From: an archaeon
GTDB taxonomy: Archaea > Thermoproteota > Nitrososphaeria > Nitrososphaerales > CADDZS01
Direction of reading: 5' to 3'
Length of the DNA stretch: 63,080 nt
NCBI GenBank assembly: GCA_021806865.1
Contig: JAKAPU010000002.1
Location: forward strand, 1-63,080
Shown here: piece after piece, positions 1 to 63,080 of the stretch
Numbering within the stretch: the stretch's first letter is position 1
Layout: each line of letters opens with the position of its first letter
Position numbers and translations under genes: made by a program
The notes under the pieces: generated by a model
Databases searched by the model: none
Seen by the model: the letters and a program-made list of their open reading frames with translations, nothing else
Told to the model about the DNA's origin: nothing

Positions 1-240
1 GGCTACGAAGTGAAGGTGATCGAGACAGGAACGTGTTGCGGTATGGCAGGAACCTTTGGGCTCAAAAAAGGACCGCTTGGATACGATCTCTCGATGGCTG
101 TGGGGAAACCGCTTTTCGATCTGTTCGTCGAAGACAAGACAATAGACATTGTCTCAACAGAGAGCAGCGTGTGTTCGATGCAGTTGACCGACGGAACGGG
201 GAAGAAGGTAATCCATCCCATCGAGTTGATTTCTAACTGA
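1..240 (+). CDS. C-terminal end of a CCG-domain (cysteine-rich) Fe-S oxidoreductase, 5' truncated by window edge
   Basis: The frame is open from base 1 and ends with TGA at 238-240, so only the last 79 residues are present. The motif CCGMAGTFG, encoded from base 34, and a later single Cys (SSVCSMQL) are the second half of a cysteine-rich CCG domain. That domain occurs in GlpC, glycolate oxidase GlcF, HdrB/HdrD and in D-lactate dehydrogenase-type FAD oxidases fused to a ferredoxin module, where it binds an iron-sulfur or zinc centre in electron transfer. The wording of the motif is closest to the GlpC / FAD-oxidase-fusion group, but the substrate cannot be told from this fragment. Confidence 0.7.
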   Translation, partial: GYEVKVIETGTCCGMAGTFGLKKGPLGYDLSMAVGKPLFDLFVEDKTIDIVSTESSVCSMQLTDGTGKKVIHPIELISN

Positions 241-387
241 AATTGCAGATACAATCAATTGCAATAGCAATTTAGGGCGGTAGTGGTTTTAGGCGCGATA
301 TAAGAATCTTCTGTAAAATAAAAGTAGCACAGTGTGCAATTGCAATCGTTTTGTCACAGCAACAACAAGAACACGCTAACACACTGC

Positions 388-395
388 TTAATTAT
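388..395 (+). promoter_or_regulatory. TATA box of the LysM/SLT gene, predicted leaderless
   Basis: TTAATTAT is centred about 26 bases upstream of 418, so the predicted transcript would start at or next to the ATG at 419. No Shine-Dalgarno sequence precedes that ATG. The rest of 241-418 shows nothing I can name. Confidence 0.4.
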
Positions 396-418
396 CCGTA
401 ATTTTTGTTTCTTGAAAA

Positions 419-1252
419 ATGGATAAGAAGCATGTTACGTTATCTATTTCTGTCTCGCTGATGCTCTTTGGCGCTTTCTATTTTCCTCTTGTACATGGGC
501 AGAATACCTACCTTTATCCTTACTCAGTTCAAAGCGGCGATACGCTCTCTTTGATCGGGAGCAGGTTCGGCGTGAGCTGGAAGTCCATTGCAACTTACAA
601 TGGAATCTCATCGCCGTACACAATCTACGTTGGAGAGGTGCTTCTCATTCCAACGGCAAATAGCACGACGAGTTCCTCAACTTCGACTTCGATTAATGAC
701 CCTATTGCAACAGGAAACCAGCTCTATGATGGATACGATTTGACCATACTCTCAGCAGCTTCAAAGTACAGCCTAGACCCGATGATCATAAAATCTCAGA
801 TCGCTCAAGAGTCCTACGTTAACCCACTTGCAACAAGTCCTGACGATCCTTGCGGCCAGTTGATCCAAAACGGAGTGGATGTTGGACACTCGTATGGGTT
901 GCTGCAGATAACTCCCACCTGCAACTCTTGGTTTGCGAGAAACCCCGACGGAACAATCGATCTGAGCACCAACCAATCATCGTCTCAATGGGGCAATTCT
1001 GCTTTCAACGTAGTCTACAATATCGACTCTGGCGCATTCGCGCTTTACTCGAGCATAGAGCATGCCAAACAGACTTTCGCGGGCTGTACCTTGAGCCAGT
1101 ACGTGATGATGGGCCTTGCAGGATACAATTCAGGATGGAATAGTGTGTATGGCTGCGGTTCTTACGGTCCAAGAGCAAGCGCTTACACGAGCAACGTTCT
1201 TAGCTGGTATCAGACGTTTTCTTCAATGTCTGGTTGGACCAACCCATACTGA
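419..1252 (+). CDS. Secreted LysM plus lytic-transglycosylase-like protein
   Basis: The 277-residue product has an N-terminal signal peptide (about residues 1-27, hydrophobic core followed by VHG-Q). One LysM domain follows (about 33-79, with QSGDTLSLIG and a closing GEVLLIP), then a Ser/Thr-rich linker (80-95) and a lysozyme-like SLT domain (about 105-277). The SLT motif is recognisable: the candidate catalytic Glu is E131 in AQES, followed by GLLQ at 160-163, the equivalent of the usual GLMQ. Three later Cys could form disulfides outside the cell. LysM binds N-acetylglucosamine polymers and SLT cleaves peptidoglycan-like glycans. Archaea of this kind are not known to have murein, so the target may be a bacterial competitor, chitin-like polymer or its own surface glycan. 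Function is inferred from domains only. Confidence 0.85.
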   Translation: MDKKHVTLSISVSLMLFGAFYFPLVHGQNTYLYPYSVQSGDTLSLIGSRFGVSWKSIATYNGISSPYTIYVGEVLLIPTANSTTSSSTSTSINDPIATGNQLYDGYDLTILSAASKYSLDPMIIKSQIAQESYVNPLATSPDDPCGQLIQNGVDVGHSYGLLQITPTCNSWFARNPDGTIDLSTNQSSSQWGNSAFNVVYNIDSGAFALYSSIEHAKQTFAGCTLSQYVMMGLAGYNSGWNSVYGCGSYGPRASAYTSNVLSWYQTFSSMSGWTNPY

Positions 1253-1321
1253 TCTCAAGATCTTACAGATCGCCTAACTGGAGCTTTGCGCAGGATTCCG
1301 ATCTGGCTCAGTACGTTGCGA

Positions 1322-2122
1322 TCACTCGCTTTCGAACTTTTTGGCCACTCTCTCCGCCGCCTGAGTCGCAGCATCAACGGCGTTCATGATGCTCGTCCTC
1401 AAGGAGCCCTTCTCTAGCTCGTAGATTCCTGCTATGGTGGTTCCGGCGGGTGTCGTTACGGTGTCCCTAAGCTCCGCAGGATGCATCTTGTTTTGGCTCA
1501 GGAGATCCGCGGTGCCGGTCAGCGTCTTTGTGACCAATTTGAAGGCGATGTCTCTTGGGATACCGACCTTCAGTCCGGCGCTTACCATCGCCTCGATTAG
1601 GATCGCGATGTATGCAGGACCGCTACCGCTCAGCGCGGTGACAGCGTCCATGAGATTCTCCGGCACCTCGATGTAATCACCGAAGCAGCCAAGAACGAAC
1701 TGAACCTGCTCGACGTCCTTCTTTGAGAGCTTGTGACTCGGGGTGTAAGCTGTCATTGCCTCACCAATCGTCGCAGCAATGTTTGGCATTGCTCTAACCA
1801 CCTTGGCATCGGGTATCGCTTGCTCTATCTTCTTGATTGTAACCGCAGCCATGAGCGAGATGACTATCTTGTCTGCTACGAATTCTGAAATTTCGCTCAA
1901 AACATGCTTTGCGTCTCCTGCCTTAACTGATATGATGATCAGATCTGACTCTCTTGCCGCCCTCTTGTTATCATGGAGTATGGAAATCTTCTCAAATTGC
2001 TGGCCCTTTGTGGCCGGGCTTCTCTTTGTGGTCAGGACTCTTTCAACGTCTGCTGACTTTGCAATGCTTCTGGCAACCGCTTCTCCGATCTTCCCAGCTC
2101 CAAGAACTGCTACAGTTATCAT
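1322..2122 (-). CDS. proC: Pyrroline-5-carboxylate reductase
   Basis: This enzyme reduces 1-pyrroline-5-carboxylate to L-proline with NAD(P)H, the last step of proline synthesis, in the cytoplasm. The chosen ATG at 2122 gives 266 residues starting MITVAVLGAGKIG, so the Rossmann GAGKIG lies at 8-13 as expected. An upstream start at 2167 would add 15 residues not needed by the fold. The C-terminal half carries the family signature SGSGPAY and the DTVTTPAGTT segment. Length and both motifs are typical. It stands alone, convergent with the SLT gene, and no other proline gene is seen nearby. Confidence 0.93.
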   Translation of the reverse strand: MITVAVLGAGKIGEAVARSIAKSADVERVLTTKRSPATKGQQFEKISILHDNKRAARESDLIIISVKAGDAKHVLSEISEFVADKIVISLMAAVTIKKIEQAIPDAKVVRAMPNIAATIGEAMTAYTPSHKLSKKDVEQVQFVLGCFGDYIEVPENLMDAVTALSGSGPAYIAILIEAMVSAGLKVGIPRDIAFKLVTKTLTGTADLLSQNKMHPAELRDTVTTPAGTTIAGIYELEKGSLRTSIMNAVDAATQAAERVAKKFESE

Positions 2123-2325
2123 GCACGAATCTACTCCATGAAGTTGATTATAGCGCATGCGGCCCACTTACTATTTCAATCCTTTTCCTCGGAGAGGCAA
2201 TTCTTCAGCAGTTTCATGCTCCAAATTGATACAGTTCAAAGAACCCTTTGGTGAAGAATCTTCTGCACCGATACTCTCTTTATCAACTTCGCACCAAGTT
2301 AAACTTGTTTCTGCGACCGCGTAGG

Positions 2326-2982
2326 ATGGACTTAATGAGCGAGAGCAAGTTCGAAAGCGACGTCTTAAGGCTGACAAGACGGCTTGCAGAAGGAGAGAGT
2401 CCCAAGGATCGAGCAAAGCTAGCACAGGTGAGATCGGATCTCATCAAACTCTATCGATCAAGGCTTGTAAAGATTAACCACTCCGCCCTTGAGCTTGTCG
2501 TAGCAAAGAAGCTCATCCTTCAAGGCTACAGCGTGAAAGTCGAACAAAGAGTGTCAGAAAGTCTAGTCTGCGACGTTTACGGCTCAAAGGAAGGAACGGA
2601 TATTCTTGTCGAGATCGAAACAGGATACGTACCTCCTGCGCACGCTCTAGATCCAGAAAACTACTCCAACGCGCGCATCGCTAGCAAGACAGCGCGCTAC
2701 AGCCAGTTCGCAAGCAGATTTGTGCTTGGAACTCCTTTATCAAACCTGATCCACATCCCAGAGCTTTACCTGAAGCCGGCGAGCGTAAGGAATGTCGAGG
2801 AGGCTCATCGCCTGAAGGAACTTTGCGACAGGTACTACACAACCCCGACGATCACGATAGATCAGATAATGTCTGCACATCTACACGCTGTGTATATTCT
2901 TGATGTTGATGCGACGACTATCTACGAAATGTCCCCCGAAAAGTATCATAAAGAAGTGACAGAGCTGAAATTCAAATACTAG
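2326..2982 (+). CDS. Conserved archaeal protein with possible PD-(D/E)XK nuclease-like core
   Basis: I do not recognise a named family. The protein (218 residues from ATG 2326; an ATG at 2335 is equally possible) starts with charged helices. A central stretch then runs CDVYG...TDILVEIETGYVPP, whose spacing of Asp, Glu and following hydrophobic strands resembles the core of PD-(D/E)XK nucleases. That reading is an inference: the expected catalytic Lys is not obvious. The open frame extends further upstream to 2248, but the sequence there looks non-coding. It is divergent from proC. Confidence 0.6.
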   Translation: MDLMSESKFESDVLRLTRRLAEGESPKDRAKLAQVRSDLIKLYRSRLVKINHSALELVVAKKLILQGYSVKVEQRVSESLVCDVYGSKEGTDILVEIETGYVPPAHALDPENYSNARIASKTARYSQFASRFVLGTPLSNLIHIPELYLKPASVRNVEEAHRLKELCDRYYTTPTITIDQIMSAHLHAVYILDVDATTIYEMSPEKYHKEVTELKFKY

Positions 2983-3219
2983 GAAAAAGTTAGGCGCCGT
3001 TCAACTTTCGGGATGGATGTGGCTTTCCTTTGGCGAAGGTTACGTAGTGTCCTTCGTCACCACCGTCTGGGTTTGCCCTCATCCGAACGCATCGCGAATC
3101 CTGGGTTCCCCCAGACCTACTCTACTCGTCCGAACGATCTCAGAGTGGCGCCAAGCACCAAGCCCATACCTGATGCCAAGTTTTTCTCTTTGAATTCATC
3201 CCTTGCCCGGTTGAACGGC
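2982..3219 (-). ncRNA. Candidate structured non-coding RNA, family unknown
   Basis: The 368-base gap 2983-3350 has no convincing protein gene but is rich in pairing. GCCGTTCAAC at 2996-3005 and GTTGAACGGC at 3210-3219 are perfect complements closing the element. Inside are a GGGATG/CATCCC pair (3010-3015 with 3197-3202), an 8-bp stem at 3032-3039/3051-3058 and a 7-bp stem at 3065-3071/3110-3116. A CTGGG-CCCAG hairpin (3101-3114) competes with the last; on the minus strand its loop would be GGAA, a GNRA tetraloop. On the minus strand a TATA-like ATTTTTAAAT (3242-3251) lies about 26 bases before 3220 and a T-run follows the far end (2984-2988). One stem needs a G-U pair that exists only on the plus strand, so strand is not settled. 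I could not match it to RNase P, SRP or 5S RNA. Confidence 0.4.
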
Positions 3220-3350
3220 TGAAGCATATAGTGGAGGGCGCCATTTAAAAATTGGCCACACGTTTCTCAAAATTGATAACATCATTGGCATTAGCGCACG
3301 AGCCTGCTTCTTTCGACCATTATTTCAGAGGAAGGTCAGGCATTTGTCCT

Positions 3351-4352
3351 CTATTCTGCCGCTTTCAATACATTCAAGGCATCTACCGTCACAAACTCGT
3401 TCATCTTGCCTGCACCGACACCACCCCAGTCCACAAGAGAGCGTCCCGCGCGCAAGTCTCTGGTCACCGTGTAAAATTTCTTGTCCGCAGGAAACCCTCC
3501 GTCAGACAGGTTACGCGATTTTAGAAGATTTAGAGCTTCCTTACAGCGAGGATCTCTTATGTAACTCCCTTCTGTCATGACTTTCAGGGCAAAGAGTATG
3601 TCATAATGCCAGTAGCAAGGATAGTGAAGTTCCAAAAATTTAGTCGAGATGATTGTTCCGTCATGCAGCGTTCGGAAGAGCTTGCGCTTAAGAAAGAACT
3701 CTGCCGCCTTTTTCGCCGCTTGAAACGATGAGCGACTTTTTCTTATCTTGGCATGGTAAAGTAGTCCTCGGAGGGGGATTAAACTTTCGTTAAATGACGA
3801 GTGATTTGCACCAGGTGTTTTGTCGCAGTTCCAGCCGCCGTCTTCCCATTGCGTGCTTACGAGTCGGTCTGCCAGCTCGTCTGTTCTCTCATTCCATATT
3901 CCAAGCTTTAGTGAAGAGAATAGAGCGTTACCTTCCAGTGAAGCGTGGATTCGAGGCCTGCCTGTGACTACTTTGTACGGTGCTGAGTAGACATGGTGAT
4001 GCTTTGTTTCGCGCGTGTGCTCCGGGGAAAAAAGCCATTCGTAGACCTGATCCCTCATCGGAATCAGCGACTCATCTTCCTGAGGATAGTCGAGATCGGC
4101 AAGAGTCGCAAGTATCCAGTGAGCCCCGTACCACTTTGAGTATGGGTGATAACGTATTCGCCCGTCTTTTTCTTTTTCCGAGAGTAATGTACGCACTCGC
4201 AACGACCGCCTAATCTCTTCCCCCAGTTCGACGGCGCCTCGAGATTGCGGATCGACGCCAAATAAGCCGACAAGTGCCTTGTACCGAATCGAAGGTTCTG
4301 AAGAGCGAAGCAGTCGAGACACCATGTTCTCCTCGCTAGGTTCTGAAGACAA
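3351..4352 (-). CDS. Alpha/alpha-toroid (squalene-cyclase/prenyltransferase-fold) protein
   Basis: The 333-residue product is built of repeated paired helices. Turn motifs such as QWEDGGWNCDK (a QW-type motif), LSDGGFPAD and WGGVGAGKMNEFVTVDALNVL are like those of terpene cyclases and protein prenyltransferase beta subunits. I do not see the DXDD catalytic motif of squalene cyclases, nor the zinc ligands of prenyltransferases, so I would not assign either reaction. Many prokaryotic proteins of this shape are annotated only as hypothetical. The gene is isolated, between the candidate RNA and a divergent HhH gene. Confidence 0.7.
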   Translation of the reverse strand: MSSEPSEENMVSRLLRSSEPSIRYKALVGLFGVDPQSRGAVELGEEIRRSLRVRTLLSEKEKDGRIRYHPYSKWYGAHWILATLADLDYPQEDESLIPMRDQVYEWLFSPEHTRETKHHHVYSAPYKVVTGRPRIHASLEGNALFSSLKLGIWNERTDELADRLVSTQWEDGGWNCDKTPGANHSSFNESLIPLRGLLYHAKIRKSRSSFQAAKKAAEFFLKRKLFRTLHDGTIISTKFLELHYPCYWHYDILFALKVMTEGSYIRDPRCKEALNLLKSRNLSDGGFPADKKFYTVTRDLRAGRSLVDWGGVGAGKMNEFVTVDALNVLKAAE

Positions 4353-4510
4353 ATCTGCAATTATGTGGGACCAACACTCATAGTTAACCCGATCTCCGTT
4401 AGAGATTCTGTTTCTCAGAAGTGAAAAACGACATTCGGGATTAAATAATAGGAGAACCGCAGTTCACTAGTTCAAAGAATCTGATTCGCTAGACGTGAGT
4501 CAAGAAACCA

Positions 4511-5182
4511 ATGACAGCTGAAATGAAGCTACGGCAATTCGTGCAGCAGTATGGGCAACCTTACTCGGAACTGCTCGGGATTGACATCAAGTCAGGAAGA
4601 AACGATGAGGCAGTAAAGTGGTTCTTAGCCTCGATCCTTTATGGCAAACCAATCAGGGAATCTTCGGCGACTGAAACCTATAGAACATTCAAATCCGAAG
4701 GAGTCTTAGACTCCACAACTATTTTGAAAACAGGATGGGAGGGTCTTGTCTCGATCCTGGACGAAGGAGGATACACAAGATACGACTTTAGCACAGCTGA
4801 AAGGCTCTTGGTCATTTTCGGGAACCTGCAAAAATTTTACGATGGTGACCTGAACAGGCTTCATTCAGAGGCCAAAGACAGTCTGGATCTAGAATTGAAA
4901 TTAAAGGCCCTAGGCAAAGGGATCGGTGATACTACTGTTTCGATCTTCTTGCGCGAGATGAGATATTCTTGGATGAAGGCACACCCCAAGCCATCACCAC
5001 TGGTTAAGCTTGCAATGGGCAGGCTGAAAATAAGGAATTTGGAAAAATTTGCAAGCAAAGGCAGGTACGACCTCGTTTGTCTCGAAACAGCACTCTTGAG
5101 GCTGGGGAAGGACTACATCAAGAAAGGAAAATGGCCAAATTTGGAAAACGCCAGTTCGGATTCTCGCATTCGACCTCACTGA
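4511..5182 (+). CDS. Helix-hairpin-helix (endonuclease III/HhH-GPD-like) protein
   Basis: The 223-residue helical protein has a helix-hairpin-helix at about 131-150 (LKALGKGIGDTTVSIFLREM), the DNA-backbone-binding element of the HhH-GPD glycosylase superfamily. The N-terminal part (WFLASILYGKPI...TYRTF) resembles the six-helix barrel start of that fold. There is no four-Cys iron-sulfur cluster at the C-terminus, and the catalytic Lys and Asp expected after the hairpin are not clearly placed. It may therefore be a DNA-binding relative and not an active glycosylase. The frame is followed directly by the CBS gene. Confidence 0.6.
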   Translation: MTAEMKLRQFVQQYGQPYSELLGIDIKSGRNDEAVKWFLASILYGKPIRESSATETYRTFKSEGVLDSTTILKTGWEGLVSILDEGGYTRYDFSTAERLLVIFGNLQKFYDGDLNRLHSEAKDSLDLELKLKALGKGIGDTTVSIFLREMRYSWMKAHPKPSPLVKLAMGRLKIRNLEKFASKGRYDLVCLETALLRLGKDYIKKGKWPNLENASSDSRIRPH

Positions 5183-5261
5183 TGATTCATTACCGATTTT
5201 GAGAATCGTCTTACGACGTTAAAAGAAGCCCAGTCTTAATTTTCTAGCGAAAGGGAAGATT

Positions 5262-6449
5262 TTGCAAACTCCAAGCAAGGTGAAAGATCTCTCTGTGATT
5301 GACTTGATGGAGCCCGTCAAACCTCTTAGCTCAACGGATACTGCATCAAGAGCTATCGGACGTATGATGGAATCCAAGCTCTATGAGGTCTTCATCGAAG
5401 AGCCAGAAAAGACAGCGATGATCACAATTAGAGACATATTGAATGTCAGGGACATCACCACGATGAAGATCTCCATCCTCATGAGTTACGTTCCACGCCT
5501 CAACCAGTACAACACTGTGAGTGATGCGGCCACCCTGATGTTTGAGTACAGAATTCGATCGTTGCCGATATACGAAGGAGAGGAGCTCAAGGGTCAGATC
5601 AATTCTCACTCAATAGTCAAAAAGTTGCTCGAGTCCGAATCAAAATTCGACGCTTCAGCAATCATGACTTCCAATCCCATCTGCGTCGATGCTAGCGACA
5701 ACGTCTCAAAGGCAAGACAGATCATGCGGCGCCGAAAGATAGACCAGATTCCAATACTCAAGGAAGGGAAACTCTTTGGAGTGATCACTTCTGAAGCGAT
5801 TGTTTCGAGCACACTTCCACCAGTGGATCAACTAAGGAGCCAGGTGGACTGGCGCCTCGGACGCTTGGACATTCCGGTTGCTGATTTCGCATCTTCAAGA
5901 GTGGTGACAAACGACGCGAAAGACTCGCTCAACGCCGTTTTTGATAACATGAATAGAGCTTCGGCAAATTACTCCATCATAACCAACATGGACGAAGTAC
6001 AGGGGATCATAACATACCGCGATTTTATGAAACTGCTCCTCAAACCAAGGGCCGCCGACGAGATTCCAATGTACATCATTGGCTTGCCAGAGGACCCGTT
6101 CGAAGCAGAAGCTGCCAGAGAGAAATTCCAGCGCGTAGTTCAATTACTGAGGCGCGGACTTCCCGAGATGACAGAGGCAAGGGCCATCATAAAGGCTGGT
6201 GAAACAAAAGCCGCAAGGAAGAAATATCGCGTCAGCATTTTCATTATGTCCCCATACTGGCGTCACAGCTACAGCGTATTCAGGTACGAGTTGCCTGATG
6301 CGTTCGATTACATAGAGAACTGGGGGAAGAAGCTGATATCCAAACACCAGGGCATAAGAAAACGGGAAAGAACTGATGCAGGTCTAATTCCAGAAAGCGA
6401 ACAATTCCAAGTTCGAAGACCCGCGGCTGTCAGGCGCAGAAGAAGATAG
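5262..6449 (+). CDS. Four-CBS-domain protein with a RaiA/HPF-like C-terminal domain
   Basis: The TTG start at 5262 is preceded by AAAGGGA and gives 395 residues. Residues about 12-265 are two CBS pairs, modules that usually bind adenine nucleotides and sense energy charge. Examples are LPIYEGEELKGQINSHSIV and IPILKEGKLFGVITSEAIV. Residues about 268-362 fit a beta-alpha-beta-beta-beta-alpha order: strand PMYIIGL, helix 281-300, strands EARAIIKAGE, KKYRVSIFIMSP and SYSVFRYEL, then helix 346-362. This is the topology of RaiA/HPF ribosome-hibernation factors. A basic tail follows (RRPAAVRRRRR). CBS assignment is firm; the hibernation-factor reading is inference from topology. A 44-residue zinc peptide follows 10 bases downstream, probably in the same transcript. 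Confidence 0.88.
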   Translation: MQTPSKVKDLSVIDLMEPVKPLSSTDTASRAIGRMMESKLYEVFIEEPEKTAMITIRDILNVRDITTMKISILMSYVPRLNQYNTVSDAATLMFEYRIRSLPIYEGEELKGQINSHSIVKKLLESESKFDASAIMTSNPICVDASDNVSKARQIMRRRKIDQIPILKEGKLFGVITSEAIVSSTLPPVDQLRSQVDWRLGRLDIPVADFASSRVVTNDAKDSLNAVFDNMNRASANYSIITNMDEVQGIITYRDFMKLLLKPRAADEIPMYIIGLPEDPFEAEAAREKFQRVVQLLRRGLPEMTEARAIIKAGETKAARKKYRVSIFIMSPYWRHSYSVFRYELPDAFDYIENWGKKLISKHQGIRKRERTDAGLIPESEQFQVRRPAAVRRRRR

Positions 6450-6459
6450 AGGTGAAAAC

Positions 6460-6594
6460 ATGCCAATCGAAAGGATGGACAGCAAGACGCACGTTGTCAG
6501 ATACGTATGCGAAGAGTGTGGAGCCTACTATGCGACTGAGACCGAAGCAATAAATTGTGAAGAGTCACACGTGGAAGAAGAACACGCACACTAG
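6460..6594 (+). CDS. 44-residue zinc-finger-like small protein
   Basis: ATG at 6460 follows GAGGTGAA, a good ribosome-binding site, 10 bases after the CBS gene stop. The product contains VCEECGAYY (C17, C20) and INCEESH (C33, H37), a CCCH set able to hold one zinc, and ends in an acidic, His-containing tail. It is too short for standard ORF cut-offs. Position and the strong ribosome site argue that it is translated with the CBS-RaiA-like gene and may act with it. No family name is offered. Confidence 0.7.
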   Translation: MPIERMDSKTHVVRYVCEECGAYYATETEAINCEESHVEEEHAH

Positions 6595-6652
6595 GTTCGC
6601 TCGATTTAGGCACTAGACGTTCGAGATCAGCAGGGGAGATCAGACTGCCCCC

Positions 6653-7258
6653 TCACTCGATCTTGACTTGCGTCCCTTTCTTGGAAGGCTCTTTTGATTT
6701 CTTGTCTAGAGTGACTTCGAGTATTCCGTTGGTGTAGGTGGCGCTAGCCGAGCCAGCGACAACTTCTGCTGGTAGTTCCAGCTCTTTGAAGTACTTGCGT
6801 TTCTCTGTGTCCACTTTGATTGTGAGACTCTTCTCATCCAAGCTGAGGTTGATATCTTCCTTGCGCACTCCCGGCAGCTCTGCCACCACCTTTAATTGAT
6901 TCTCAAGGTCGATCACGTCAACGACGGGTTCTCTTTCCGACTTGAGCTGCATCGCTGGTTTTCCAGAAGGAATACCGGGCTTCATATTTCCGAATTCCCT
7001 GATCACGGGTTTCCCGTCAGGACCTATTGTGACAGAATATCCATAAACGAAAGGCCCAAACTCGCGAGTTACTCCCTCTTTCGTCGTCTTTTCCCTGACC
7101 AAGTCTTTGGGAACGTGCTTCGTTATCCAGTTGAACTCTTCTTCGAGCTGTCTATCCAGTTCGCGCAAGAAATCGTCCGGATAACCAAAGAAATCCCAAG
7201 GCTCGGGTCGTCTTCTTCTGCGCGCCCTCATCCAATCCTCCCACCAATCGTCGGACAT
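6653..7258 (-). CDS. hsp20: Small heat-shock protein, Hsp20/alpha-crystallin family
   Basis: The 201-residue protein has a long charged N-terminal region rich in Arg and Trp (residues 1-100). The alpha-crystallin domain (about 105-190) contains VVDVIDLENQLKVVAELPGV and the closing strand motif NGILEVTL. A Lys-rich tail follows. Hsp20 proteins form oligomers that hold unfolding proteins in a refoldable state without ATP. The N-terminal extension is longer than in many prokaryotic Hsp20s. The neighbour on the same strand is Cdc48, so this looks like a protein-quality-control corner of the chromosome. Confidence 0.93.
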   Translation of the reverse strand: MSDDWWEDWMRARRRRRPEPWDFFGYPDDFLRELDRQLEEEFNWITKHVPKDLVREKTTKEGVTREFGPFVYGYSVTIGPDGKPVIREFGNMKPGIPSGKPAMQLKSEREPVVDVIDLENQLKVVAELPGVRKEDINLSLDEKSLTIKVDTEKRKYFKELELPAEVVAGSASATYTNGILEVTLDKKSKEPSKKGTQVKIE

Positions 7259-7345
7259 CCTGACACCGAGTCGAAACTGGCGTTACGACTCTATTAAATC
7301 AGAAAGGCGATCTTCAAAACTGATAATGCTCTGCTCGTATGCGAC

Positions 7346-9607
7346 TTAGGTGACACCCGCGCGAATGCTTTCCCTCGTCAGCATTGGCTTACCGAACTGC
7401 TCGGTCATGCTTCTGTACCAATCCATTTCCTGCTTCGAAAGCGGTCGAATTTTCTTCATGGCCGCATCAATGTGTGCAGCGGTCACCTTCAGTTCCTGTG
7501 CGTGCGCTTCGGCGATCTTTGGATCCTCATATTTTGACAGGTACTCTCGCATAGCGTTGATCAATGCAGCAGAAAGGAAGGATGCAATGTCGGCGCCCGT
7601 GTAGCCGTCAGTGATCTCGGCGAGCCGCTTCAGGTCAACATTCTCCGACAGTGGCATGTTCCTCGAATGAATTTTGATGATTTCCAATCTCGCGTTTAGG
7701 TCGGGCACCGGCACATAGAGGAGCCTGTCGAATCGCCCGGGTCTAAGGAGGGCGGTATCTACGATGTCTGGTCTGTTGGTAGCCCCCATCACCACGACGT
7801 CCTTTAGAGCTTCGAGACCGTCGAGCTCCGTCAGTAGCTGACTAATCACGCGCTCGGTCACCCTGGAATCTCCATAATCGCCGCCTCTCACCGGCGCAAT
7901 TGCGTCTATTTCGTCAAAGAAGATGATACATGGAGATGCCTGTCTTGCCTTGCGGAAGATTTCTCTTACTCCTTTTTCCGACTCCCCGACCCATTTTGAA
8001 AGGAGCTCAGGTCCCTTGACGCTGATGAAATTTGCTTCGCTTTCGTTTGCGACTGCTTTTGCAAGTAGCGTTTTGCCCGTCCCAGGCGGGCCGTAAAGCA
8101 AAATTCCCTTTGGAGGACTCGCGCCAGTGCGTGAGAAAAGGCCATGGTATTTCAGAGGCCAGACGACTGCCTCTATGAGCTCCTGCTTCAGATCTTGAAG
8201 TCCTCCCACATCTTTCCACCCAACGTTTGGAACCTCGATGAACACTTCGCGCATGGCCGAGGGCTCCATTTCTTTCAAAACATCAGTGAAATCCTGCATC
8301 GAAACGATTATCTTGTTCAAGACAGAACTCGGTACACTTTCAGCCGATAGGTCTATGCTTGGCAGAATATGCCTGAGCGCACGCATTGCAGCCTCCTTTG
8401 CAAGCGCAGCAATATCAGAACCAACAAAGCCGTGCGTGGTGTCGGCAAGTCTCTCAAGGTCGACATCCTTTGAGAGAGGCATTCCTCTCGTGTGTATCTG
8501 AAGAATCTCTAGCCTTCCGTCCCGATCTGGAACTCGGAGCTCGATTTCTCTGTCAAACCTCCCGGTGCGCCTCAGAGCAGGATCGATTGCGTTTACTCTG
8601 TTTGTGGCTCCGATTACGACGACCTTTCCCCTTGAAGAAAGGCCATCCATCAAAGAAAGTAACTGTGCAACTACCCTCCTCTCGACTTCGCCAGTAACTT
8701 CCTCTCTCTTTGGCGCTATCGAATCAAGTTCGTCAATGAAAATAATTGAAGGAGCGTTATCATCGGCCTGCTTGAATATCTCCCTCAGCCTTGCCTCGCT
8801 CTCGCCGTAGTACTTGCTCATGATCTCTGGCCCCCCAATCGAGTAAAAGTTCGCACTGGTTTCATTTGCGATAGCTTTGGCGAGCAAAGTCTTTCCCGTC
8901 CCCGGAGGTCCATAAAGGAGTACACCTTTTGGTGCTTCAACGCCTAATCTCTTGAAGAGCTCTGGATGCCTGAGAGGAAGATCGATCATTTCGCGTACCT
9001 TGGTCACCACATCACCTAGCCCCCCAATGTCCTCATACGTCACCGACGGAAGTCCTGCTTCTTTGGCAACTTCTTCCGAGACACTCACCGTGGTCGAATC
9101 GGTAACAATAACTGCCCCCGCTGGGGCCGTTGTAACGACTACGAGATCAATCCGCTGCCCCATGATTGAAAGAGGAATCATATCACCTTTGGTGACTAGC
9201 TGTCCCTCAAGCAACCGCCCCAAATATTCTTCGGCTCCAGTTATCCTGAGCTGTTCAGTTGGGGCAAGTGTAAGATGCTGTGCCTCCTTCACTTGAATCT
9301 TTTTGATTGTCACTCTGTCATTGATGCCAACATCCAATCTGCTTCTGGTGTAGCCGTCCATCCTTATCAGACCCTTTCCCGTATCATGTGGATAGGCCGG
9401 CCAGTTGAGCACGGAGGTCTTCTTGTTGCCGGCTCTGACCTCTATTGCGTCTCCGGAGGAAAGATTCAGATCTTTTGCTGCCTTTGGATCTATTCTTGCG
9501 ATTCGCCGACCGACATCATTCTTGCTAGCCTCCGCAACGGTCAGTGTTCTTTCTTCATCTTTGGAGCCTTCTTTTGCGTTCGCCAAACAGTTCGACCGCC
9601 AGTACAC
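7346..9607 (-). CDS. cdc48: Cdc48/VAT-type AAA+ ATPase
   Basis: This double-ring unfoldase extracts and unfolds proteins, feeding the proteasome in archaea. In order come an N-terminal double-psi-barrel region (from about residue 20, [20 protein letters not shown]), the D1 ATPase and the D2 ATPase. Both rings have GPPGTGKT Walker A motifs, Walker B motifs ([12 protein letters not shown] and [12 protein letters not shown]) and arginine-finger segments ([18 protein letters not shown]). The GTG at 9607 gives 753 residues, but a TTG at 9586 would start [13 protein letters not shown] and looks more natural. A TATA-like GATTAATATCG lies about 40 bases upstream on this strand. Length is usual for the family. 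Confidence 0.96.
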
Positions 9608-9739
9608 CAGTCGAAGACAGACGTCTACTCGCTGATGACGATATTAATCGAGCCGACGGTGTAATTAAATTACGAACACATTTCTCAACTATGAGAATAA
9701 CAAGAGGCCCAAGTAGGATTATCACAAAGAAGCGAGTTC

Positions 9740-10147
9740 TCAGCTCAGCACCAGAGTGTTGAATGCATCCAGCAGTGCTCTTTGGATATCCCGCTGAGTG
9801 ACTATTCCCACCACCTTGTCCTTTTCTGTGACAAGGAGTCGCCTGATCTCCCTGTTGGTCATTAGCTCAGCAGCCTCTCCAATGGTGGCAAGCGAATCAA
9901 TAGTAATCAGCGGTGTGCTCATAATCTCGCGCACTGGACGGTTGGGCCTTTTTGCGGCCATCAGCGTGCGTTTGAGCACGTCACGCTCGGTCACAATGCC
10001 GACCGGAACTCCATCATTTGTGATCACAATTGAACCAATCTCCGCCTTGACCATTCTTTTTACAGCCTCCTTGATCGTTCTGCTGGCATCGATGGACACC
10101 AGGTCTCTGTTCATGAAGGCCTTCACTCTCACTGCGACGTTGAGCAT
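9740..10147 (-). CDS. Two-CBS-domain protein
   Basis: The 135-residue protein consists of a single CBS pair. The strand-helix signatures IVITNDGVPVGIVTERDVL and LLVTEKDKVVGIVTQRDI are both intact, including the TxRD ends that often contact ribose or phosphate of a bound nucleotide. Stand-alone CBS pairs usually act as adenosine-nucleotide sensors for partner proteins; the partner is not evident here. It is followed on the same strand by Cdc48 and is divergent from the radical SAM gene. Confidence 0.9.
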   Translation of the reverse strand: MLNVAVRVKAFMNRDLVSIDASRTIKEAVKRMVKAEIGSIVITNDGVPVGIVTERDVLKRTLMAAKRPNRPVREIMSTPLITIDSLATIGEAAELMTNREIRRLLVTEKDKVVGIVTQRDIQRALLDAFNTLVLS

Positions 10148-10275
10148 TGGATTTCACTGTTATCTGGTGTCCAGCCATTATTATCTGCCTCGATTATTAC
10201 CAAATTTGAGAATCAGCTCCCGAGTTTTTATCGCGCTGGGAACCTGATCTAGCAAGAGAGAGCTGATAACTAGTT

Positions 10276-11334
10276 GTGAAACTCGCAGAGCTCTACGCGC
10301 CTATGACTCAAATCAGGGTCAAGTGCACTGCATGTGCACGATACTGCCAGTTGCAGGAAGGGCAGATTGGGCTTTGCGGAATGAGGCAAAACATTGGAGG
10401 CGAGCTCTACTCTCTCACATACGGCAAAATCTTTGTCGGCCACATCGATCCAATTGAGAAAAAACCAGTTTCACACTACAGGCCGGGAACGAGGATTTTC
10501 TCGATTGGAACAAGCGGCTGCAACTTCCTCTGCAGGTACTGCATAAACTACGACATTTCTCAACGAAGAAAAGTTGGAGGAATAGATGTGGCTCCAGAAG
10601 ATGTATCCCGACTTGCTTCTTCCCAAGACTGCCAAGGGATTGCTTACACTTATAATGAGCCAACAATCTTCATCGAATTTGCCAAAGACATCGGAGTAGA
10701 AGCTCACAAGAGAGGACTGTTCAACATCTTTGTCTCAAATGGTTACGCTACTCCGGAGGCAGTCAGCATGATGGGAAGTTTCCTTGACTGCATAACTGTC
10801 GATTTCAAAGGAAATGGTGAAAGAAATTTCGTCCGAAAATACATCGGAATTCAGGATGCCGAGCCTATCTTCCAGACACTACTTGATGCGAAGCGACGCA
10901 CGAATATACATGTGGAAATCACCGATCTAGTCGTGCCAAATGTCGGCGATGATCTTCTGGAAGCAAGACGTCTCTCGAAATGGATTTATGACAATCTCGG
11001 ACCGGAGATGCCAGTTCACTTTCTCAGGTTCTTTCCATCGTACAAGATGATGGATTTCCCGGAAACCCCCGTTGAAACTCTTGAAGCACATCACAAGATC
11101 GCCAAGGAAGAGGGATTGAAGTACGTTTACCTAGGGAATGTTCCAGGTCATCCGTTTGAGAACACATACTGCCCAGTGTGCAGCAAAGTCGTAGTGGAAA
11201 GATTCAGCACAGAAATTACCGGTTGGCATCTGGACGCGCACAACAACTGCAAGTTCTGCGGTGTAAAGATACCAATTGAAGGAAGCCTGGCCGAGAGTTT
11301 CAGGGAGGCCCGTTTCCTTCCTGCCTATTTCTAG
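10276..11334 (+). CDS. amrS: AmmeMemoRadiSam-type radical SAM enzyme (AmrS-like)
   Basis: From the GTG at 10276 the protein has 352 residues. The radical SAM cluster motif C82-x3-C86-x2-C89 (GCNFLCRYC) is intact, and an extra Cys-rich N-terminus (CTACARYCQLQEGQIGLCG) is typical of this pyruvate-formate-lyase-activase-like branch. A second Cys set near the C-terminus (YCPVCSK ... NCKFCG) could bind another metal. The family name comes from its usual pairing with AMMECR1 and MEMO1 proteins; neither is seen in this window and the reaction is unknown. The next gene starts 11 bases downstream, suggesting co-transcription. Confidence 0.88.
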   Translation: MKLAELYAPMTQIRVKCTACARYCQLQEGQIGLCGMRQNIGGELYSLTYGKIFVGHIDPIEKKPVSHYRPGTRIFSIGTSGCNFLCRYCINYDISQRRKVGGIDVAPEDVSRLASSQDCQGIAYTYNEPTIFIEFAKDIGVEAHKRGLFNIFVSNGYATPEAVSMMGSFLDCITVDFKGNGERNFVRKYIGIQDAEPIFQTLLDAKRRTNIHVEITDLVVPNVGDDLLEARRLSKWIYDNLGPEMPVHFLRFFPSYKMMDFPETPVETLEAHHKIAKEEGLKYVYLGNVPGHPFENTYCPVCSKVVVERFSTEITGWHLDAHNNCKFCGVKIPIEGSLAESFREARFLPAYF

Positions 11335-11345
11335 AGTGAATAAGC

Positions 11346-12005
11346 ATGATATTCCGAGACAGAAAGGATTCAGGACTGCGCCTGGCTCAGGCACTGAAGG
11401 ACCTCAAGGGGAAAAATCCTATCATCCTGGCCATTCCACGCGGAGGAGTGCCGGTGGCCAAGGAAATTGCGGACTTTCTGGATTGTGAAATGGATCTGAT
11501 AATCACAAGGAAAGTCGGCGCGCCAGGTAACCCAGAATTTGCCATTGGATCGGTGACCCAAGATGGCGAGCTGATAACCGATCGTGAATTCGCCACCTCG
11601 TATGGAGTTGGTGAAAGTTACCTGCTCGAGGAATCAAAGCGGCAGGCCAAACTAATCAAGGAGAGGTTGAAGAAATTCCGGGGAGACAAGCCGTATCCTT
11701 CGCTGGAAAACCGCATTGTGGTGATCGTGGACGATGGTATCGCAACAGGCTACACGATTAGGGCAGCTGTCCAATCCATCAAGAGAAAGAATCCCGCGCT
11801 CTTGATTATTGCTGTACCTGTAGCTCCTCGAGAGACTTTCCAGGAACTTCAAAGTGAGGTAGATCGGGTAGTTTGCTTGAGCACCCCAGAAATATTCTAC
11901 GCCATCGGTGAATTTTATGAAAACTTCGAGCAGGTGGAGGATGAAGAAGTCGTAAAGATTCTCAAAGCAAGTGATTCAGCGAGAAGGCAAGCACAGGCAA
12001 TTTAA
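11346..12005 (+). CDS. Type I phosphoribosyltransferase-fold protein
   Basis: The 219-residue protein carries the PRPP-binding loop VVIVDDGIATGYT and the family opening MIFRDRKDSGLRLAQAL with ILAIPRGGVPVA. This group is broadly conserved and of unknown substrate. In many bacteria the same domain is found alone or fused to a dienelactone-hydrolase-like domain. Here a matching hydrolase lies two genes downstream, with RtcB between them, as if the fusion were split. The start ATG lies 11 bases after amrS. Confidence 0.88.
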   Translation: MIFRDRKDSGLRLAQALKDLKGKNPIILAIPRGGVPVAKEIADFLDCEMDLIITRKVGAPGNPEFAIGSVTQDGELITDREFATSYGVGESYLLEESKRQAKLIKERLKKFRGDKPYPSLENRIVVIVDDGIATGYTIRAAVQSIKRKNPALLIIAVPVAPRETFQELQSEVDRVVCLSTPEIFYAIGEFYENFEQVEDEEVVKILKASDSARRQAQAI

Positions 12006-12068
12006 GAGCAGATAGTTTTCTTCATATCTCAAGTTAGAAGCACAATTTTTGGACCCAGATGATGCGAA

Positions 12069-13529
12069 ATGAAATACGAGATGCAAAAGATCAGCCAGGT
12101 TGAACACAGAATCCTTTCCTCAGCGAAGGAGGGAATGCAGGTCCCGGTCACTATCTATGCAAGCGATGACCTGCTGGCTAAAATGGAGACTGACAGAACG
12201 ATAGATCAGGCGGTCAACGTGACCTACCTCAAAGGAGTAAGAAAGCATGTCATTGTCCTTCCAGACGGACATGAAGGGTACGGCTTTCCGATCGGAGGTG
12301 TCGCTGCCACCAATTTCGAGACCGGCATCATCTCGCCAGGCGGAGTTGGGTACGACATCAACTGTGGCGTGCGCCTAATTATCACAAATCTTCGAGAAAA
12401 GGACATTCGACCAAAGCTGCAGACACTGGTCAGAACAATCTTTGACGCGGTACCCTCGGGATTGGGCAGCAGCGGAGCCATCAGTCTTTCGACATCGGAA
12501 CTGGACAGAGTATTGTCACAGGGAATCAACTGGGCCATCGACAATGGCTACGCCACTTCGAGGGACAGAGAGTTTTGCGAAGAAAATGGAAAGATGCAGC
12601 ACAGTGATCCTTCCAAGGTGTCCGATCTCGCAAAGAAGAGGGGCGCGAAATCGCTTGGGACTCTAGGTTCTGGAAACCATTTTCTGGAAATTGAAACAGT
12701 CAACCAGTTATTCGATCAAAATGCAGCAACTTCCATGGGACTTAAATCTCCAGACCAGATCTGCGTTCTCATACACACCGGAAGTAGGGGACTTGGTCAC
12801 CAGGTTTGCAGCGACTATCTTCGCATAGTTGAGAGATCCGCAGACAAATACAAGATAGAGTTGCCGGACAGAGAACTCGCCTGCGCTCCAGCCGGTTCGA
12901 GGGAGGCTGAAGACTACCGCCTGGCCATGGGAGCCGCTCTGAATTACGCGTGGGCAAACCGTCAGTTCATAACGAATAGCGTGCGAAGAGCATTCGAAAG
13001 AGCCCTCGGCTTGAGCGAATCCGATCTCGGTATGAATCTGGTGTATGATGTTGCTCATAACATTTGCAAGGTGGAAGAGCATTCTGTGGATTTCGACAAT
13101 CCAAAGAAAAAGGAGAAGGTATTCGTCCATCGCAAGGGAGCGACACGGGCATTCCCAAAGGGAAGTGAGGAGATCCCAATTGCCTACAGGAGCATTGGAC
13201 AGCCAGTCTTCATTCCTGGGTCGATGGGTACCGCTTCGTGGGTTTTGCTGGGGCAGGAAAAGTCGCTCGATGCAAGCTTCGGTTCAACAGCCCATGGCGC
13301 AGGTAGGTTTCTATCGAGGGCGGCAGCGACACGTGCCTATCCATATCCGATGGTCATACAGGCACTCGAAGAGCGTGGAATCATACTCGAATCAGCGAGC
13401 CGGAAGGGAGTTGTGGAAGAGGCACCAGGGGCTTACAAGGATGTCGATGCGGTCGCCGAAGTCTCTGACAAAGTGGGGATCGCAAGCAAGGTGTGTCGAT
13501 TGACCCCGATTGCGGTAGTGAAAGGTTAG
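12069..13529 (+). CDS. rtcB: tRNA-splicing RNA ligase RtcB
   Basis: RtcB joins 2',3'-cyclic-phosphate or 3'-phosphate RNA ends to 5'-OH ends using GTP and manganese, sealing spliced tRNA halves and introns in archaea. The 486 residues are full length and no intein is present. Recognisable motifs are GGVGYDINCGVR (metal-binding Asp and Cys), GSGNHFLE, HTGSRGLG and the HGAGR segment that carries the guanylylated His. No archease gene is beside it. It sits 63 bases after the phosphoribosyltransferase and 38 bases before the hydrolase. Confidence 0.96.
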   Translation: MKYEMQKISQVEHRILSSAKEGMQVPVTIYASDDLLAKMETDRTIDQAVNVTYLKGVRKHVIVLPDGHEGYGFPIGGVAATNFETGIISPGGVGYDINCGVRLIITNLREKDIRPKLQTLVRTIFDAVPSGLGSSGAISLSTSELDRVLSQGINWAIDNGYATSRDREFCEENGKMQHSDPSKVSDLAKKRGAKSLGTLGSGNHFLEIETVNQLFDQNAATSMGLKSPDQICVLIHTGSRGLGHQVCSDYLRIVERSADKYKIELPDRELACAPAGSREAEDYRLAMGAALNYAWANRQFITNSVRRAFERALGLSESDLGMNLVYDVAHNICKVEEHSVDFDNPKKKEKVFVHRKGATRAFPKGSEEIPIAYRSIGQPVFIPGSMGTASWVLLGQEKSLDASFGSTAHGAGRFLSRAAATRAYPYPMVIQALEERGIILESASRKGVVEEAPGAYKDVDAVAEVSDKVGIASKVCRLTPIAVVKG

Positions 13530-13567
13530 ATTAGAATGAAGAAGATATCAAAGGAAAGGTTGAGAAG

Positions 13568-14215
13568 ATGGTAGAGCAGAGCGAGCAGGAATCTGTAAGG
13601 ATTCCATCCGGATCGGTTCAACTTGAGGGACTTCTCGGAATCCCTAAGAATTCAAAGTCAATAGTCATATTTGCTCACGGCAGCGGCAGCGGTAGGTTCA
13701 GCTCCAGAAACAATTTTGTGGCAAGGGTCTTGCGTCAGGCAAACCTGAGCACTTTGCTCTTCGACCTGCTCACCGAAGTCGAGGATCGTAACTACGAGAA
13801 TCGTTTCGACATTCCTCTGCTCGGAAAAAGGTTGGTCGACGCGACAAAGTGGATTCTCGATAAACGCGATACAAAGTCGTTCAAGATTGGGTATTTCGGT
13901 GCGAGTACTGGTGCGGCGGCTGCACTGATAGCTTCGACCCTTCTTCCCTCCGAGTCGATATCAGCAATAGTGTCTCGAGGTGGAAGGCCCGATATGGCAA
14001 TGAAGCATCTGAAGAAAGTGAGCGCGCCGACGCTTCTCATTGTGGGCGGAAACGATGAAGAGGTTATCGAATTGAACAGAATTGCTTTTGACCAACTGGA
14101 CTGTGAGAAAAGGCTGGAAATAGTTCCTGGGGCTACGCATCTTTTCGAGGAACCAGGCACTCTCGAGCAGGTTTCAAGACTTGCGAGCGAATGGTTTGTG
14201 AAATTTCTAAAGTAG
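13568..14215 (+). CDS. Alpha/beta hydrolase, dienelactone-hydrolase-like
   Basis: The 215-residue protein shows the oxyanion-side motif FAHGSGSG, the nucleophile elbow FGASTG (GxSxG with Ser), and a late His in GATHLFEEPG, giving a plausible Ser-Asp-His triad. Proteins of this group are often fused to the phosphoribosyltransferase type seen at 11346, supporting a shared but unknown job. It is the last gene of the plus-strand run that starts with amrS. Its stop overlaps the end of the decayed DUF72 gene on the other strand. Confidence 0.85.
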   Translation: MVEQSEQESVRIPSGSVQLEGLLGIPKNSKSIVIFAHGSGSGRFSSRNNFVARVLRQANLSTLLFDLLTEVEDRNYENRFDIPLLGKRLVDATKWILDKRDTKSFKIGYFGASTGAAAALIASTLLPSESISAIVSRGGRPDMAMKHLKKVSAPTLLIVGGNDEEVIELNRIAFDQLDCEKRLEIVPGATHLFEEPGTLEQVSRLASEWFVKFLK

Positions 14216-15123
14216 GTTCACTAGCTCATTCGTTCTGTCAAGACATGGCTTTCGACTCCCACCATCGCTTCTGTTCTGAACTAGATGAGAGTACTCGCTT
14301 TCTCTTCTCTTATCATGAATTTGCTTGAGAGCGTCTCTTTGGAGTTCTGAAGCGAGCCCCGCAGCTTCGAGAAGTTCCAATGAATTTTCTACAGCGTAAC
14401 CATGAAAGTGATTGTTGAAGTATCCGTAAACTTTCTTCACGCCTGCAGATACCTTCTTCACTCGCTCCACCTATGAAGAGATCTACTCCTTCGAGTAGGC
14501 ATAATCGTACCAAACTCTTTTCCCATGGCCGTGCCAGCGAATGAATGCAAAATCGGCGGCCGTGGTTAGGTCGACGGGAAGCAGCGGTTCATCGACTATG
14601 GTGTTAGACACGCCGTTCTCTCAGCAGCTTGATCGATTTTGCTGATTTGAGTCAAGACTTATTTCTAAACTCAATTGCAAATCGGTAATTCTTTGGAAGA
14701 ACCTTGAGAAAATCTTCCAGCACCGAGATTTCTCTTGCATAAAAGCTGGGGGAAGTTGTATCAACAAAGGCCCTAACTTGTTCGAATCTTGCAGCGGCGC
14801 AAGAAGATCTGGGAATCGAAAAGATCCATTTCGACCCCGCTCTCGAGATCCAACCTCTTGTCGTGTGTTATCAGCTTTGGAAGTTTCGCCGAGAACTCGA
14901 AACCAGTAGGGGTATTCTTTGCCCAACCGAAGACCAATCCCTTAGTTGGATATGCGTAGAAGGTGGAGTCAATTTCGGTCGTTCGGAATATTCTCGAATA
15001 ATAGGTAAGTTTTGGAGTCTTCGCGTTGGGGTAGAATATCTCTTCCCACTCCTTGTATGACCAACCAGAAGTACCGAGAAGAACCTTCTCTGGTCGAGAT
15101 TCTTCGGATCGCATTTCTCGCAT
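14207..15123 (-). pseudogene. DUF72 family gene broken by several frameshifts and at least one nonsense codon
   Basis: Reading down from 15123, the start is a normal DUF72 N-terminus (LLGTSGWSYKEWEEIFYP, IDSTFYAYPT). The rest is spread over other frames: LLAPLQDSNKLGPLLIQLPP; then YRFAIEFRNKS with a TGA where Trp would be expected, followed by LKSAKSIKLLRE; then NTIVDEPLLPVDLTT and FAFIRWHGHGKRVWYDYAY; and finally VKKVYGYFNNHFHGYAVENS. At least four frame changes and one nonsense codon are needed, far beyond a sequencing slip. DUF72 proteins have a TIM-barrel-like fold and unknown activity. The remnant keeps the domain order, so decay looks fairly recent. Confidence 0.88.
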
Positions 15124-15366
15124 TGTACGCGGACTTGCTTAGGACTTACTGCTTTTGCCCGTCAAGAGTCGTGGGCACTGGTGAAACGCATCAATGAGAT
15201 TATTCTCATCCAGACGCGGGCCAATTATGCCAAATTAGCAATTGCCGTCATTTTGGCCCTAATTCAAAGAAGCTGGCCTCTTGGTCTATTGAGAAGAAAT
15301 GTGGGGCCGGGCTTATCAATAGAAAAAGGATTTATCCCTAGTACTGCCATAAACCACTAGAGACAA

Positions 15367-15522
15367 ATGGCTCGGGCATTGAACCAATGCTCCAGATGTG
15401 GCAGGCCGTTAGAGGTCAGAGAGGTTGGGTATTATCATCTGAATGAGAGAACGGACAGATTCGATCTCGAATGCAGGCATTGCTACGATCTGGAAGCGAG
15501 CAAGCCGGTTGGATTGGCTTAG
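15367..15522 (+). CDS. 51-residue double-CxxC zinc-ribbon protein
   Basis: ATG 15367 opens a frame with CSRC at residues 8-11 and CRHC at 36-39, the spacing of a small zinc ribbon, separated by a polar stretch. A TATA-like GGATTTATCC at about 15328-15337 would place transcription start around 15358, a leader of only about ten bases. Such small ribbons are common in this archaeal group, but I cannot name a function. The 182 bases after it (15523-15704) show nothing I can support. Confidence 0.6.
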   Translation: MARALNQCSRCGRPLEVREVGYYHLNERTDRFDLECRHCYDLEASKPVGLA

Positions 15523-15704
15523 ATCTTTTCGGACACCTCTTTACTCGTGGCGGAGCCGGATCCAAACAGCCTCTCGGCCACGACTTGTCCTCAAAGCCGC
15601 AGTATCAAAAGAATCCTGTTGTTGCAGTTCATAGTGAATTAGCCGCCGGTCACGACATCGGGCGGCTGGTCTTTGGCGATTTTCCAGTTCTGTTTCGAAC
15701 TCGT

Positions 15705-16721
15705 CTAGAGGCCAATGCTGTTGATTGGATTTCCAGAATTGCCGTCAACAACTAGGATAATCTTCTTTCCCTTGTGATCGAATCTGACAAACCACACTGG
15801 CACATACAACAGTTCTCCGTCCGCCACATCCTCATCAGTGTGTATTTGCTGAATCATATGGTGCTGAGAGTGAGCCTTTTGTGACTGGAGCTGGTCTACC
15901 AGCGTCTTTGCTTGGTACTTCGCCGCTTCCTCGCTCACATCGCCGTTGAGTATCTTGAGTCCCTTTGGAATCTTGTTGACATCGAACAGCGTTCGTTCAT
16001 CCAGTGCAAATTGAAAGTCTCTGGGCTGGTATTCGGTTAGTGCCTTTAGGGCGACTACCGGATAGTTGTAGTTCTCATCGAGCTCATAGGTCTTTTTGAC
16101 GCCGCCTCCTCCGCCCATACCTCCTCCCATTACAGAACCCAGAACAGCGCCTTCAAACAATCCTCCGCCGAATCCACCGCCACGTTGGTTGCCCATGCCG
16201 GCAGCCATAGCTCCAAACAACGCCGCAGTTGTGGCAACTGTGCCAACTTCAGCAGCTGCGTCAATGGCAACGATTGAGGTCCTCGCTGAGACAGAAATCA
16301 TCCAGTAAGGCACAATGCTCAGACTAGCTTCTTCGACGGTCGAAGTTTCCTGTAGATGCCTGTGCAACAAACCGTGATCCAACATCTTGTGAGTTCTCGC
16401 CAGCACATCGTCCTCTGTTGCAATTTTGAGTGGAAGCATCGATTGTTTGGAGATGCCCGTCCATCCCTCTGTTCCAAGGGTGATGCCACTTCCGCAATAC
16501 TCGCAGGTTATGACCATCTCCCCAAACTTTGGAGTGATCGGTGCACCACAATTGGGGCACTTTAGTGATGTCGCTCCCTGTGCAGCTATGACTCTCGTCG
16601 AAGTGGTCGAACTGGTCTGAGTGGCTTGTTCTTGGCCCTTCATCGGGGCGCCGCATTTCATACAGAATTCAGCGTCGTCGGGAACTTGGGCTCCGCATTT
16701 CATACAGTACATAATCTGCAT
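15705..16721 (-). CDS. Zinc-ribbon protein of a YdjG-like type, last gene of an SPFH module
   Basis: The 338-residue protein begins with a double zinc ribbon (MYCMKCG ... EFCMKCG) followed by another (LKCPNCG ... ITCEYCG, about residues 54-80). A central region holds a Gly-rich segment (about 175-210, GGGFGGGLFEG ... GGGMGGGGG) that may be membrane-associated. A soluble C-terminal domain then ends in a strand-rich part (LLYVPVWFVRFDHKGKKIILVVDG). It starts 3 bases after the SPFH gene stop and must be co-transcribed. Bacterial YdjG proteins next to SPFH YdjI have a similar make-up; equivalence is an inference from architecture and context. Confidence 0.75.
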   Translation of the reverse strand: MQIMYCMKCGAQVPDDAEFCMKCGAPMKGQEQATQTSSTTSTRVIAAQGATSLKCPNCGAPITPKFGEMVITCEYCGSGITLGTEGWTGISKQSMLPLKIATEDDVLARTHKMLDHGLLHRHLQETSTVEEASLSIVPYWMISVSARTSIVAIDAAAEVGTVATTAALFGAMAAGMGNQRGGGFGGGLFEGAVLGSVMGGGMGGGGGVKKTYELDENYNYPVVALKALTEYQPRDFQFALDERTLFDVNKIPKGLKILNGDVSEEAAKYQAKTLVDQLQSQKAHSQHHMIQQIHTDEDVADGELLYVPVWFVRFDHKGKKIILVVDGNSGNPINSIGL

Positions 16722-16724
16722 CTC

Positions 16725-17888
16725 CTACAGTGCTGCCCCACAGTTCGGGCAGAACTTTGAAGGCATTTTCATGATGCTACCACACTTCGGGCAAGCCTTC
16801 TCCTGGCTCTGCGCTACCGGAGTACCGCAGTTTGGGCAGAATTTTACACCCGGTTGGAGTTGCGAGCCACACTTTGCACATGCCACCGTCTGAGCTGGCT
16901 GCTGAACCGCTGGTGCTTGACTGGCCCCACAGTTCGGGCAGAATGCATTGTTTGCTGGAATTATTGAGCCGCATTTCAGGCAAGATTTTGTCTGAGGTTG
17001 CGTCATACCCTGTGCCATCTGGCCTCCAAATGCATAGCCCATCCCCATTCCTGCACCCAGACCGACTCCAATCCCAGCTCCGGCCCCAGCCGCACCACTC
17101 GGGTTCTTGGCAGCATCGACGATCGCTTGGCCGGTCTGATACTGCATGTAGTTCACGCCGAGGACCGACATTTCGGATCGTGTGTCGATTGCCTTCTGAA
17201 CTTCATCGGGCAAGCTGATTGTTAGCCCAGAGATTTTGTTGATCTCTACGCCATATTGTGCGAAATTGTCAGAGCTCGTCGAAAGTACGACCTGCTCAAT
17301 ATTTGTCAAATTGGCAGCGAGGTCGGTGACTTTCAATCCCTGAGATTTCATCTTTCCAAGAGCGTTGTAGATGAGAATGAGCAATTGCTCCTTCAATCTT
17401 GATTCCACCTGATCGGATGTTTCCAGTGCAAAAGTGCCTACGAATTGGTTGATGAAATTTTCAGGCGATGATACGCGCCACCTGTATTCGCCATAGACTC
17501 GCAGGTTGACTATTCCAAAAGTTGGGTCCGTGAACTGGTAAGGCTGAGTACTACCGAATTTGCCATCCATGAAGCGCTTCTGAAGGTAATAGACCTCGGC
17601 CTGTTGCTGGACTCCAGTGAAAAACTTCAGTAACCCACCCACTATAGGTGCGTTGAAATCTGTTAGGGCGTATCTATTTGGTTGATCAAAATAGGTCAAG
17701 ACCTTCCCGTCTCTGTAGAACACCGCTATTTCGTCTTCTCTTACGACTATGTTATCGTTGAGTCTGATGAGGCGTGGCACCTTCCACATTACGTTGCCCT
17801 GTTTGTACTGGTCTTCCCAATTGATAGTTATGGAGCCAAGTACGCTCCCTCCCTTTGCAGGGATTTCTCCTCCTTTCTTTCCGAACAT
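16725..17888 (-). CDS. SPFH/Band 7 (YdjI, virion-core-like) protein with C-terminal zinc ribbons
   Basis: Residues about 30-250 match the SPFH domain of the YdjI/virion-core type (DNIVVREDEIAVFYRDGKV near the start, later FGIVNLRVYGEYRWRV). A Gly/Ala-rich linker follows (about 275-300), then three CxxC...CPNCG zinc-ribbon repeats up to the last residue. SPFH proteins form membrane-associated rings or scaffolds. In Bacillus, the YdjGHI proteins work with the phage-shock protein PspA in envelope stress; no PspA is seen here. The gene lies between the helical protein upstream and the zinc-ribbon protein downstream in one minus-strand operon. Confidence 0.88.
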   Translation of the reverse strand: MFGKKGGEIPAKGGSVLGSITINWEDQYKQGNVMWKVPRLIRLNDNIVVREDEIAVFYRDGKVLTYFDQPNRYALTDFNAPIVGGLLKFFTGVQQQAEVYYLQKRFMDGKFGSTQPYQFTDPTFGIVNLRVYGEYRWRVSSPENFINQFVGTFALETSDQVESRLKEQLLILIYNALGKMKSQGLKVTDLAANLTNIEQVVLSTSSDNFAQYGVEINKISGLTISLPDEVQKAIDTRSEMSVLGVNYMQYQTGQAIVDAAKNPSGAAGAGAGIGVGLGAGMGMGYAFGGQMAQGMTQPQTKSCLKCGSIIPANNAFCPNCGASQAPAVQQPAQTVACAKCGSQLQPGVKFCPNCGTPVAQSQEKACPKCGSIMKMPSKFCPNCGAAL

Positions 17889-17910
17889 TTTACTACTTCA
17901 CTAACTCCAA

Positions 17911-18456
17911 TTACTTCAATGCTATGTTCTCAATCGCTTCCATTCTCAGTGCCCATTTCTGTTTGAACGCGCTGATTAGACTCGAAACCTGTACTATTGA
18001 ACTTTGAATTGATGCGGGACTGGCAGGGTCATAGATCATCGAGGCCGGCGAGGTCACATTCATTAGCTGGATAGACGAGTTGACCGCATCATAGTCGTAT
18101 TCATAGAGCTTGTTGAGCCTGTCCTCATTTATCTGGAATGTTGCTGCGAAACCAGAGTATCCTTGCTGTGAATGCCTAATTTCTCCTCCGAGCTGTTGGA
18201 CTTGTGAGATCAGCGAGCCGATGCTAGTAAGATTGTTGAAATCCCCACTGTTGACCATTTGCTTTCGCAGAGATTCAAGATTGCCCTTGACGAGATCGAG
18301 CTTATCCGCAACCTGGTTTCTCAAAAGACTATCAGAAACGCGAATATCTTCTTTCTGCCTGTAACCTCTCAAGCCTGGAACGAGAAGCTCTAATTTCTTT
18401 AACGTCCCCCTGTTGGCTTCCACTTGTTGGCGAATGTCTGGGTTATCTGATGACAT
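17911..18456 (-). CDS. Helical/coiled-coil partner protein of the SPFH module
   Basis: The 181-residue protein is almost wholly helical. The N-terminal motif LELLVPGLRGYRQKEDIRV followed by DSLLRNQVADKL resembles that of small helical proteins encoded beside SPFH/YdjI genes in bacteria. It has no signal peptide or membrane segment. It is the first gene of the three-gene minus-strand operon, 22 bases before the SPFH start. Recognition rests on the one motif and context. Confidence 0.7.
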   Translation of the reverse strand: MSSDNPDIRQQVEANRGTLKKLELLVPGLRGYRQKEDIRVSDSLLRNQVADKLDLVKGNLESLRKQMVNSGDFNNLTSIGSLISQVQQLGGEIRHSQQGYSGFAATFQINEDRLNKLYEYDYDAVNSSIQLMNVTSPASMIYDPASPASIQSSIVQVSSLISAFKQKWALRMEAIENIALK

Positions 18457-19078
18457 CTAGTAACTTCATTTTCTCCTTGCGCACTGGAACTTCACATCAT
18501 GGTTCCTAATGCGTACAAAGTGAGTAATCAATACACATCAATAAATGTATACCACAATCTGAATAGGCAAACGAATTATGGAAACCAATGACCGCCGGTT
18601 CCTTTCGTGCTTTCGAACATGAATCAAATCCTAAAGAATCTGAAAAAAGCATTGGCGGCTCTGCAGAAGAGCAGCTGCACGGTGCAAAACCCCAATAGAA
18701 CAAGAGCCTCAAATTGAAAGGCGGCAAAGTGGAGCACGAATCCTATCAAGAGCAACAGTGTGAGAAACGTAGACTTGCCCGATGAAACCGCCAAGCTAGC
18801 AAACCAGCCAATTCCATTCACGAAATTCAGATTCCTTGCGTGGAATCTATCCTTCAGTCGATCAATTGATCGAAGTAACGAGGCAGTCCTTATTCGCACG
18901 CCCAACACTCCACAACCAACGTATTTTACTTTTGCCAAGTGTCAAAAGCAATCGCACCCTTACTACGTGGTCAAGATTAGTCCAAATGTCTCAACTTGGT
19001 GCATCGCTTGGAATGTCTTCTGACTTTCGATGTAGTGGCATTTTACTGATATACTGTAAGCGCTGGATCGATTGAGAA
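18457..19078. other. Gene-poor interval of about 620 bases
   Basis: This is the shared upstream region of the minus-strand SPFH operon and the plus-strand FAD oxidoreductase. A TATA-like AATAAATGTATA stands at about 18539-18550. I see a 36-codon ATG frame on the plus strand (18588-18698, acidic and polar) and a 104-codon hydrophobic frame on the minus strand (18624-18938). The second is opposite polar codons and starts with TTG, so it may be only a shadow. Neither is convincing. Confidence 0.5.
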
Positions 19079-20224
19079 ATGAAGCAAGCAACGCAAGTTG
19101 CGATTATAGGCGCTGGAATAATCGGCGCCAGTATTGCTTACAATCTTGCAATTGAGGGGTTAAATGACGTAACAGTCTTTGACAGATCGGAAGCAGGAAG
19201 CGGAAGCACCTCCGCTGCTCTCGGGGGTTTCCGACACCAGTTTTCCAGCGAGCTCAGCGTTGAACTCAGTAAGAGAAGCATTGACATAATTCACAAGTTC
19301 AAAGAATTGACCGGTTACGATCCGCTAGTACACAAGGACGGCTACATCTTCATAGCTTCCAAAGAAGAATCGCTTGAACAGCTCAGAAGGAATCGAGAGA
19401 TGCAAAGAAGACTTGGTGTCGCAGTTGATCTACTCTCTTGGAAAGAGTTGTCTCGCAGTTACCCGTTTTACAATTTTGAAGGGATCTTGGGTGGTACGTT
19501 CTGCCGGGAAGATGGTCACGCTTCTACGTACGCTGTTCACCAAGGCTACGTTTCGAAAGCCAAGGAGCTCAGAACCGAGTTCTATGAAAACACTCAAGTG
19601 ACTGGGATAGAAATAGCAGGTAGAAGAGTCACTGGTCTCAATACAACTCAAGGAAAGATTTCAACTGAAAAAGTAGTCATTGCCGCTGGCGCGTATTCTG
19701 GACTCGTAGGACGTCTAGCGACAGTAGACATACCAATCAAACCATATCCGCGCAAGATACTTGTGACACATAGCTTCACCGACGGTATCCCGCCAGTCAT
19801 TCCATTGATAATCGATGTCGATTCAACCCTCGCAGTTGGCAGGGAAGGAAAGGGCATGATAATGTCAGACAATCAGGAGACTGTTTCAAGTTTCGACCTC
19901 GTTTTCCCAGCAGGCATGGACGAGAAAATCATGGAAAAGGCCATATACAGGATCCCAGCTCTTGCAAACGCCACAATTTCGTACGCAAACATGGGGCTTT
20001 ATGAAATGTCTCCTGACGCAAACCCGATCATGTGCGCAATTCCGGAAATTCAGGGCCTCTACTGCTGTGCTGGTTTCGCCGGGCACGGATTCATGCACTC
20101 ACCTGCTGTTGGAGAGTTGATGGCGGAATTGCTGCTCAAAAAGAGAACCTCTCTGGACATTTCCAGTTTCCATATTCAACGATTCAAAGAGATGCAAAAA
20201 GAGAAAGAAGGCCTCATAATCTGA
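19079..20224 (+). CDS. FAD-dependent oxidoreductase, DAO (sarcosine/amino-acid oxidase-like) family
   Basis: The 381-residue protein starts with a dinucleotide-binding fold (VAIIGAGIIGASIAYNLA, followed by Glu/Asp-type FDRSEAGSGSTS for the FAD ribose). It ends with the DAO signature region GLYCCAGFAGHGFMHSPAVGE. That architecture is shared by sarcosine oxidase beta, glycine/proline oxidases and related N-methyl amino-acid dehydrogenases. The substrate cannot be deduced. Threonine synthase follows 87 bases downstream on the same strand. Confidence 0.9.
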   Translation: MKQATQVAIIGAGIIGASIAYNLAIEGLNDVTVFDRSEAGSGSTSAALGGFRHQFSSELSVELSKRSIDIIHKFKELTGYDPLVHKDGYIFIASKEESLEQLRRNREMQRRLGVAVDLLSWKELSRSYPFYNFEGILGGTFCREDGHASTYAVHQGYVSKAKELRTEFYENTQVTGIEIAGRRVTGLNTTQGKISTEKVVIAAGAYSGLVGRLATVDIPIKPYPRKILVTHSFTDGIPPVIPLIIDVDSTLAVGREGKGMIMSDNQETVSSFDLVFPAGMDEKIMEKAIYRIPALANATISYANMGLYEMSPDANPIMCAIPEIQGLYCCAGFAGHGFMHSPAVGELMAELLLKKRTSLDISSFHIQRFKEMQKEKEGLII

Positions 20225-20311
20225 TGCCCTGCTGATTGAAATGAATTCAATAACGCGAGTCTATACGAGCGCTCTTTAAAGCAAACATTAACATTAGGGC
20301 AAGTCAACATA

Positions 20312-21553
20312 GTGAAGGTCATGACATATAAGAATCGGTTTCTCTGGCTCGAATGCATTTCCTGTGGTAAACACCACCCTGCTCAGACACACTCGAGATG
20401 CGACAAGTGCCAAGGTCTCTTGACCGCCAAGTACAATTTGGAAGACGCGAGTATCGACGTTCATCATAGAGGAAAGTCAATTTGGCAATTCAAGGAGTTG
20501 CTGCCACCAGTTTCTGAACAAAACATTGTCTCTCTAGGCGAAGGGTGGACACCCTACGTGCTTGCAGAGAATTACGGAGCAAGCATCGGCGTAAAGAACC
20601 TGTGGTGCAAACTTGAGGGCCAGAACCCAACCGGTGCTTTCAAAGATCGGATTGGATCTCTTGGTCTTTCTCTTGTTAAAGAGTGGGGAAAGAAAGGAGT
20701 CTTCCTTGCTTCGTCGGGGAATGCTGCAGCCGCAGTTTCCGCATACTCGGCCAGAGCTGAAGTCCCGTGCCTAGTATTGATCAGGGAAGACTCTACAGCG
20801 TCAAAGCTAGGTCAGATATCTATGTATGGCGCAAAGCTTCTGCGCGTCCGTGATCTGTTTAAGACAGAACAATCACTATTTGATGTGCTTTCCATGACCC
20901 AAAGGGCGCTCCCAGATTGGCTCAATCATTTTGTCTGGGTGACATTCAACCCGCTTCTTATCGATTCAATGAAGACAATCGCTTATGAGATTGCATCCAG
21001 TCCCGTCCCGGATTATGTCTTTGTCCCCACCGCCGGTGGCGACCTGCTTTATGGGATCTTCAAGGGGTTCTGCGAACTCAAGACACTCGATATTATTGAC
21101 AGAATACCAAAATTGGTGGTCGTCCAAGGGAAGGAGGCTAGTCCAACAGTCCAAGCAGTACAGAGCGGCTCAACTCTCGTACCTCACACCGGAAAGGCCC
21201 AGACGGTCGCTGGCGCACTCAGGGTCAATTTTGGCGCGGAACACTCTCTGGTTGCAGTGCGCGAATCTCACGGATTCGGCGTTGCCCTGTCCGACGACGA
21301 GATAATTGCGGCGGAACGCGAAATCGCAAAGAGAGAAGGAATATTCTGCGAAGTCTCCTCAGCCACTTCGCTTGCAGGAATAGCCAAGGCGGTTCAGGAA
21401 GGCAAAATTGCACGAGACGAAAGTGCTTGTGCAATACTAACCGGTGTGGGCTTCAAAGAGTACTACCCATCATTCACTGAAATTTCAGAGGTGCCGCTCG
21501 CAACAAAGTACGAAGACATACCTCAGATCCTGAAATCAAGCTACGGACTCTAG
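20312..21553 (+). CDS. thrC: Threonine synthase (PLP-dependent)
   Basis: Starting at GTG 20312, the 413-residue protein has a short N-terminal zinc-ribbon-like piece (CISCGK ... RCDKCQG). The fold-type II PLP domain follows, with the Schiff-base Lys in NPTGAFKDRIG and the phosphate-binding SSGNAAAAVSAY. The family converts O-phosphohomoserine to threonine. The zinc-like front is common in archaeal threonine synthases. A paralogous role (another PLP beta-elimination/replacement) cannot be excluded. Its last 18 bases overlap the convergent aminotransferase gene. Confidence 0.85.
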   Translation: MKVMTYKNRFLWLECISCGKHHPAQTHSRCDKCQGLLTAKYNLEDASIDVHHRGKSIWQFKELLPPVSEQNIVSLGEGWTPYVLAENYGASIGVKNLWCKLEGQNPTGAFKDRIGSLGLSLVKEWGKKGVFLASSGNAAAAVSAYSARAEVPCLVLIREDSTASKLGQISMYGAKLLRVRDLFKTEQSLFDVLSMTQRALPDWLNHFVWVTFNPLLIDSMKTIAYEIASSPVPDYVFVPTAGGDLLYGIFKGFCELKTLDIIDRIPKLVVVQGKEASPTVQAVQSGSTLVPHTGKAQTVAGALRVNFGAEHSLVAVRESHGFGVALSDDEIIAAEREIAKREGIFCEVSSATSLAGIAKAVQEGKIARDESACAILTGVGFKEYYPSFTEISEVPLATKYEDIPQILKSSYGL

Positions 21554-22726
21554 GCGTTTTCTCAAAGGATTCATGGTTCTTGCCACTCGTGCCATTCCTT
21601 CTCTGATCACTTTGTCGTCCACACAGTAAACTACTCTAAAGTATCTGTCCCCGTCCGGTCCGAAAAAGACGCCAGGCTTAACTATCACTCCAACCTTTTC
21701 TGCAAGATATTTCGTGAGCTCTATTGAGCCGCTGAGAGATTCTGGCACTTTGGGGAAAGTCTCGTATCCTCCTTCTGGCATGTGACATTCAAAACCTGCT
21801 TGCCTCAATAGCTTCACCAAGAGCTTCCTTCTCCGGTCTGATTCGCGGACTATCTTTCTCACGACGTTTTGTGGGCCGTTTAGTGCAGCGACGCCAGCAT
21901 ACTGAACCGCTGTATTGACCGATCCACGTATCTCGTATGCCAACTTCTCAAACTGTTCTACTAGATCCCTCCTTGCCAGTACATAGCCAAGCCTCCAACC
22001 AGTCATTGCGTAAGTCTTCGAAAGACCGTTGACTATGATAACTCGTTCCATCGCGCCGGGCAGAGAACCGATACTTTGATGCGATCTATCATCATAGGTG
22101 AGCTGAGAGTAATTTTCATCTGAGATGATCACGAGATTGTACCTCTCGGCTATGTTCAGAACATCTTGAAGCTCTTTCCTGTCGTAGACTGCACCAGTCG
22201 GATTGTTGGGAGTGCACAAAACTATGCCCTTCGTCCTTTTTGTGACAGCGTTCTCAATTGTTGCAGGATCAAGATGAAAGTCGTCCTTGCACTTTACGAA
22301 CTTTGGGATTCCACCGTGCAAATGCAGCTGAGCAGCATAGTTTGGAAATGTCGGGTTTGGAATTATGAACTCATCCTCTTTTGCAACCATTGAAGCAAAG
22401 ACAATGTATAGCGCTTCACCGCTTCCTACTGTGGCAAGAATCTGATTCATCGGATCTGTGTCGATTCCAAACCTTCTCGAATAGAATTTCGAAACTGCCG
22501 TAACAAACTCTGGTAATCCTCTTATCCGGGTGTAGTGGGTTGCATCTTTTCGCTTCAGTGCGTCAACCATCGCTTTCTTTATGTGCGCCGGAGTGTTAAA
22601 CGATGGTTCGGCAATGTCAAATCCGATCGTCTTCCCCGAGTATTTTGCACCGAGTGACGCGAGAAATCCGATTTCGTACTCGTGTTCGATTACTTCGGGC
22701 AGTAGGATTTTTTCTACAGGTATCAT
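21536..22726 (-). CDS. Class I/II aminotransferase (aspartate-aminotransferase-like)
   Basis: ATG 22726 gives 396 residues; a TTG at 22747 would add seven. The fold-type I PLP motifs are clear: CTPNNPTGAVY, the SDENYSQLTY region and the PLP Lys in NGLSKTYAMTGWRLGY. This branch contains aspartate, alanine and aromatic aminotransferases; the exact amino donor is not determined. It is convergent with thrC, overlapping by 18 bases, so the two mRNAs are antisense at their 3' ends. Confidence 0.9.
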   Translation of the reverse strand: MIPVEKILLPEVIEHEYEIGFLASLGAKYSGKTIGFDIAEPSFNTPAHIKKAMVDALKRKDATHYTRIRGLPEFVTAVSKFYSRRFGIDTDPMNQILATVGSGEALYIVFASMVAKEDEFIIPNPTFPNYAAQLHLHGGIPKFVKCKDDFHLDPATIENAVTKRTKGIVLCTPNNPTGAVYDRKELQDVLNIAERYNLVIISDENYSQLTYDDRSHQSIGSLPGAMERVIIVNGLSKTYAMTGWRLGYVLARRDLVEQFEKLAYEIRGSVNTAVQYAGVAALNGPQNVVRKIVRESDRRRKLLVKLLRQAGFECHMPEGGYETFPKVPESLSGSIELTKYLAEKVGVIVKPGVFFGPDGDRYFRVVYCVDDKVIREGMARVARTMNPLRKRLESVA

Positions 22727-22803
22727 AGACCGGGAAAAACTCGTCAATAGTGGTTAAATACGCTTTCCAGAACTAACACGATTCGACAAAATCTGATGCT
22801 AGC

Positions 22804-23250
22804 TCAGACTATCACATTTACGACGTAGGTAAAGATGAACAGTGGCACAATGGTGTAGATCCACTCGTGGTGCAGTATTACGTTCATTCTAATCTTCGGC
22901 CAGAACTTGTCTCCGATGAAATCAACTGCGATTGTAGTTGCGATCAAAAGTAAAACGTATCCGAGCCTTTCCCAAAATGAACTCCATATCGGCTGCACAT
23001 ATCCGAACATGAACAATCCCGCAAGTATCGCATACGCTGTTGGTACGATGTAGTACAGGCACTTGTGATGGACTCTGCGACCCTTTATGTAGAATGGCTT
23101 TGCGAAACCTCGTTTGAACATCGCGGTTCCCAGCCGGTCAATCACAAAGGTTCCAAGAATAACCACACCGAGTCCGAAGATAAACCCAAAGAAGAAAAGC
23201 GCAGGATCAGCTATTCTTGGCGGGGTCGGGCTCCCGAAGAGTAAAGACAT
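22804..23250 (-). CDS. Four-helix integral membrane protein of unknown function
   Basis: The 148 residues contain four clear membrane segments (about 17-37, 66-86, 93-110 and 127-147). A basic His-containing loop lies between the first two (KGRRVHHKCLYY), with a second His pair in ILHHEWIY. The paired histidines could bind a metal or heme, but that is speculation. I do not recognise the family. It lies between Sir2 and the aminotransferase on the same strand, with a TATA-like AT-rich stretch at about 23290-23305. Confidence 0.75.
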   Translation of the reverse strand: MSLLFGSPTPPRIADPALFFFGFIFGLGVVILGTFVIDRLGTAMFKRGFAKPFYIKGRRVHHKCLYYIVPTAYAILAGLFMFGYVQPIWSSFWERLGYVLLLIATTIAVDFIGDKFWPKIRMNVILHHEWIYTIVPLFIFTYVVNVIV

Positions 23251-23333
23251 TCCGGTACGTGGATGCAGGGTCGGTATTTTAGCTCTACTTATTTTTGTGT
23301 ATAAGTCGCGAGTATTGTCGATCCGTCAAGGCG

Positions 23334-24089
23334 CTATCTTCTCAGCTTATCAACCAACATAGGAAGTATACTTGAGCAATCCCCGATCAAGCTCTCATCG
23401 ACAATGTCGCGAGACAGCTCTGTCTCTTCTGCGTTTATCTCAATAATCTTTGCGCCTGTTCTTTTCGCGATTCGCGGATACATTGAAGCAGGATAGACGG
23501 AAGCCGTTGTCCCTATCACAATCATAGATTTGCAGTTCATTGCTGCGTGCGAGGCAAGCTCGAGATTCCTCGGATCCAGTGACTCGCCGAACATCACCAC
23601 ATCCGGTTTCAGTGGCAAACTGCACAGGTCACACAGTGGTGGTCTCAAATTCCTCTCTGCGAACTCGTCGGCCCATAAGGCGGGGAACACCTTGAAACAG
23701 CTCGTACAAATGCAGCGACTGGCTGTTCCATGAAGCTCAATCACACTTGTTGAACCAGCCTTCTGGTGTAGCCCGTCAGTGTTTTGCGTGATTATTTCCC
23801 TCACTACCTGCATTCTCTGCATCTCATTCAACGAATAGTGTGCAGGATTGGGTTTCGCGCGTAATGGATCAAATCCGGCTCTCTTTCTGGCGATCCTTTT
23901 CGCCCAGTATTCAGAAGGCGATCTTCTGAACGTGTCTATTGTGAAATCGTTCGGGTCGAATATCTTCCATAATCCATTTGGTCCTCTGTAATCCTTTATC
24001 CCGCTTGCTGTGGAGATTCCAGATCCAGTGAAAGCCACACAGAAGCCTTCTCTTAGAATTCCAACAACACTGTCCAGCTTGGCGCTCAA
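23334..24089 (-). CDS. cobB: Sir2-family NAD-dependent protein deacylase (sirtuin)
   Basis: The 251-residue sirtuin has the NAD loop FTGSGISTASGIKDYRG (Ser in place of the usual Ala of GAGIS), TQNTDGLHQKAG, the catalytic His in ELHGT, a four-Cys zinc module (CICTSC ... PLCDLC) and late motifs VIGTTASVYPA and IIEINAEET. The family removes acetyl or longer acyl groups from lysines using NAD; in archaea the chromatin protein Alba and acetyl-CoA synthetase are known substrates. An acetyltransferase gene lies directly upstream in the same direction, which suggests a writer-eraser pair. Confidence 0.93.
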   Translation of the reverse strand: MSAKLDSVVGILREGFCVAFTGSGISTASGIKDYRGPNGLWKIFDPNDFTIDTFRRSPSEYWAKRIARKRAGFDPLRAKPNPAHYSLNEMQRMQVVREIITQNTDGLHQKAGSTSVIELHGTASRCICTSCFKVFPALWADEFAERNLRPPLCDLCSLPLKPDVVMFGESLDPRNLELASHAAMNCKSMIVIGTTASVYPASMYPRIAKRTGAKIIEINAEETELSRDIVDESLIGDCSSILPMLVDKLRR

Positions 24090-24148
24090 CGCTGGTCTAA
24101 CCCTAACAGCGCGCGGTCCCTCGACCGATGTGCGTGAACGTAAGCGAA

Positions 24149-24682
24149 TTACTTTGCGTACACATTGGTTAATGATCTGAAACCAAGCTTCGTGTAGAAT
24201 TTCTTTGCTATTTCGTTCTGGCTCGGGAACTCGGCGGTGATTAGAACCGCACCGCGTTTCTTGAGTTCCGAAGTAATAGCATCCAAGAGATCCTTTCCTA
24301 GACTACCGCGCCTATACTCCGGAAGAATGTAGAATTCAACGATTGAGCCCTCTCGTCGTGGTTCGTAGAAGACACGATCTATGAGGTCTGCCTTGACCAC
24401 GCCTACGATCTTATTGCCCGTTGTTGCGACCAGCACCACGGAATCCTTGTTAGACATCGCGCTCTTGATCGTCTTCAACGCGTAGTCTTCCACGCGATCC
24501 GATGTCTTCAGCAACGGATCGAACTCGCCGTTCAATCTCTTCAGTCGGGCTATCAGTGCCGCTGCGTGTTCTGCCTCATCCGGCTTTATTTCGCGGATTT
24601 CGGGGCCGCTACTCTTTGCTCCAGATCTCAGTTCCGCGCTTTCCCTTGCTTCTTGACCAGACTTCTTGCTCAATGTATTCAC
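24149..24682 (-). CDS. GNAT-family N-acetyltransferase
   Basis: The start is GTG at 24682, overlapping the malic enzyme stop as GTGA. After a polar, Ser/Glu-rich N-terminus (1-27), residues about 28-177 form a GNAT fold with strands around VVLVATTGNKIVGVVKADL and the acetyl-CoA loop YILPEYRRGSLGKDLLDAI (the RxxGxG/A type motif). The C-terminal KKFYTKLGFRS is also typical. The substrate is unknown. Its position between malic enzyme and Sir2 suggests protein or metabolic-enzyme acetylation, as inference. Confidence 0.88.
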   Translation of the reverse strand: MNTLSKKSGQEARESAELRSGAKSSGPEIREIKPDEAEHAAALIARLKRLNGEFDPLLKTSDRVEDYALKTIKSAMSNKDSVVLVATTGNKIVGVVKADLIDRVFYEPRREGSIVEFYILPEYRRGSLGKDLLDAITSELKKRGAVLITAEFPSQNEIAKKFYTKLGFRSLTNVYAK

Positions 24683-26040
24683 TTTCTCCTACCAATACTC
24701 GGAAACGGTTCGATGAATTTCGATTCTTGTAACGAACCGATCATCGATTTTGACTTTTTGATTATTTCCTCGGCCCTGTTATGTATTTGTTTTCGCGATA
24801 AATTCTTGCGCGCGATGCCAAGTTTCACACACTTGTCGCCGACTGCGGCTGCCACGAGTGGGTAAATCTCCCAATCCATCATAGTCGGGAGTATGTGTTC
24901 ATCCGAAAGCGTGCCATCCTTCTTTGTGTAACCTGCGAGTTCTTCTGCCGCAGATATTATGACATCGTCTGGAATGCTCTTCGATCTCACATCAAGCACT
25001 CCCCTGATTATTGAGGGAAACATCAAACTGTTGTTCACTTGATTTGGAAAATCAGATCTTCCTGTGGCTACGATGTGAACGCCCGCCTCCTTTGCTTCGG
25101 CGGGCCAGATTTCAGGGACCGGGTTTGAGAGTGCAAACAGAATGGAGTCTTTGTTCATCCTCTTCAGAGTGGGTTGAGTTAGAGTGTGCGGGCCAGGAGT
25201 AGAAGCAGCAATCAGTGCATCAGCTCCCTCTACGGCCTCATCGATCCCGCCGGTTCTCTTCTCCTCGTTTGTCTTCAAGGCGAGCTCGTACTTCCACTTG
25301 TTCTGCAGCATCATGTGGTCCATGTCCTCTCTTTCAGGATGCAGTATGCCTTTAGAGTCGGTCAGTATCAGATTCCCTGGCTTCAGGCCAGCCGACATCA
25401 TCAGGCGCGCAGCCGCGATGTTTGCAGCTCCCGCACCCATTAGGACGATCTTCGAGTCTCTCAGTTTTCTACCAGTCAGTTCGAGAGAATTCAAGAGGCC
25501 CGCCAGAATCACACCAGCCGTCCCCTGCTGGTCGTCGTGCCAAACCGGAATGTGCAGCTTTTCTCGTAGACTGTCAAGAATCTGGAAACATTTTGGCGAA
25601 GCAATGTCTTCTAGATGGATTGCTCCAAATGCCGGTTCGATGTTAGTGGCAAACTCGATCATCTTTTCTGGATCATGCGCGCTAATTGGCACTGGAATAG
25701 CGTCCACTCCGCCAAGATATTTGTAAATCAGAGCCTTTCCTTCCATAACAGGTAGGCTCCCTTCAGGGCCGATGTCTCCAAGCCCAAGCACTCTTGAACC
25801 ATCGGTGAGGATACAGAGCGTGTTCCATCTGTTTGTGTATTCGAATGACAGATCCGGGTTCTTTGCTACCGCAAGACTAACGGCCGCAACGCCCGGAGTG
25901 TACCAAATCGAAAAGTCGTCAAGGCTAGTAACTGGCACTTTTGGAATCATTTGCACCTTGCCTTCATAGTGCTTTGAGTACAGCAATGCCAGCTTGGAAG
26001 TGTCTCTTTTCTTTCTTGAAGTTGGTTTACTTTTTCGCAA
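24679..26040 (-). CDS. NAD(P)-dependent malic enzyme
   Basis: The enzyme oxidatively decarboxylates malate to pyruvate. The 453-residue protein has the malic-domain motif IWYTPGVAAVS with the catalytic Tyr, the DIGPEGSLPVMEGKALIYK region with the catalytic Lys, metal-binding acidic residues in HLEDIASPKCF and HDDQQGTAG, and a C-terminal Rossmann fold (LMGAGAANIAA). It lacks the phosphotransacetylase domain found in long bacterial MaeB proteins, so it is the short form. Cofactor preference is not decided by sequence inspection. The GNAT gene begins inside its stop codon, so translation is probably coupled. Confidence 0.93.
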   Translation of the reverse strand: MRKSKPTSRKKRDTSKLALLYSKHYEGKVQMIPKVPVTSLDDFSIWYTPGVAAVSLAVAKNPDLSFEYTNRWNTLCILTDGSRVLGLGDIGPEGSLPVMEGKALIYKYLGGVDAIPVPISAHDPEKMIEFATNIEPAFGAIHLEDIASPKCFQILDSLREKLHIPVWHDDQQGTAGVILAGLLNSLELTGRKLRDSKIVLMGAGAANIAAARLMMSAGLKPGNLILTDSKGILHPEREDMDHMMLQNKWKYELALKTNEEKRTGGIDEAVEGADALIAASTPGPHTLTQPTLKRMNKDSILFALSNPVPEIWPAEAKEAGVHIVATGRSDFPNQVNNSLMFPSIIRGVLDVRSKSIPDDVIISAAEELAGYTKKDGTLSDEHILPTMMDWEIYPLVAAAVGDKCVKLGIARKNLSRKQIHNRAEEIIKKSKSMIGSLQESKFIEPFPSIGRRK

Positions 26041-26110
26041 TTTGGATTGATTGAACCTCTATGTTTTTGTTCGAAACGCAAGCGGCAAGTGAATAATAGG
26101 CAGTTTGTTC

Positions 26111-26126
26111 AATTCCAGTTGGAATT
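26111..26126. repeat. Perfect inverted repeat AATTCC-AGTT-GGAATT
   Basis: A 16-base element with 6-bp perfect arms and a 4-base centre stands about 70 bases upstream of the malic enzyme start and 25 bases beyond the MFS gene stop. It could be an operator for malic enzyme or part of the MFS transcript end. No T-run follows on the minus strand, which is against a simple terminator. Confidence 0.35.
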
Positions 26127-26149
26127 ACTATTTAACTTGATATTGTCTT

Positions 26150-27382
26150 TCAGCTGATCGTCGAACTTTCATTTCTGGTGAGAATCTTCTCATAATCCCT
26201 CTGGAGTTTGGGTGCAAGGATAAGGAAGCTAGCGCCGACGAGAATTGCAAAAACCGCAATCGAGATCCAGCTCAGAGCCGGATCGAATGCGAGTAGCTGT
26301 AAGCTCACAGGTCCGATGAAAGTTGCAAGAGATCTTCCGATGTTTGAAAAGCCGGAGTAGTATCCTTGGTAAGTTCCTCGGTTTCCTCGCCCAGAAAAAA
26401 GTGTTGTAATTGTCTGAGCTGGAACGGTCAGAAAGATCTCGCCTATGCTTACCACTAGCATCGCAAGTTCCATTTGAAAGAAAGTCTTTGAAACGCTCAC
26501 AACAATGTAGCTACAAAAGATTAAAGCGCATGAAAGAACAAGTGGACTGAGCAAGCGCTTTGTTCGTTCAGTAATGCGCGTCAGAGGAAGTTGAAGTATC
26601 ACTATGACTGCGCCGTTGGTCGCAAATAAGTATCCGATTTCAGTGTTTGAGAATCTCAGGAATCTCGCCACGTAAAGTGAGAGTGGTGTAATCTCGTACC
26701 CCAGGGCGAGAAAGGCACACATTGTAAGTAGAAGGAAAATTATTACGTTTCTATCCTCAGACCACCTCAGCCATTTCCTGGCAGCCGAGACATTTTGGAA
26801 TGCCTTGCGGTTGCCTAGCACGCCAGTCTGAATAGTAAATTGAGCAATGATAGCAGCAATAACCGACGTGATTCCACTCAATACAAAAACGAACGCGTAG
26901 GTGAAATAATCGGATAAAATCCCGCCTAACGCAGGGCCGATTGCGAACCCGAGATTGCCGCCAATGACCAGCAGCGAAAAGCCTGTTCTATAATCAGCGT
27001 CCTTTTGATTAGCTACTATCGACGAGGTCGCTGGCTGTGAAAGCGCTCTAACAAGGGAGAAAAGCGGATACATCACAAGTATGTCGATGATTGGAGCACC
27101 TATTTGCAGCAGTACCCCAAGGATTATTGAAGCAACCAGGGAAAGCATGTATGCCGACACCATTACTATCTTTGGACCAATCGAATCTGTCAATCGTCCA
27201 CCCAACAGCTGACTCAGAAACGTCAGAAGCCCTGAGACCAAATACGTCGAGCCTATGGTTGAAAGTGCAACTCCACGCGCCACTTCAAGGTACACGGCAA
27301 GAAATGGGATGGTTGCAGCCCATCCAAGGGAATTCAGCATGCGGATCGAGAAAACGACCCATGTCTCTTTCGGAACCTGCAT
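26150..27382 (-). CDS. Major facilitator superfamily transporter
   Basis: The 410-residue protein has about twelve membrane helices in two halves. The conserved MFS loop 2-3 motif reads GGRLTDSIGPKIVM (GxLaDrxGrr type), and a related loop follows the central segment. Drug and metabolite exporters of the DHA type look like this, but the substrate cannot be told. It is divergent from the small gene at 27591 and not clearly in an operon. Confidence 0.88.
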   Translation of the reverse strand: MQVPKETWVVFSIRMLNSLGWAATIPFLAVYLEVARGVALSTIGSTYLVSGLLTFLSQLLGGRLTDSIGPKIVMVSAYMLSLVASIILGVLLQIGAPIIDILVMYPLFSLVRALSQPATSSIVANQKDADYRTGFSLLVIGGNLGFAIGPALGGILSDYFTYAFVFVLSGITSVIAAIIAQFTIQTGVLGNRKAFQNVSAARKWLRWSEDRNVIIFLLLTMCAFLALGYEITPLSLYVARFLRFSNTEIGYLFATNGAVIVILQLPLTRITERTKRLLSPLVLSCALIFCSYIVVSVSKTFFQMELAMLVVSIGEIFLTVPAQTITTLFSGRGNRGTYQGYYSGFSNIGRSLATFIGPVSLQLLAFDPALSWISIAVFAILVGASFLILAPKLQRDYEKILTRNESSTIS

Positions 27383-27590
27383 TCAATAAGGACCTCTGAT
27401 TCGTTGCTGGAATTAGGAGCTAGTTTCCAAATTCTTTTCGAATGAACGTCTAGATTAGTTAGAGATTAAATCAATTTTCCCGAGGTGAGTGCTAGAAAAG
27501 GGCATTGAAGGCACGTCTAGACGAGAACTCTTGTCAATGTTCCATATCATTATAAAGTTGCAATCAATACATTTCTCTTGGTGGATAGTC

Positions 27591-27833
27591 TTGCCCTCTT
27601 CCAAGTTCAAGAAAGGCGACTTAGTCATTGTCGATGACAAGGGGAGACCGGCGGAGTTTGAAATTGTGTCATCTTTTTCTCACAGCCGGGGCCTGAAGGC
27701 GGGAGACGAGATTTTGTACGATGTAAAAGATGTGCTTAGCGGCAAGTCGCGAACAATCTCCGAGGACGAGATTCTGAGGTTGGCAACCCCTGTTGACAAT
27801 TCTTCAGACTTGTTTCCAACTAGAAAAGACTGA
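27591..27833 (+). CDS. Small beta-rich (SH3/KOW-like) protein, 80 residues
   Basis: The open frame extends upstream to 27489, but the TTG at 27591 is the more likely start because a TATA-like TTATAAAG at about 27550-27557 would place transcription near 27577. From there the protein reads as a short barrel-type domain: FKKGDLVIVDDKGRPAEFEIV and LKAGDEILYDVKDV, then an acidic helix. The family is not recognised. The DCC gene follows 68 bases downstream on the same strand. Confidence 0.5.
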   Translation: MPSSKFKKGDLVIVDDKGRPAEFEIVSSFSHSRGLKAGDEILYDVKDVLSGKSRTISEDEILRLATPVDNSSDLFPTRKD

Positions 27834-27901
27834 GTTCAAGAATCGAGTATCTACTCGAAAGCAGGCAGAGAATAACTTTTGAGATCCTCGGTGAGTCTGT
27901 T

Positions 27902-28288
27902 TTGAGTTGTAATGGAGAGGCCTATCTTCTATACGATTCCGATTGTGGGGCATGCACTCGATTCATGAAATTATCGAAATTGCTTGACTTTGAAAATGCG
28001 CTTATTCCAGTCTCTCTTCATTCAGAATTCGCATCCGATCTCGTACGTCAGAAAATGTCCAAAGAGCAAGTGGAAAAATCATTTCACATAGTTCTGCAAG
28101 GCTCAGATGGAAATGAAGTCTTCAGCGCCGGAGATGGATTTATTGAGCTCCTGCGATTTCTTCCTCTTGGAAAAGCCGCTTATCTAGTCTTCCGGAGGTT
28201 CAAGTCGAGGAGAGTCTTTGCGCATTGGTTTTATCTTCAGGCAACTCGATTCAGGAATGCTAGCAAGTGCACGCTTAGTTGGCCCTAA
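27902..28288 (+). CDS. DCC-family (DUF393) thiol-disulfide oxidoreductase-like protein
   Basis: From TTG 27902 the 128-residue protein shows the DCC signature YDSDCGACTRF, with C15 and C18 as a CxxC pair, followed by a small thioredoxin-like fold and a basic C-terminus (FRRFKSRRVFAHWFY). DCC proteins are widespread and predicted to be redox-active, but their substrates are not established. The Cys pair is intact. The gene ends almost back to back with the convergent gene at 28293. Confidence 0.82.
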   Translation: MSCNGEAYLLYDSDCGACTRFMKLSKLLDFENALIPVSLHSEFASDLVRQKMSKEQVEKSFHIVLQGSDGNEVFSAGDGFIELLRFLPLGKAAYLVFRRFKSRRVFAHWFYLQATRFRNASKCTLSWP

Positions 28289-28292
28289 ACGA

Positions 28293-28694
28293 TTACCCGT
28301 AAGGCGACTGGGTGGGCTTTGCAGCAGTCTCCGAAAGGGTCCGTCTCAAAATTATCTCCACTCTGAAAGATTCGATTTCTCCCTGCACCGTCTCTCCCCC
28401 CTCTGTCCTAATATCCTCAATCGACAATTCCTCTTCAACTCCGTTATGGATTGTGGAGATTCTGTAGCTCTCGAGTTCCGTCTGGGCGGAAATGAAAGTG
28501 CTCGGAACCTTCAGGTCTATGGATTTGGACGCGCCCTTTAGGAACGTCTGCAGTTCGGTTAAGAGTCGCCTGTCTTTGGTTTCTACGCGAATCCAGTATA
28601 TCATTTCTTTGCCCTTCAGATTTGGGGTCGGCATCGTCCGCGTCTCAAATTTTTCAGCTTCGAACTGGAGCGCATTCAAGAAGATTAGGACCAT
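28293..28694 (-). CDS. Hypothetical protein, 133 residues
   Basis: I do not recognise this protein. It is a mixed alpha/beta, charged sequence without membrane segments (IYWIRVETKDRRLLTELQTF, later EIESFRVEIILRRTL). The ATG at 28694 is used; ATGs at 28634 and 28604 would also keep the core. It is the only long frame on this strand with normal composition here, lies convergent to the DCC gene and follows the glycosyltransferase pair. Confidence 0.55.
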   Translation of the reverse strand: MVLIFLNALQFEAEKFETRTMPTPNLKGKEMIYWIRVETKDRRLLTELQTFLKGASKSIDLKVPSTFISAQTELESYRISTIHNGVEEELSIEDIRTEGGETVQGEIESFRVEIILRRTLSETAAKPTQSPYG

Positions 28695-28801
28695 TTTCTA
28701 GGAATCTTCCTCTGACATCTGGCCTTCCGACTGCGTCACGTCTCTCAATGTGCTTGGTACAGGACTGCCCTCAAAAACATTTGGGCGATTTTGGCTAACG
28801 G

Positions 28802-30250
28802 TCAAGTGAACCCGAGTGGGTGGATAGGGAAGTAGAGTATGAAGAAAACTACCGCAGCTGCAAACCAGAGTGCCATCAATCCTCTTTGCAGTTTCATACT
28901 GTCCGGAGCAATGAAAGTAACAACCATAGGTATGCCTAGGGCTAGACCTGGATCAACATTGATGAAGTAGAACGAGTAGACCACTCGCTGGACAACGGCA
29001 GACAGGAAAATGGAGGGCAAGTAGGTTGCCGCAATCCAACAGCCGATCAGTGCATCGAGCTGAGTCACTTGTCGTTTTAGCACCTTGACTACGAGCACAG
29101 GCACGATTATCCAGATCGCATACCAAATTACCAGATTACCGATACCAAGCCAATCTATTGGGTGATAAACTGTCACAATCTTCTGCCCGGAGCTTAGCGT
29201 CGTTGTCACAGTGACTGTGGTTTGGTAGTATGGAGATGGCGCTATCTTGTATGGCAGTATCCATCCCCAAGCCAGGTGATCCCAGGGATTAGTTAGATCG
29301 GAACTTGTGATCTTTAGGGAAGTGTGATAGTCAAAGTAGTAAAGAAAGTTCTGAATCGGATTCGTAACAGGACCTGAATATGAATAGGATGTCGTCGTTG
29401 TTGTAACAGTCGTATTAGTCTGTGGGTTGACGATGTACTGGATCCCAACGATTGCTGTCGTACTTTTGTATGGGTGATAGGCCGCGTCGTACGCCCATAA
29501 GGGAAGTGAAACGACTAGGAAAAGAATTATGATAAACAAGACCAGTTTTTTCAGCTGTTCGCCGGTTAGCAACTCTTTCAACGATGTATGCTTGGTCGCC
29601 CACACGTGGTAGAGGAAAAGAGCTCCCACAAAGTACAGGCCCCACTCCTTGCTGAGTACTGAGAGTCCCATCGCTACTGCCGACCAGTAGTAGCGCTTCT
29701 TGAAATAGGCAAGAAAACCAAGTAGAGCGAACAGAATTGGCGGACCCTCGAGAAGCAGTAGAGAAGTGTGAATGAAAAACAACGTCTCAAATCCAAGCAT
29801 AGAAGCTGCGAAGAGCGCCTTCTCCTTGGAAAAGAAGACCAGCGCCAGTTCATACAGCGCCCAAACGCTCAGGACTCCTATGATTACATAAAAAATTCTC
29901 CAGCCGAAGAAATTGTTTCCAAAGAGATAGATCCCTAGAGCCCCCCATAACTTGCCGAAAAACGGATGCTCAAGGTTGTTTGGAACAAGCGCTAGAAGAT
30001 CTTTCGCTGCGGGAACATAGTATGCTTCATCAAACACGTAGTCAGTGCTCCCGTTTGGAAACGACATTGCAAAGAGATGGAGGCCAAGGAGCAGCAAGAG
30101 CAGGTGACCGATATTGACAGAGCTGAATTTGCTCTTCAAGTAAGACGATATCCGAGTCCAAAGCGTCACTTTCTGAGACAGAGGGATTGGCTGTTGCGCT
30201 TCAGGTTTTTCCACTGGCGGAACGTTCTGGCCAGATTCTTCACCACTCAA
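28802..30250 (-). CDS. Membrane glycosyltransferase of the PMT/ArnT (GT39/83-like) type
   Basis: The 482-residue protein has a polar, Pro-rich N-terminus (1-45) and then about ten membrane segments. The first extracytoplasmic loop carries YVFDEAYYVPAAKDLL and EHPFFGKLW, the acidic pair and His/Pro features of protein-O-mannosyltransferase-like GT-C enzymes. Such enzymes transfer a sugar from a polyprenyl-phosphate carrier to proteins or lipids outside the membrane. A Thr-rich loop (NTTVTTTTTSYSYSG, and a second TTVTVTTTLSSG) may itself be glycosylated. It starts 11 bases after the next glycosyltransferase stop, in one operon. Confidence 0.85.
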   Translation of the reverse strand: MSGEESGQNVPPVEKPEAQQPIPLSQKVTLWTRISSYLKSKFSSVNIGHLLLLLLGLHLFAMSFPNGSTDYVFDEAYYVPAAKDLLALVPNNLEHPFFGKLWGALGIYLFGNNFFGWRIFYVIIGVLSVWALYELALVFFSKEKALFAASMLGFETLFFIHTSLLLLEGPPILFALLGFLAYFKKRYYWSAVAMGLSVLSKEWGLYFVGALFLYHVWATKHTSLKELLTGEQLKKLVLFIIILFLVVSLPLWAYDAAYHPYKSTTAIVGIQYIVNPQTNTTVTTTTTSYSYSGPVTNPIQNFLYYFDYHTSLKITSSDLTNPWDHLAWGWILPYKIAPSPYYQTTVTVTTTLSSGQKIVTVYHPIDWLGIGNLVIWYAIWIIVPVLVVKVLKRQVTQLDALIGCWIAATYLPSIFLSAVVQRVVYSFYFINVDPGLALGIPMVVTFIAPDSMKLQRGLMALWFAAAVVFFILYFPIHPLGFT

Positions 30251-30261
30251 CGGATGCGCAC

Positions 30262-31410
30262 CTATGTGTTAACTTCCTTTCGAGAGAACCCTAGCAACCC
30301 TAGTACGAAGGCTAAGTAAATTTGACGGATCAAAGCGAAAGTCTGAGCAACGCCTGGAAGCGTTGGATTGGGGAACTCAAACCACGATAATATGATCGCA
30401 GCATTTGAGATTTCAAGCAAGTAAAAGAGAGAAAGTGGAACAAGTGGAACCAAGGCAAACAGAGGCAGTATGTCCACATTCATCTGTGGAGATGCAATGT
30501 AAGAGAACAGTGTGAACGCAACCATCACCATGAACGCTCTTGTCAGCAACGGCTTTGGTCTGAAGTATGTGTAGATCAGCAACGCCGATACGCCGACAAG
30601 CGCCAAGCTGACATCCTTTGCGATAGGCCATGAGTTGGGGTTTGGAAATATCCAGACAAGAAAGCTGTCTTCGAGTCCCCAGCCCTTCAAATATAGATAT
30701 CCCTGGAGCCAAACATTGAAATTCGCTAGGGCAAAAGGGAGATTGAAAGCCGTCACTACGCAAGCTGCGGTTGCTGTGAATCTAACTCGCGACTTGTTGT
30801 CCCCAAGTTCTTGCCAAAACAGTGGAAGAAGCAGAGCAGGCGTAAGCTTCGTAGCAACTGCAAGTCCGAGTACGATAGCACTCAGCAAGAACCGCCTCCT
30901 AGCAATGAACAGATACAAGCAAAATACTATGAAAAATGCCTGTATGAGATCAAAGTTGTACGCACCGTAGAAAATCACTGACGGTACGAATATGCTGAAT
31001 AGCAGTTGCCGGTTGTAGTTCAATCCCAGATAGTTGAGGAATTGATACACTACATGCGTAGTGAACAGCATGAAAGCAAACAGTATCCCAAATTCAATTA
31101 TCAGAAAGACAAACTGGCTGCCATGACTTGCCCATCCTCCAGCCCAAAGAACCAGCCCAGATATCGGCGGGTACTCGAACATGTAGTTGATGTATGGAAT
31201 ACCTGTTAGAAGGCCCGTTCGCCCCCAAAAGGAGTACACAAAGTCACTGTAATAGAGGGGCGATTTTTGAAGAGGAAAATGTATCAGAGCGCTTATCAGA
31301 AAGGCGACGGTTGCTGCAAGCATTACTGTGGAATACTGCTGGTCGCTCAAGAGTTCGCGAAAAGTCGATGGTGTCCAGTGTTTTCCTTCTGAAAGGCCCT
31401 CCAATTTCAC
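30262..31410 (-). CDS. Membrane glycosyltransferase, GT87/mannosyltransferase-like
   Basis: The 382-residue polytopic protein (about ten helices) has an early loop with LYYSDFVYSFW and YMFEYPPISG, the acidic plus EYPP pattern of GT-C enzymes of the GT87/PIG-M-like group. Later ATKLTPALLLPLFW is also characteristic. These use polyprenyl-phosphate sugars. It is the upstream partner of the PMT-like gene, so the two probably act in sequence on a cell-surface glycan or archaeal lipid. Acceptor unknown. Confidence 0.82.
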   Translation of the reverse strand: MKLEGLSEGKHWTPSTFRELLSDQQYSTVMLAATVAFLISALIHFPLQKSPLYYSDFVYSFWGRTGLLTGIPYINYMFEYPPISGLVLWAGGWASHGSQFVFLIIEFGILFAFMLFTTHVVYQFLNYLGLNYNRQLLFSIFVPSVIFYGAYNFDLIQAFFIVFCLYLFIARRRFLLSAIVLGLAVATKLTPALLLPLFWQELGDNKSRVRFTATAACVVTAFNLPFALANFNVWLQGYLYLKGWGLEDSFLVWIFPNPNSWPIAKDVSLALVGVSALLIYTYFRPKPLLTRAFMVMVAFTLFSYIASPQMNVDILPLFALVPLVPLSLFYLLEISNAAIILSWFEFPNPTLPGVAQTFALIRQIYLAFVLGLLGFSRKEVNT

Positions 31411-31702
31411 TTTCTCAACCGCTGATAGATTTTCAGTTGCTCATTCTTTGAACGATTCGCTGTTAAGAATTCGCTCTGGACAGAATCAGTAATCCCGATT
31501 ATAAAATTCTAGAGGAGAGAACAATCTGCACCAACCATTGAGAGTTCTCACGCCCGCGTTCATTCGTGAATTGTTTTCGAATAGAGTCATTTGTGCTTTC
31601 CACAAAACCATCTCTTCTTTTTCTCGAATAGCACAATGCTTAAACCCTTCTCGATGAGAGAGAGTTTGTCCAGCAACTGCACAACAGTCTAATTCCAACT
31701 GA

Positions 31703-33151
31703 ATGGAAAGATTCGTATTGAGAGACCTAGCATTCGAAAGCTCAAAGGAGCCAAACTATTCCTTAAGTCATGATAACAAGCTACAAAAGAAGGGTGTACA
31801 AATCGGTGTTGTCGGAACGAGCTTCAAAACCGCACCGATTCCCGTCAGGGAAGAATTTGCTAGAAAAATAACAGTTGAAGCTCTCTACAACGCAAGGGAA
31901 AGGATACCGCGAAAAGATGTTGAATTAGTACTGCTTTCGACGTGCAATCGCACAGAGATTTATTTTGCCTCCAAAGAGGCAGAAATGGTGTCAAGAGAAC
32001 TGGAAAAACTCTTCGAATGCGAAGAATTCAAGAAAGGCAGCGACTTTAGGACATACGCATACACAGATTCGAAGGCAATAGACCATCTTTTCAACGTGTC
32101 TTCTGGTCTAGACTCCCTGGTCATCGGCGAAGCGCAAATACTTTCCCAGGTACGTGAAGCATACAGATCTTCGTCCGAATCAGGTTTATGTGGCTATGTC
32201 CTTTCCAAGCTTTTCCTGAAAGCATACCAAGTTGGCAAAGTGATGAGGGAATCCTATCCATCTCTTGCTGGAAGGAGCAAAAATTCCATTAGCACATCAG
32301 TGACACATCTGATATCAAAATACTGTGAAGAGCACTACAAATCTGCTAGACCTAACATCCTACTTGTCGGATCGGGAAAAATGATCAGACTCGCAGTCAA
32401 CTCCGTTGACAAGTCAAGATTGGGATCTTTGCTAGTAGCAAGCCGTCGAACTGCTCCTAATGACATAGCGGCAGAAAGTGTGCCTTTGGCAGAGCTTGAC
32501 CGTATTCTTGTTGAGAAGAAGATAGACATCATCGTCACCGCGACATCTTCTGATGAATACATCATTACTCCTGAAAACCTTCCAACCGTTGTAAGGCGTA
32601 GAGATAGAAACAATCCTCTGTTGATCATTGACATTTCAGTGCCACGAAACGTGGACCCACAGATCACGAAGGAGTTCAGAGTGCTGCTTTACAACATTGA
32701 TGATTTGAAGACCTTGTTGCCGGAAATCGACCTAGAAATATCAGAGATCCTTCCATCAATCACTTCGTCAATCTCGGAAAAGACCTCGGAGTTCCTTGCG
32801 TGGGTGGATCAGAGTTCGACCATCGATCCTATTCTAAATTCGCTCAGGAGGAAAATCGAAGCCATCAGGTTGCAGGAGCTTGAAAATGCATTCCAGAGGC
32901 TTCCCAATATAACTCCTGAAGAGCGAAAGATCATTGAAAAAATGTCAGATCGAATAATCAGGAGATTTCTAGACACACCCTCAAACAATCTTCGAGCTGC
33001 AGCGAAGGTCTCTGATGAAGGAAAGGTATCCAATTATGCTAGCATAGTGTCTGAAATCTTTTCGCTCGATTCGAATGAGGTTGCGACGGAAGCACAAGTT
33101 TCCTTGGAAAGCTCGGAAGGCGAAATCATCCAAGCGGCCGAGGAGCGATGA
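31703..33151 (+). CDS. hemA: Glutamyl-tRNA reductase
   Basis: HemA reduces glutamyl-tRNA to glutamate-1-semialdehyde with NADPH, the first committed tetrapyrrole step. The 482-residue product has the catalytic Cys (C81) in STCNRTEIY, VIGEAQILSQVREAY, a nucleotide-binding domain (ILLVGSGKMI) and the C-terminal dimer region. About 30 extra residues precede the usual start. A TATA-like GCTTAAAC at about 31638-31645 may be the operon promoter, giving a leader near 36 bases. The stop overlaps the hemC start as ATGA. This is the first gene of an eight-gene heme operon. Confidence 0.96.
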   Translation: MERFVLRDLAFESSKEPNYSLSHDNKLQKKGVQIGVVGTSFKTAPIPVREEFARKITVEALYNARERIPRKDVELVLLSTCNRTEIYFASKEAEMVSRELEKLFECEEFKKGSDFRTYAYTDSKAIDHLFNVSSGLDSLVIGEAQILSQVREAYRSSSESGLCGYVLSKLFLKAYQVGKVMRESYPSLAGRSKNSISTSVTHLISKYCEEHYKSARPNILLVGSGKMIRLAVNSVDKSRLGSLLVASRRTAPNDIAAESVPLAELDRILVEKKIDIIVTATSSDEYIITPENLPTVVRRRDRNNPLLIIDISVPRNVDPQITKEFRVLLYNIDDLKTLLPEIDLEISEILPSITSSISEKTSEFLAWVDQSSTIDPILNSLRRKIEAIRLQELENAFQRLPNITPEERKIIEKMSDRIIRRFLDTPSNNLRAAAKVSDEGKVSNYASIVSEIFSLDSNEVATEAQVSLESSEGEIIQAAEER

Positions 33152-34110
33152 AAGAGCCGTTGCAGGCTTCCGAAGGAGCATCTTGTATGTCGATTTCTGC
33201 AAACAAGAATTACATTGTAGGAACACGTGGGAGCCCGCTTGCGCTCGCCCAGACGAATCTGGTCGTCGCTGCGCTGAATGAGAGGTTTCCTGAGACCAAG
33301 TTTGAGATAAAGGTCATCACGACTGTTGGCGATAAGCCGAACAGACACATCAATGCAAGCGGAAAAGACTCCTTCACTGGCACGATAGATGAGGCTCTGC
33401 TCGGTGGAGAGGTGGACTTTGCAGTCCACAGCTTGAAGGATGTTCCAGCTGAGCAGAAGGGAGTTGAAATCGCTGCATTCCCGAAGCGCGATTCCCCAAT
33501 GGATGCATTGGTCTCAAAGGAAGCTCGAACCAGGTTCTTTGAACTACCGGAGGGCGCTTGTATAGGTACGAGCAGTGCAAGAAGGGCCGTACAGCTCAAA
33601 GCAGCAAGGCCGGATCTGAACATACTCGAGGTTACTGGAAATATTCAAACAAGATTGTCAAAGCTAAGGGAACCCAATTCCAAATTCGATGCGATGGTGC
33701 TAGCTGAAGCAGGTCTTCGTAGATTGGGCCTTTGTAACGAAGTAAACGAGATTTTGTCGACCAGAGTCATGTTACCCGCGCCCGGTCAGGGATGTCTTGC
33801 AGTAGCCGTCAGAAAGGACGACCAAACAACCAGAAGACTGGTAAGTGGAATAGACGACCCGGACACCAGACTCGTAGCAATCTGCGAAAGGTCGTTCTCT
33901 AGGGCATTGGGGGGAGGCTGCGACCTTCCAGTCGCAGCTCTCGCAAAAGTCATAGCAACAAATGGAAGGAGGAAGATTCTGCTGGAGGGTCTTGTAAAGT
34001 CGCCTAATCCGAGAAGTGAATTACCAGCAAGAGGCAGCGAGGAAGGTGAGCTCTCCGAGGCAGAAAACGTTGGAAAGACTCTCGCTGCAAAACTCGGAGA
34101 GTTTGCATAA
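33148..34110 (+). CDS. hemC: Porphobilinogen deaminase (hydroxymethylbilane synthase)
   Basis: HemC joins four porphobilinogens into hydroxymethylbilane. The 320 residues include VGTRGSPLALAQTN, HSLKDVP with the catalytic Asp, GTSSARRAVQL, and C258 in LGGGCDLP for the dipyrromethane cofactor. The ATG at 33148 overlaps the hemA stop. A second ATG at codon 14 gives MSISANKNYIVG, which is closer to the usual family start, but coupling to hemA favours the first. All catalytic residues I can check are present. Confidence 0.96.
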   Translation: MKEPLQASEGASCMSISANKNYIVGTRGSPLALAQTNLVVAALNERFPETKFEIKVITTVGDKPNRHINASGKDSFTGTIDEALLGGEVDFAVHSLKDVPAEQKGVEIAAFPKRDSPMDALVSKEARTRFFELPEGACIGTSSARRAVQLKAARPDLNILEVTGNIQTRLSKLREPNSKFDAMVLAEAGLRRLGLCNEVNEILSTRVMLPAPGQGCLAVAVRKDDQTTRRLVSGIDDPDTRLVAICERSFSRALGGGCDLPVAALAKVIATNGRRKILLEGLVKSPNPRSELPARGSEEGELSEAENVGKTLAAKLGEFA

Positions 34111-34111
34111 A

Positions 34112-34942
34112 TTGAATTCAAGTGGTCTATACGAAAATACTGTAGAAAAGCACCAGCCACTTGCGGGGCGCACAGTCATAGTCACTCGTACGGATAAAGG
34201 CAACGAGTCGCTTAGAAAGATGCTCGAACTTCGAGGGGCGAAAGTGATCGAATGCCCTGCAGTGCGGATAGCACCTCCGGAAAGCTGGGAGAAGGTGGAT
34301 GAAGCAATCATGGAGCTTGCTGACTTTGATTGGGTTGTTTTCACCAGCTCCAACGGAGTTAGAACATTCCTTGAACGTTTACTGTCGACAAATCGAAAAC
34401 GCATACTCGAAATTGTTCGATCGGCTCAGGAGCCTCTATTTGCTTGCGTCGGGCCAAGCACTGCAAAGACTCTGGAATCATATGGATTGAAATGTTCACT
34501 ATTGCCTGACACATATCTCACTGAAAGGCTGGCTGCGTCGCTTGCTCCCAAGGTAAACCGCGAGAGCAAAATACTTCTTGCCCGTTCGGAAATTGCAAAC
34601 AAGGAGATGAGCCGGGTTCTTCGGACTACAGGTGCCATAATCAGTGATCTCGTAGTCTATCGAACCTTGTCTCACGAATCTTACGGGCCAGAAGACCTGC
34701 CTCAGACAGCGACGGATATCATTTTTGCCAGCCCCTCAGCCGTTAGAGCATTTTCAAATCCGAAAACAGTGGACAAAATCATATCTGAAAGATTGAGTGT
34801 CCACTGCATAGGCCCGGTTACCGCAAAGGCCGCAGCTGACTTTGGAATAGATGTTACTACTGTGTCACAAGTTCACACTACAAACGGGCTAGTAGAGGCT
34901 ATGATTGTGCATATGGAATCAGTTTCAAGAAAGGTGAATTAG
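34112..34942 (+). CDS. hemD: Uroporphyrinogen-III synthase
   Basis: HemD closes and inverts ring D of hydroxymethylbilane to give uroporphyrinogen III. The open frame runs back to 34016 inside hemC, but the TTG at 34112, one base after the hemC stop, is the natural start and gives 276 residues. The two-domain fold is seen from TVIVTRTDKGNESLRKML and WVVFTSSNGVRTF in the first lobe and ILLARSEIANKEM plus IIFASPSAVRAF in the second. The family is weakly conserved; operon position makes the call secure. Confidence 0.9.
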   Translation: MNSSGLYENTVEKHQPLAGRTVIVTRTDKGNESLRKMLELRGAKVIECPAVRIAPPESWEKVDEAIMELADFDWVVFTSSNGVRTFLERLLSTNRKRILEIVRSAQEPLFACVGPSTAKTLESYGLKCSLLPDTYLTERLAASLAPKVNRESKILLARSEIANKEMSRVLRTTGAIISDLVVYRTLSHESYGPEDLPQTATDIIFASPSAVRAFSNPKTVDKIISERLSVHCIGPVTAKAAADFGIDVTTVSQVHTTNGLVEAMIVHMESVSRKVN

Positions 34943-34944
34943 AA

Positions 34945-35985
34945 GTGGAGACTCGTACTGAGAAAATAGAAGAGAACTTGGAGCCTCTAAGAATCCGACC
35001 GCGTCGGCTAAGAGCAAGCAAAAACATCAGAGCCCTTGTCTCAGAGACAGAGATAAACCCTGGACAACTCGTTATGCCGATCTTTGTCAAGGAGGGAGCA
35101 GGAACCAAGGAGAAGATAGATTCGATGCCTGGAATCTACAGGTTCTCTTGCGATGCGTACCTTGACGAAGAAATAGAGGAAATTTCTTCGCGCGGGCTTA
35201 GATCGGTCATCTTATTCGGCCTTCCAAAGAACAAAGATGATCTTGGTAGCGGCGCTTATAGCAGAAATGGCGTAGTGCAGGAAGCGACGAGAAGAATCAA
35301 GCAGACTCATCCAGAACTCGTGGTTATTTGTGATGTTTGTATGTGCGAATACACAAGCCACGGACACTGTGGAATCCTTGCACCAAATGGATCTGTACAA
35401 AATGAGAAGACTATAGAATACCTCTCGAAGATTGCTGTTTCTCAGGTAGAAGCTGGCGCGGATATCGTTGCGCCCAGCGCTATGATGGACGGACAGGTCG
35501 CAGCATTACGTAATGGCCTCGACAGGCAGGGGTATGGTGAGACCGCAATAATGTCTTACTCAGCAAAGTATGCTTCTGCTTTCTACGGTCCTTTCAGGGA
35601 TGCGGCTGATTCGGCTCCTTCCTTTGGTGACAGGAGAAGCTATCAGATGGATCCTGCCAACGGAAGAGAAGCCTTGCGGGAAATGCAACTCGATGTAGAA
35701 CAAGGTGCGGATGTTCTTATGGTAAAGCCCGCACTGTCCTATCTCGACATAATAAGGGCAGCAAAACAGGAATTCAACCTGCCTCTAGCAGCTTACAGTG
35801 TGAGCGGAGAGTATTCGATGATCAAAGCTGCATCGATGAACGGATGGCTGGACGAGGAAAGAACAGTGAACGAGACACTTCTTGCAATAAGAAGAGCCGG
35901 GGCGGATATCATAATCACATACTTTGCTAAAGAGTACGCTGAAAGATTTGGAAACCATCCTATCCGTGGCATTGGAGGGAAATGA
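34945..35985 (+). CDS. hemB: Porphobilinogen synthase (delta-aminolevulinate dehydratase)
   Basis: HemB condenses two 5-aminolevulinates into porphobilinogen. The start is GTG at 34945, two bases after the hemD stop. The 346 residues carry a zinc-type metal site (VCMCEYTSHGHCG, three Cys), and the two active-site Lys in MSYSAKYASAFYGPF and MVKPALSYLDI. The PSAMMDGQVAALR motif is also intact. Three Cys at the metal site suggest zinc dependence, not the magnesium-only form. Confidence 0.96.
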   Translation: METRTEKIEENLEPLRIRPRRLRASKNIRALVSETEINPGQLVMPIFVKEGAGTKEKIDSMPGIYRFSCDAYLDEEIEEISSRGLRSVILFGLPKNKDDLGSGAYSRNGVVQEATRRIKQTHPELVVICDVCMCEYTSHGHCGILAPNGSVQNEKTIEYLSKIAVSQVEAGADIVAPSAMMDGQVAALRNGLDRQGYGETAIMSYSAKYASAFYGPFRDAADSAPSFGDRRSYQMDPANGREALREMQLDVEQGADVLMVKPALSYLDIIRAAKQEFNLPLAAYSVSGEYSMIKAASMNGWLDEERTVNETLLAIRRAGADIIITYFAKEYAERFGNHPIRGIGGK

Positions 35986-35986
35986 A

Positions 35987-36745
35987 TTGACCACGCTTGA
36001 AAGACCTGAGCAGAGCAAATCGAATTCTCACAGAAATCCTACACAGACACTTGAGGAAATGCGTGAGGGCAGACAGTATTTGAAGTACACATTCTTCAAG
36101 ATCCTTCCGGATTGGAGATCTGCAAGCGAACAGGTGAAAGCTACTTGCAAGCATTCAATGTCCGAGATCATTATCGAATACTCGAAGCGAATGATACTGA
36201 AGACTTATTCTCTCATTGGGACAAGAGCAGACACCGATTTCATGCTTTGGACAATAAGCGAGAGGCTTGAGGACTTCCAGGATCTTATCTCTGATCTCCT
36301 CAAGTCAGACATAGGGAGATACATTTCGCTAACTTATTCTTACCTCTCCATGACGAGGCGTTCCGAATACATCAGGGATCACAAACATCCAGGTCAGGAG
36401 GGTGACTCGCTCAAGAAAGTACCTGGAGATTCGAAATATCTGTTTGTGTACCCTTTTGTGAAAAAGAGAGAATGGTATAACCTACCAATGGAGGTAAGGC
36501 AGAGCATGATGATGGAACACATCCGCGTCGGACACAAATATCCCACAGTCAAGATAAACACGTCATACTCGTTCGGCCTTGATGACCAGGAGTTTGTTCT
36601 GTCATTTGAATCAGATTACCCGAGCGACTTTCTCGAGCTAGTAATGGAACTGAGGTCCAGCGAAGCGAGCAAGTACACTCAGCTCGAAGTTCCTTTGTTC
36701 ACGTGTGTTTCGGTCGAAACCTCAGAACTACTCAGATTGATCTAG
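35987..36745 (+). CDS. chdC: Chlorite-dismutase family protein, coproheme decarboxylase (ChdC/HemQ)-like
   Basis: The TTG at 35987 lies one base after the hemB stop and gives 252 residues; the frame runs back to 35924 inside hemB, and an ATG at 36059 is an alternative. The fold is that of chlorite dismutase/HemQ: YTFFKILPDWR near the start, then VYPFVKKREWY with Tyr155, MMMEHIRVGHKY with the candidate proximal heme ligand His178, and SYSFGLDDQEFVLSF. In ChdC a Tyr in a YPM motif is the catalytic radical residue; here Tyr is kept and the Met is Phe. ChdC removes two propionate carboxyls from coproheme to make heme b. Its place in a heme operon with hemE and hemH supports this role over chlorite detoxification. 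Confidence 0.85.
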   Translation: MTTLERPEQSKSNSHRNPTQTLEEMREGRQYLKYTFFKILPDWRSASEQVKATCKHSMSEIIIEYSKRMILKTYSLIGTRADTDFMLWTISERLEDFQDLISDLLKSDIGRYISLTYSYLSMTRRSEYIRDHKHPGQEGDSLKKVPGDSKYLFVYPFVKKREWYNLPMEVRQSMMMEHIRVGHKYPTVKINTSYSFGLDDQEFVLSFESDYPSDFLELVMELRSSEASKYTQLEVPLFTCVSVETSELLRLI

Positions 36746-36784
36746 TTCAACAGAATTCATTGGATCAAGGGAGAGGGCGGTAGA

Positions 36785-38077
36785 TTGAGGAGCGAAGCTC
36801 GCAGCAAGAAATTGTTCGCTAAATCGCAACGCGTTCTTGTTGGCGGTGTGAATAGTCCAGTCAGATCGTTCAATGGGGTCGGGAGAAAGAACCCTATCTT
36901 CATCTCGCACGCACGCGGGTCTAAGATCTACGACATGGACGGCAACTCCTATGTGGACTATGTGTGTTCTTGGGGAGCTTTGATTCTCGGCTCTACACAT
37001 CCAGCTGTTGTTAGGGCAGTCAAAGAAGCTTCGACCAAGGGGTTGAGTTTTGGTGCCGCAACCAGCAAGGAGACCGAACTCGCAATGATGATCAGAGAAC
37101 GTATGCCAAGCCTTGAGCTTTTGCGTTTTGTCTCCTCTGGAACTGAAGCAACAATGTCTGCGATCAGAGTAGCAAGAGCTTTCACTAAACGCAATCGGAT
37201 CGTCAAATTCGAAGGGTGTTATCACGGGCACGCCGATGCATTCTTGGTCAAGGCAGGATCAGGGCTCGCAACTTTCTCCGTGGCTGACTCGGCAGGGGTT
37301 CCTAGTTCTGTCATATCGGAGACGATGGTTGCCAGATACAATGATCTTGGCTCTGTGGAAAGGTTGCTGGAAGCGAGTCCAAAAGATATTGCAGCTGTCA
37401 TAGTGGAGCCCGTGGCTGGAAACATGGGCGTTATCCCGCCCAACCCAGGATTTCTTCATGGACTGAGAAAACTCTGCGACGAGTACGGCGCTCTACTCAT
37501 TTTCGACGAGGTGATAACTGGATTCAGAGTGTCGAGAGGAGGCGCGCAGGAGCTGTACTCAGTGAAGCCAGACTTGACATGCATTGGCAAGGTAATAGGA
37601 GGTGGAACCAACATAGCTGGATATGGCGGAAGATCTGATGTGATGAGGCTTGTTTCACCATCAGGACCAGTCTATCAGGCTGGGACACTTTCTGGAAATC
37701 CTATTGCTGTATCTGCAGGCATTGCAACCCTAGTTCGTCTCACTCGCCCCGTTTATCAAAAGCTTGAGAGGAATTCCAGAGAATTGGAGAAGCGTCTGAA
37801 TTCGCTACTGCCAGGAGTAGGAACAGTAATTCAAAGAGTCGGTTCGATGATCGGCTTGTTCTTCGTCGATGGTCTGAAAGCTATCGAAAACTATGATCAT
37901 GTTTACCTTTGCGACAGAGCGAAGTACGCGAAATTCTTTTCTTCGATGCTAGAGTCTGGAATATACTTCCCCCCTTCCGCCTTCGAGACAATCTTCCTTT
38001 CGTCTGCGCACTCTCCCCAAGATATCGAGGAGACGCTGAAAGCTGCAAGAATTGCATTTGGTGCATTGGCAAGTTGA
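36785..38077 (+). CDS. hemL: Glutamate-1-semialdehyde 2,1-aminomutase
   Basis: HemL converts glutamate-1-semialdehyde to 5-aminolevulinate, completing the C5 pathway begun by HemA. From TTG 36785 (preceded by the purine-rich GGGAGAGGGCGG) the protein has 430 residues. It shows the GVNSPVRSF opening, YHGHADAFLVKAGSG, FDEVITGFR, the PLP Lys in CIGKVIGGG and QAGTLSGNPIA. The 39-base gap to the preceding gene is the largest in the operon. The stop codon is overlapped by the hemE start as TTGA. Confidence 0.95.
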   Translation: MRSEARSKKLFAKSQRVLVGGVNSPVRSFNGVGRKNPIFISHARGSKIYDMDGNSYVDYVCSWGALILGSTHPAVVRAVKEASTKGLSFGAATSKETELAMMIRERMPSLELLRFVSSGTEATMSAIRVARAFTKRNRIVKFEGCYHGHADAFLVKAGSGLATFSVADSAGVPSSVISETMVARYNDLGSVERLLEASPKDIAAVIVEPVAGNMGVIPPNPGFLHGLRKLCDEYGALLIFDEVITGFRVSRGGAQELYSVKPDLTCIGKVIGGGTNIAGYGGRSDVMRLVSPSGPVYQAGTLSGNPIAVSAGIATLVRLTRPVYQKLERNSRELEKRLNSLLPGVGTVIQRVGSMIGLFFVDGLKAIENYDHVYLCDRAKYAKFFSSMLESGIYFPPSAFETIFLSSAHSPQDIEETLKAARIAFGALAS

Positions 38078-39114
38078 ACCCAAGAGACCGTCTGCTCGCT
38101 GCGTGTCGGCAGGAAGATGTCGACTACACGCCTGTCTGGTTTATGCGACAAGCAGGTCGATACTTGGGAGGATACAAGGAGATCAGAATGAAATACTCGA
38201 TAATTGAGATTTGCAAAACACCCAGCCTTTGTGAAACCGTGACCGTGATGCCGGTCAAGGAGCTGGGTGTTGATGCGGCTGTGATGTTTTCCGACATCAT
38301 GTTGCCTCTGGAAGGCATTGGAGTCAAATTCAGAATAGAGGAAAACGTCGGTCCCATCGTCGAGAATCCAGTAAGGACGCCTATAGATGTGGAAAAACTC
38401 GGCCGTTTCAACGCTTCGGAACAGATGCCTTTTGTCTTTCAATGCATCAGAAGAGTCAAAGAGCATCTCGAGCCAACCAAGCATGCAGTAATTGGTTTTT
38501 CAGGCGCCCCATTCACTCTTGCAAGCTACCTAGTCGAGGGCCGATCCTCTCGCGAATTCACACTGACTAAGAAGATGATGTACACCGATAAGGAGTCTTG
38601 GAATTCTCTTATGGAAAAACTAGGAGACCTTGTCTTTGAGTATCTTTCTTTTCAGATCAGAGCCGGCGCGGATGTTGTCCAGCTCTTCGATTCGTGGGCC
38701 GGCTCCCTTTCTACATATGACTACGCTGAATTTGTTGCTCCGCACTCCGGGAGAATACTGAATCGATTGAAGTCTGATTTCCCTGACACGCCCACGATCC
38801 ATTTTGGAACCAGCACGTTCCATCTGCTAGATGAGATTTATCGAAGTGCCCCTTCAGATGTCTTCAGTATAGATTGGAGGGTTCCCATCTCCGAGGCAAG
38901 AAGGGTCTTGGGGAAGGTCAGTATCCAAGGAAATCTTGAGCCTGCGGTGCTACTATCCGACGATCTTGAGTTCATCGCGAAACGAACACAGCGTGTCATC
39001 GACGACAATCAAGGTGAGAGAGGGCATGTTTTCAACCTTGGTCACGGAATCCTGCGCGATACTCTTGTCGAGAATGCTCGTTTCGTGGTCGACTATGTTC
39101 ATCATAACTCTTGA
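38074..39114 (+). CDS. hemE: Uroporphyrinogen decarboxylase
   Basis: HemE decarboxylates the four acetate side chains of uroporphyrinogen III to give coproporphyrinogen III. The frame is open back to 37909, but the family start (NPRDRLLAACRQEDVDYTPVWFMRQAGRY) sits right after the TTG at 38074, which overlaps the hemL stop as TTGA. The 346 residues include MRQAGRYLGGY, SGAPFTLASYLVEG and FGTSTFHLL, and length is normal. HemE is not needed for the siroheme-based heme route, so its presence here is telling. Confidence 0.95.
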   Translation: MNPRDRLLAACRQEDVDYTPVWFMRQAGRYLGGYKEIRMKYSIIEICKTPSLCETVTVMPVKELGVDAAVMFSDIMLPLEGIGVKFRIEENVGPIVENPVRTPIDVEKLGRFNASEQMPFVFQCIRRVKEHLEPTKHAVIGFSGAPFTLASYLVEGRSSREFTLTKKMMYTDKESWNSLMEKLGDLVFEYLSFQIRAGADVVQLFDSWAGSLSTYDYAEFVAPHSGRILNRLKSDFPDTPTIHFGTSTFHLLDEIYRSAPSDVFSIDWRVPISEARRVLGKVSIQGNLEPAVLLSDDLEFIAKRTQRVIDDNQGERGHVFNLGHGILRDTLVENARFVVDYVHHNS

Positions 39115-40070
39115 GAAATTGCGGTGAAAAATTGAAAGCAATACTACTCATGGCGTACGGAACACCTGAAGACGAAAACGATGTTGAAGCGTACTATACA
39201 CACATCCGCAGAGGAAGGGTACCGACCAAGGAAGAAGTTGAAAATCTGAAGGAAAGATACAAATTGATTGGAGGAAAAACCTCTTTACTGAACATTACTG
39301 TGTCTACTGCAAAAAAACTTGAGGAATCTCTACAAGCCGTGGGGCACCCAACAAAGGTCTTTGCGGGCATGAAGCATTGGCATCCATATATTAGTGAAGT
39401 CTTTCCAGAAATTGCTTCCAGCGGAGTGGATGAACTCCTTGCTATTGCCCTTGCGCCGCACTATTCCAAGATGAGTGTCGGTTCTTACCAGGCGGCTGTG
39501 CTGGAGGCTCAGAAGGAGACTAGTGCCAACCTGCATATCAGATTCATCGACAGCTGGCACTTGAACTACGTGTTCATCCAAAAATGGGTCGAGCGTGTCA
39601 AGCGGGCAAGAGCTAACAAGTTCAATGCCCAAGATAAGGAAATCTACCACCTTTTCAGCGCACATTCACTTCCGGAAAGAATACTCTCATGGAACGACCC
39701 GTACAAAAGTCAGCTCACCACCACGATGGAAGAGATTGCAAGACGACTAAATCTTTCGCGAGATCAGTACGGATTCGCATTCCAAAGCGCTGGTCATACA
39801 TCGGAACCCTGGCTCGGACCAGATATCCTAGGTAGTATAGCCCGTTTCAAAGACTCGCGATGGAGAAACATTCTCGTCATTCCGATCGGATTTGTCTCTG
39901 ATCACCTTGAGATTCTTTACGACCTCGACTTTGAGGCAAAACAAGCTTCCAAGAGCATAGGTGCGCATCTTGAACGAACAGATTCATTCAACGATTCCAG
40001 CGACTTCATCGAAGTGCTTGGCTCTGTGATAACCGAATCCGGCTTCCTCGAAACAAGAAGAAACCACTGA
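39111..40070 (+). CDS. hemH: Ferrochelatase (proto- or copro-porphyrin)
   Basis: The enzyme inserts ferrous iron into a porphyrin. The TTG at 39111 overlaps the hemE stop as TTGA and gives 319 residues; another TTG at 39132 is possible. Motifs include LLMAYGTPEDENDVEAYY, FAGMKHWHPYI, the iron-site His in FSAHSLPERI, and IGFVSDHLEILYDLD with the conserved Glu. There is no obvious C-terminal [2Fe-2S] Cys set. Together with the ChdC-like gene it is more likely a coproporphyrin ferrochelatase (CpfC), but sequence inspection cannot separate the two specificities. Confidence 0.93.
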   Translation: MRNCGEKLKAILLMAYGTPEDENDVEAYYTHIRRGRVPTKEEVENLKERYKLIGGKTSLLNITVSTAKKLEESLQAVGHPTKVFAGMKHWHPYISEVFPEIASSGVDELLAIALAPHYSKMSVGSYQAAVLEAQKETSANLHIRFIDSWHLNYVFIQKWVERVKRARANKFNAQDKEIYHLFSAHSLPERILSWNDPYKSQLTTTMEEIARRLNLSRDQYGFAFQSAGHTSEPWLGPDILGSIARFKDSRWRNILVIPIGFVSDHLEILYDLDFEAKQASKSIGAHLERTDSFNDSSDFIEVLGSVITESGFLETRRNH

Positions 40071-40142
40071 CATACGTGTCAGAATGCACCGGCTTCAGAG
40101 TCGTTGTCAAGATAAGAACGGAGCAGGTTCCAACTGGCACAA

Positions 40143-40700
40143 ATGCAAAGCCTTGCGACGTCCACTACTCGCGTGATCGCAATAGTAGGACTATTTTCGG
40201 CGTCGTACATTATCTCTGCCGGTCTGGTGAGTAGCCTGTTTGGCGATGTGGCAAGAGGGTATCCCGAGCATTTCTTGCACGGCGTTCTTATGACTGCAGT
40301 AGTCGTTGGAACTGGGAAGAAATGGAGCGCCACTATCATGGGAATCGTCTGTGGAATAGTGTTTGGAATAGTCGTACCCGCTCCCGCCCGATATCTTCTT
40401 GCGTCCACCATTGTTTCGGGCTTAGTGTTTGATCTGGCACTGATGGGAGGACCCTATAAGAACGCAATCCGCTCATTTTCCAGGATTGTCGTAGGAGCCG
40501 CAGTAAGCGGTGTCGCCGAATCTTTGGTCGCATTATCAATACTGACTTTTGCCAGCTTTTTTGGCAATTCGGTAGAAATTCTCGCCTCTGCATGGTCTGT
40601 AGACATCAGCTTGAACATCGTGTTTAGCTCCGTCGGAGCAGTTCTCACATTCAATTTCTTGATTGGGAGAAATTCTGACATCCCAATCGTGCGGCTTTAG
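40143..40700 (+). CDS. Membrane protein resembling an ECF-transporter S component
   Basis: The 185-residue protein has about six hydrophobic segments and the layout of ECF vitamin-transporter substrate-binding (S) subunits: a first helix with small residues, a loop with GYPEHFLHG, GTGKKWSATIMGIVCGIVFG, and later loops rich in Gly and Ser. The family assignment is tentative and no energising subunit is nearby. It follows hemH by 72 bases on the same strand, so its substrate could be linked to tetrapyrroles or iron/cobalt metabolism, but that is only context. Confidence 0.55.
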   Translation: MQSLATSTTRVIAIVGLFSASYIISAGLVSSLFGDVARGYPEHFLHGVLMTAVVVGTGKKWSATIMGIVCGIVFGIVVPAPARYLLASTIVSGLVFDLALMGGPYKNAIRSFSRIVVGAAVSGVAESLVALSILTFASFFGNSVEILASAWSVDISLNIVFSSVGAVLTFNFLIGRNSDIPIVRL

Positions 40701-40709
40701 TATTCAGAT

Positions 40710-41444
40710 TCAATGTGTTGTAAAAAAGAAAAACTGCATAACAGAGAATAGGATGAGAAGCCCGATCAAAACTGCAGTCGCGATGCTTGTTGACAACCTG
40801 GAGGTGGAGACATTTTCGTACCTAGTAGCTTTGTCTTTCACAGAACGATAGAGCAGCGGGCCGGCAACGAACCCACCCAGTGCACCCCCCAGGTGAGCGA
40901 CCCAATTGATATTTGGAAGAATGAAACTGCTGCCGACAAACAATACCAAGAAGAACCCCAGCGTAGGTCCGTCAATTTTCTTCTCTGACGCCCAAGTGTA
41001 AGAGAAAGTCGCAGCAAACAATCCGAATATTCCACCAGATGCTCCTGCGCTCAGATAGGCAGGCCCTTGGAGCAACGTAATGATATTCCCCAAAATAGCA
41101 GTAAGAAAGAAGACGAGGAAGTATCGAGATTTGTTGAGCGAGTTATCAATGAATCTGTCAAGAATCAATACCGCAACTGCATTGAAGCCTGCATCCAGAA
41201 TGTAATCTGTTACGAGTATAGACGAGAACAGCTGCCAGTAGGCGTGGTAATATACTACGAGCCCATTATTCTGTGCAAGATAGTCGGTGGCGGTATCGCA
41301 GAAGCTAGATGAAAGCGAAGGCGGACATACGATGAAGCCGTCTCCGGTAATACCTATTATCCAACCAATGAAGATGCCTACTGCTAATATCCACCCTGGT
41401 CTGATATCCGCCCATCGGAAACGAAAAGCGTCTTCGTAATTCAG
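40710..41444 (-). CDS. Rhomboid-family intramembrane serine protease, start codon unclear
   Basis: Rhomboids cleave membrane proteins inside the bilayer. The catalytic Ser is in GASGGIFGLF and the His in NWVAHLGGALGGF. The usual front half (WILAVGIFIGWIIGI; YHAYWQLFSSILVTDYILDAGFN) is encoded in the same frame upstream of the first ordinary start, a TTG at 41168. Tracing upstream to the in-frame stop at 41451-41453, I find no ATG, GTG or TTG; a CTG at 41444 is the first reasonable codon. Either a rare start is used or a frameshift has cut off the original start. Six membrane segments are otherwise intact. Confidence 0.75.
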   Translation of the reverse strand: MNYEDAFRFRWADIRPGWILAVGIFIGWIIGITGDGFIVCPPSLSSSFCDTATDYLAQNNGLVVYYHAYWQLFSSILVTDYILDAGFNAVAVLILDRFIDNSLNKSRYFLVFFLTAILGNIITLLQGPAYLSAGASGGIFGLFAATFSYTWASEKKIDGPTLGFFLVLFVGSSFILPNINWVAHLGGALGGFVAGPLLYRSVKDKATRYENVSTSRLSTSIATAVLIGLLILFSVMQFFFFTTH

Positions 41445-41533
41445 TCGTATTCACCAGGAATATCTGCTCAGAAGATGCGATGAGAATGCTGTGAGTTTGG
41501 CAGATAGACAAAACCCGTTGAGAGAGCCTAGAA

Positions 41534-41905
41534 CTACTCTTTGGATCTCTTTTTGGTCAAAGGCTTTTCTGACAAGAGCTCCAAGATCTCCTCGCCAAGA
41601 TTGGAGTTACCGATCGGATCAGTAGAGACTAGCAATACATGATCTCTGTCCAAGTTGAAAGTGAAAATATGCACCAGTTCTCTCTTGTCTAAGAGATACC
41701 TCCTCCTTCCCAGATACTTGTTCCAGTCGCTTCCTGATCGATGCATCGTAGTCCACTGCAAGTAAAGCTGCTCTGCCTGAGAAGCCGGTTCGAGTGACTT
41801 TGTATCCGAACGCATTCCACCCTTGATCAGCTTGCCGTCCGGACCAATAACAGCCGCAAAACGTACGACTGGATTCTCTCTGAGCACATCCTCGATACTG
41901 GACAT
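41534..41905 (-). CDS. Small roadblock/profilin-like conserved archaeal protein
   Basis: The 123-residue protein opens with an alpha-helix and strand pattern (VVRFAAVIGPDGKLIKGGMR) typical of roadblock/LC7-like or profilin-like folds. The centre has RRRYLLDKRELVHIFTFNLDRDHVLLVSTDP, and a basic tail ends it (LTKKRSKE). Related proteins occur in several copies in thaumarchaeal genomes as uncharacterised families; this is from memory of family style, not a search. No function is known to me. Confidence 0.65.
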   Translation of the reverse strand: MSSIEDVLRENPVVRFAAVIGPDGKLIKGGMRSDTKSLEPASQAEQLYLQWTTMHRSGSDWNKYLGRRRYLLDKRELVHIFTFNLDRDHVLLVSTDPIGNSNLGEEILELLSEKPLTKKRSKE

Positions 41906-41975
41906 TCAGACTATGGTTTCCGTTTTGAGGTATAAAAGATGAATTGTGTCAAGGAAGAGCTTGATTCAATCAAGT

Positions 41976-42128
41976 TTAGGACTCGTAGTCTGTCGGCTGG
42001 TAGCAATGGTAGCACACTTGCTCGTTGCCTTCCAATGTGAAACTTGGGCATGTGTATTCCTTTCCCTTCTTGAAAGTGAAAGGTATTCGAAGTTTGCATT
42101 TTGCACAATGAATTTCGTTTGACTGCAT
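41976..42128 (-). CDS. Small zinc-binding protein with two Cys pairs, 50 residues
   Basis: From the ATG at 42128 (the frame is open to 42161) the product reads MQSNEIHCAKCKLRI, then TCPSFTLEG, and ends with VCYHCYQPTDYES. The two CxxC pairs plus a further Cys fit a single zinc site. It is near the threshold of what can be supported, but Cys placement and the lack of competing frames favour a real gene. The next gene on the same strand (42174-42599) ends 46 bases upstream of this start. Confidence 0.5.
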   Translation of the reverse strand: MQSNEIHCAKCKLRIPFTFKKGKEYTCPSFTLEGNEQVCYHCYQPTDYES

Positions 42129-42173
42129 TCTTGTCAGAAAATTTTCGTCCACGAATCTCACCTTACTTTAGAA

Positions 42174-42599
42174 TTACTCAAGTGTGAGTCTAATTGAATC
42201 TGATGTGACTTCTTTTGATTTCTTCTTGAGCGACTTGATATCGTTATCGACCTTAACAATCTTTGAAGGGGTCTTGACAAGTACTTCACCACTTCTGCTT
42301 ACCGAGACAATCAAGTTATGACCCAAGAATAAAGAGAAATTTACATGGTCCGTATTTGTGGAGAAATATGTTATAGAACCGTCCTTGTCGACTTCGATTC
42401 GTCCTTTTGCATACTTCGCCTCGAAGACTTCGCCCGATAGTGGGTTGTAAAGCTCAATGGTCAGGTGTTGAGTCTCTTTGTCTGCTCTCCCTGATGTGAT
42501 CTCGAAATCCAGCACTGGAAGGGTGCCGTCCACCAAGTAACTATACTTCTTGGACTCAAGTCTCTCACCAGTCTCCTCAATTTTCGGCTTGTCTGGCAA
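42174..42599 (-). CDS. Hypothetical beta-rich protein, 141 residues
   Basis: I do not recognise it. The sequence is rich in strands (HLTIELYNPLSGEVFEAKYAKGRIEVDKDG; NFSLFLGHNLIVSVSRSGEVLVKTPSK), with a Lys-rich helix near the end and no signal peptide or membrane segment. Composition and the length of the frame support a real gene. It is divergent from the zinc-ribbon gene at 42722. Confidence 0.6.
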   Translation of the reverse strand: MPDKPKIEETGERLESKKYSYLVDGTLPVLDFEITSGRADKETQHLTIELYNPLSGEVFEAKYAKGRIEVDKDGSITYFSTNTDHVNFSLFLGHNLIVSVSRSGEVLVKTPSKIVKVDNDIKSLKKKSKEVTSDSIRLTLE

Positions 42600-42721
42600 C
42601 TCTTTCTAAGATGAAATCCAAAGTGGAGTATAAATCAATGATCTTTAAACTTTGACATAGCGCATTCACTGAATGTCCGGTCACACAAGATTCTTCTCTT
42701 GCAAGCAGTTAATAAGAAGCG

Positions 42722-43165
42722 TTGGCATGCTTTGAGCTGAAGTCAAACTTGACAACAGAGCCTTACGTCAATTGCCAGAGATGCCATCGCGAAGTTGACA
42801 AAAGCAAAACTCCGACGATAATCACGAAGAGTAAGACCATGTACTTTTGCGAAAATTGCTTCCACGCTGTCTTCAAGTTTGACGAGAACCTCAGGACCAT
42901 CAAAATGATCTGGGAAGAGCAAGGCATGAAGACGCCATTCACTGTCAGAAGTACAAATTGGCACAAGTCTTCCTACATGGTGGTCAAAAGTACGGATAAT
43001 TCCTCAGACTTAAAGAAATCCACTTTCATAGGCGACATGTATCTCAGAGGAGTCCTGAAGGAACAGGATAAGCCGGTCGGGAAGGCGAATCACTTTATTT
43101 GGGTAAGCTGGAGCGAAGATTTGGCGAAGAAATTCCAAGAGCCGGTTGCCGAACCGAGTATTTAG
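42722..43165 (+). CDS. Hypothetical protein with N-terminal zinc ribbon
   Basis: The start is TTG at 42722. Of 147 residues, the first fifty carry C18-x2-C21 (NCQRCHREV) and C43-x2-C46 (YFCENCFHAV), a zinc ribbon. The rest is a mixed domain (MYLRGVLKEQDKPVGKANHFIWVSWSEDLAKKF) of unknown type. The ribbon suggests nucleic-acid or protein contact. The gene is isolated between two minus-strand genes. Confidence 0.6.
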   Translation: MACFELKSNLTTEPYVNCQRCHREVDKSKTPTIITKSKTMYFCENCFHAVFKFDENLRTIKMIWEEQGMKTPFTVRSTNWHKSSYMVVKSTDNSSDLKKSTFIGDMYLRGVLKEQDKPVGKANHFIWVSWSEDLAKKFQEPVAEPSI

Positions 43166-43280
43166 AAAAATGCGTTGATCGGCCACTGCCTTCTGGGCGC
43201 ACATGATTCTTGCCAATTGAGGCTTCGTTCACAGGAACCTTTTGAACACAACAAGTGTTGACTCGGTTGATCTTGCAGTC

Positions 43281-44441
43281 TCATTCAGAGGATTCGTCCA
43301 TGCCGAGCCCGAGCAAAGCAGCAACCTGTCCTGCTTGTGGCCCAAGCACCTTGAGTTTTTCTTTGACAGCCCTGGAATCCAAAGTCTCGCTGTCTCGTGT
43401 TAGTGGCCCCTCGCCGAGGGAAGTCTTGTCAATCTGCTCCCTAATTTTCGGCGCCATTGCCTTCCAGGATTTCTCCTGGAAATTTTCGCAGTCTAGATCT
43501 TCAAGAATACTCTTGCCGCTGTTGACTATTTTAGTCAGACCAACTTTGCGTCTTTCTAGATCGTTGATACCAAGCCAAAGGCGCTCCATAGAGCGAATGA
43601 AACCGTCAGTTTCAAGGTAAGCGTTGAGACCTGGATCCGCAGTCACGTCAACCGTCACTCCCCCTTGGGTGTGCTGAAGGGTCAATGACGAATGTGTTCC
43701 TTGCCTAGTATACACAATCTTGAGTCGAGATTCCTTTTCCGAGTCTAAGCATTCTGCGATAAGACTGCTTTCAGTTATTTCGGCACCCAGCAGGATGTAC
43801 TGATCCAAACGTTGATATTCAGCCACGGGTTCCTTCTTTAGCCAGCTTTTTCCCAGTCCGACTGGAATCCGCAGGGTCCGGTCGAATTGGCCCAGCCTGA
43901 ATATTCCTCGGAAGAATGGACTAGCCTTCGTATCTAATGAGAATTCGTACTGAATGTCATCTTCGCATCTGTATCTAGCGATGGCGCCGTATGCAGACTC
44001 TTTGAACTCCACAACAATCGATCTCTCGACTAGGGCAAGCGGAGATACCGCGAGGAAGGCTTCCAGACTCTTTACGGTCTTGGTTCTTTCAGACTTTAGG
44101 TCGAAAACAAGTTGATCCAGTTGCTTTTGGGATTCCGCCGTAATCTTTTCTTTCATCTGATCAACTGCGATCGTAGTGAAACCCATTACTTGCTTTGACA
44201 ATTCTTGGACTCTAGCTTCGCCAAGACCATCCTTGAGCTTCTCAATCGCCTCTGTGATGTCAATTTTGAGTGTCTCCAAAGAAAGGAGCCTATTCTCAAT
44301 CGAGTCCTTGGCTTCCACGATACTGCGATCGAGCTCTTTGCTCCGTTGCAAATATCGCATCGAATCAACCAAGCTAGAGAAGGCCTGTTTGACTAATCTC
44401 TGCTCAGGCGAAGACAGATAGTGCTGGCTCGGAAGCATCAT
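43281..44441 (-). CDS. Hypothetical coiled-coil protein, 386 residues
   Basis: The N-terminal 130 residues are predicted long helices (RSIVEAKDSIENRLLSL, DQMKEKITAESQKQLDQLVFDL). A strand-rich middle follows (about 135-290; YRCEDDIQYEFSLDT, SRLKIVYTRQGTHSSLTLQHT), then another helical region. It ends close to the GPQAGQVAALLGLG segment. No membrane segment, nucleotide motif or Cys cluster is seen, and I cannot name a family. It has the look of a cytoplasmic scaffold protein. Confidence 0.7.
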   Translation of the reverse strand: MMLPSQHYLSSPEQRLVKQAFSSLVDSMRYLQRSKELDRSIVEAKDSIENRLLSLETLKIDITEAIEKLKDGLGEARVQELSKQVMGFTTIAVDQMKEKITAESQKQLDQLVFDLKSERTKTVKSLEAFLAVSPLALVERSIVVEFKESAYGAIARYRCEDDIQYEFSLDTKASPFFRGIFRLGQFDRTLRIPVGLGKSWLKKEPVAEYQRLDQYILLGAEITESSLIAECLDSEKESRLKIVYTRQGTHSSLTLQHTQGGVTVDVTADPGLNAYLETDGFIRSMERLWLGINDLERRKVGLTKIVNSGKSILEDLDCENFQEKSWKAMAPKIREQIDKTSLGEGPLTRDSETLDSRAVKEKLKVLGPQAGQVAALLGLGMDESSE

Positions 44442-45254
44442 TATCTTGGAGGATGTAAGAATTCTATAACTTTAACGGTATCCACCCTGTCTCTCACGCA
44501 AGAGATAAGAAATAGGGCGATGTGGAGTAATTTCTTGCATTTGCCACAATTAGGTCGAATAAGGAGGTTGCGAAAATCATCAAAGCAAGTTTACAAAAGT
44601 GACAATATTACAAATATTCAGCCTGTAGTTGTTAATGCATGCGCGAATGAAGAGAGCATAAACTGGAATGAGGCCATTTTAAGATCTAACTTTGCATTCC
44701 AAATCAAACCAAGGATTAGAAGCATACACTCGCACGCAACATTTCTGGAATCGGAGCACACAAGTTGTTCAATTTCGAACCTTGCTCTCGAATGTACAAG
44801 CAGTAATTGTAAGACCGATACTCAAGTGTAAGACAGATGGATCTCCAACGGCAGGTTGCAATTCCACGCCCCCGTGTTTGTTACTTATATTTCGTTAGGT
44901 AAATTTCTACGGTGGCAATACAGTCTCCGAAAATGTCTATCAAAAAGAAAAAGTAGAGATGGCCTCAAGACAGGCTCTATAATGAAAGGCTCGGCAATCG
45001 AAGCGATTTGTCAAGCAGTCCGTCTGTGCGCCATCTTTCGCACTACTTTTTCTTGGATTTCTTTGCCTTTTTCTTTGCAGGCATTTTAATTAGCATTATC
45101 TTTGATGCCTTCGCTCACTTAAAAATGATTTGTTTTTCATTCAGATCTCGCAACTGACCATTTGGACTCAAATTCAATTGCGCTAAAATTTGGAACTGGA
45201 ATCGTCGAGGCTAAACGTTCATTAGCATCTGTGCATTAGGGCAGTCATAGAATA
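44442..45254. other. Long gene-poor interval (about 810 bases)
   Basis: No convincing gene longer than a few codons is seen. Frames of 68-136 codons on the plus strand have random-looking composition. Two tiny Lys-rich frames lie here: MSIKKKKK on the plus strand (about 44933-44959) and a 13-residue one on the minus strand at 45043-45084. The interval is AT-rich, is bounded by minus-strand genes on both sides, and may hold a decayed gene or an unrecognised RNA. Confidence 0.5.
45043..45084 (-). CDS. Possible 13-residue lysine-rich peptide (MPAKKKAKKSKKK)
   Basis: ATG at 45084 and TAG at 45043-45045 bound a 13-codon frame with nine Lys. On this strand a TATA-like TTTTTAAGTG lies about 35 bases upstream, so a nearly leaderless mRNA is possible. 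Small Lys/Ala-rich basic proteins of MPAKKK type are known among archaeal chromatin or ribosome-associated peptides, though usually longer. Chance cannot be excluded at this size. Confidence 0.25.
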   Translation of the reverse strand: MPAKKKAKKSKKK

Positions 45255-46478
45255 TTATGTCAGGGCCATGAGAACCACTAAGGCGATAATTCCAAGCGCA
45301 GAATTTGCATAAAATGGGAGCTGAGGAACAATCGAAAACAAATAGCCGCTGAGAAGAAGCGCAGGTATTGTTGGAAGGAGCGTTACAGAATAGAAGATGC
45401 CCATCGATTGGCCCCTGCTCTTCGGATCTGAAGCTTCAGCGACCCATGCGTTCACTGCAGGAGCATCCATCACACCGAAAAGCATCCAAAACGCAATTCC
45501 AATCACAGCTACTTCCGGCATTGTCCTAGGAGCAAAAACGAAAACGTAGACTATACTTATTTCGCCAATCCAGCTGATCACTACAGTCTTCTTTCTTCCG
45601 ATACTGTCAGACAATCTGCCAAACGGCACCCTAGAGAGAGCCACAGCCGCAAGGAGGGCAGAGAAGAGTATGCCTAGAGTTATCGGGTCGAAACCTAGCA
45701 CGTGTCTTGCGTAGAGAGGCGTAATGAACGAGTTTTGATCAGCAAGTATGTTGTACATGCTATAAACGAGAATTAGTATAGACAATGTCCTGTTATTCAT
45801 CATTTGTCTGATTCCAGCGAAAGATGAAAAGAAGCTGTGACCCGATATCGCTGACCTTCTGGAGGCCGGAAGAGTTTCTTTTAGGTACAGAATCCTGGCC
45901 AAAGCTGCAATGAGGGTCAGACAACCTCCCACCACAAAAAGCAGTAGATAGCCACGATTTGAGATAGTCACTCCTCCAAGTAACGGCGAAAATGCGGCCG
46001 CTACGTTTGAGAGCATCGAGTAGGTCCCAAAGGCTTGCCCACGTTTGCTCTTTTCTGCGGATTCGGCAACCAATGTATTTGCGACGCGGAAAAACGAGCT
46101 TCCCAACCCGGAAATTGGTAGAGCAATCGCCGCAAGCAAAAGACTGTTAGACGCTGCAAATAGGAACACGGCAGCAGCGGAGATCAAACTGGAAGCGACG
46201 ATCATGTTCTTTCTTCCATACGCATCTGCAAGCAAACCCGCGGGGGCAGAACCTAATGCCGCTGTTGCAAGCCACACTGCGTAGATTGCGGAAATTTCCA
46301 TAGGAGTGGCGTTGTAGGTTTCAGAGTAATATATCGGCAGAAAATAGAACCAGAGCGTGTTGCCGAAAGTCGCGACCATTGAGCTAAGTCCCATAACTAG
46401 CACATTGCTTCCTAATTGTGCTATTGCTGGTTCATCTTCAGAATGCAAGAAAAATTTGATTCCATTTGCGAAATCCAC
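45255..46478 (-). CDS. Major facilitator superfamily transporter
   Basis: The 407-residue protein has about twelve membrane helices. The loop 2-3 motif is GLLADAYGRKNMIV and the matching loop in the second half is FGRLSDSIGRKKTVV, both canonical MFS signatures. The general make-up is that of drug/metabolite proton antiporters. It is not closely similar in wording to the MFS gene at 26150, so a recent duplication is unlikely. About 250 bases of AT-rich DNA separate it from the FAH gene. Confidence 0.88.
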   Translation of the reverse strand: MDFANGIKFFLHSEDEPAIAQLGSNVLVMGLSSMVATFGNTLWFYFLPIYYSETYNATPMEISAIYAVWLATAALGSAPAGLLADAYGRKNMIVASSLISAAAVFLFAASNSLLLAAIALPISGLGSSFFRVANTLVAESAEKSKRGQAFGTYSMLSNVAAAFSPLLGGVTISNRGYLLLFVVGGCLTLIAALARILYLKETLPASRRSAISGHSFFSSFAGIRQMMNNRTLSILILVYSMYNILADQNSFITPLYARHVLGFDPITLGILFSALLAAVALSRVPFGRLSDSIGRKKTVVISWIGEISIVYVFVFAPRTMPEVAVIGIAFWMLFGVMDAPAVNAWVAEASDPKSRGQSMGIFYSVTLLPTIPALLLSGYLFSIVPQLPFYANSALGIIALVVLMALT

Positions 46479-46732
46479 ACTTATATCAAGTTAGTAGGTA
46501 TTCCAAAGCGCCTTCATTCGCGCTTGCATTGAAATCGTGAGCAGATGTTACCACAACTCACAAAAACGGAAGACACAAGTCGTGATGATACTTGCTGGTC
46601 TGCGCCGACTGAAAATGACAAGAAGGCACCTATCGCGTTCTCTCTAATCGCATAAGCCTTGTCTCTAACTCACAACGGTGCGCAGCTTACGGCAAGGCTT
46701 ATTATTTCTTCACGTAACAAAATGAATTCGCT

Positions 46733-47725
46733 ATGCGACTAGTGACATTTGAAGAACCTCATTATCATCGTGAGAGATTGGGAATTTGGATTGGGCAGGA
46801 TGATATTGTTGACGCAAACTTTGCATACGCCAAGATGCTGAAAGATCAGGGCGAAGACTATCCCGCTCGTTTTGCAGATGCGTTCGTACCTCCGAACCTG
46901 CTTCTCTTGCTCCAAGGAGGTAAGAAATCAATGGATGCTGTTCGACAAGCCGAGAAATTTGCCGAAGATTATGGCGTTTCAAAGTTTACCGGTGCCGAAG
47001 GCGAGGAATCTGTGTTCAAATTCTCAAAGGTGAAAATTAAAGCCCCAGTGACGCATCCAGGGAAGATAATACACACAGCTGGAAACTTTAGAGAACATGC
47101 AAAGGAAGGTACAGATTCCGGTTGGGAATTTCCAATGCCTCACTGGATCTCGTTCTTGAAAAGCCCATCCTCGATCGTCGGCCACGAGGGGAAAGTAATT
47201 CATCCAAAATATACGAAAACACTTGACCATGAAATCGAGCTTGCGATAATCATTGGTAAGAAATCCAAGTACCTCACGAAGGAAAATGCTTGGGATGCAA
47301 TTGCGGGTTTCACAATCTTCAACGATATCACAGCGAGAGATATCCAGAGAGAAGAGATGAAATCAGGTCTTCTTAATTTCGGTAAAAATATGGATACGTT
47401 CGGATTGTTTGGCCCCTGCTTTGTTCCGAAGGAAGACATCGGAAATGTTCACAAATTGAAGATTGAGTGTAGAGTAAATGGCGACCCCCGCCAAGTAAGC
47501 AATACCGATCACCTCTCGGTAACAATCCCTGAAATAGTGGAGCATTATTCTTGGGTCACACTCTTTCCCGGAGACATAATCACTACTGGAACAGTATCTG
47601 GAGTTGCAGCGTTCAGAAAGGATCCCGAGAAATACTGGCTCAAACCAGGAGACGTCTTAGAATCTGAGATTGAGAACATTGGTGTTCTCAGAAACCACAT
47701 TGTTGAAGAAAAAGGCAACTTCTGA
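46733..47725 (+). CDS. Fumarylacetoacetate hydrolase (FAH) family protein
   Basis: The 330-residue protein has the FAH C-terminal fold with metal-binding acidic residues in LDHEIELAIIIGK and GFTIFNDITARD, the opening KIIHTAGNFREHAKE and closing motif PGDIITTGTVSGV. The family includes fumarylacetoacetases, acylpyruvases and oxaloacetate decarboxylases, all acting on C-C bonds next to a dicarbonyl. The exact substrate is open. It has its own upstream region; iPGM starts 208 bases downstream. Confidence 0.9.
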   Translation: MRLVTFEEPHYHRERLGIWIGQDDIVDANFAYAKMLKDQGEDYPARFADAFVPPNLLLLLQGGKKSMDAVRQAEKFAEDYGVSKFTGAEGEESVFKFSKVKIKAPVTHPGKIIHTAGNFREHAKEGTDSGWEFPMPHWISFLKSPSSIVGHEGKVIHPKYTKTLDHEIELAIIIGKKSKYLTKENAWDAIAGFTIFNDITARDIQREEMKSGLLNFGKNMDTFGLFGPCFVPKEDIGNVHKLKIECRVNGDPRQVSNTDHLSVTIPEIVEHYSWVTLFPGDIITTGTVSGVAAFRKDPEKYWLKPGDVLESEIENIGVLRNHIVEEKGNF

Positions 47726-47933
47726 TTGCAGCAACTGGGATTCTCGCTAGGGCAACAATCTCAGTCCGACTGAGCAGGACAAGAAAGTTAGATGCTTGAC
47801 TCCCCTCCAAGCAATGCTCAGACAACTAGCAATCGCAAGCATTCCAGTGTCCCTGATGTCAGCTTTCTTGCCCAAACCCAGAGTAATCATCATATCATCG
47901 TCGTGTTGCAAGAGGGGCCGGAAAGTGTCTTAG

Positions 47934-49520
47934 ATGAACAAAGCACTACGACGTAAGAATACACCAGATAAAGTAGTGCTTGTTGTGCTTGACGGATGGG
48001 GTATCTCTCCCAAGAGAGAGCATAATGCGATCGCAATTGCAAACAAGCCACACTTCGAATCGATAGAGAAGCAGTACGGGGAAACACAGATCTGTGCGTC
48101 AGGAACCTGCGTCGGATTGACTCAAGGTCAGATGGGCAATTCCGAAGTCGGTCATCTGACTATAGGTGCAGGGCGAATAATCTTCCAAGACCTTATGCGC
48201 GTGTACGACGAAATCAATTCTGGGGGACTCAGGCGAAATGCAAAGCTTGCGGCGTCGCTTCGCTTGGCAAAGACAAAGCAGTCGACCGTTCACTTCATGG
48301 GGCTACTTTCCGACGGCGGAGTCCACAGCCACATGAATCACCTATTCGCGCTCCTAGACATTGCTAAGAGCTACGGGATCAACAAGATTGCAGTTCACGC
48401 TTTCCTGGATGGCAGAGACACACCTCCGAAGAGCGGCTCGACTCACATAGCGTCGCTTCTGAAGTATTTGGGTTCTCTTCAATGTGGGACTCTGGAAACG
48501 ATCTCGGGCAGGTTCTACGCAATGGACAGAGATAACAGGTGGGATCGGACAAAGAAAGCCTACGATGCGATAGTCTTCGGCAAAGGCGAGACATTCACCG
48601 ATCCGGTACAAGCCATTGAACAATCTTATGCAAACGGGGTGACCGATGAGTTTGTGATTCCAAAGGTACACGAGGACTATGGCGGCCTGTCGAATGGTGA
48701 TGTTGTTCTTTTTTTCAATTTCAGGCCGGACCGAGCGCGGCAGCTCACAAAGGCTCTTTCATTCAACCGAAGCGAATTTGGGAACAAATTCGATAGAGAT
48801 GAGCAAAAGCGCCCTAAGTCAATCGACATGATCTCAATGACTGTCTATGATTCCGGCTTCAAGAACGTGAAAGCGTTGATCGGACGAGAGCGCGTTCCCG
48901 ATACGCTTAGCAACGTCTTGGAGAAAAATGGAATCCGCCAGCTCAGAATCGCGGAGACAGAAAAATACGCACACGTCACTTACTTCTTCAACGGATTGAT
49001 AGAGAAACGGCGCAAGCTAGAAGATAGAGTACTAGTACCTTCAGTGAAAGTTGGAACATATGACAATAGCCCAGAAATGAGTGCACGTGAGATTGCTAGC
49101 GAAGCTGTCAAGGCAATGGAAACTGGGCGATACGGTTTCATCCTGATCAACTTCGCTAATGCCGACATGGTTGGGCACTCCGGAAATGTCCCTGCCACCG
49201 TAAGAGCTGTTGAAACGGTTGATGAGTGTCTCGGGAAGCTCTTTGAGTCGTGGGAAAAGATTGCAGAAAGTACCACCATGATGATCACTGCTGATCACGG
49301 TAATGCTGAAAAGATGTATGATGAAAGTACAGGACAGCCTCACACAGCGCATACATCGAACCCAGTACCTTTGATTCTTGTTTCAAAGAAATGGAAATTG
49401 GAATCGCAGCAGAAAGAGGATTTGGGCCTGAAAGATATTGCACCAAGTATTCTAAGAATCATGGGTTTGCAAAAGCCACGAACGATGACTGGCCAACCCT
49501 TTGTGACCGAGTCGAAGTAG
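47934..49520 (+). CDS. gpmI: 2,3-bisphosphoglycerate-independent phosphoglycerate mutase, bacterial GpmI type
   Basis: The enzyme interconverts 3- and 2-phosphoglycerate using two manganese ions. The 528-residue length and motifs VVLVVLDGWGISP, the catalytic Ser in QMGNSEVGHLTIGAGR, HAFLDGRDTPPKS, FNFRPDRARQL and MMITADHGNAEKM mark the GpmI form. The shorter archaeal ApgM form is the commoner type in many archaea. All visible metal and substrate residues are present. It stands alone between intergenic regions of 208 and 252 bases. Confidence 0.95.
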   Translation: MNKALRRKNTPDKVVLVVLDGWGISPKREHNAIAIANKPHFESIEKQYGETQICASGTCVGLTQGQMGNSEVGHLTIGAGRIIFQDLMRVYDEINSGGLRRNAKLAASLRLAKTKQSTVHFMGLLSDGGVHSHMNHLFALLDIAKSYGINKIAVHAFLDGRDTPPKSGSTHIASLLKYLGSLQCGTLETISGRFYAMDRDNRWDRTKKAYDAIVFGKGETFTDPVQAIEQSYANGVTDEFVIPKVHEDYGGLSNGDVVLFFNFRPDRARQLTKALSFNRSEFGNKFDRDEQKRPKSIDMISMTVYDSGFKNVKALIGRERVPDTLSNVLEKNGIRQLRIAETEKYAHVTYFFNGLIEKRRKLEDRVLVPSVKVGTYDNSPEMSAREIASEAVKAMETGRYGFILINFANADMVGHSGNVPATVRAVETVDECLGKLFESWEKIAESTTMMITADHGNAEKMYDESTGQPHTAHTSNPVPLILVSKKWKLESQQKEDLGLKDIAPSILRIMGLQKPRTMTGQPFVTESK

Positions 49521-49736
49521 CAGGCTGTTTGTGACCCGTGGCGACGCATAGTCTGCAGTTTGTTTTTCGCAGATCAATCATGATCTTTCGTCAAAATCGA
49601 ATTGGCCCGATGCCTATTCTTGACCAAAAGCCGAAATCCGCCGCCCACCTTTTGATGTCCATTCCAACTACACATTGTAGTCTATTAACCACGAAGTATT
49701 TGCTGTTCTGACAATATTAATTGAATAATTAGGTGA

Positions 49737-49748
49737 ATATTATATATC
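49737..49748 (+). promoter_or_regulatory. Strong TATA box before the PLIEPEW-repeat miniprotein
   Basis: ATATTATATATC lies within a very AT-rich stretch and is centred about 26 bases before 49769, predicting a leader of only about four bases before the ATG at 49773. It is one of the best TATA matches I see in the window. Confidence 0.6.
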
Positions 49749-49772
49749 AGTAGTTAACTCTCTCAACTCGCC

Positions 49773-49949
49773 ATGTCAGTCAGAAGAACACCTCTCATAG
49801 AACCAGAATGGAAACAGGCCCCTCTAATCGAGCCGGAATGGAGACAGGCCCCACTCATAGAACCAGAGTGGAAGTCAGCTCAGAATTTCGGACGAGTCGC
49901 CGTAGCTGAGATCGGATCCAGAGGACCCGCGATCGAAAGCCTCTGGTAA
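49773..49949 (+). CDS. 58-residue protein with three tandem PLIEPEW repeats
   Basis: ATG 49773 to TAA 49947-49949. After MSVRRT the unit PLIEPEW-K/R-Q/S-A is repeated three times in tandem (30 bases each), followed by a tail containing RVAVAEIGSRG and ending ESLW. The repeat codons differ mostly at silent positions (for example CTC/CTA, ATA/ATC, GAA/GAG, CCA/CCG), while protein changes are only K/R and Q/S. That pattern is expected if the peptide is under selection. It has a strong TATA box and is followed by hairpins and a terminator. I know no such family; the regular acidic-aromatic motif suggests a multivalent binding peptide. Confidence 0.75.
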   Translation: MSVRRTPLIEPEWKQAPLIEPEWRQAPLIEPEWKSAQNFGRVAVAEIGSRGPAIESLW

Positions 49950-50040
49950 GGAACAGCACTAAAACAAGGAAAATCGACATCTATAGACAAAGCTTTGTGC
50001 CTTGTCTCCACTTCCACAATGTGGGAGAAAACAAGTGGAG
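49950..50040 (+). other. Hairpin-rich 3' region of the repeat-miniprotein transcript
   Basis: Between the miniprotein stop and the terminator are the palindrome ACAAAG-CTTTGT (49987-49998) and a longer stem CTCCACTT (50006-50013) with AAGTGGAG (50033-50040), enclosing a CCAC-AAT-GTGG hairpin. This is much more structure than an ordinary intergenic tail and could act as a stable 3' UTR or a processed small RNA. Confidence 0.5.
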
Positions 50041-50074
50041 GGTTGGCGAAGAGCCAACCTCCCCCAACTTTTTT
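50041..50074 (+). terminator. Hairpin plus T-run terminator
   Basis: GGTTGGC (50041-50047) pairs perfectly with GCCAACC (50053-50059) around a GAAGA loop. After a C-rich spacer six T follow (50069-50074). The element ends two bases before the convergent ftsZ stop. The T-run serves plus-strand transcription from the miniprotein gene. Confidence 0.6.
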
Positions 50075-50076
50075 GT

Positions 50077-51135
50077 TTACCTTGCTCGCAGTAGCCTTGA
50101 TACTTTTCCTGGTTGTTCCGAAAGGAACGTGCTTTCCACTCCGGTCAGTACAACCATGACTCTTACTCTACCCTGAAGTGTTGGATCGACTCTCGCTCCC
50201 CAGACGACACGCGCCTTTGGTGGGAGAGATCTTGTGATCATTTCTCCGGCTTGCGTGACTTCATCCAGTGTGATGTCTTCTCCACCCGAAACGTGTATCA
50301 GAACACCGAATGCTTTTGTCGAATCCTTGATGTCGAGAAGCTGTGCATCGAGAGCTGACTGAACTGCTCTTTCGATTCTGTCTTCGCCTGACGACTCGCC
50401 CACTCCCATCGCGGCAATTCCTTTCTTCTCCATGATCGCTCTAATATCCGCAAAGTCGATGTTGATCAAACTCGCGGTGGTGATGGTTTCGGTGATTCCC
50501 TTGACAAACTCACCAACGAGTTCATTTGCTACACCCAGTGCCTCTTTCAGCGGCAAGTCTCCTGCAACTTTTGCCAGTTTGTTGTTGTCGATCACAACAA
50601 CTGTATCACATTGCGATTTCAGTCGTTCAAGTCCTTCCTTTGCACTGTTGTAGCGGAATCTCTCGACTGCAAACGGAAGAGTTACTACTCCTATCATCAA
50701 TGCTCCGGAAGGTCTCAAAGCGTTTGCGATGACCCACGAGGCACCTGTTCCAGTACCTCCTCCTAAACCGGTTGCTACATAGATTATGTTCGAACCAGCT
50801 GTGTCCTTCTTTACCTGCTCAACAGATTCGCGGGCAGCCTGCTCTCCACGCTGAGGATAGCCTCCTGCTCCCATTCCTCTGGTCGTTTTCTCTCCGAGCA
50901 ACACTCTCCTGTCGGCTTTCACGATGCTGAGATGTGTTGCATCAGTATTAGCCGCGATAAGCTTCGCTCCTGAGACTCCGCCCTTCTTCTCTTTGACCCA
51001 TGAGACAATGTTGCATCCAGCGCCTCCGACTCCGATCACAGAGACCTGTGGTCGCGACGCTCGCATAATTGCCTCGATTCTCTCCGACTCCAACATTTCG
51101 TCCATTCTTGCTTGAGTATCACTATCGTATGACAA
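50077..51135 (-). CDS. ftsZ: Tubulin-like GTPase FtsZ
   Basis: FtsZ polymerises with GTP. The 352 residues contain VIGVGGAGCNIV, the signature GGGTGTG at 125-131 (ATGLGGGTGTGAS), the GTP-contact NSAKEGLERL area and an intact T7 loop (INIDFADIRAIM) that completes the catalytic site of the next subunit. It is thus a canonical FtsZ and not a degenerate or CetZ-like form. The short C-terminal tail (SEQPGKVSRLLRAR) may bind partners. Many archaea of this group also divide with Cdv/ESCRT proteins, none of which are in the window. Confidence 0.95.
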   Translation of the reverse strand: MSYDSDTQARMDEMLESERIEAIMRASRPQVSVIGVGGAGCNIVSWVKEKKGGVSGAKLIAANTDATHLSIVKADRRVLLGEKTTRGMGAGGYPQRGEQAARESVEQVKKDTAGSNIIYVATGLGGGTGTGASWVIANALRPSGALMIGVVTLPFAVERFRYNSAKEGLERLKSQCDTVVVIDNNKLAKVAGDLPLKEALGVANELVGEFVKGITETITTASLINIDFADIRAIMEKKGIAAMGVGESSGEDRIERAVQSALDAQLLDIKDSTKAFGVLIHVSGGEDITLDEVTQAGEMITRSLPPKARVVWGARVDPTLQGRVRVMVVLTGVESTFLSEQPGKVSRLLRAR

Positions 51136-51303
51136 GCCAATGATCGATTCACTTCGTGCTTAAGCATATTATACCGTTTGTGAAGCCGAAAAGAGTAACT
51201 GCGACACGAATCTGGATTGAGATATTGCGATCAGTATTGTGAATCCAGATGTAAAGAGTAAGTCAGTTTCTGTCGCACAAGTACTAGTTTATAGTCCGCT
51301 TCC

Positions 51304-51861
51304 ATGTCAACGGTTGTGCGAGCGGGCTCGGCTTTGGACTACAGTGAACTCAAAAAAAGACTTCGGGTGCTTCCTGATTGGCCAAAGAAAGGAGTCAATT
51401 TCATTGACATCACGACTGTGCTTCATGATCCAAGATCCTTTCACATTATGACAGATGCGCTGGCCAGTCACTTCGCCAGTTCAATGATTGATGTGGTTGT
51501 GGGAATAGAGGCCCGTGGCTTCATCATTGGAGCACCAGTTGCCTACTTGCTGAATGCTGGCTTTGTGCCTGCACGCAAGAAAGGAAAGCTACCTGCAAGC
51601 AAACTCACCATGGAATACGCGCTGGAATACAGTTCCGAAATGCTTGAAATGCACAAGGATTCGATTTCTTCCGGACATCGGGTGGTGATCATAGACGATC
51701 TGCTCGCCACTGGAGGGACTGCTGAGGCCACAGCGAAACTCGTCGAACAAATGGGGGGTGTTGTGGTCGGGTTCGGCTTCTTGGTGGAACTAGATTTTTT
51801 GAAAGGGAGAAAGAAGTTCGAAAGCCATGATATTGTTTCATTAGTTCATTACGACCAGTGA
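51304..51861 (+). CDS. apt: Adenine phosphoribosyltransferase
   Basis: Apt salvages adenine to AMP using PRPP. The 185 residues have the family opening LKKRLRVLPDWPKKGVNFID, the GIEARGFIIGAPVAYLL segment and the PRPP loop RVVIIDDLLATGGTAEA. The ordering and length match bacterial-type Apt. It is divergent from ftsZ and convergent with the nucleotidyltransferase gene, whose operon also contains a phosphoribosyltransferase-fold regulator. Confidence 0.93.
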   Translation: MSTVVRAGSALDYSELKKRLRVLPDWPKKGVNFIDITTVLHDPRSFHIMTDALASHFASSMIDVVVGIEARGFIIGAPVAYLLNAGFVPARKKGKLPASKLTMEYALEYSSEMLEMHKDSISSGHRVVIIDDLLATGGTAEATAKLVEQMGGVVVGFGFLVELDFLKGRKKFESHDIVSLVHYDQ

Positions 51862-51887
51862 AGCTTTGCTCAGCCGTAATATCATAA

Positions 51888-52679
51888 TTAGGGCGATTCA
51901 GGGAGGACGTACCATTTTACCTTGTCACCAACCCTGGCACGCATCTTCCACGAAAAGGACTTTGGAGCCGCTTCAATTGCAGTCTTGAGTTCAGCGAGCC
52001 TATGTGTGACAACTTTCTGATCTTCTTCAGGGATGAAAAGCTCTGGGAGCATCTCGATTATCTTGTCAATATTCATTGTAAGAGTTTTCCAGACTCCCCA
52101 GTCGTTTGAAGCAAGAGATACAAGCCTATGTTTTTCGATCACCGAGCCCTTCGGATTCTTCTCATCAGACATAGGATTGTCAAGAATGAGCGCGATTAGG
52201 TCCGTGATGTCTTTCCTGTTTATCTCTACAATCTGAAGCTTGGTGAGCAACAAATCGGCGGGCGAAAGTGCCCTGTCTAACAACTCTAACCTATCCTTGA
52301 AATCAAATTCATGGCACATTACAAACTTGTCCAGAAAAATGTCGATTCTCCTACCGTTAGTCTCGTCAATGAAGAGCAAGCGGGTATCACCCTGAAGTTT
52401 GTTAAAGAGTCCCTTCGTCTTGTAACCCAGATCCTCGAATAATGATTCAATATACTTCCCTTGCTTGCGAAGACCGACAAAGTCAAGATCGTGATAATGC
52501 CGCGCATACGTTGGCTTTGAAGCAGATGGGGAACTGAACCATACACCAACGCCGCCCAGCAGTCTGATTATTATCTTTCGCTCACGTGCGAAATGGAGAA
52601 TCCTGTCCGCCTCGAGGAATACATTCGGTTGAATAGTTGTTCCGGGTTGATTTCTTTCCGTTTTGCTTGCCACCTCCAT
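51888..52679 (-). CDS. Nucleotidyltransferase-superfamily protein (possible AbiEii/MenT-like)
   Basis: The 263-residue protein shows a Pol-beta-type nucleotidyltransferase front: LLGGVGVWF, then HYHDLDFVGL with the paired acidic residue, and a third acidic candidate in RRIDIFLDKF. The helical part after it includes LSPADLLLTKLQIVEINRKDITDLIALI, as in many AbiEii/COG2253-like proteins. Those families include tRNA-targeting toxins and housekeeping enzymes, and I cannot tell which applies. It is the third gene of a tight minus-strand operon, nine bases after the phosphoesterase stop. Confidence 0.7.
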   Translation of the reverse strand: MEVASKTERNQPGTTIQPNVFLEADRILHFARERKIIIRLLGGVGVWFSSPSASKPTYARHYHDLDFVGLRKQGKYIESLFEDLGYKTKGLFNKLQGDTRLLFIDETNGRRIDIFLDKFVMCHEFDFKDRLELLDRALSPADLLLTKLQIVEINRKDITDLIALILDNPMSDEKNPKGSVIEKHRLVSLASNDWGVWKTLTMNIDKIIEMLPELFIPEEDQKVVTHRLAELKTAIEAAPKSFSWKMRARVGDKVKWYVLPESP

Positions 52680-52688
52680 GGAGATCCC

Positions 52689-53648
52689 CTAGCCACTCAC
52701 TAGCAAATAGTCGGACAATTTCCTTTCTTCCAGGTCCACAATTGCCCCTCTGAGGATTCCCTGTCCATATTCGGAGCCTGGATTGACACAAATGGTGCGC
52801 CCTAATTTGTAAATTCCTCGTGATTCATGAATGTGGCCGTGAAGGCCGAGAATCGGTTGATATTTCTCGATGGCCTGTCTGACTGCAGAGCTTCCAGCAG
52901 GTATCATCACAGGGTGGCCTCCCTTCATAACTGGTTTGAAATTCTCGTCGATTTGGGGCGCTGCATCAATGCCAGATTCGATTGGTGGGACATGAACACT
53001 GAAAATGGAATTGTGTAAGTCTTTAGTCTTCGCTGCCAAGTCATCGAGCTTCTTCTCAAGAGTTTCTTCGTCCGCTTCTCGAGGGCTGTTCCAAGGAGTT
53101 CTGTTGCTGGTTCCGAGAGACAGCATCTCATGACCAGCAATATCCACAATTTCTTCCTCACAGTAAATCACGTTCTCTGACGCGTTCGCTTTGAGTGTCT
53201 CGTCCACGATGAAGTCATCGTCGTTTCCCACAGAGATGTAGCATTTTACTCCGCTCTCCTTCAGTCTTTCCGCAGCAAGCTTCATCCATCTCGCTAATGA
53301 AGCCCGCATAGCATTAGCGAAGGCAGCGTCCACTTTTTCCTTGCTCGATTGGATCTCGTCGAAATCCTTCTTGGAGAGTCTGATCGAATAGATGCCCCCT
53401 TCTGAAAGATTCTTCTCGAATTCAGCTATCTTGTCCTCCTTGGTAAAGGACATATGGTCACCAAGATAGTCCGCAGACCACTTGCCTGGACCTTCCTCAA
53501 CAATTGGCACCATTATCTTTCCAGTGATGTCTCCGCCAAGAATCAGGTACTGCGCATTGTAGAATTTTGCAGCATTGATGAACTTACGAAAGCATCTGTC
53601 TGATCCATGTACGTCGGTGACAAAAAACAGTCTGCTTTTCTTTCCCAA
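52689..53648 (-). CDS. Calcineurin-like metallophosphoesterase
   Basis: The 319-residue protein has the five metallophosphoesterase blocks: FVTDVHGSD, LILGGDITG, ISVGNDDDF (GNxD/E type), FSVHVPPIE (a His-containing block) and LGLHGHIHES (GHxH). This supports a two-metal phosphatase or phosphodiesterase active on nucleotides or phosphoproteins. A helical insert occupies about residues 65-125. The gene lies six bases after the HTH-phosphoribosyltransferase stop, so it is translationally close to its neighbours. Confidence 0.88.
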   Translation of the reverse strand: MGKKSRLFFVTDVHGSDRCFRKFINAAKFYNAQYLILGGDITGKIMVPIVEEGPGKWSADYLGDHMSFTKEDKIAEFEKNLSEGGIYSIRLSKKDFDEIQSSKEKVDAAFANAMRASLARWMKLAAERLKESGVKCYISVGNDDDFIVDETLKANASENVIYCEEEIVDIAGHEMLSLGTSNRTPWNSPREADEETLEKKLDDLAAKTKDLHNSIFSVHVPPIESGIDAAPQIDENFKPVMKGGHPVMIPAGSSAVRQAIEKYQPILGLHGHIHESRGIYKLGRTICVNPGSEYGQGILRGAIVDLEERKLSDYLLVSG

Positions 53649-53654
53649 CGAATC

Positions 53655-54434
53655 TCACCACTGACCCAAGTCAAACAAAACCGAAATCTTGGCATCCTTC
53701 TCCAGTGCCTGAGCGATTCTGTCTTTCCAAATATCACTCTTTGAAGCGAGGACAAAAATCCCAGATACACTGCAACCCGCCGCTCTTGCAAGTGAAACAA
53801 GTCCCGACATCGTCCTGCCCGAGGTTGCAACGTCGTCGACTATTATTATCGAGCTATCCTTCTTAATGAGATTCTTTGGCAGGTACAAAGTCGAAACTTC
53901 AGAAGGATTAGTCGATGGCAGATCAGCTTCATAGTAAGCACCTGCGCCAGAAGATTTCGAACGGGTCGCGTAGATCACAGGAACTTGCATCTGGATCGCA
54001 ACAGCCGTCGCAAGAGTAATGCCAGAGGCGGCCGCAGTTAATACAAGATCATATTTAATCTTGGAATATTGCATGGCCACCTCTGCGGAAATCCATCGCA
54101 ACGCGTGAGGATCTCCAGTAACTTGATGCAGATCCAAATATCCGTTTGGTGCGACAACCATCTTTTGCTTGAGCTTGTCTTTGAATCCAGATTTCTTTAG
54201 CAATGTTCTTTCAAGCAAATCGGCCTGTTCTCTGGATGGCCGTGTTGAGCCAGTGACATATCTGCAAAGCAAAGTTGGATGGACTCCACTCAAAGACTCC
54301 ATCTGCGCATAAGTCATACCCCCCTTGAGTATTCTAAGTCGTTCTACCACAGATTGCACATACTCGAATGACAAGGCTGGCCCGACTTTCTCCCTTGAAC
54401 CAGCACTTCTTGCTTTCCGTTCGGTGTCCTGCAT
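53655..54434 (-). CDS. gfcR: HTH plus phosphoribosyltransferase transcription regulator (GfcR/PyrR-like archaeal type)
   Basis: The 259-residue protein has an N-terminal helix-turn-helix (about 25-75, MTYAQMESLSGVHPTLLCRYVTG) and a C-terminal type I phosphoribosyltransferase domain with the PRPP loop IIIVDDVATSGRT. Archaeal proteins of this two-domain design act as regulators that sense PRPP or nucleotides (GfcR in haloarchaea controls sugar catabolism). Transferase activity is possible but not required. It leads a three-gene operon and is divergent from an APC permease across an inverted repeat that could be its operator. Confidence 0.85.
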   Translation of the reverse strand: MQDTERKARSAGSREKVGPALSFEYVQSVVERLRILKGGMTYAQMESLSGVHPTLLCRYVTGSTRPSREQADLLERTLLKKSGFKDKLKQKMVVAPNGYLDLHQVTGDPHALRWISAEVAMQYSKIKYDLVLTAAASGITLATAVAIQMQVPVIYATRSKSSGAGAYYEADLPSTNPSEVSTLYLPKNLIKKDSSIIIVDDVATSGRTMSGLVSLARAAGCSVSGIFVLASKSDIWKDRIAQALEKDAKISVLFDLGQW

Positions 54435-54470
54435 CCTAATGAAAGGATGTCTTTACCAGTCTATGTAAAT

Positions 54471-54487
54471 ATTGCTCAATCAGCAAT
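54471..54487. promoter_or_regulatory. Inverted repeat ATTGCT-N5-AGCAAT, candidate operator
   Basis: Six-base perfect arms flank CAATC. The repeat sits between the divergent regulator and permease genes, immediately upstream of a TATA-like GGATTTATAG (54491-54500) that would drive the permease at 54526. On the minus strand an AT-rich ATATTTACATA overlapping the repeat could be the TATA region of the regulator operon. Binding there would control both promoters. Confidence 0.45.
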
Positions 54488-54525
54488 AAAGGATTTATAG
54501 AAACTATTCAAGCTGCAAGCTGGGT

Positions 54526-56079
54526 ATGACAGAACAGAAATCCAAGGTCTTCGCTCGCGAATCGACAGGGCTTGTCAAGAATGTTTCATTACTAGACGCA
54601 GTGTCGCTCAATGTAAGTAGTATGTCCGCAGGTGCTGCGCTCGCCACTATTGCCTTCACAATGTCGATCATTCCGCAGGTTTTGACCTCATACAGTGGTA
54701 TTAACCTAGTTTACGGATCGATAATTGCATTCATCATAACAATTCCTCAGATGATTGTGTACACAATAATGACGCGCCGTCTTCCTCGAACGGGAGGAGA
54801 TTACGTTTGGACGTCGCGCGCGTTTGGAGGTTTCGTTGGAAGCACGGTTTCATTCATGGGTTACACCGTCGAAACTATGGCATTCATGGCTCTTATTGTA
54901 TTCTCAACTGTTCTTGCGATAGGCGCTGTCCTAGTTCAGATGGGAATGATGCAGTATCTAGGGCTGGCAATTCCAATCAATTTTGGTGGAGACGGAATCT
55001 CACAATTTGTATTGGGCGCGATAATCTACGCAATTCTGATTTTGCTGAATATATTCAAGCCAAAGTACGGATTCAAACTCGTTTCTGCAACAATGATCAT
55101 AGGCATACTGAGTTTGGTTGTAGGTAACGCGGTTCTCCTATCCGCAGGGAACCACGGCGTTGCGAACTATATCAATGGACTAGGGATTAATGGGACAACC
55201 TATGACTCGGTTGCATCTAGCGTAACCGGATCCACTTTCAATTTTGCAAACACAGTATTCCTAATGCCCTTCTTTGCAATGTTTGTCTATCCATGGTTTG
55301 TCGCAGCACCGGCAGTTGCCTCAGAATTGAAGGGCAAGAGATCAACGAACTGGAACGTTCCCATATCCGCATTGATTTCGCTGATCATAGTGACCGGTTC
55401 TTTTGCCACAATGTATTATGTGGGTGGTTACAACTTCATTACAGGGGCATTCTTCAATGGAACGCTTGTAAATGACTATTCATTCAACTTCTGGACTCTT
55501 GCAATGGGAGTTTCGCCCAACAGCGCAGTTGCAGCTTTCATAGGACTCGGTTGGATTCTCTGGAACATCGGCATACTTGCTTACGGTATCATAGGTATAT
55601 CCCGGTACATATTTGCGCAGGCGTTTGACCGATTCCTTCCTGAAAAGATGTCTTACATAAGCCCAAGATTCCGATCACCAGTGATTGCGCATGTAATCGA
55701 TCTGGTTGTCACTGTTGTGATTCTGGGAATAGCAATTAGTGCTTATGGATACATCAACTCTCTATATGGTGCCATCATGGCTTCAATGATATACTTCATA
55801 TTCGTAGGCGGTGCTGCAGTAGTGTTTGCCAGCAGAAATGAAAAGGGCGGAATGCGTACCTTGCTCTCCGCAGCAGGAGTCTTGAGTGCGCTAGTGTTTG
55901 TGTTCTTGACTTACCAGTTCCTAGCGTATCCAGGCGTGTGGGGAGGAAACGCGTTTGCCTATGGCTATGTCGCAGCGTCAATCGTGCTTGGTGCAGTGAT
56001 CTATCTGATATCGAAGAGCTATCACTTGAAACGCGGCATCGACATCGGGTTGGCGTACAAAGAAATTCCCCCGGATTAG
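54526..56079 (+). CDS. APC-superfamily amino-acid/polyamine permease
   Basis: The 517-residue protein has about twelve or more membrane helices and the APC signature near the start (LLDAVSLNVSSMSAGAAL ... MTRRLPRTGGDYVWTSRAFGG). It also has the long extracytoplasmic loop around residues 215-245 and the SRYIFAQAFDRFLPEKMSYI loop typical of the family. Substrates of this branch are amino acids, amines or related compounds. It is divergent from the GfcR-like regulator, which may control it. The Rieske oxygenase follows 54 bases downstream. Confidence 0.9.
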   Translation: MTEQKSKVFARESTGLVKNVSLLDAVSLNVSSMSAGAALATIAFTMSIIPQVLTSYSGINLVYGSIIAFIITIPQMIVYTIMTRRLPRTGGDYVWTSRAFGGFVGSTVSFMGYTVETMAFMALIVFSTVLAIGAVLVQMGMMQYLGLAIPINFGGDGISQFVLGAIIYAILILLNIFKPKYGFKLVSATMIIGILSLVVGNAVLLSAGNHGVANYINGLGINGTTYDSVASSVTGSTFNFANTVFLMPFFAMFVYPWFVAAPAVASELKGKRSTNWNVPISALISLIIVTGSFATMYYVGGYNFITGAFFNGTLVNDYSFNFWTLAMGVSPNSAVAAFIGLGWILWNIGILAYGIIGISRYIFAQAFDRFLPEKMSYISPRFRSPVIAHVIDLVVTVVILGIAISAYGYINSLYGAIMASMIYFIFVGGAAVVFASRNEKGGMRTLLSAAGVLSALVFVFLTYQFLAYPGVWGGNAFAYGYVAASIVLGAVIYLISKSYHLKRGIDIGLAYKEIPPD

Positions 56080-56133
56080 CATTCCGGGGCGTTCCCTATC
56101 TCTGTTAGCATAGATGCAGAAAGGCAGTTCGTA

Positions 56134-57114
56134 TTGCAATCCACGACCTTCGACGATCCTGTTCTGCTGAATGATTGGCACATCATTGCTCAGTCTACTG
56201 ACATCGCCGAAGGAAAAACGCTCTCTACTCGAGTACTCGGAGAAGATTTGGTGGCGTGGCGGAGCGATGGAAAAATCCACGTCTGGCAGGACCTGTGCCT
56301 TCATAGGGGTGCAAAACTGTCACTAGGAAAAATCGAGCGAGGGAATTTAGTATGTGCATATCATGGCTGGACATACAGGCACGACGGCAAATGTGTTAGC
56401 ATTCCTGCACACCCAGATCAGAGTCCGCCTTCCAAAGCGTGTGTAAAGACATACACATCGAAAGAGAAGTATGGATACGTCTGGGTGTGCTTGGGTTTGC
56501 CAACCATGGATATCACTGCATTTCCGGAATGGGAGGATTCCTCATTCAGAAAGATATACTGTGGACCTTACCACGCGAATGCGAGTGGCCCTAGACTCGT
56601 CGAAAACTTTCTTGACGTCGCGCACTTACCTTTCGTTCACGAAGGACTGCTCGGAGACAGGAAACATGCAGAGATTAACGATTATGAAGTCAAGACAGAC
56701 GCTAAAGGAATTACCGCGAGCGACATCAGAATATGGCAACCAGATCCTGATGGAACCGGGGGTGGTGCGCCAGTTGTTTATACCTACGAGATCTTTCGTC
56801 CTCTGACAGCTTATTTCACCAAAGAATCATCCAAACAAGGATTCTCCATATTCATGAGTGTCACTCCTGTCAGTTTGGTAGAAAGTAAGATGTGGATGAT
56901 AATAGCAATGAATTATGCGCCTGAGATACCGGATGAGCAAATCGAGAAATTCGAAGACAGCGTTGTGTCGCAGGACATGAGAGTGGTTGAATCTCAGAGA
57001 CCCGAGATGCTTCCACTCGATTTGCAAGCTGAACTTCACTTGAGGTCAGATAGGACTGCAATAGCTTATCGGAAGTGGCTGAATGAACTTGGACTGACTT
57101 TTGGTACTGCCTAG
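56134..57114 (+). CDS. Rieske non-heme iron oxygenase (VanA/pheophorbide-oxygenase-like)
   Basis: From TTG 56134 the 326-residue protein has the Rieske [2Fe-2S] motif C55-x-H57 ... C74-x2-H77 (LCLHRG and CAYHGWTY). The mononuclear iron site follows in ENFLDVAHLPFVHEG with two His. This group hydroxylates or O/N-demethylates aromatic and amine compounds using an electron-donating reductase, which is not seen nearby. The permease directly upstream may import the substrate. The start is inferred from the frame: a typical leader sequence is short. Confidence 0.88.
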   Translation: MQSTTFDDPVLLNDWHIIAQSTDIAEGKTLSTRVLGEDLVAWRSDGKIHVWQDLCLHRGAKLSLGKIERGNLVCAYHGWTYRHDGKCVSIPAHPDQSPPSKACVKTYTSKEKYGYVWVCLGLPTMDITAFPEWEDSSFRKIYCGPYHANASGPRLVENFLDVAHLPFVHEGLLGDRKHAEINDYEVKTDAKGITASDIRIWQPDPDGTGGGAPVVYTYEIFRPLTAYFTKESSKQGFSIFMSVTPVSLVESKMWMIIAMNYAPEIPDEQIEKFEDSVVSQDMRVVESQRPEMLPLDLQAELHLRSDRTAIAYRKWLNELGLTFGTA

Positions 57115-57185
57115 CCAGAATGCCAGCAGTAATCGTAATAACAGTTGATCTTTCATGAATTCCGCACTCAACTGAGGGTTCGGAA

Positions 57186-58086
57186 TTGCGTCGCGCAGGG
57201 CAACTCGAAATCGCCAGCGCAGGCGTTCTCTATGGAACAATAACAGTAGGCGCGAGCTTGCTCTCAAAGAATGGCGTGCCAGTACTTGCGATCTCATTTT
57301 TCTTCCTGGCGTTCTCTTTGGTCGTCCTTGCACCATTTGCACTCAAAAAAGGGTTCAGCGGAAGGATTAAGAACGCGTTAAGATTCCTATCTGTCTATGG
57401 GGCCATTGGTGCATTTCTCGTCCTTTCCCAGTTCACAAGTTTATCGCTTGGCGTGTCTCCTGCGATAACTGCTTTGCTTCTCTACACGCAGCCCATTTGG
57501 ACCGTCATGTTTGGACGCCTCTTCTTCTCTGAAAGAATCGACATTTCTAGAGCGGCCGTCGTAATTCTCGCTTTGGCAGGAGCCTTCTTTGTATCGGACC
57601 CGTTCTCACAGTCGGCGCAAATCAATCTACACGGACCAAGGTTGATTGGAGAGATTATCGCATTTCTAGGTGGGGTGTTCCTTTCGGGGTGGATCATACT
57701 TGGAAGACGAGCACGCTCCACCGACTTTGGATCCAGCGGAACTGACATTTGTTTCAAGGGCTAGTGCGTTTGTCTACATTTCCATAATTTGCATCTCGGC
57801 TCTGCTCTTAGGTCAAGGACAGTTAATCGGCAGTTATGACATGATCTTTCATAACTCCGTCTACCTCCTTGGTTTTTCTCTCGTTGCAGGTTTATTGCCC
57901 GACTATTTGTTCTAGCGGGGCATCAATACGGTTCAATCGGTTCAGGCAGGAGTCATTCTATTACTAGAGCCTGTTTCAGCTGCAGTTCTTAGTGCGCTTC
58001 TGCTCATATCGAATCTTGGGATTTTCCAGTTGATAGGAGGTGCGTTGATACTACTTTCCAATTATTTTGTCATCAAATCCGAATGA
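57186..58086 (+). pseudogene. EamA/DMT-type transporter gene broken by a frameshift and an in-frame TAG
   Basis: From TTG 57186 the first frame encodes the first EamA half (GVLYGTITVGASLLSK ... ALLLYTQPIWTVMFGRLFFSE). Around 57690-57760 the reading shifts to another frame, which carries SAFVYISIICISALLLGQG. At 57913-57915 a TAG interrupts that second frame; reading past it gives QSVQAGVILLLEPVSAAVL and IGGALILLSNYFVIKSE to a TGA at 58084-58086, exactly the end of an EamA domain. Ten-helix drug/metabolite transporters have this two-repeat design. The remnant is nearly complete, so the decay is recent. Confidence 0.85.
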
Positions 58087-58088
58087 CT

Positions 58089-58106
58089 TGGCCAATTGTT
58101 GGCCAA
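58089..58106. repeat. Two TTGGCCAA palindromes in tandem
   Basis: The 8-base palindrome TTGGCCAA occurs at 58089-58096 and again at 58099-58106, with GGGCC following closely. It lies just past the broken transporter gene. It could be a remnant operator or part of a transcript end; the rest of 58107-58362 shows nothing else I can name. Confidence 0.3.
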
Positions 58107-58362
58107 AGTGGGCCAGCAACAATTTACGCATGGCCATAAAGAGAATAATCTTCATATTGTGCTTTCTGCACATGTTTTTTCGGTCTAAAAGCAATAGATT
58201 GAATCAACAAATATTGACAGGTTCAATGCAATGAGGGCCAAAACTCGAGTGCAGGCCAGTTCACTCAGGCTAAGATTCTACATAGCACCGATGTCAACAC
58301 TACTTGACTCATAGGTATGATTAAATTATTCTAGGCCAACCGTCGAATCGATAACTTTCAAA

Positions 58363-58737
58363 ATGGCTACCGAAAATTCGGAATACATGAATGATCAGTC
58401 GAACAGGACAGATTCGCAACAACAGCAAGTCATGTCAGCAGAATTCGATGTTTCTGTGAAGGACTGGTGGATAGAAGGAGGCAGACTCGTGATTCCCAAG
58501 GAATACAGACAGAATTTTCCGAGACCTGGGGAACCCATAGTCCTAATAGACTATGAGGGCAGAATGTATAGATCGAAGATGCACAACTTGTGGCAGGGAG
58601 TCGACGTAGGTCGCATTGATGGAATCAAGCCGTTCTACAAGAATCACGCAATCGTAACTCCTGGAACCAAGCTTCACATCAAAGTGACTGGAAACAACAC
58701 TGCAGTAGTTATGCTCGGCGACAGAGCCACAAGGTAA
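58363..58737 (+). CDS. Hypothetical protein with a compact beta-rich domain, 124 residues
   Basis: The first 30 residues are polar and Gln/Asn/Ser-rich. The rest looks like a small beta-barrel: WWIEGGRLVIPKEYRQNFP, GEPIVLIDYEGRMYRSK and HIKVTGNNTAVVML. The opening recalls AbrB-like or B3-like DNA-binding domains, without enough detail to claim it. A TATA-like TTAAATTATT at 58321-58330 predicts a leader of about 12 bases. The gene is convergent with the Nop10/aIF2 alpha cluster. Confidence 0.6.
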   Translation: MATENSEYMNDQSNRTDSQQQQVMSAEFDVSVKDWWIEGGRLVIPKEYRQNFPRPGEPIVLIDYEGRMYRSKMHNLWQGVDVGRIDGIKPFYKNHAIVTPGTKLHIKVTGNNTAVVMLGDRATR

Positions 58738-58752
58738 TCAGACCAGCAGCTT

Positions 58753-58956
58753 CTAGGCTGCTGCGGTACTTTCTTTTTTGGTTTCTTTCGTTGGGGTTTT
58801 CTCTTCGTATCTCGACTGGACTCTGTATCTTAGGTACCGATCGTCCGGAGAAAATCTAGGCGGATGCGGGCTCGTTGTCTCTGAATTGCACTTCGGACAA
58901 GCGGTCTCGAGTGTGTAAGCCCCACAGTTCTTACACTTTCTGAGAAGCTTATTCAA
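58753..58956 (-). CDS. nop10: H/ACA ribonucleoprotein protein Nop10
   Basis: Nop10 supports the pseudouridine synthase Cbf5 in H/ACA particles. The TTG at 58956 overlaps the aIF2 alpha stop by eight bases and gives 67 residues. The N-terminal zinc ribbon has C8/C11 (KCKNCG) and C20/C23 (CPKC), followed by PHPPRFSPDDRYLRYR, a nearly invariant Nop10 linker-helix sequence. A Lys/Glu/Thr-rich tail extends it. The frame is open upstream, but that part is a shadow of aIF2 alpha. Confidence 0.93.
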   Translation of the reverse strand: MNKLLRKCKNCGAYTLETACPKCNSETTSPHPPRFSPDDRYLRYRVQSRYEEKTPTKETKKESTAAA

Positions 58957-59833
58957 CTTGCTTCCGCGATTCCTCTCTTGCGAAAGCGAATTTGCCCTTG
59001 CTCTTCTCAACGATGGTCTTGATCTTCTCAAGAGACGTCTGCAATGACTTTTCAGCCACCTTGTAGTTCTCCGCCTTTATAGTGAGACGATACTTTGGAG
59101 TTCCAAGATAGGTCACCTTCACCTGTACGCCTTGGCTTTTGATATCTTCCGCGGCCTTGAGGGCATTCCTGATCACTTCGATCCCATCAGGAGATTTCAC
59201 CCGAATGTCCATTATCCCGCGGACTTCAACTATCGGAACCGCTATCTTCTCGTGTGCTAGTGTCTCTAATGGCTCGACAAATTGCGGAGACAAGTTGAGT
59301 TTCTGAAGAGCTTTAGGACCACGCCGTGCAATATCTTCAAAGGCATCATAGAGCGAATCGTACTGTTCGGTGATCGAATCCTGTAGACTTCTCAAGGAAG
59401 CGTCATCTAGATTTAGGCGCACCTTGAGCGCATCCATGATGGTCTTGGCTTTCTCCGATTTTTTGACCTCGATAATCTTGGTCTTGCGCTCTTCGCCAGA
59501 AACCTGACGGAGTGAAAGGTCGATTTCTCTTCGACCACGGTTTACCCTGATTACTTTGAGAACTATCTTCTGACCCGGTTTGGCGTATCTTTCTACGTCC
59601 CTGACCCACCCCGTAGCGATTTCGCTGATATGCAAAAATGCAGGTAGTTTGTTGTATTCGTCCAGCGAAACATACACGCCATGGGCAGTGATCTGGTTTA
59701 CACTGGCAATTACAAGCTCTCCCTCTTCTGGCATTTGTTGTGCCTGAGATGCATGTTCGACTGCCAAGTCCTGATCATTGACTCCTACTGGAAGTGACGG
59801 CTTCGAGTGGTAAATAGATTTCTGGTCGAGCAA
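58949..59833 (-). CDS. eif2a: Translation initiation factor aIF2, alpha subunit
   Basis: aIF2 alpha is part of the trimer that delivers initiator Met-tRNA to the small ribosomal subunit. From TTG 59833 the 294-residue protein has the S1 domain (about 34-112, GELVIASVNQITAHGVYVSL ... GRREIDLSLRQV), a helical domain and the C-terminal alpha/beta domain (MDIRVKSPDGIEVIRNAL). About 30 residues at the N-terminus are extra compared with usual archaeal forms. It lies between S27e upstream and Nop10 downstream, the common archaeal order. Confidence 0.95.
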   Translation of the reverse strand: MLDQKSIYHSKPSLPVGVNDQDLAVEHASQAQQMPEEGELVIASVNQITAHGVYVSLDEYNKLPAFLHISEIATGWVRDVERYAKPGQKIVLKVIRVNRGRREIDLSLRQVSGEERKTKIIEVKKSEKAKTIMDALKVRLNLDDASLRSLQDSITEQYDSLYDAFEDIARRGPKALQKLNLSPQFVEPLETLAHEKIAVPIVEVRGIMDIRVKSPDGIEVIRNALKAAEDIKSQGVQVKVTYLGTPKYRLTIKAENYKVAEKSLQTSLEKIKTIVEKSKGKFAFAREESRKQVE

Positions 59834-59845
59834 CCTGAGTGGAGG

Positions 59846-60061
59846 CTAAGTGAAATCCAGTCTCTTGATCTCTGCTGCAAGGCTATCTGTCAATTCGACC
59901 TTGCCACCCGTGTTGTGAGCGAGAATTTCGCCACACTGTCTGCACTTCACCACACGCCCACTGTTCGAATAGAAGACATTCTCAGTACCACATTTCACAC
60001 ACGTTCCAGAAAGGAAAGCGCTCTTTGGTCTGGGAATGCTGACTCTCTCTTTTCTTACCAT
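59846..60061 (-). CDS. rps27e: Small ribosomal subunit protein S27e
   Basis: The 71-residue zinc-ribbon protein of the 30S subunit is shared with eukaryotes but absent from bacteria. The zinc ligands C21, C24, C40 and C43 are in place (GTCVKCG and VVKCRQCGE), with the family motif RVVKC and a closing LAHNTGGK. It sits 12 bases upstream of aIF2 alpha and 13 bases downstream of L44e. Confidence 0.95.
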   Translation of the reverse strand: MVRKERVSIPRPKSAFLSGTCVKCGTENVFYSNSGRVVKCRQCGEILAHNTGGKVELTDSLAAEIKRLDFT

Positions 60062-60074
60062 GATTCGAACACGC

Positions 60075-60353
60075 TCATTGTTCTATCTCAAGCTTGCGTA
60101 GCCTGATTCCAAGTCTGATAACATACTTGCTGCATTCCTTGCATTTCAATCTCAATATCTGCTTCTTTGTTGTCTTTGCAGTTCTGACCAGCTTCGGGAA
60201 TTTCTGTCCGCCATAGCCATGAATGTCTTCTTCGTGTCGTCTGGCTCCGATTGCGGTGGCTCTTTGCTTTCCTGCCTTGTAAATGCTGACTGAGTGCGCT
60301 GTGTGCTTGTTGCACTTTGGACAATAGGTATTCATTTCCTTGACCATTTTCAT
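60075..60353 (-). CDS. rpl44e: Large ribosomal subunit protein L44e
   Basis: L44e lies near the E site of the 50S subunit and is archaeal-eukaryotic. I chose ATG 60353 (MKMVKEMNTYCPKC), giving 92 residues; the frame is open to 60401, and ATG 60347 is also possible. The zinc pairs are CPKC near the start and CKEC near the end, with the conserved RRHEEDIHGYGGQKFP in the middle. It is the first of four translation/RNA genes in a row on this strand. Confidence 0.94.
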   Translation of the reverse strand: MKMVKEMNTYCPKCNKHTAHSVSIYKAGKQRATAIGARRHEEDIHGYGGQKFPKLVRTAKTTKKQILRLKCKECSKYVIRLGIRLRKLEIEQ

Positions 60354-60441
60354 CTCAATACACCGATCCGTAATCTTCCTGAATAGTTTAGCAGCAAGCA
60401 AGCGTATTCTTACATTTATTAATCAATCGAGCTACTTCCCT

Positions 60442-61005
60442 TCATTCTTCGGGTTCAATCCAGCTTTTCATGATGATCCCGAGTTTGGCCAGGTTCTTGG
60501 CGTTCTCAACGGGCAAAATAGCAACATCTTCAGGCTCAAACGGGCCATAAGTTCCGAGGTCTGTGCCTGAGATGGCCGCATATGGCTGGACGAACCTGAC
60601 TACGACGTACTTTTGCTTAACAGAATCGTTTGCTCTGTCAATTTCCGCCACCTGCCCACTGAAAATAGCCTGCGCTATCCTCTCCGCCCTTTTTCTTGAC
60701 TGGACAAGGGGCTCCACGATATATCTCTCCTCAGGGGCCAGGTTAGTAGTGTCCATGTCAGGATACTGAGTGAATTTGGCTATTCGGAGCTCTATCAATC
60801 TGCGTGCTAGCTGATACAATATTCTTCTTTCCGCAAGACTCAATTCAGCAACAAGGTTCCGCTCCTTCTCGGAACTCTCTGACCTGATTGTTTTGATGTG
60901 AGCCACAATGTCACGGTACGTGTTCGGACTGATTTTCAACAGTTCCTTGGAACGATTTTCGTCTTCAAGTAGTCGGTTCAATTTGTCTGCAAGAGTTTCA
61001 ATCAT
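60442..61005 (-). CDS. gins51: GINS complex subunit (Gins51/Gins15-like)
   Basis: GINS joins MCM and Cdc45/GAN in the replicative helicase. The 187-residue protein has a helical A domain (about 1-125, with LSLAERRILYQLARRLIELR). A small C-terminal beta B domain follows (about 132-185) with VVVRFVQPYAAISGTDLGTYGPFEPEDVAILP and NAKNLAKLG, the usual GINS B-domain pattern. A-then-B order fits the Gins51 (Sld5/Psf1-like) type. It follows the primase genes by ten bases, consistent with a replication operon. Confidence 0.85.
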   Translation of the reverse strand: MIETLADKLNRLLEDENRSKELLKISPNTYRDIVAHIKTIRSESSEKERNLVAELSLAERRILYQLARRLIELRIAKFTQYPDMDTTNLAPEERYIVEPLVQSRKRAERIAQAIFSGQVAEIDRANDSVKQKYVVVRFVQPYAAISGTDLGTYGPFEPEDVAILPVENAKNLAKLGIIMKSWIEPEE

Positions 61006-61015
61006 TTCTTATGCT

Positions 61016-62191
61016 CTAACCAGCCTGTGTCTGAGAATTGCTTATCACGCCAGATGAGACTATCTTCGCGGCACCTTTAGCAATCAAGTAAACTGCAACG
61101 TACATCGGCAATTTCTTTGTTTCATTCTTGTACGGCCCGTAACTATTGCCTCCCAAAGTAATTTTCGGACAAAGGTCTATCTGGATATCTACCAAATCAC
61201 TTCTTTCTTTCAGAGCAATAGTTTCAGTCAGAGGATCAAAGCTTGAAAGATCCTCACATTCCCGCTTTACAAGACCAGTCTTTTGGTTCAATGTCTCGGG
61301 CATACGAAATATCCTATGAATATCTGTCGTGACCATAGCGTCGATTCTTACCAAATTCTCTTTTGCAGCGTTAAGCAAGAATTCGTTCGCTTTCGTATCA
61401 TCAATGTCACTGAGCAACTCTTGGAGTCTCCTTGAATAGTCATCAGATTTGAATGGAGGGCTGTTTGGCGGAAGGTTTCTGATGAACCTTGCTATCCTAC
61501 CTCTCCAACCTGGATCAACAAGTGCAAGACGCGTTGACTTGAATCCTCCAACAATCATACCAGTCGCTGTCAGATAGTCTGCTAATTCCGATCTACCGTG
61601 TTGATCCATTTCTTCCAAAGCGCTGCCAGCGACCAATATATGGTAACCGGCGTTTCCGGAAAAAGCAACATGAATCTGCGAGCTATTAATTCCAAAATCG
61701 CTCTCGAGAAATTCGAGCAACTTGAAAGTCTCCTTTTTTGTCCCTTCTATGCAAATAGGGCAGGCCCACGACTGTTCTAGAAGACGACTCCCTTTGCAAG
61801 TCGGACAAGTTTCTGGTCTCAACCCAAACTCCTTCCTTCCGCATTGCTTGCATATCCAAATGTCGTGCTGCTTCTTACATGGCAGTTTGAGCAAGTCAGC
61901 ATCGATGTCGAAAATCAGTTCCGCCCTTATCCAGCCTTTCTTGTGCATTTCGAAAGTTGGATCTCGATACAATGAATTAGAGCAATACACTCCGGCTGGA
62001 GCTTCCTTAACAAGTAGTGCTCTCAGTGTGCCAATGTCCTTGAACGAGAGATGCCGCACCATTCCGCCGCCGAAAGGGAAATACCCAAATTCCCGCGACT
62101 CGATCTCAGACGGAGCCTTAATCCTACTACTGTTCTTGAAGTAGTATTCCTTAAAGTATCTCTTAAGGGTCAGCGTCGAGTTTTCGTCCAT
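61016..62191 (-). CDS. priS: DNA primase, small (catalytic) subunit
   Basis: PriS makes RNA/DNA primers. The 391 residues contain the catalytic FDIDAD (D95 and D97), the SGxxGxH motif FSGNAGYH at 177-184 and a late LVDPGWRGR region. The zinc knuckle C105-H109-C114-C117 is followed by two further CxxC pairs (C129/C132 and C144/C147). The first ATG is used; it overlaps priL by 22 bases, so translation is coupled. The extra Cys pairs suggest a second zinc site. Confidence 0.95.
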   Translation of the reverse strand: MDENSTLTLKRYFKEYYFKNSSRIKAPSEIESREFGYFPFGGGMVRHLSFKDIGTLRALLVKEAPAGVYCSNSLYRDPTFEMHKKGWIRAELIFDIDADLLKLPCKKQHDIWICKQCGRKEFGLRPETCPTCKGSRLLEQSWACPICIEGTKKETFKLLEFLESDFGINSSQIHVAFSGNAGYHILVAGSALEEMDQHGRSELADYLTATGMIVGGFKSTRLALVDPGWRGRIARFIRNLPPNSPPFKSDDYSRRLQELLSDIDDTKANEFLLNAAKENLVRIDAMVTTDIHRIFRMPETLNQKTGLVKRECEDLSSFDPLTETIALKERSDLVDIQIDLCPKITLGGNSYGPYKNETKKLPMYVAVYLIAKGAAKIVSSGVISNSQTQAG

Positions 62192-63060
62192 CCTCGTCTA
62201 TCCTCGTTGGATTTTGTGCTACGAGATTTTGATTTCTTCGTCGAAGATTCTTCCGTCGGAGGAGTCTTCTTTGATGGAAATTGCAGCGGACTGGAGATGT
62301 CGTAGCACTTGATTGGGTCTTTGAAGCAAAAGTTGTTGGTCTGGAGTGTCTTGCAGGAAGGAACAGTGTAGCGAGTATGCCCGCCTTTCAATCCGGCAAT
62401 ATGTTCGACTTGATACTTCGTGACAGACTGCTTGAAATCGGGCGCTTTTGGAAACAAGGCCATGATGTCATCCACAGATTTGCCAACAGCGAGCAAGTAG
62501 GTAGCCATCAAAAAGCGGCCATAGTGCGGTACGTTTTCTCCTTTCTCCAGCAGTCTGAGAGCTTCTCTTACGCAGGGTGGGTAATCTTGTGGACTGACCT
62601 TTATCACACTAAACGCGCTCCTTGGAGGAGGGGCGAGCGCAACGAGTTTCTTCGTAATGGCATCCAGCTCCTGTGGCAGCTTCGGTATTTGAATCGCCTT
62701 CAATCTCGCCATAATTAAATCCCTGATCTCCTCCCTGATCAATCTGATCAAATCGTGTTGTGAAACATAGACTTTGCCACTATGTACGATTCTGTTTACA
62801 AGCTTCCACTCATTCTTGTGGAAACAGACCGCTCGCTTGACGTAGTCAGACAAATTTATCCTAAATCGCGGGTACACGGAGATGCTGTTCTTCTCTAATT
62901 GTATGCCTAGAATGGTCTTGAAAATCTCTTCGATTATATTCTCATTTCTTTCCTGGTTGAGGAACGTTTCAACTCTGATGGCTTCAGCTAAAGCGTATCT
63001 GTCCATCAAATGGTCCAGTTTCGTCGATCGTACGAGCATCAAGGAAACTGGAAATGACAT
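62170..63060 (-). CDS. priL: DNA primase, large subunit (iron-sulfur)
   Basis: PriL positions the template and carries a [4Fe-4S] cluster. The 296 residues have the four expected Cys: C163 (YPPCVREAL), C236 (VPSCKTL), C245 (NNFCF) and C252 (IKCYDISSPLQF). A basic, Ser/Lys/Thr-rich tail of about 35 residues follows. The ATG at 63060 is preceded at good distance by GAGGT, so the gene appears complete although the window ends 20 bases upstream. It leads the minus-strand run priL-priS-gins-L44e-S27e-aIF2 alpha-nop10. Confidence 0.93.
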   Translation of the reverse strand: MSFPVSLMLVRSTKLDHLMDRYALAEAIRVETFLNQERNENIIEEIFKTILGIQLEKNSISVYPRFRINLSDYVKRAVCFHKNEWKLVNRIVHSGKVYVSQHDLIRLIREEIRDLIMARLKAIQIPKLPQELDAITKKLVALAPPPRSAFSVIKVSPQDYPPCVREALRLLEKGENVPHYGRFLMATYLLAVGKSVDDIMALFPKAPDFKQSVTKYQVEHIAGLKGGHTRYTVPSCKTLQTNNFCFKDPIKCYDISSPLQFPSKKTPPTEESSTKKSKSRSTKSNEDRRGWTKTRR

Positions 63061-63080
63061 GATTTCTACCTCGCGGTTTT

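What the first reader, a model, noticed from the sequence alone, without database searches (positions are those of the whole stretch)
49737..50074. Undescribed 58-residue triple-repeat protein (PLIEPEW x3) with strong promoter and structured 3' end
Seen: ATG 49773 to TAA 49949 encodes three tandem PLIEPEW units. Codons differ among repeats mostly at silent positions, while protein changes are only K/R and Q/S, so the peptide sequence itself seems selected. A very good TATA box predicts a near-leaderless mRNA, and the transcript ends in stacked hairpins and a T-run terminator. A transcript with a strong promoter, a short repeat protein and a structured 3' end suggests an abundant product. Inference: a multivalent peptide that binds a repeated partner, or a dual protein/RNA gene. 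It is convergent with ftsZ, which may or may not matter.
Basis: partly seen in the sequence, partly recalled or inferred. Interest (0 to 1): 0.82.

Follow-up and report, generated by a model that had tools for sequence, protein, structure and literature searches.

The report
Archaeal mini-protein with matched tryptophan repeats
This is a real, apparently undescribed family of tiny archaeal proteins built mostly from two to four copies of one short docking-like word whose copies tend to change together from relative to relative, which suggests that all copies fit the same unknown partner.

Summary
The ORF is real: ATG 49773 to TAA 49949 encodes 58 residues with three PLIEPEW units. It belongs to an orphan family of 29 relatives besides itself (after dropping 5 CRISPR-like translations). 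The 7 relatives whose listing names a taxon are all Nitrososphaerota/Nitrososphaerales. Pfam, NCBIfam, PHROGs, PADLOC, PDB, phage and plasmid searches gave no credible match.

The unit is P-x-[IV]-E-P-E-W, followed by a GRV-type spacer and a C-terminal variant P-x-h-[EQR]-x-[LV]-W-COOH (25 of 30).

Main new observation: residues 2-3 of the unit differ between relatives (nine types) but match among the intact units of one protein in 27 of 28 (0 of 20,000 shuffles), in 10 of the 11 that are not LI. Linkers meanwhile stay position-specific, and the window's units differ at all six degenerate codons by silent changes only. Recent copying of whole units explains this poorly; selection for identical units, as expected if all bind one partner site, explains it better.

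The promoter is plausible but not unique. The 3' structure is modest on both strands, lies between convergent genes, and gives no support for an RNA gene. Nothing links it to FtsZ except position. Partner unknown; relatives' DNA and neighbourhoods could not be fetched.

The parts
49740..49747 (+). TATA-box-like TTATATAT, about 30 nt upstream of the start codon; would predict a transcript start a few nt before the ATG
   Evidence: 1 match in window, 0.63 expected; position read; the start site is inference
49773..49949 (+). 58-residue protein, whole gene
   Evidence: 29 further family members
49791..49811 (+). unit 1, PLIEPEW
49821..49841 (+). unit 2, PLIEPEW
49851..49871 (+). unit 3, PLIEPEW
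49872..49925 (+). spacer KSAQNFGRVAVAEIGSRG (a loose G-[RH]-hydrophobic motif is present in 29 of 30 members)
49926..49946 (+). terminal variant unit PAIESLW, ending in the C-terminal tryptophan
   Evidence: pattern in 25 of 30 members; 0.4% of shuffled tails match the unit as well
50040..50074 (+). hairpin (50040-50060) and T6 run (50069-50074), probable transcript end
   Evidence: sequence, folds; not listed by the terminator scan; function is inference
50077..51135 (-). ftsZ, convergent neighbour (context only, no functional link shown)
   Evidence: Pfam Tubulin 3.3e-40, FtsZ_C 4.1e-28

Best explanation
A small, largely disordered multivalent docking protein. Its internal P-x-[IV]-E-P-E-W units (2-4 intact ones in 28 of 30 members) and a terminal P-x-h-[EQR]-x-[LV]-W-COOH unit are short linear motifs. 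The nearly invariant I/V-E-P-E-W part would make the common contact. Position 2 (and 3) would be tuned to the pocket of one partner that all internal units bind, so that when the partner site changes, every unit changes with it. The short linkers put neighbouring units about 10 residues (at most roughly 3.5 nm of chain) apart, so the partner should be an oligomer or filament with closely spaced copies of one site, or a single domain that rebinds along the chain. Shown: coding selection, family, coordinated unit change, position-specific linkers, silent divergence of the window's units, low-confidence structure prediction. Inferred: disorder, binding, a single partner site, an oligomeric partner.
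For: Family of 30 in which the P, E, P, E and W of the units are among the invariant or nearly invariant columns. 27 of 28 proteins with at least two intact units have identical residues 2-3 in all intact units although nine types occur; 0 of 20,000 permutations reach this, maximum 13. Of the 11 proteins that are not purely LI, 10 are homogeneous. On a tree built without those columns the states need 10 changes, and II occurs in two separate places. Linkers are conserved by position: same-position identity 0.306 against a permuted mean of 0.155, 0 of 5,000, in the 21 three-unit members. A clear pair is P0011/P0012 (84% identical): all three I become V while the linkers still begin N, R and E. 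In the window all six degenerate codons of the unit have changed silently and none changed the protein. AlphaFold gives mean pLDDT 57.6 and pTM 0.16 for the window protein (alignment of 30) and 60.0 and 0.15 for the four-unit P0007 (alignment of 20 of the 30), as for a disordered chain. Variable unit number argues against a closed fold.
Against: No partner is identified and no relative's neighbourhood could be examined. Position 2 ranges over L, I, V, Y, F, K and A, hard to place in one pocket. 17 of 28 proteins are LI, where sameness may just be retained ancestry. P0024 is mixed (F, F, M). Counting units with up to two mismatches, P0021 (Y, F, F, Y) and P0030 are mixed at position 2 too: 27 of 30. 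P0007, P0020, P0021 and P0022 also carry a further, strongly degenerate N-terminal unit-like stretch PL[TAM]VP[EG]R with L, not Y, at position 2; counting it would make 24 of 30 homogeneous. The number of changes on the tree (10) is no lower than in shuffles (mean 10.9, minimum 9). Low AlphaFold confidence with few sequences is weak evidence of disorder. Silent divergence was read in one genome only.
Confidence: 0.5

Rival explanations
1. DNA-level homogenisation: slippage or short gene-conversion tracts between the 30-bp repeats spread a changed position 2 to all units, and the rest is ordinary purifying selection on EPEW.
For: Tandem 30-nt repeats are natural substrates; unit number varies; position 2 takes chemically unlike residues (K, A, Y, L) that are hard to reconcile with one pocket. 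Linker first residues are somewhat more alike within proteins (0.16) than between different positions across proteins (0.08); P0027 has N after all three units.
Against: Linkers next to the units stay position-specific (0 of 5,000 permutations), so tracts would have to be about 21 bp or shorter. In the window, units 2 and 3 differ silently at 6 of 6 degenerate codons, so no recent copying between them.
Confidence: 0.22
2. A precursor of several short peptides (multi-core modified peptide or signal peptide), each PxIEPEW unit being a product read by one receptor or enzyme.
For: Several near-identical units that change together are what such precursors can show (the comparison is recalled). A rhomboid-type protease match lies at 40710-41168, about 8.6 kb away.
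Against: Only 6 residues precede unit 1 in the window, with no room for a leader or secretion signal; the C-terminal part is conserved too; no modifying enzyme or peptidase was recognised among the 10 proteins from 43281 to 54434 scanned; Cys in 1 of 30 members.
Confidence: 0.12
3. A small folded or co-folded subunit (for example of the ribosome or an enzyme) in which each unit is a structural module and the C-terminal strand pair forms a core.
For: Two short strands predicted at 41-44 and 53-56 at low confidence; exact 10-residue period between intact units in 18 of 28 members (linkers).
Against: No confident fold for two family members, and the strands are not reproduced as such for P0007; no PDB sequence match up to E 10 for the 19-member profile; variable unit number and linker length.
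Confidence: 0.13
4. A non-coding or dual-function RNA gene, or a chance ORF over a CRISPR-like repeat.
For: Some database hits with PLIEPEW (P0031-P0035, and locus L050) look like translated CRISPR repeats; the 3' end folds somewhat better than shuffles.
Against: Here the 30-nt units abut without spacers, differ only silently inside the motif, and the protein is kept in 29 relatives with conserved ends. No Rfam match in the window; the opposite strand folds as well.
Confidence: 0.03

Closest known systems
Amino-acid tandem repeats (aaTR) of Borg elements of Methanoperedens (PMC9879509; matching passages seen)
   Same: Archaeal; tandem peptide units in-frame, predicted disordered, resembling short linear motifs; homologous proteins carry related units.
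   Different: Borg repeats are described there as recently formed and fast evolving, with perfect or nearly perfect units, mostly creating new disordered regions in existing proteins. Here the units are silently diverged, shared across a family, and with the terminal variant make up about half of a 58-residue protein.
Disordered repeat linkers of pyrenoids, EPYC1 and CsLinker (PMC11570498; matching passages seen)
   Same: Largely disordered protein with repeated elements that bind one site on an oligomeric enzyme.
   Different: That pipeline looks for elements 20-120 residues apart; here the period is about 10. The linker elements there are helices. No partner is known here.
MIM2 motif of CdvB/ESCRT-III (PMC5840170; matching passages seen)
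   Same: Proline-rich short motif in archaea that docks to an ATPase.
   Different: The MIM2 consensus given there is absent in 30 of 30 members and has no tryptophan.
CRISPR-like arrays such as L050 in Acetoanaerobium pronyense
   Same: One reading frame of the repeat spells PLIEPEW.
   Different: Spacing of 65-68 nt with differing sequence between the repeats against 30 nt with no spacer here; read as an accidental match.

Membership tests
PxIEPEW orphan family (defined here) | two or more P-x-[IV]-E-P-E-W units | tested here: met
   3 in the window protein; at least 2 intact units in 28 of 30
PxIEPEW orphan family (defined here) | C-terminal P-x-h-[EQR]-x-[LV]-W-COOH | tested here: met
   PAIESLW; 25 of 30 members, [LV]W end in 28 of 30
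Borg-type aaTR proteins | units identical or nearly so at DNA level | tested here: not met
   83% and 77% DNA identity to unit 1, differences in the core all silent
Borg-type aaTR proteins | lies on a Borg extrachromosomal element | not tested
   the window carries chromosomal-type genes such as ftsZ, an EIF_2_alpha and a DNA_primase_S match, but its replicon was not determined
EPYC1-type condensate linkers | repeated elements spaced 20-120 residues apart | tested here: not met
   period 10 residues in the window
EPYC1-type condensate linkers | multivalent binding to one oligomeric enzyme | not testable with these tools
   no partner known
MIM2 motif proteins | consensus phi-P-x-phi-P-x-x-P-phi-P (from PMC5840170) | tested here: not met
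   0 of 30
PCNA-interacting (PIP) peptides | Q-x-x-h-x-x-aromatic-aromatic (consensus recalled) | tested here: not met
   0 of 30
Proteasome-docking HbYX tails | C-terminal hydrophobic-Tyr-any (consensus recalled) | tested here: not met
   0 of 30
CRISPR array | repeats separated by unique spacers | tested here: not met
   units abut, 30-nt period; contrast L050
Multi-core peptide precursor | leader peptide before the cores | tested here: not met
   6 residues before unit 1 in the window
Multi-core peptide precursor | modifying enzyme encoded nearby | tested here: inconclusive
   none recognised among the 10 proteins, but 2 of the neighbours have no Pfam or NCBIfam match and a distant enzyme is not excluded

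The most novel reading that the evidence does not exclude
P-x-[IV]-E-P-E-W is the recognition word of an unknown archaeal docking system. A dedicated multivalent mini-protein, present in a set of Nitrososphaerales, presents several copies to one partner site, and at least seven times the partner's specificity and all intact copies of the word changed together, so the family records a series of ligand-receptor co-evolution events in which position 2 or 3 was rewritten in every unit at once.
Probability: 0.35. Interest if true: 0.75.

Novelty: new variant of a known kind. Interest (0 to 1): 0.52.

Why it matters
Multivalent short-motif proteins are familiar from eukaryotes and, as far as I recall, little described in archaea. 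Here about half of the protein is motif, and coordinated change of the units gives a ready co-variation signal for finding the partner: a protein whose pocket residues track the unit types. If true it would expose an archaeal interaction module that the libraries searched do not hold. If instead homogenisation explains it, the family is still a neat case of concerted evolution on a scale below 30 bp in a 58-residue gene.

Tried and rejected
RNA gene: no Rfam match in the window at gathering scores, modest folding on both strands. CRISPR origin: rejected. Known docking motifs MIM2, PIP and HbYX: 0 of 30 each. Known families: Pfam and NCBIfam on the 19 members of A2 (the other 11 members were not scanned, but the precomputed Pfam column is empty for all 35 hits), PHROGs and PADLOC on the 30 members of A3. 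Best E-values were 0.066, 4.7, 0.087 and 0.062, none credible. PDB sequences with the A2 profile: none up to E 10. Phage and plasmid records, window protein only: no match at E 1. Viral contigs with A1: 15 stretches held the pattern, none encoded a relative.

Literature, listings only unless said: 'PLIEPEW' 0 papers. 'IEPEW' 36 papers, 20 listed; by title none is about such a protein and many are Polish, so I take the matches to be Polish words, without opening them. Topic searches showed no description of this protein in the listed titles and abstract starts. FtsZ link: only convergent position; a scan of viral contigs for FtsZ relatives gave identities of at most 39% and a plasmid search only matches below 60%, neither used further. 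Fold search was not run because both models have low confidence.

Rows dropped: P0031-P0035 of the 35 hits, because they read PLIEPEWNVN with unrelated sequence between the units, as in L050; that is a judgement from the sequences. The homogeneity count leaves out P0022 and P0030 (fewer than two intact units). Looser counts, made by eye, are given in the Against line. P0019 and P0029 lack the C-terminal part and may be cut or misread. The linker counts use the 21 members with exactly three intact units.

Limits: both genome-contig scans are used (246 stretches, no relative; 27 stretches, one locus, the CRISPR array). The window's genome is not held and metagenome contigs had cap 0. So relatives' DNA, neighbourhoods, dN/dS between orthologues and co-occurrence could not be computed.

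Full report
What is there. The sequence and ORF list confirm ATG 49773 to TAA 49949, 58 residues: six residues, three abutting 10-residue units beginning PLIEPEW, then a tail ending GPAIESLW. The direct repeat is 3 copies of 30 nt. Within the three 21-nt PLIEPEW blocks 6 sites vary. They are the third bases of the six degenerate codons, all silent; the Trp codon cannot vary silently. Six single-base changes put at random on the block all stayed silent in 0, 0 and 1 of 200,000 simulations at three transition weights. Units 2 and 3 differ silently at 6 of 6 degenerate codons, units 1 and 2 at 4, and units 1 and 3 at 2.

It is a family. One search with the protein gave 6 hits including itself; a profile of these gave 19; a profile of the 19 gave 35 up to E 1. 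I kept P0001-P0030. I dropped P0031-P0035, which read PLIEPEWNVN with unrelated sequence in between. The only genome-contig hit (L050) is an array in which 25 copies spaced 65-68 nt were found in the stretch examined; its repeat spells the same peptide in one frame, so these five are most likely translated CRISPR repeats. Among the 29 relatives the 7 whose listing names a taxon are all Nitrososphaerota or Nitrososphaerales; 22 show no taxon name. The window itself is archaeal by content (EIF_2_alpha and DNA_primase_S matches); that it is Nitrososphaerales is inferred from the relatives. The genome-contig collection gave no member by exact peptide patterns, so the family may be rare among the species held there or missed by that method.

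Anatomy. Alignment A3 shows the unit P-x-[IV]-E-P-E-W, with three intact units in 21 of 30 members, two in 5, four in 2, one in 1 and none in 1. A loose G-[RH]-hydrophobic motif of the spacer is present in 29 of 30, and 28 of 30 end in [LV]W, 25 of them as P-x-h-[EQR]-x-[LV]-W-COOH. In the window the tail matches PLIEPEW at 4 of 7 positions, reached by 0.4% of shuffled tails, so the C-terminus is probably a variant unit; its position 2 does not follow the internal units (for example P0023: K, K, K, then A). AlphaFold finds no confident fold for the window protein (mean pLDDT 57.6, pTM 0.16, strands 41-44 and 53-56) or for the four-unit P0007 with 20 of the 30 members as alignment (60.0, 0.15).

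The striking pattern. Residues 2 and 3 of the unit vary between proteins (by first intact unit: LI 17; YI, II and FI 2 each; LV, IV, KI, VI and AI 1 each), yet all intact units of a protein agree in 27 of 28; 20,000 permutations never exceeded 13. The exception is P0024 (F, F, M). Since LI may be ancestral, the telling subset is the 11 proteins that are not purely LI: 10 are homogeneous. With units of up to two mismatches counted, position 2 agrees in 27 of 30 (P0021, P0024 and P0030 are mixed). Four members (P0007, P0020, P0021, P0022) also have a strongly degenerate N-terminal unit-like stretch with L at position 2; counting that too would leave 24 of 30. On a tree made without these columns (90 columns, many gapped, 28 members) the states need 10 changes, against a shuffled mean of 10.9 and minimum of 9; so the states are scattered and not one old split. 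Nine types need at least eight changes on any tree, or seven if the F type is set aside.

Copying or selection? Whole-unit copying should also copy linkers. Instead the residue after each W is position-specific in the 21 three-unit members: N most often after unit 1 (9 of 21), R after unit 2 (13), E after unit 3 (11). Same-position identity is 0.306 against 0.155 when units are permuted within proteins, 0 of 5,000. P0011 and P0012 (84% identical) differ by I to V in all three units while the linkers stay NxA, RQV and EA; P0005 and P0018 (83%) differ by L to I in both units with RxA and ESA kept. With the silent divergence in the window, this favours selection for sameness over recent homogenisation. 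Against this: linkers are somewhat more alike within proteins (0.16) than different positions across proteins (0.08); position 2 includes K, A and Y, which one pocket would hardly accept; and very short conversion tracts cannot be excluded without relatives' DNA.

Mechanism. The likeliest reading (0.5) is a disordered multivalent ligand: I/V-E-P-E-W makes the contact, position 2 is tuned to the partner, and several copies give avidity to a partner with several closely spaced identical sites. A 10-residue period, exact in 18 of 28 members (linkers), allows at most about 3.5 nm between neighbouring bound sites (inference from chain length), which makes linking two large separate enzymes by adjacent units, in the way of pyrenoid linkers, unlikely. 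Binding, partner and oligomeric state are all inferred.

Promoter and 3' end. TTATATAT at 49740-49747 is the only copy in the window, where 0.63 are expected. Against TTTATATA (recalled consensus) the best match within 60 nt upstream of this gene is 7 of 8, as for 3 others of the 30 starts scored; so it is good but not unique. The 3' region folds with z -1.91 on + and -1.97 on -. The hairpin and T6 lie next to the stop codon of convergent ftsZ (50077-51135), so a terminator is the simplest reading, although the consensus scan does not list one on the + strand. Rfam found nothing in the window.

Comparison with the known. Domain libraries, PDB sequences, phage and plasmid records gave no credible match. 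Borg tandem-repeat proteins (PMC9879509, passages) are the nearest archaeal kind I found but are described with young, perfect or nearly perfect units. Pyrenoid linkers (PMC11570498, passages) work like what I propose but with elements 20-120 residues apart. The MIM2 consensus (PMC5840170, passages) is absent in all 30. No paper in the searched library prints PLIEPEW.

Verdict. It is a new orphan family with an unusual mode of evolution and an unknown partner.

Noticed in passing
L050:7547-9192: A CRISPR-like array in Acetoanaerobium pronyense whose repeat CCCTTAATAGAACCAGAATGGAATGTAAAT spells PLIEPEWNVN in one frame; database proteins P0031-P0035 appear to be translations of such arrays and contaminate searches with this motif.
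   Followed up: yes
P0021, P0022, P0030 (proteins): Members with degenerate units (PYIEPES, PYIEPKQ, PYSQPEW, PSIEPTR), possibly decaying copies; P0007, P0020, P0021 and P0022 also have a degenerate N-terminal unit-like stretch.
   Followed up: partly
window 12069-13529 +: RtcB-family protein whose best NCBIfam match is an intein-containing RtcB model (below its cut-off), in two stretches with the best at model 578-961, so apparently without the intein part.
   Followed up: no
window 51888-52679 - and 43281-44441 -: Two sizeable genes, 263 and 386 aa, without a Pfam or NCBIfam match up to E 0.001.
   Followed up: no
window 53655-54434 -: Phosphoribosyltransferase with a weak N-terminal helix-turn-helix match, just under the cut-off of an NCBIfam adenine phosphoribosyltransferase model; a second phosphoribosyltransferase is at 51304-51861.
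   Followed up: no
window 41534-41905 -: DUF6659 match, function unknown.
   Followed up: no
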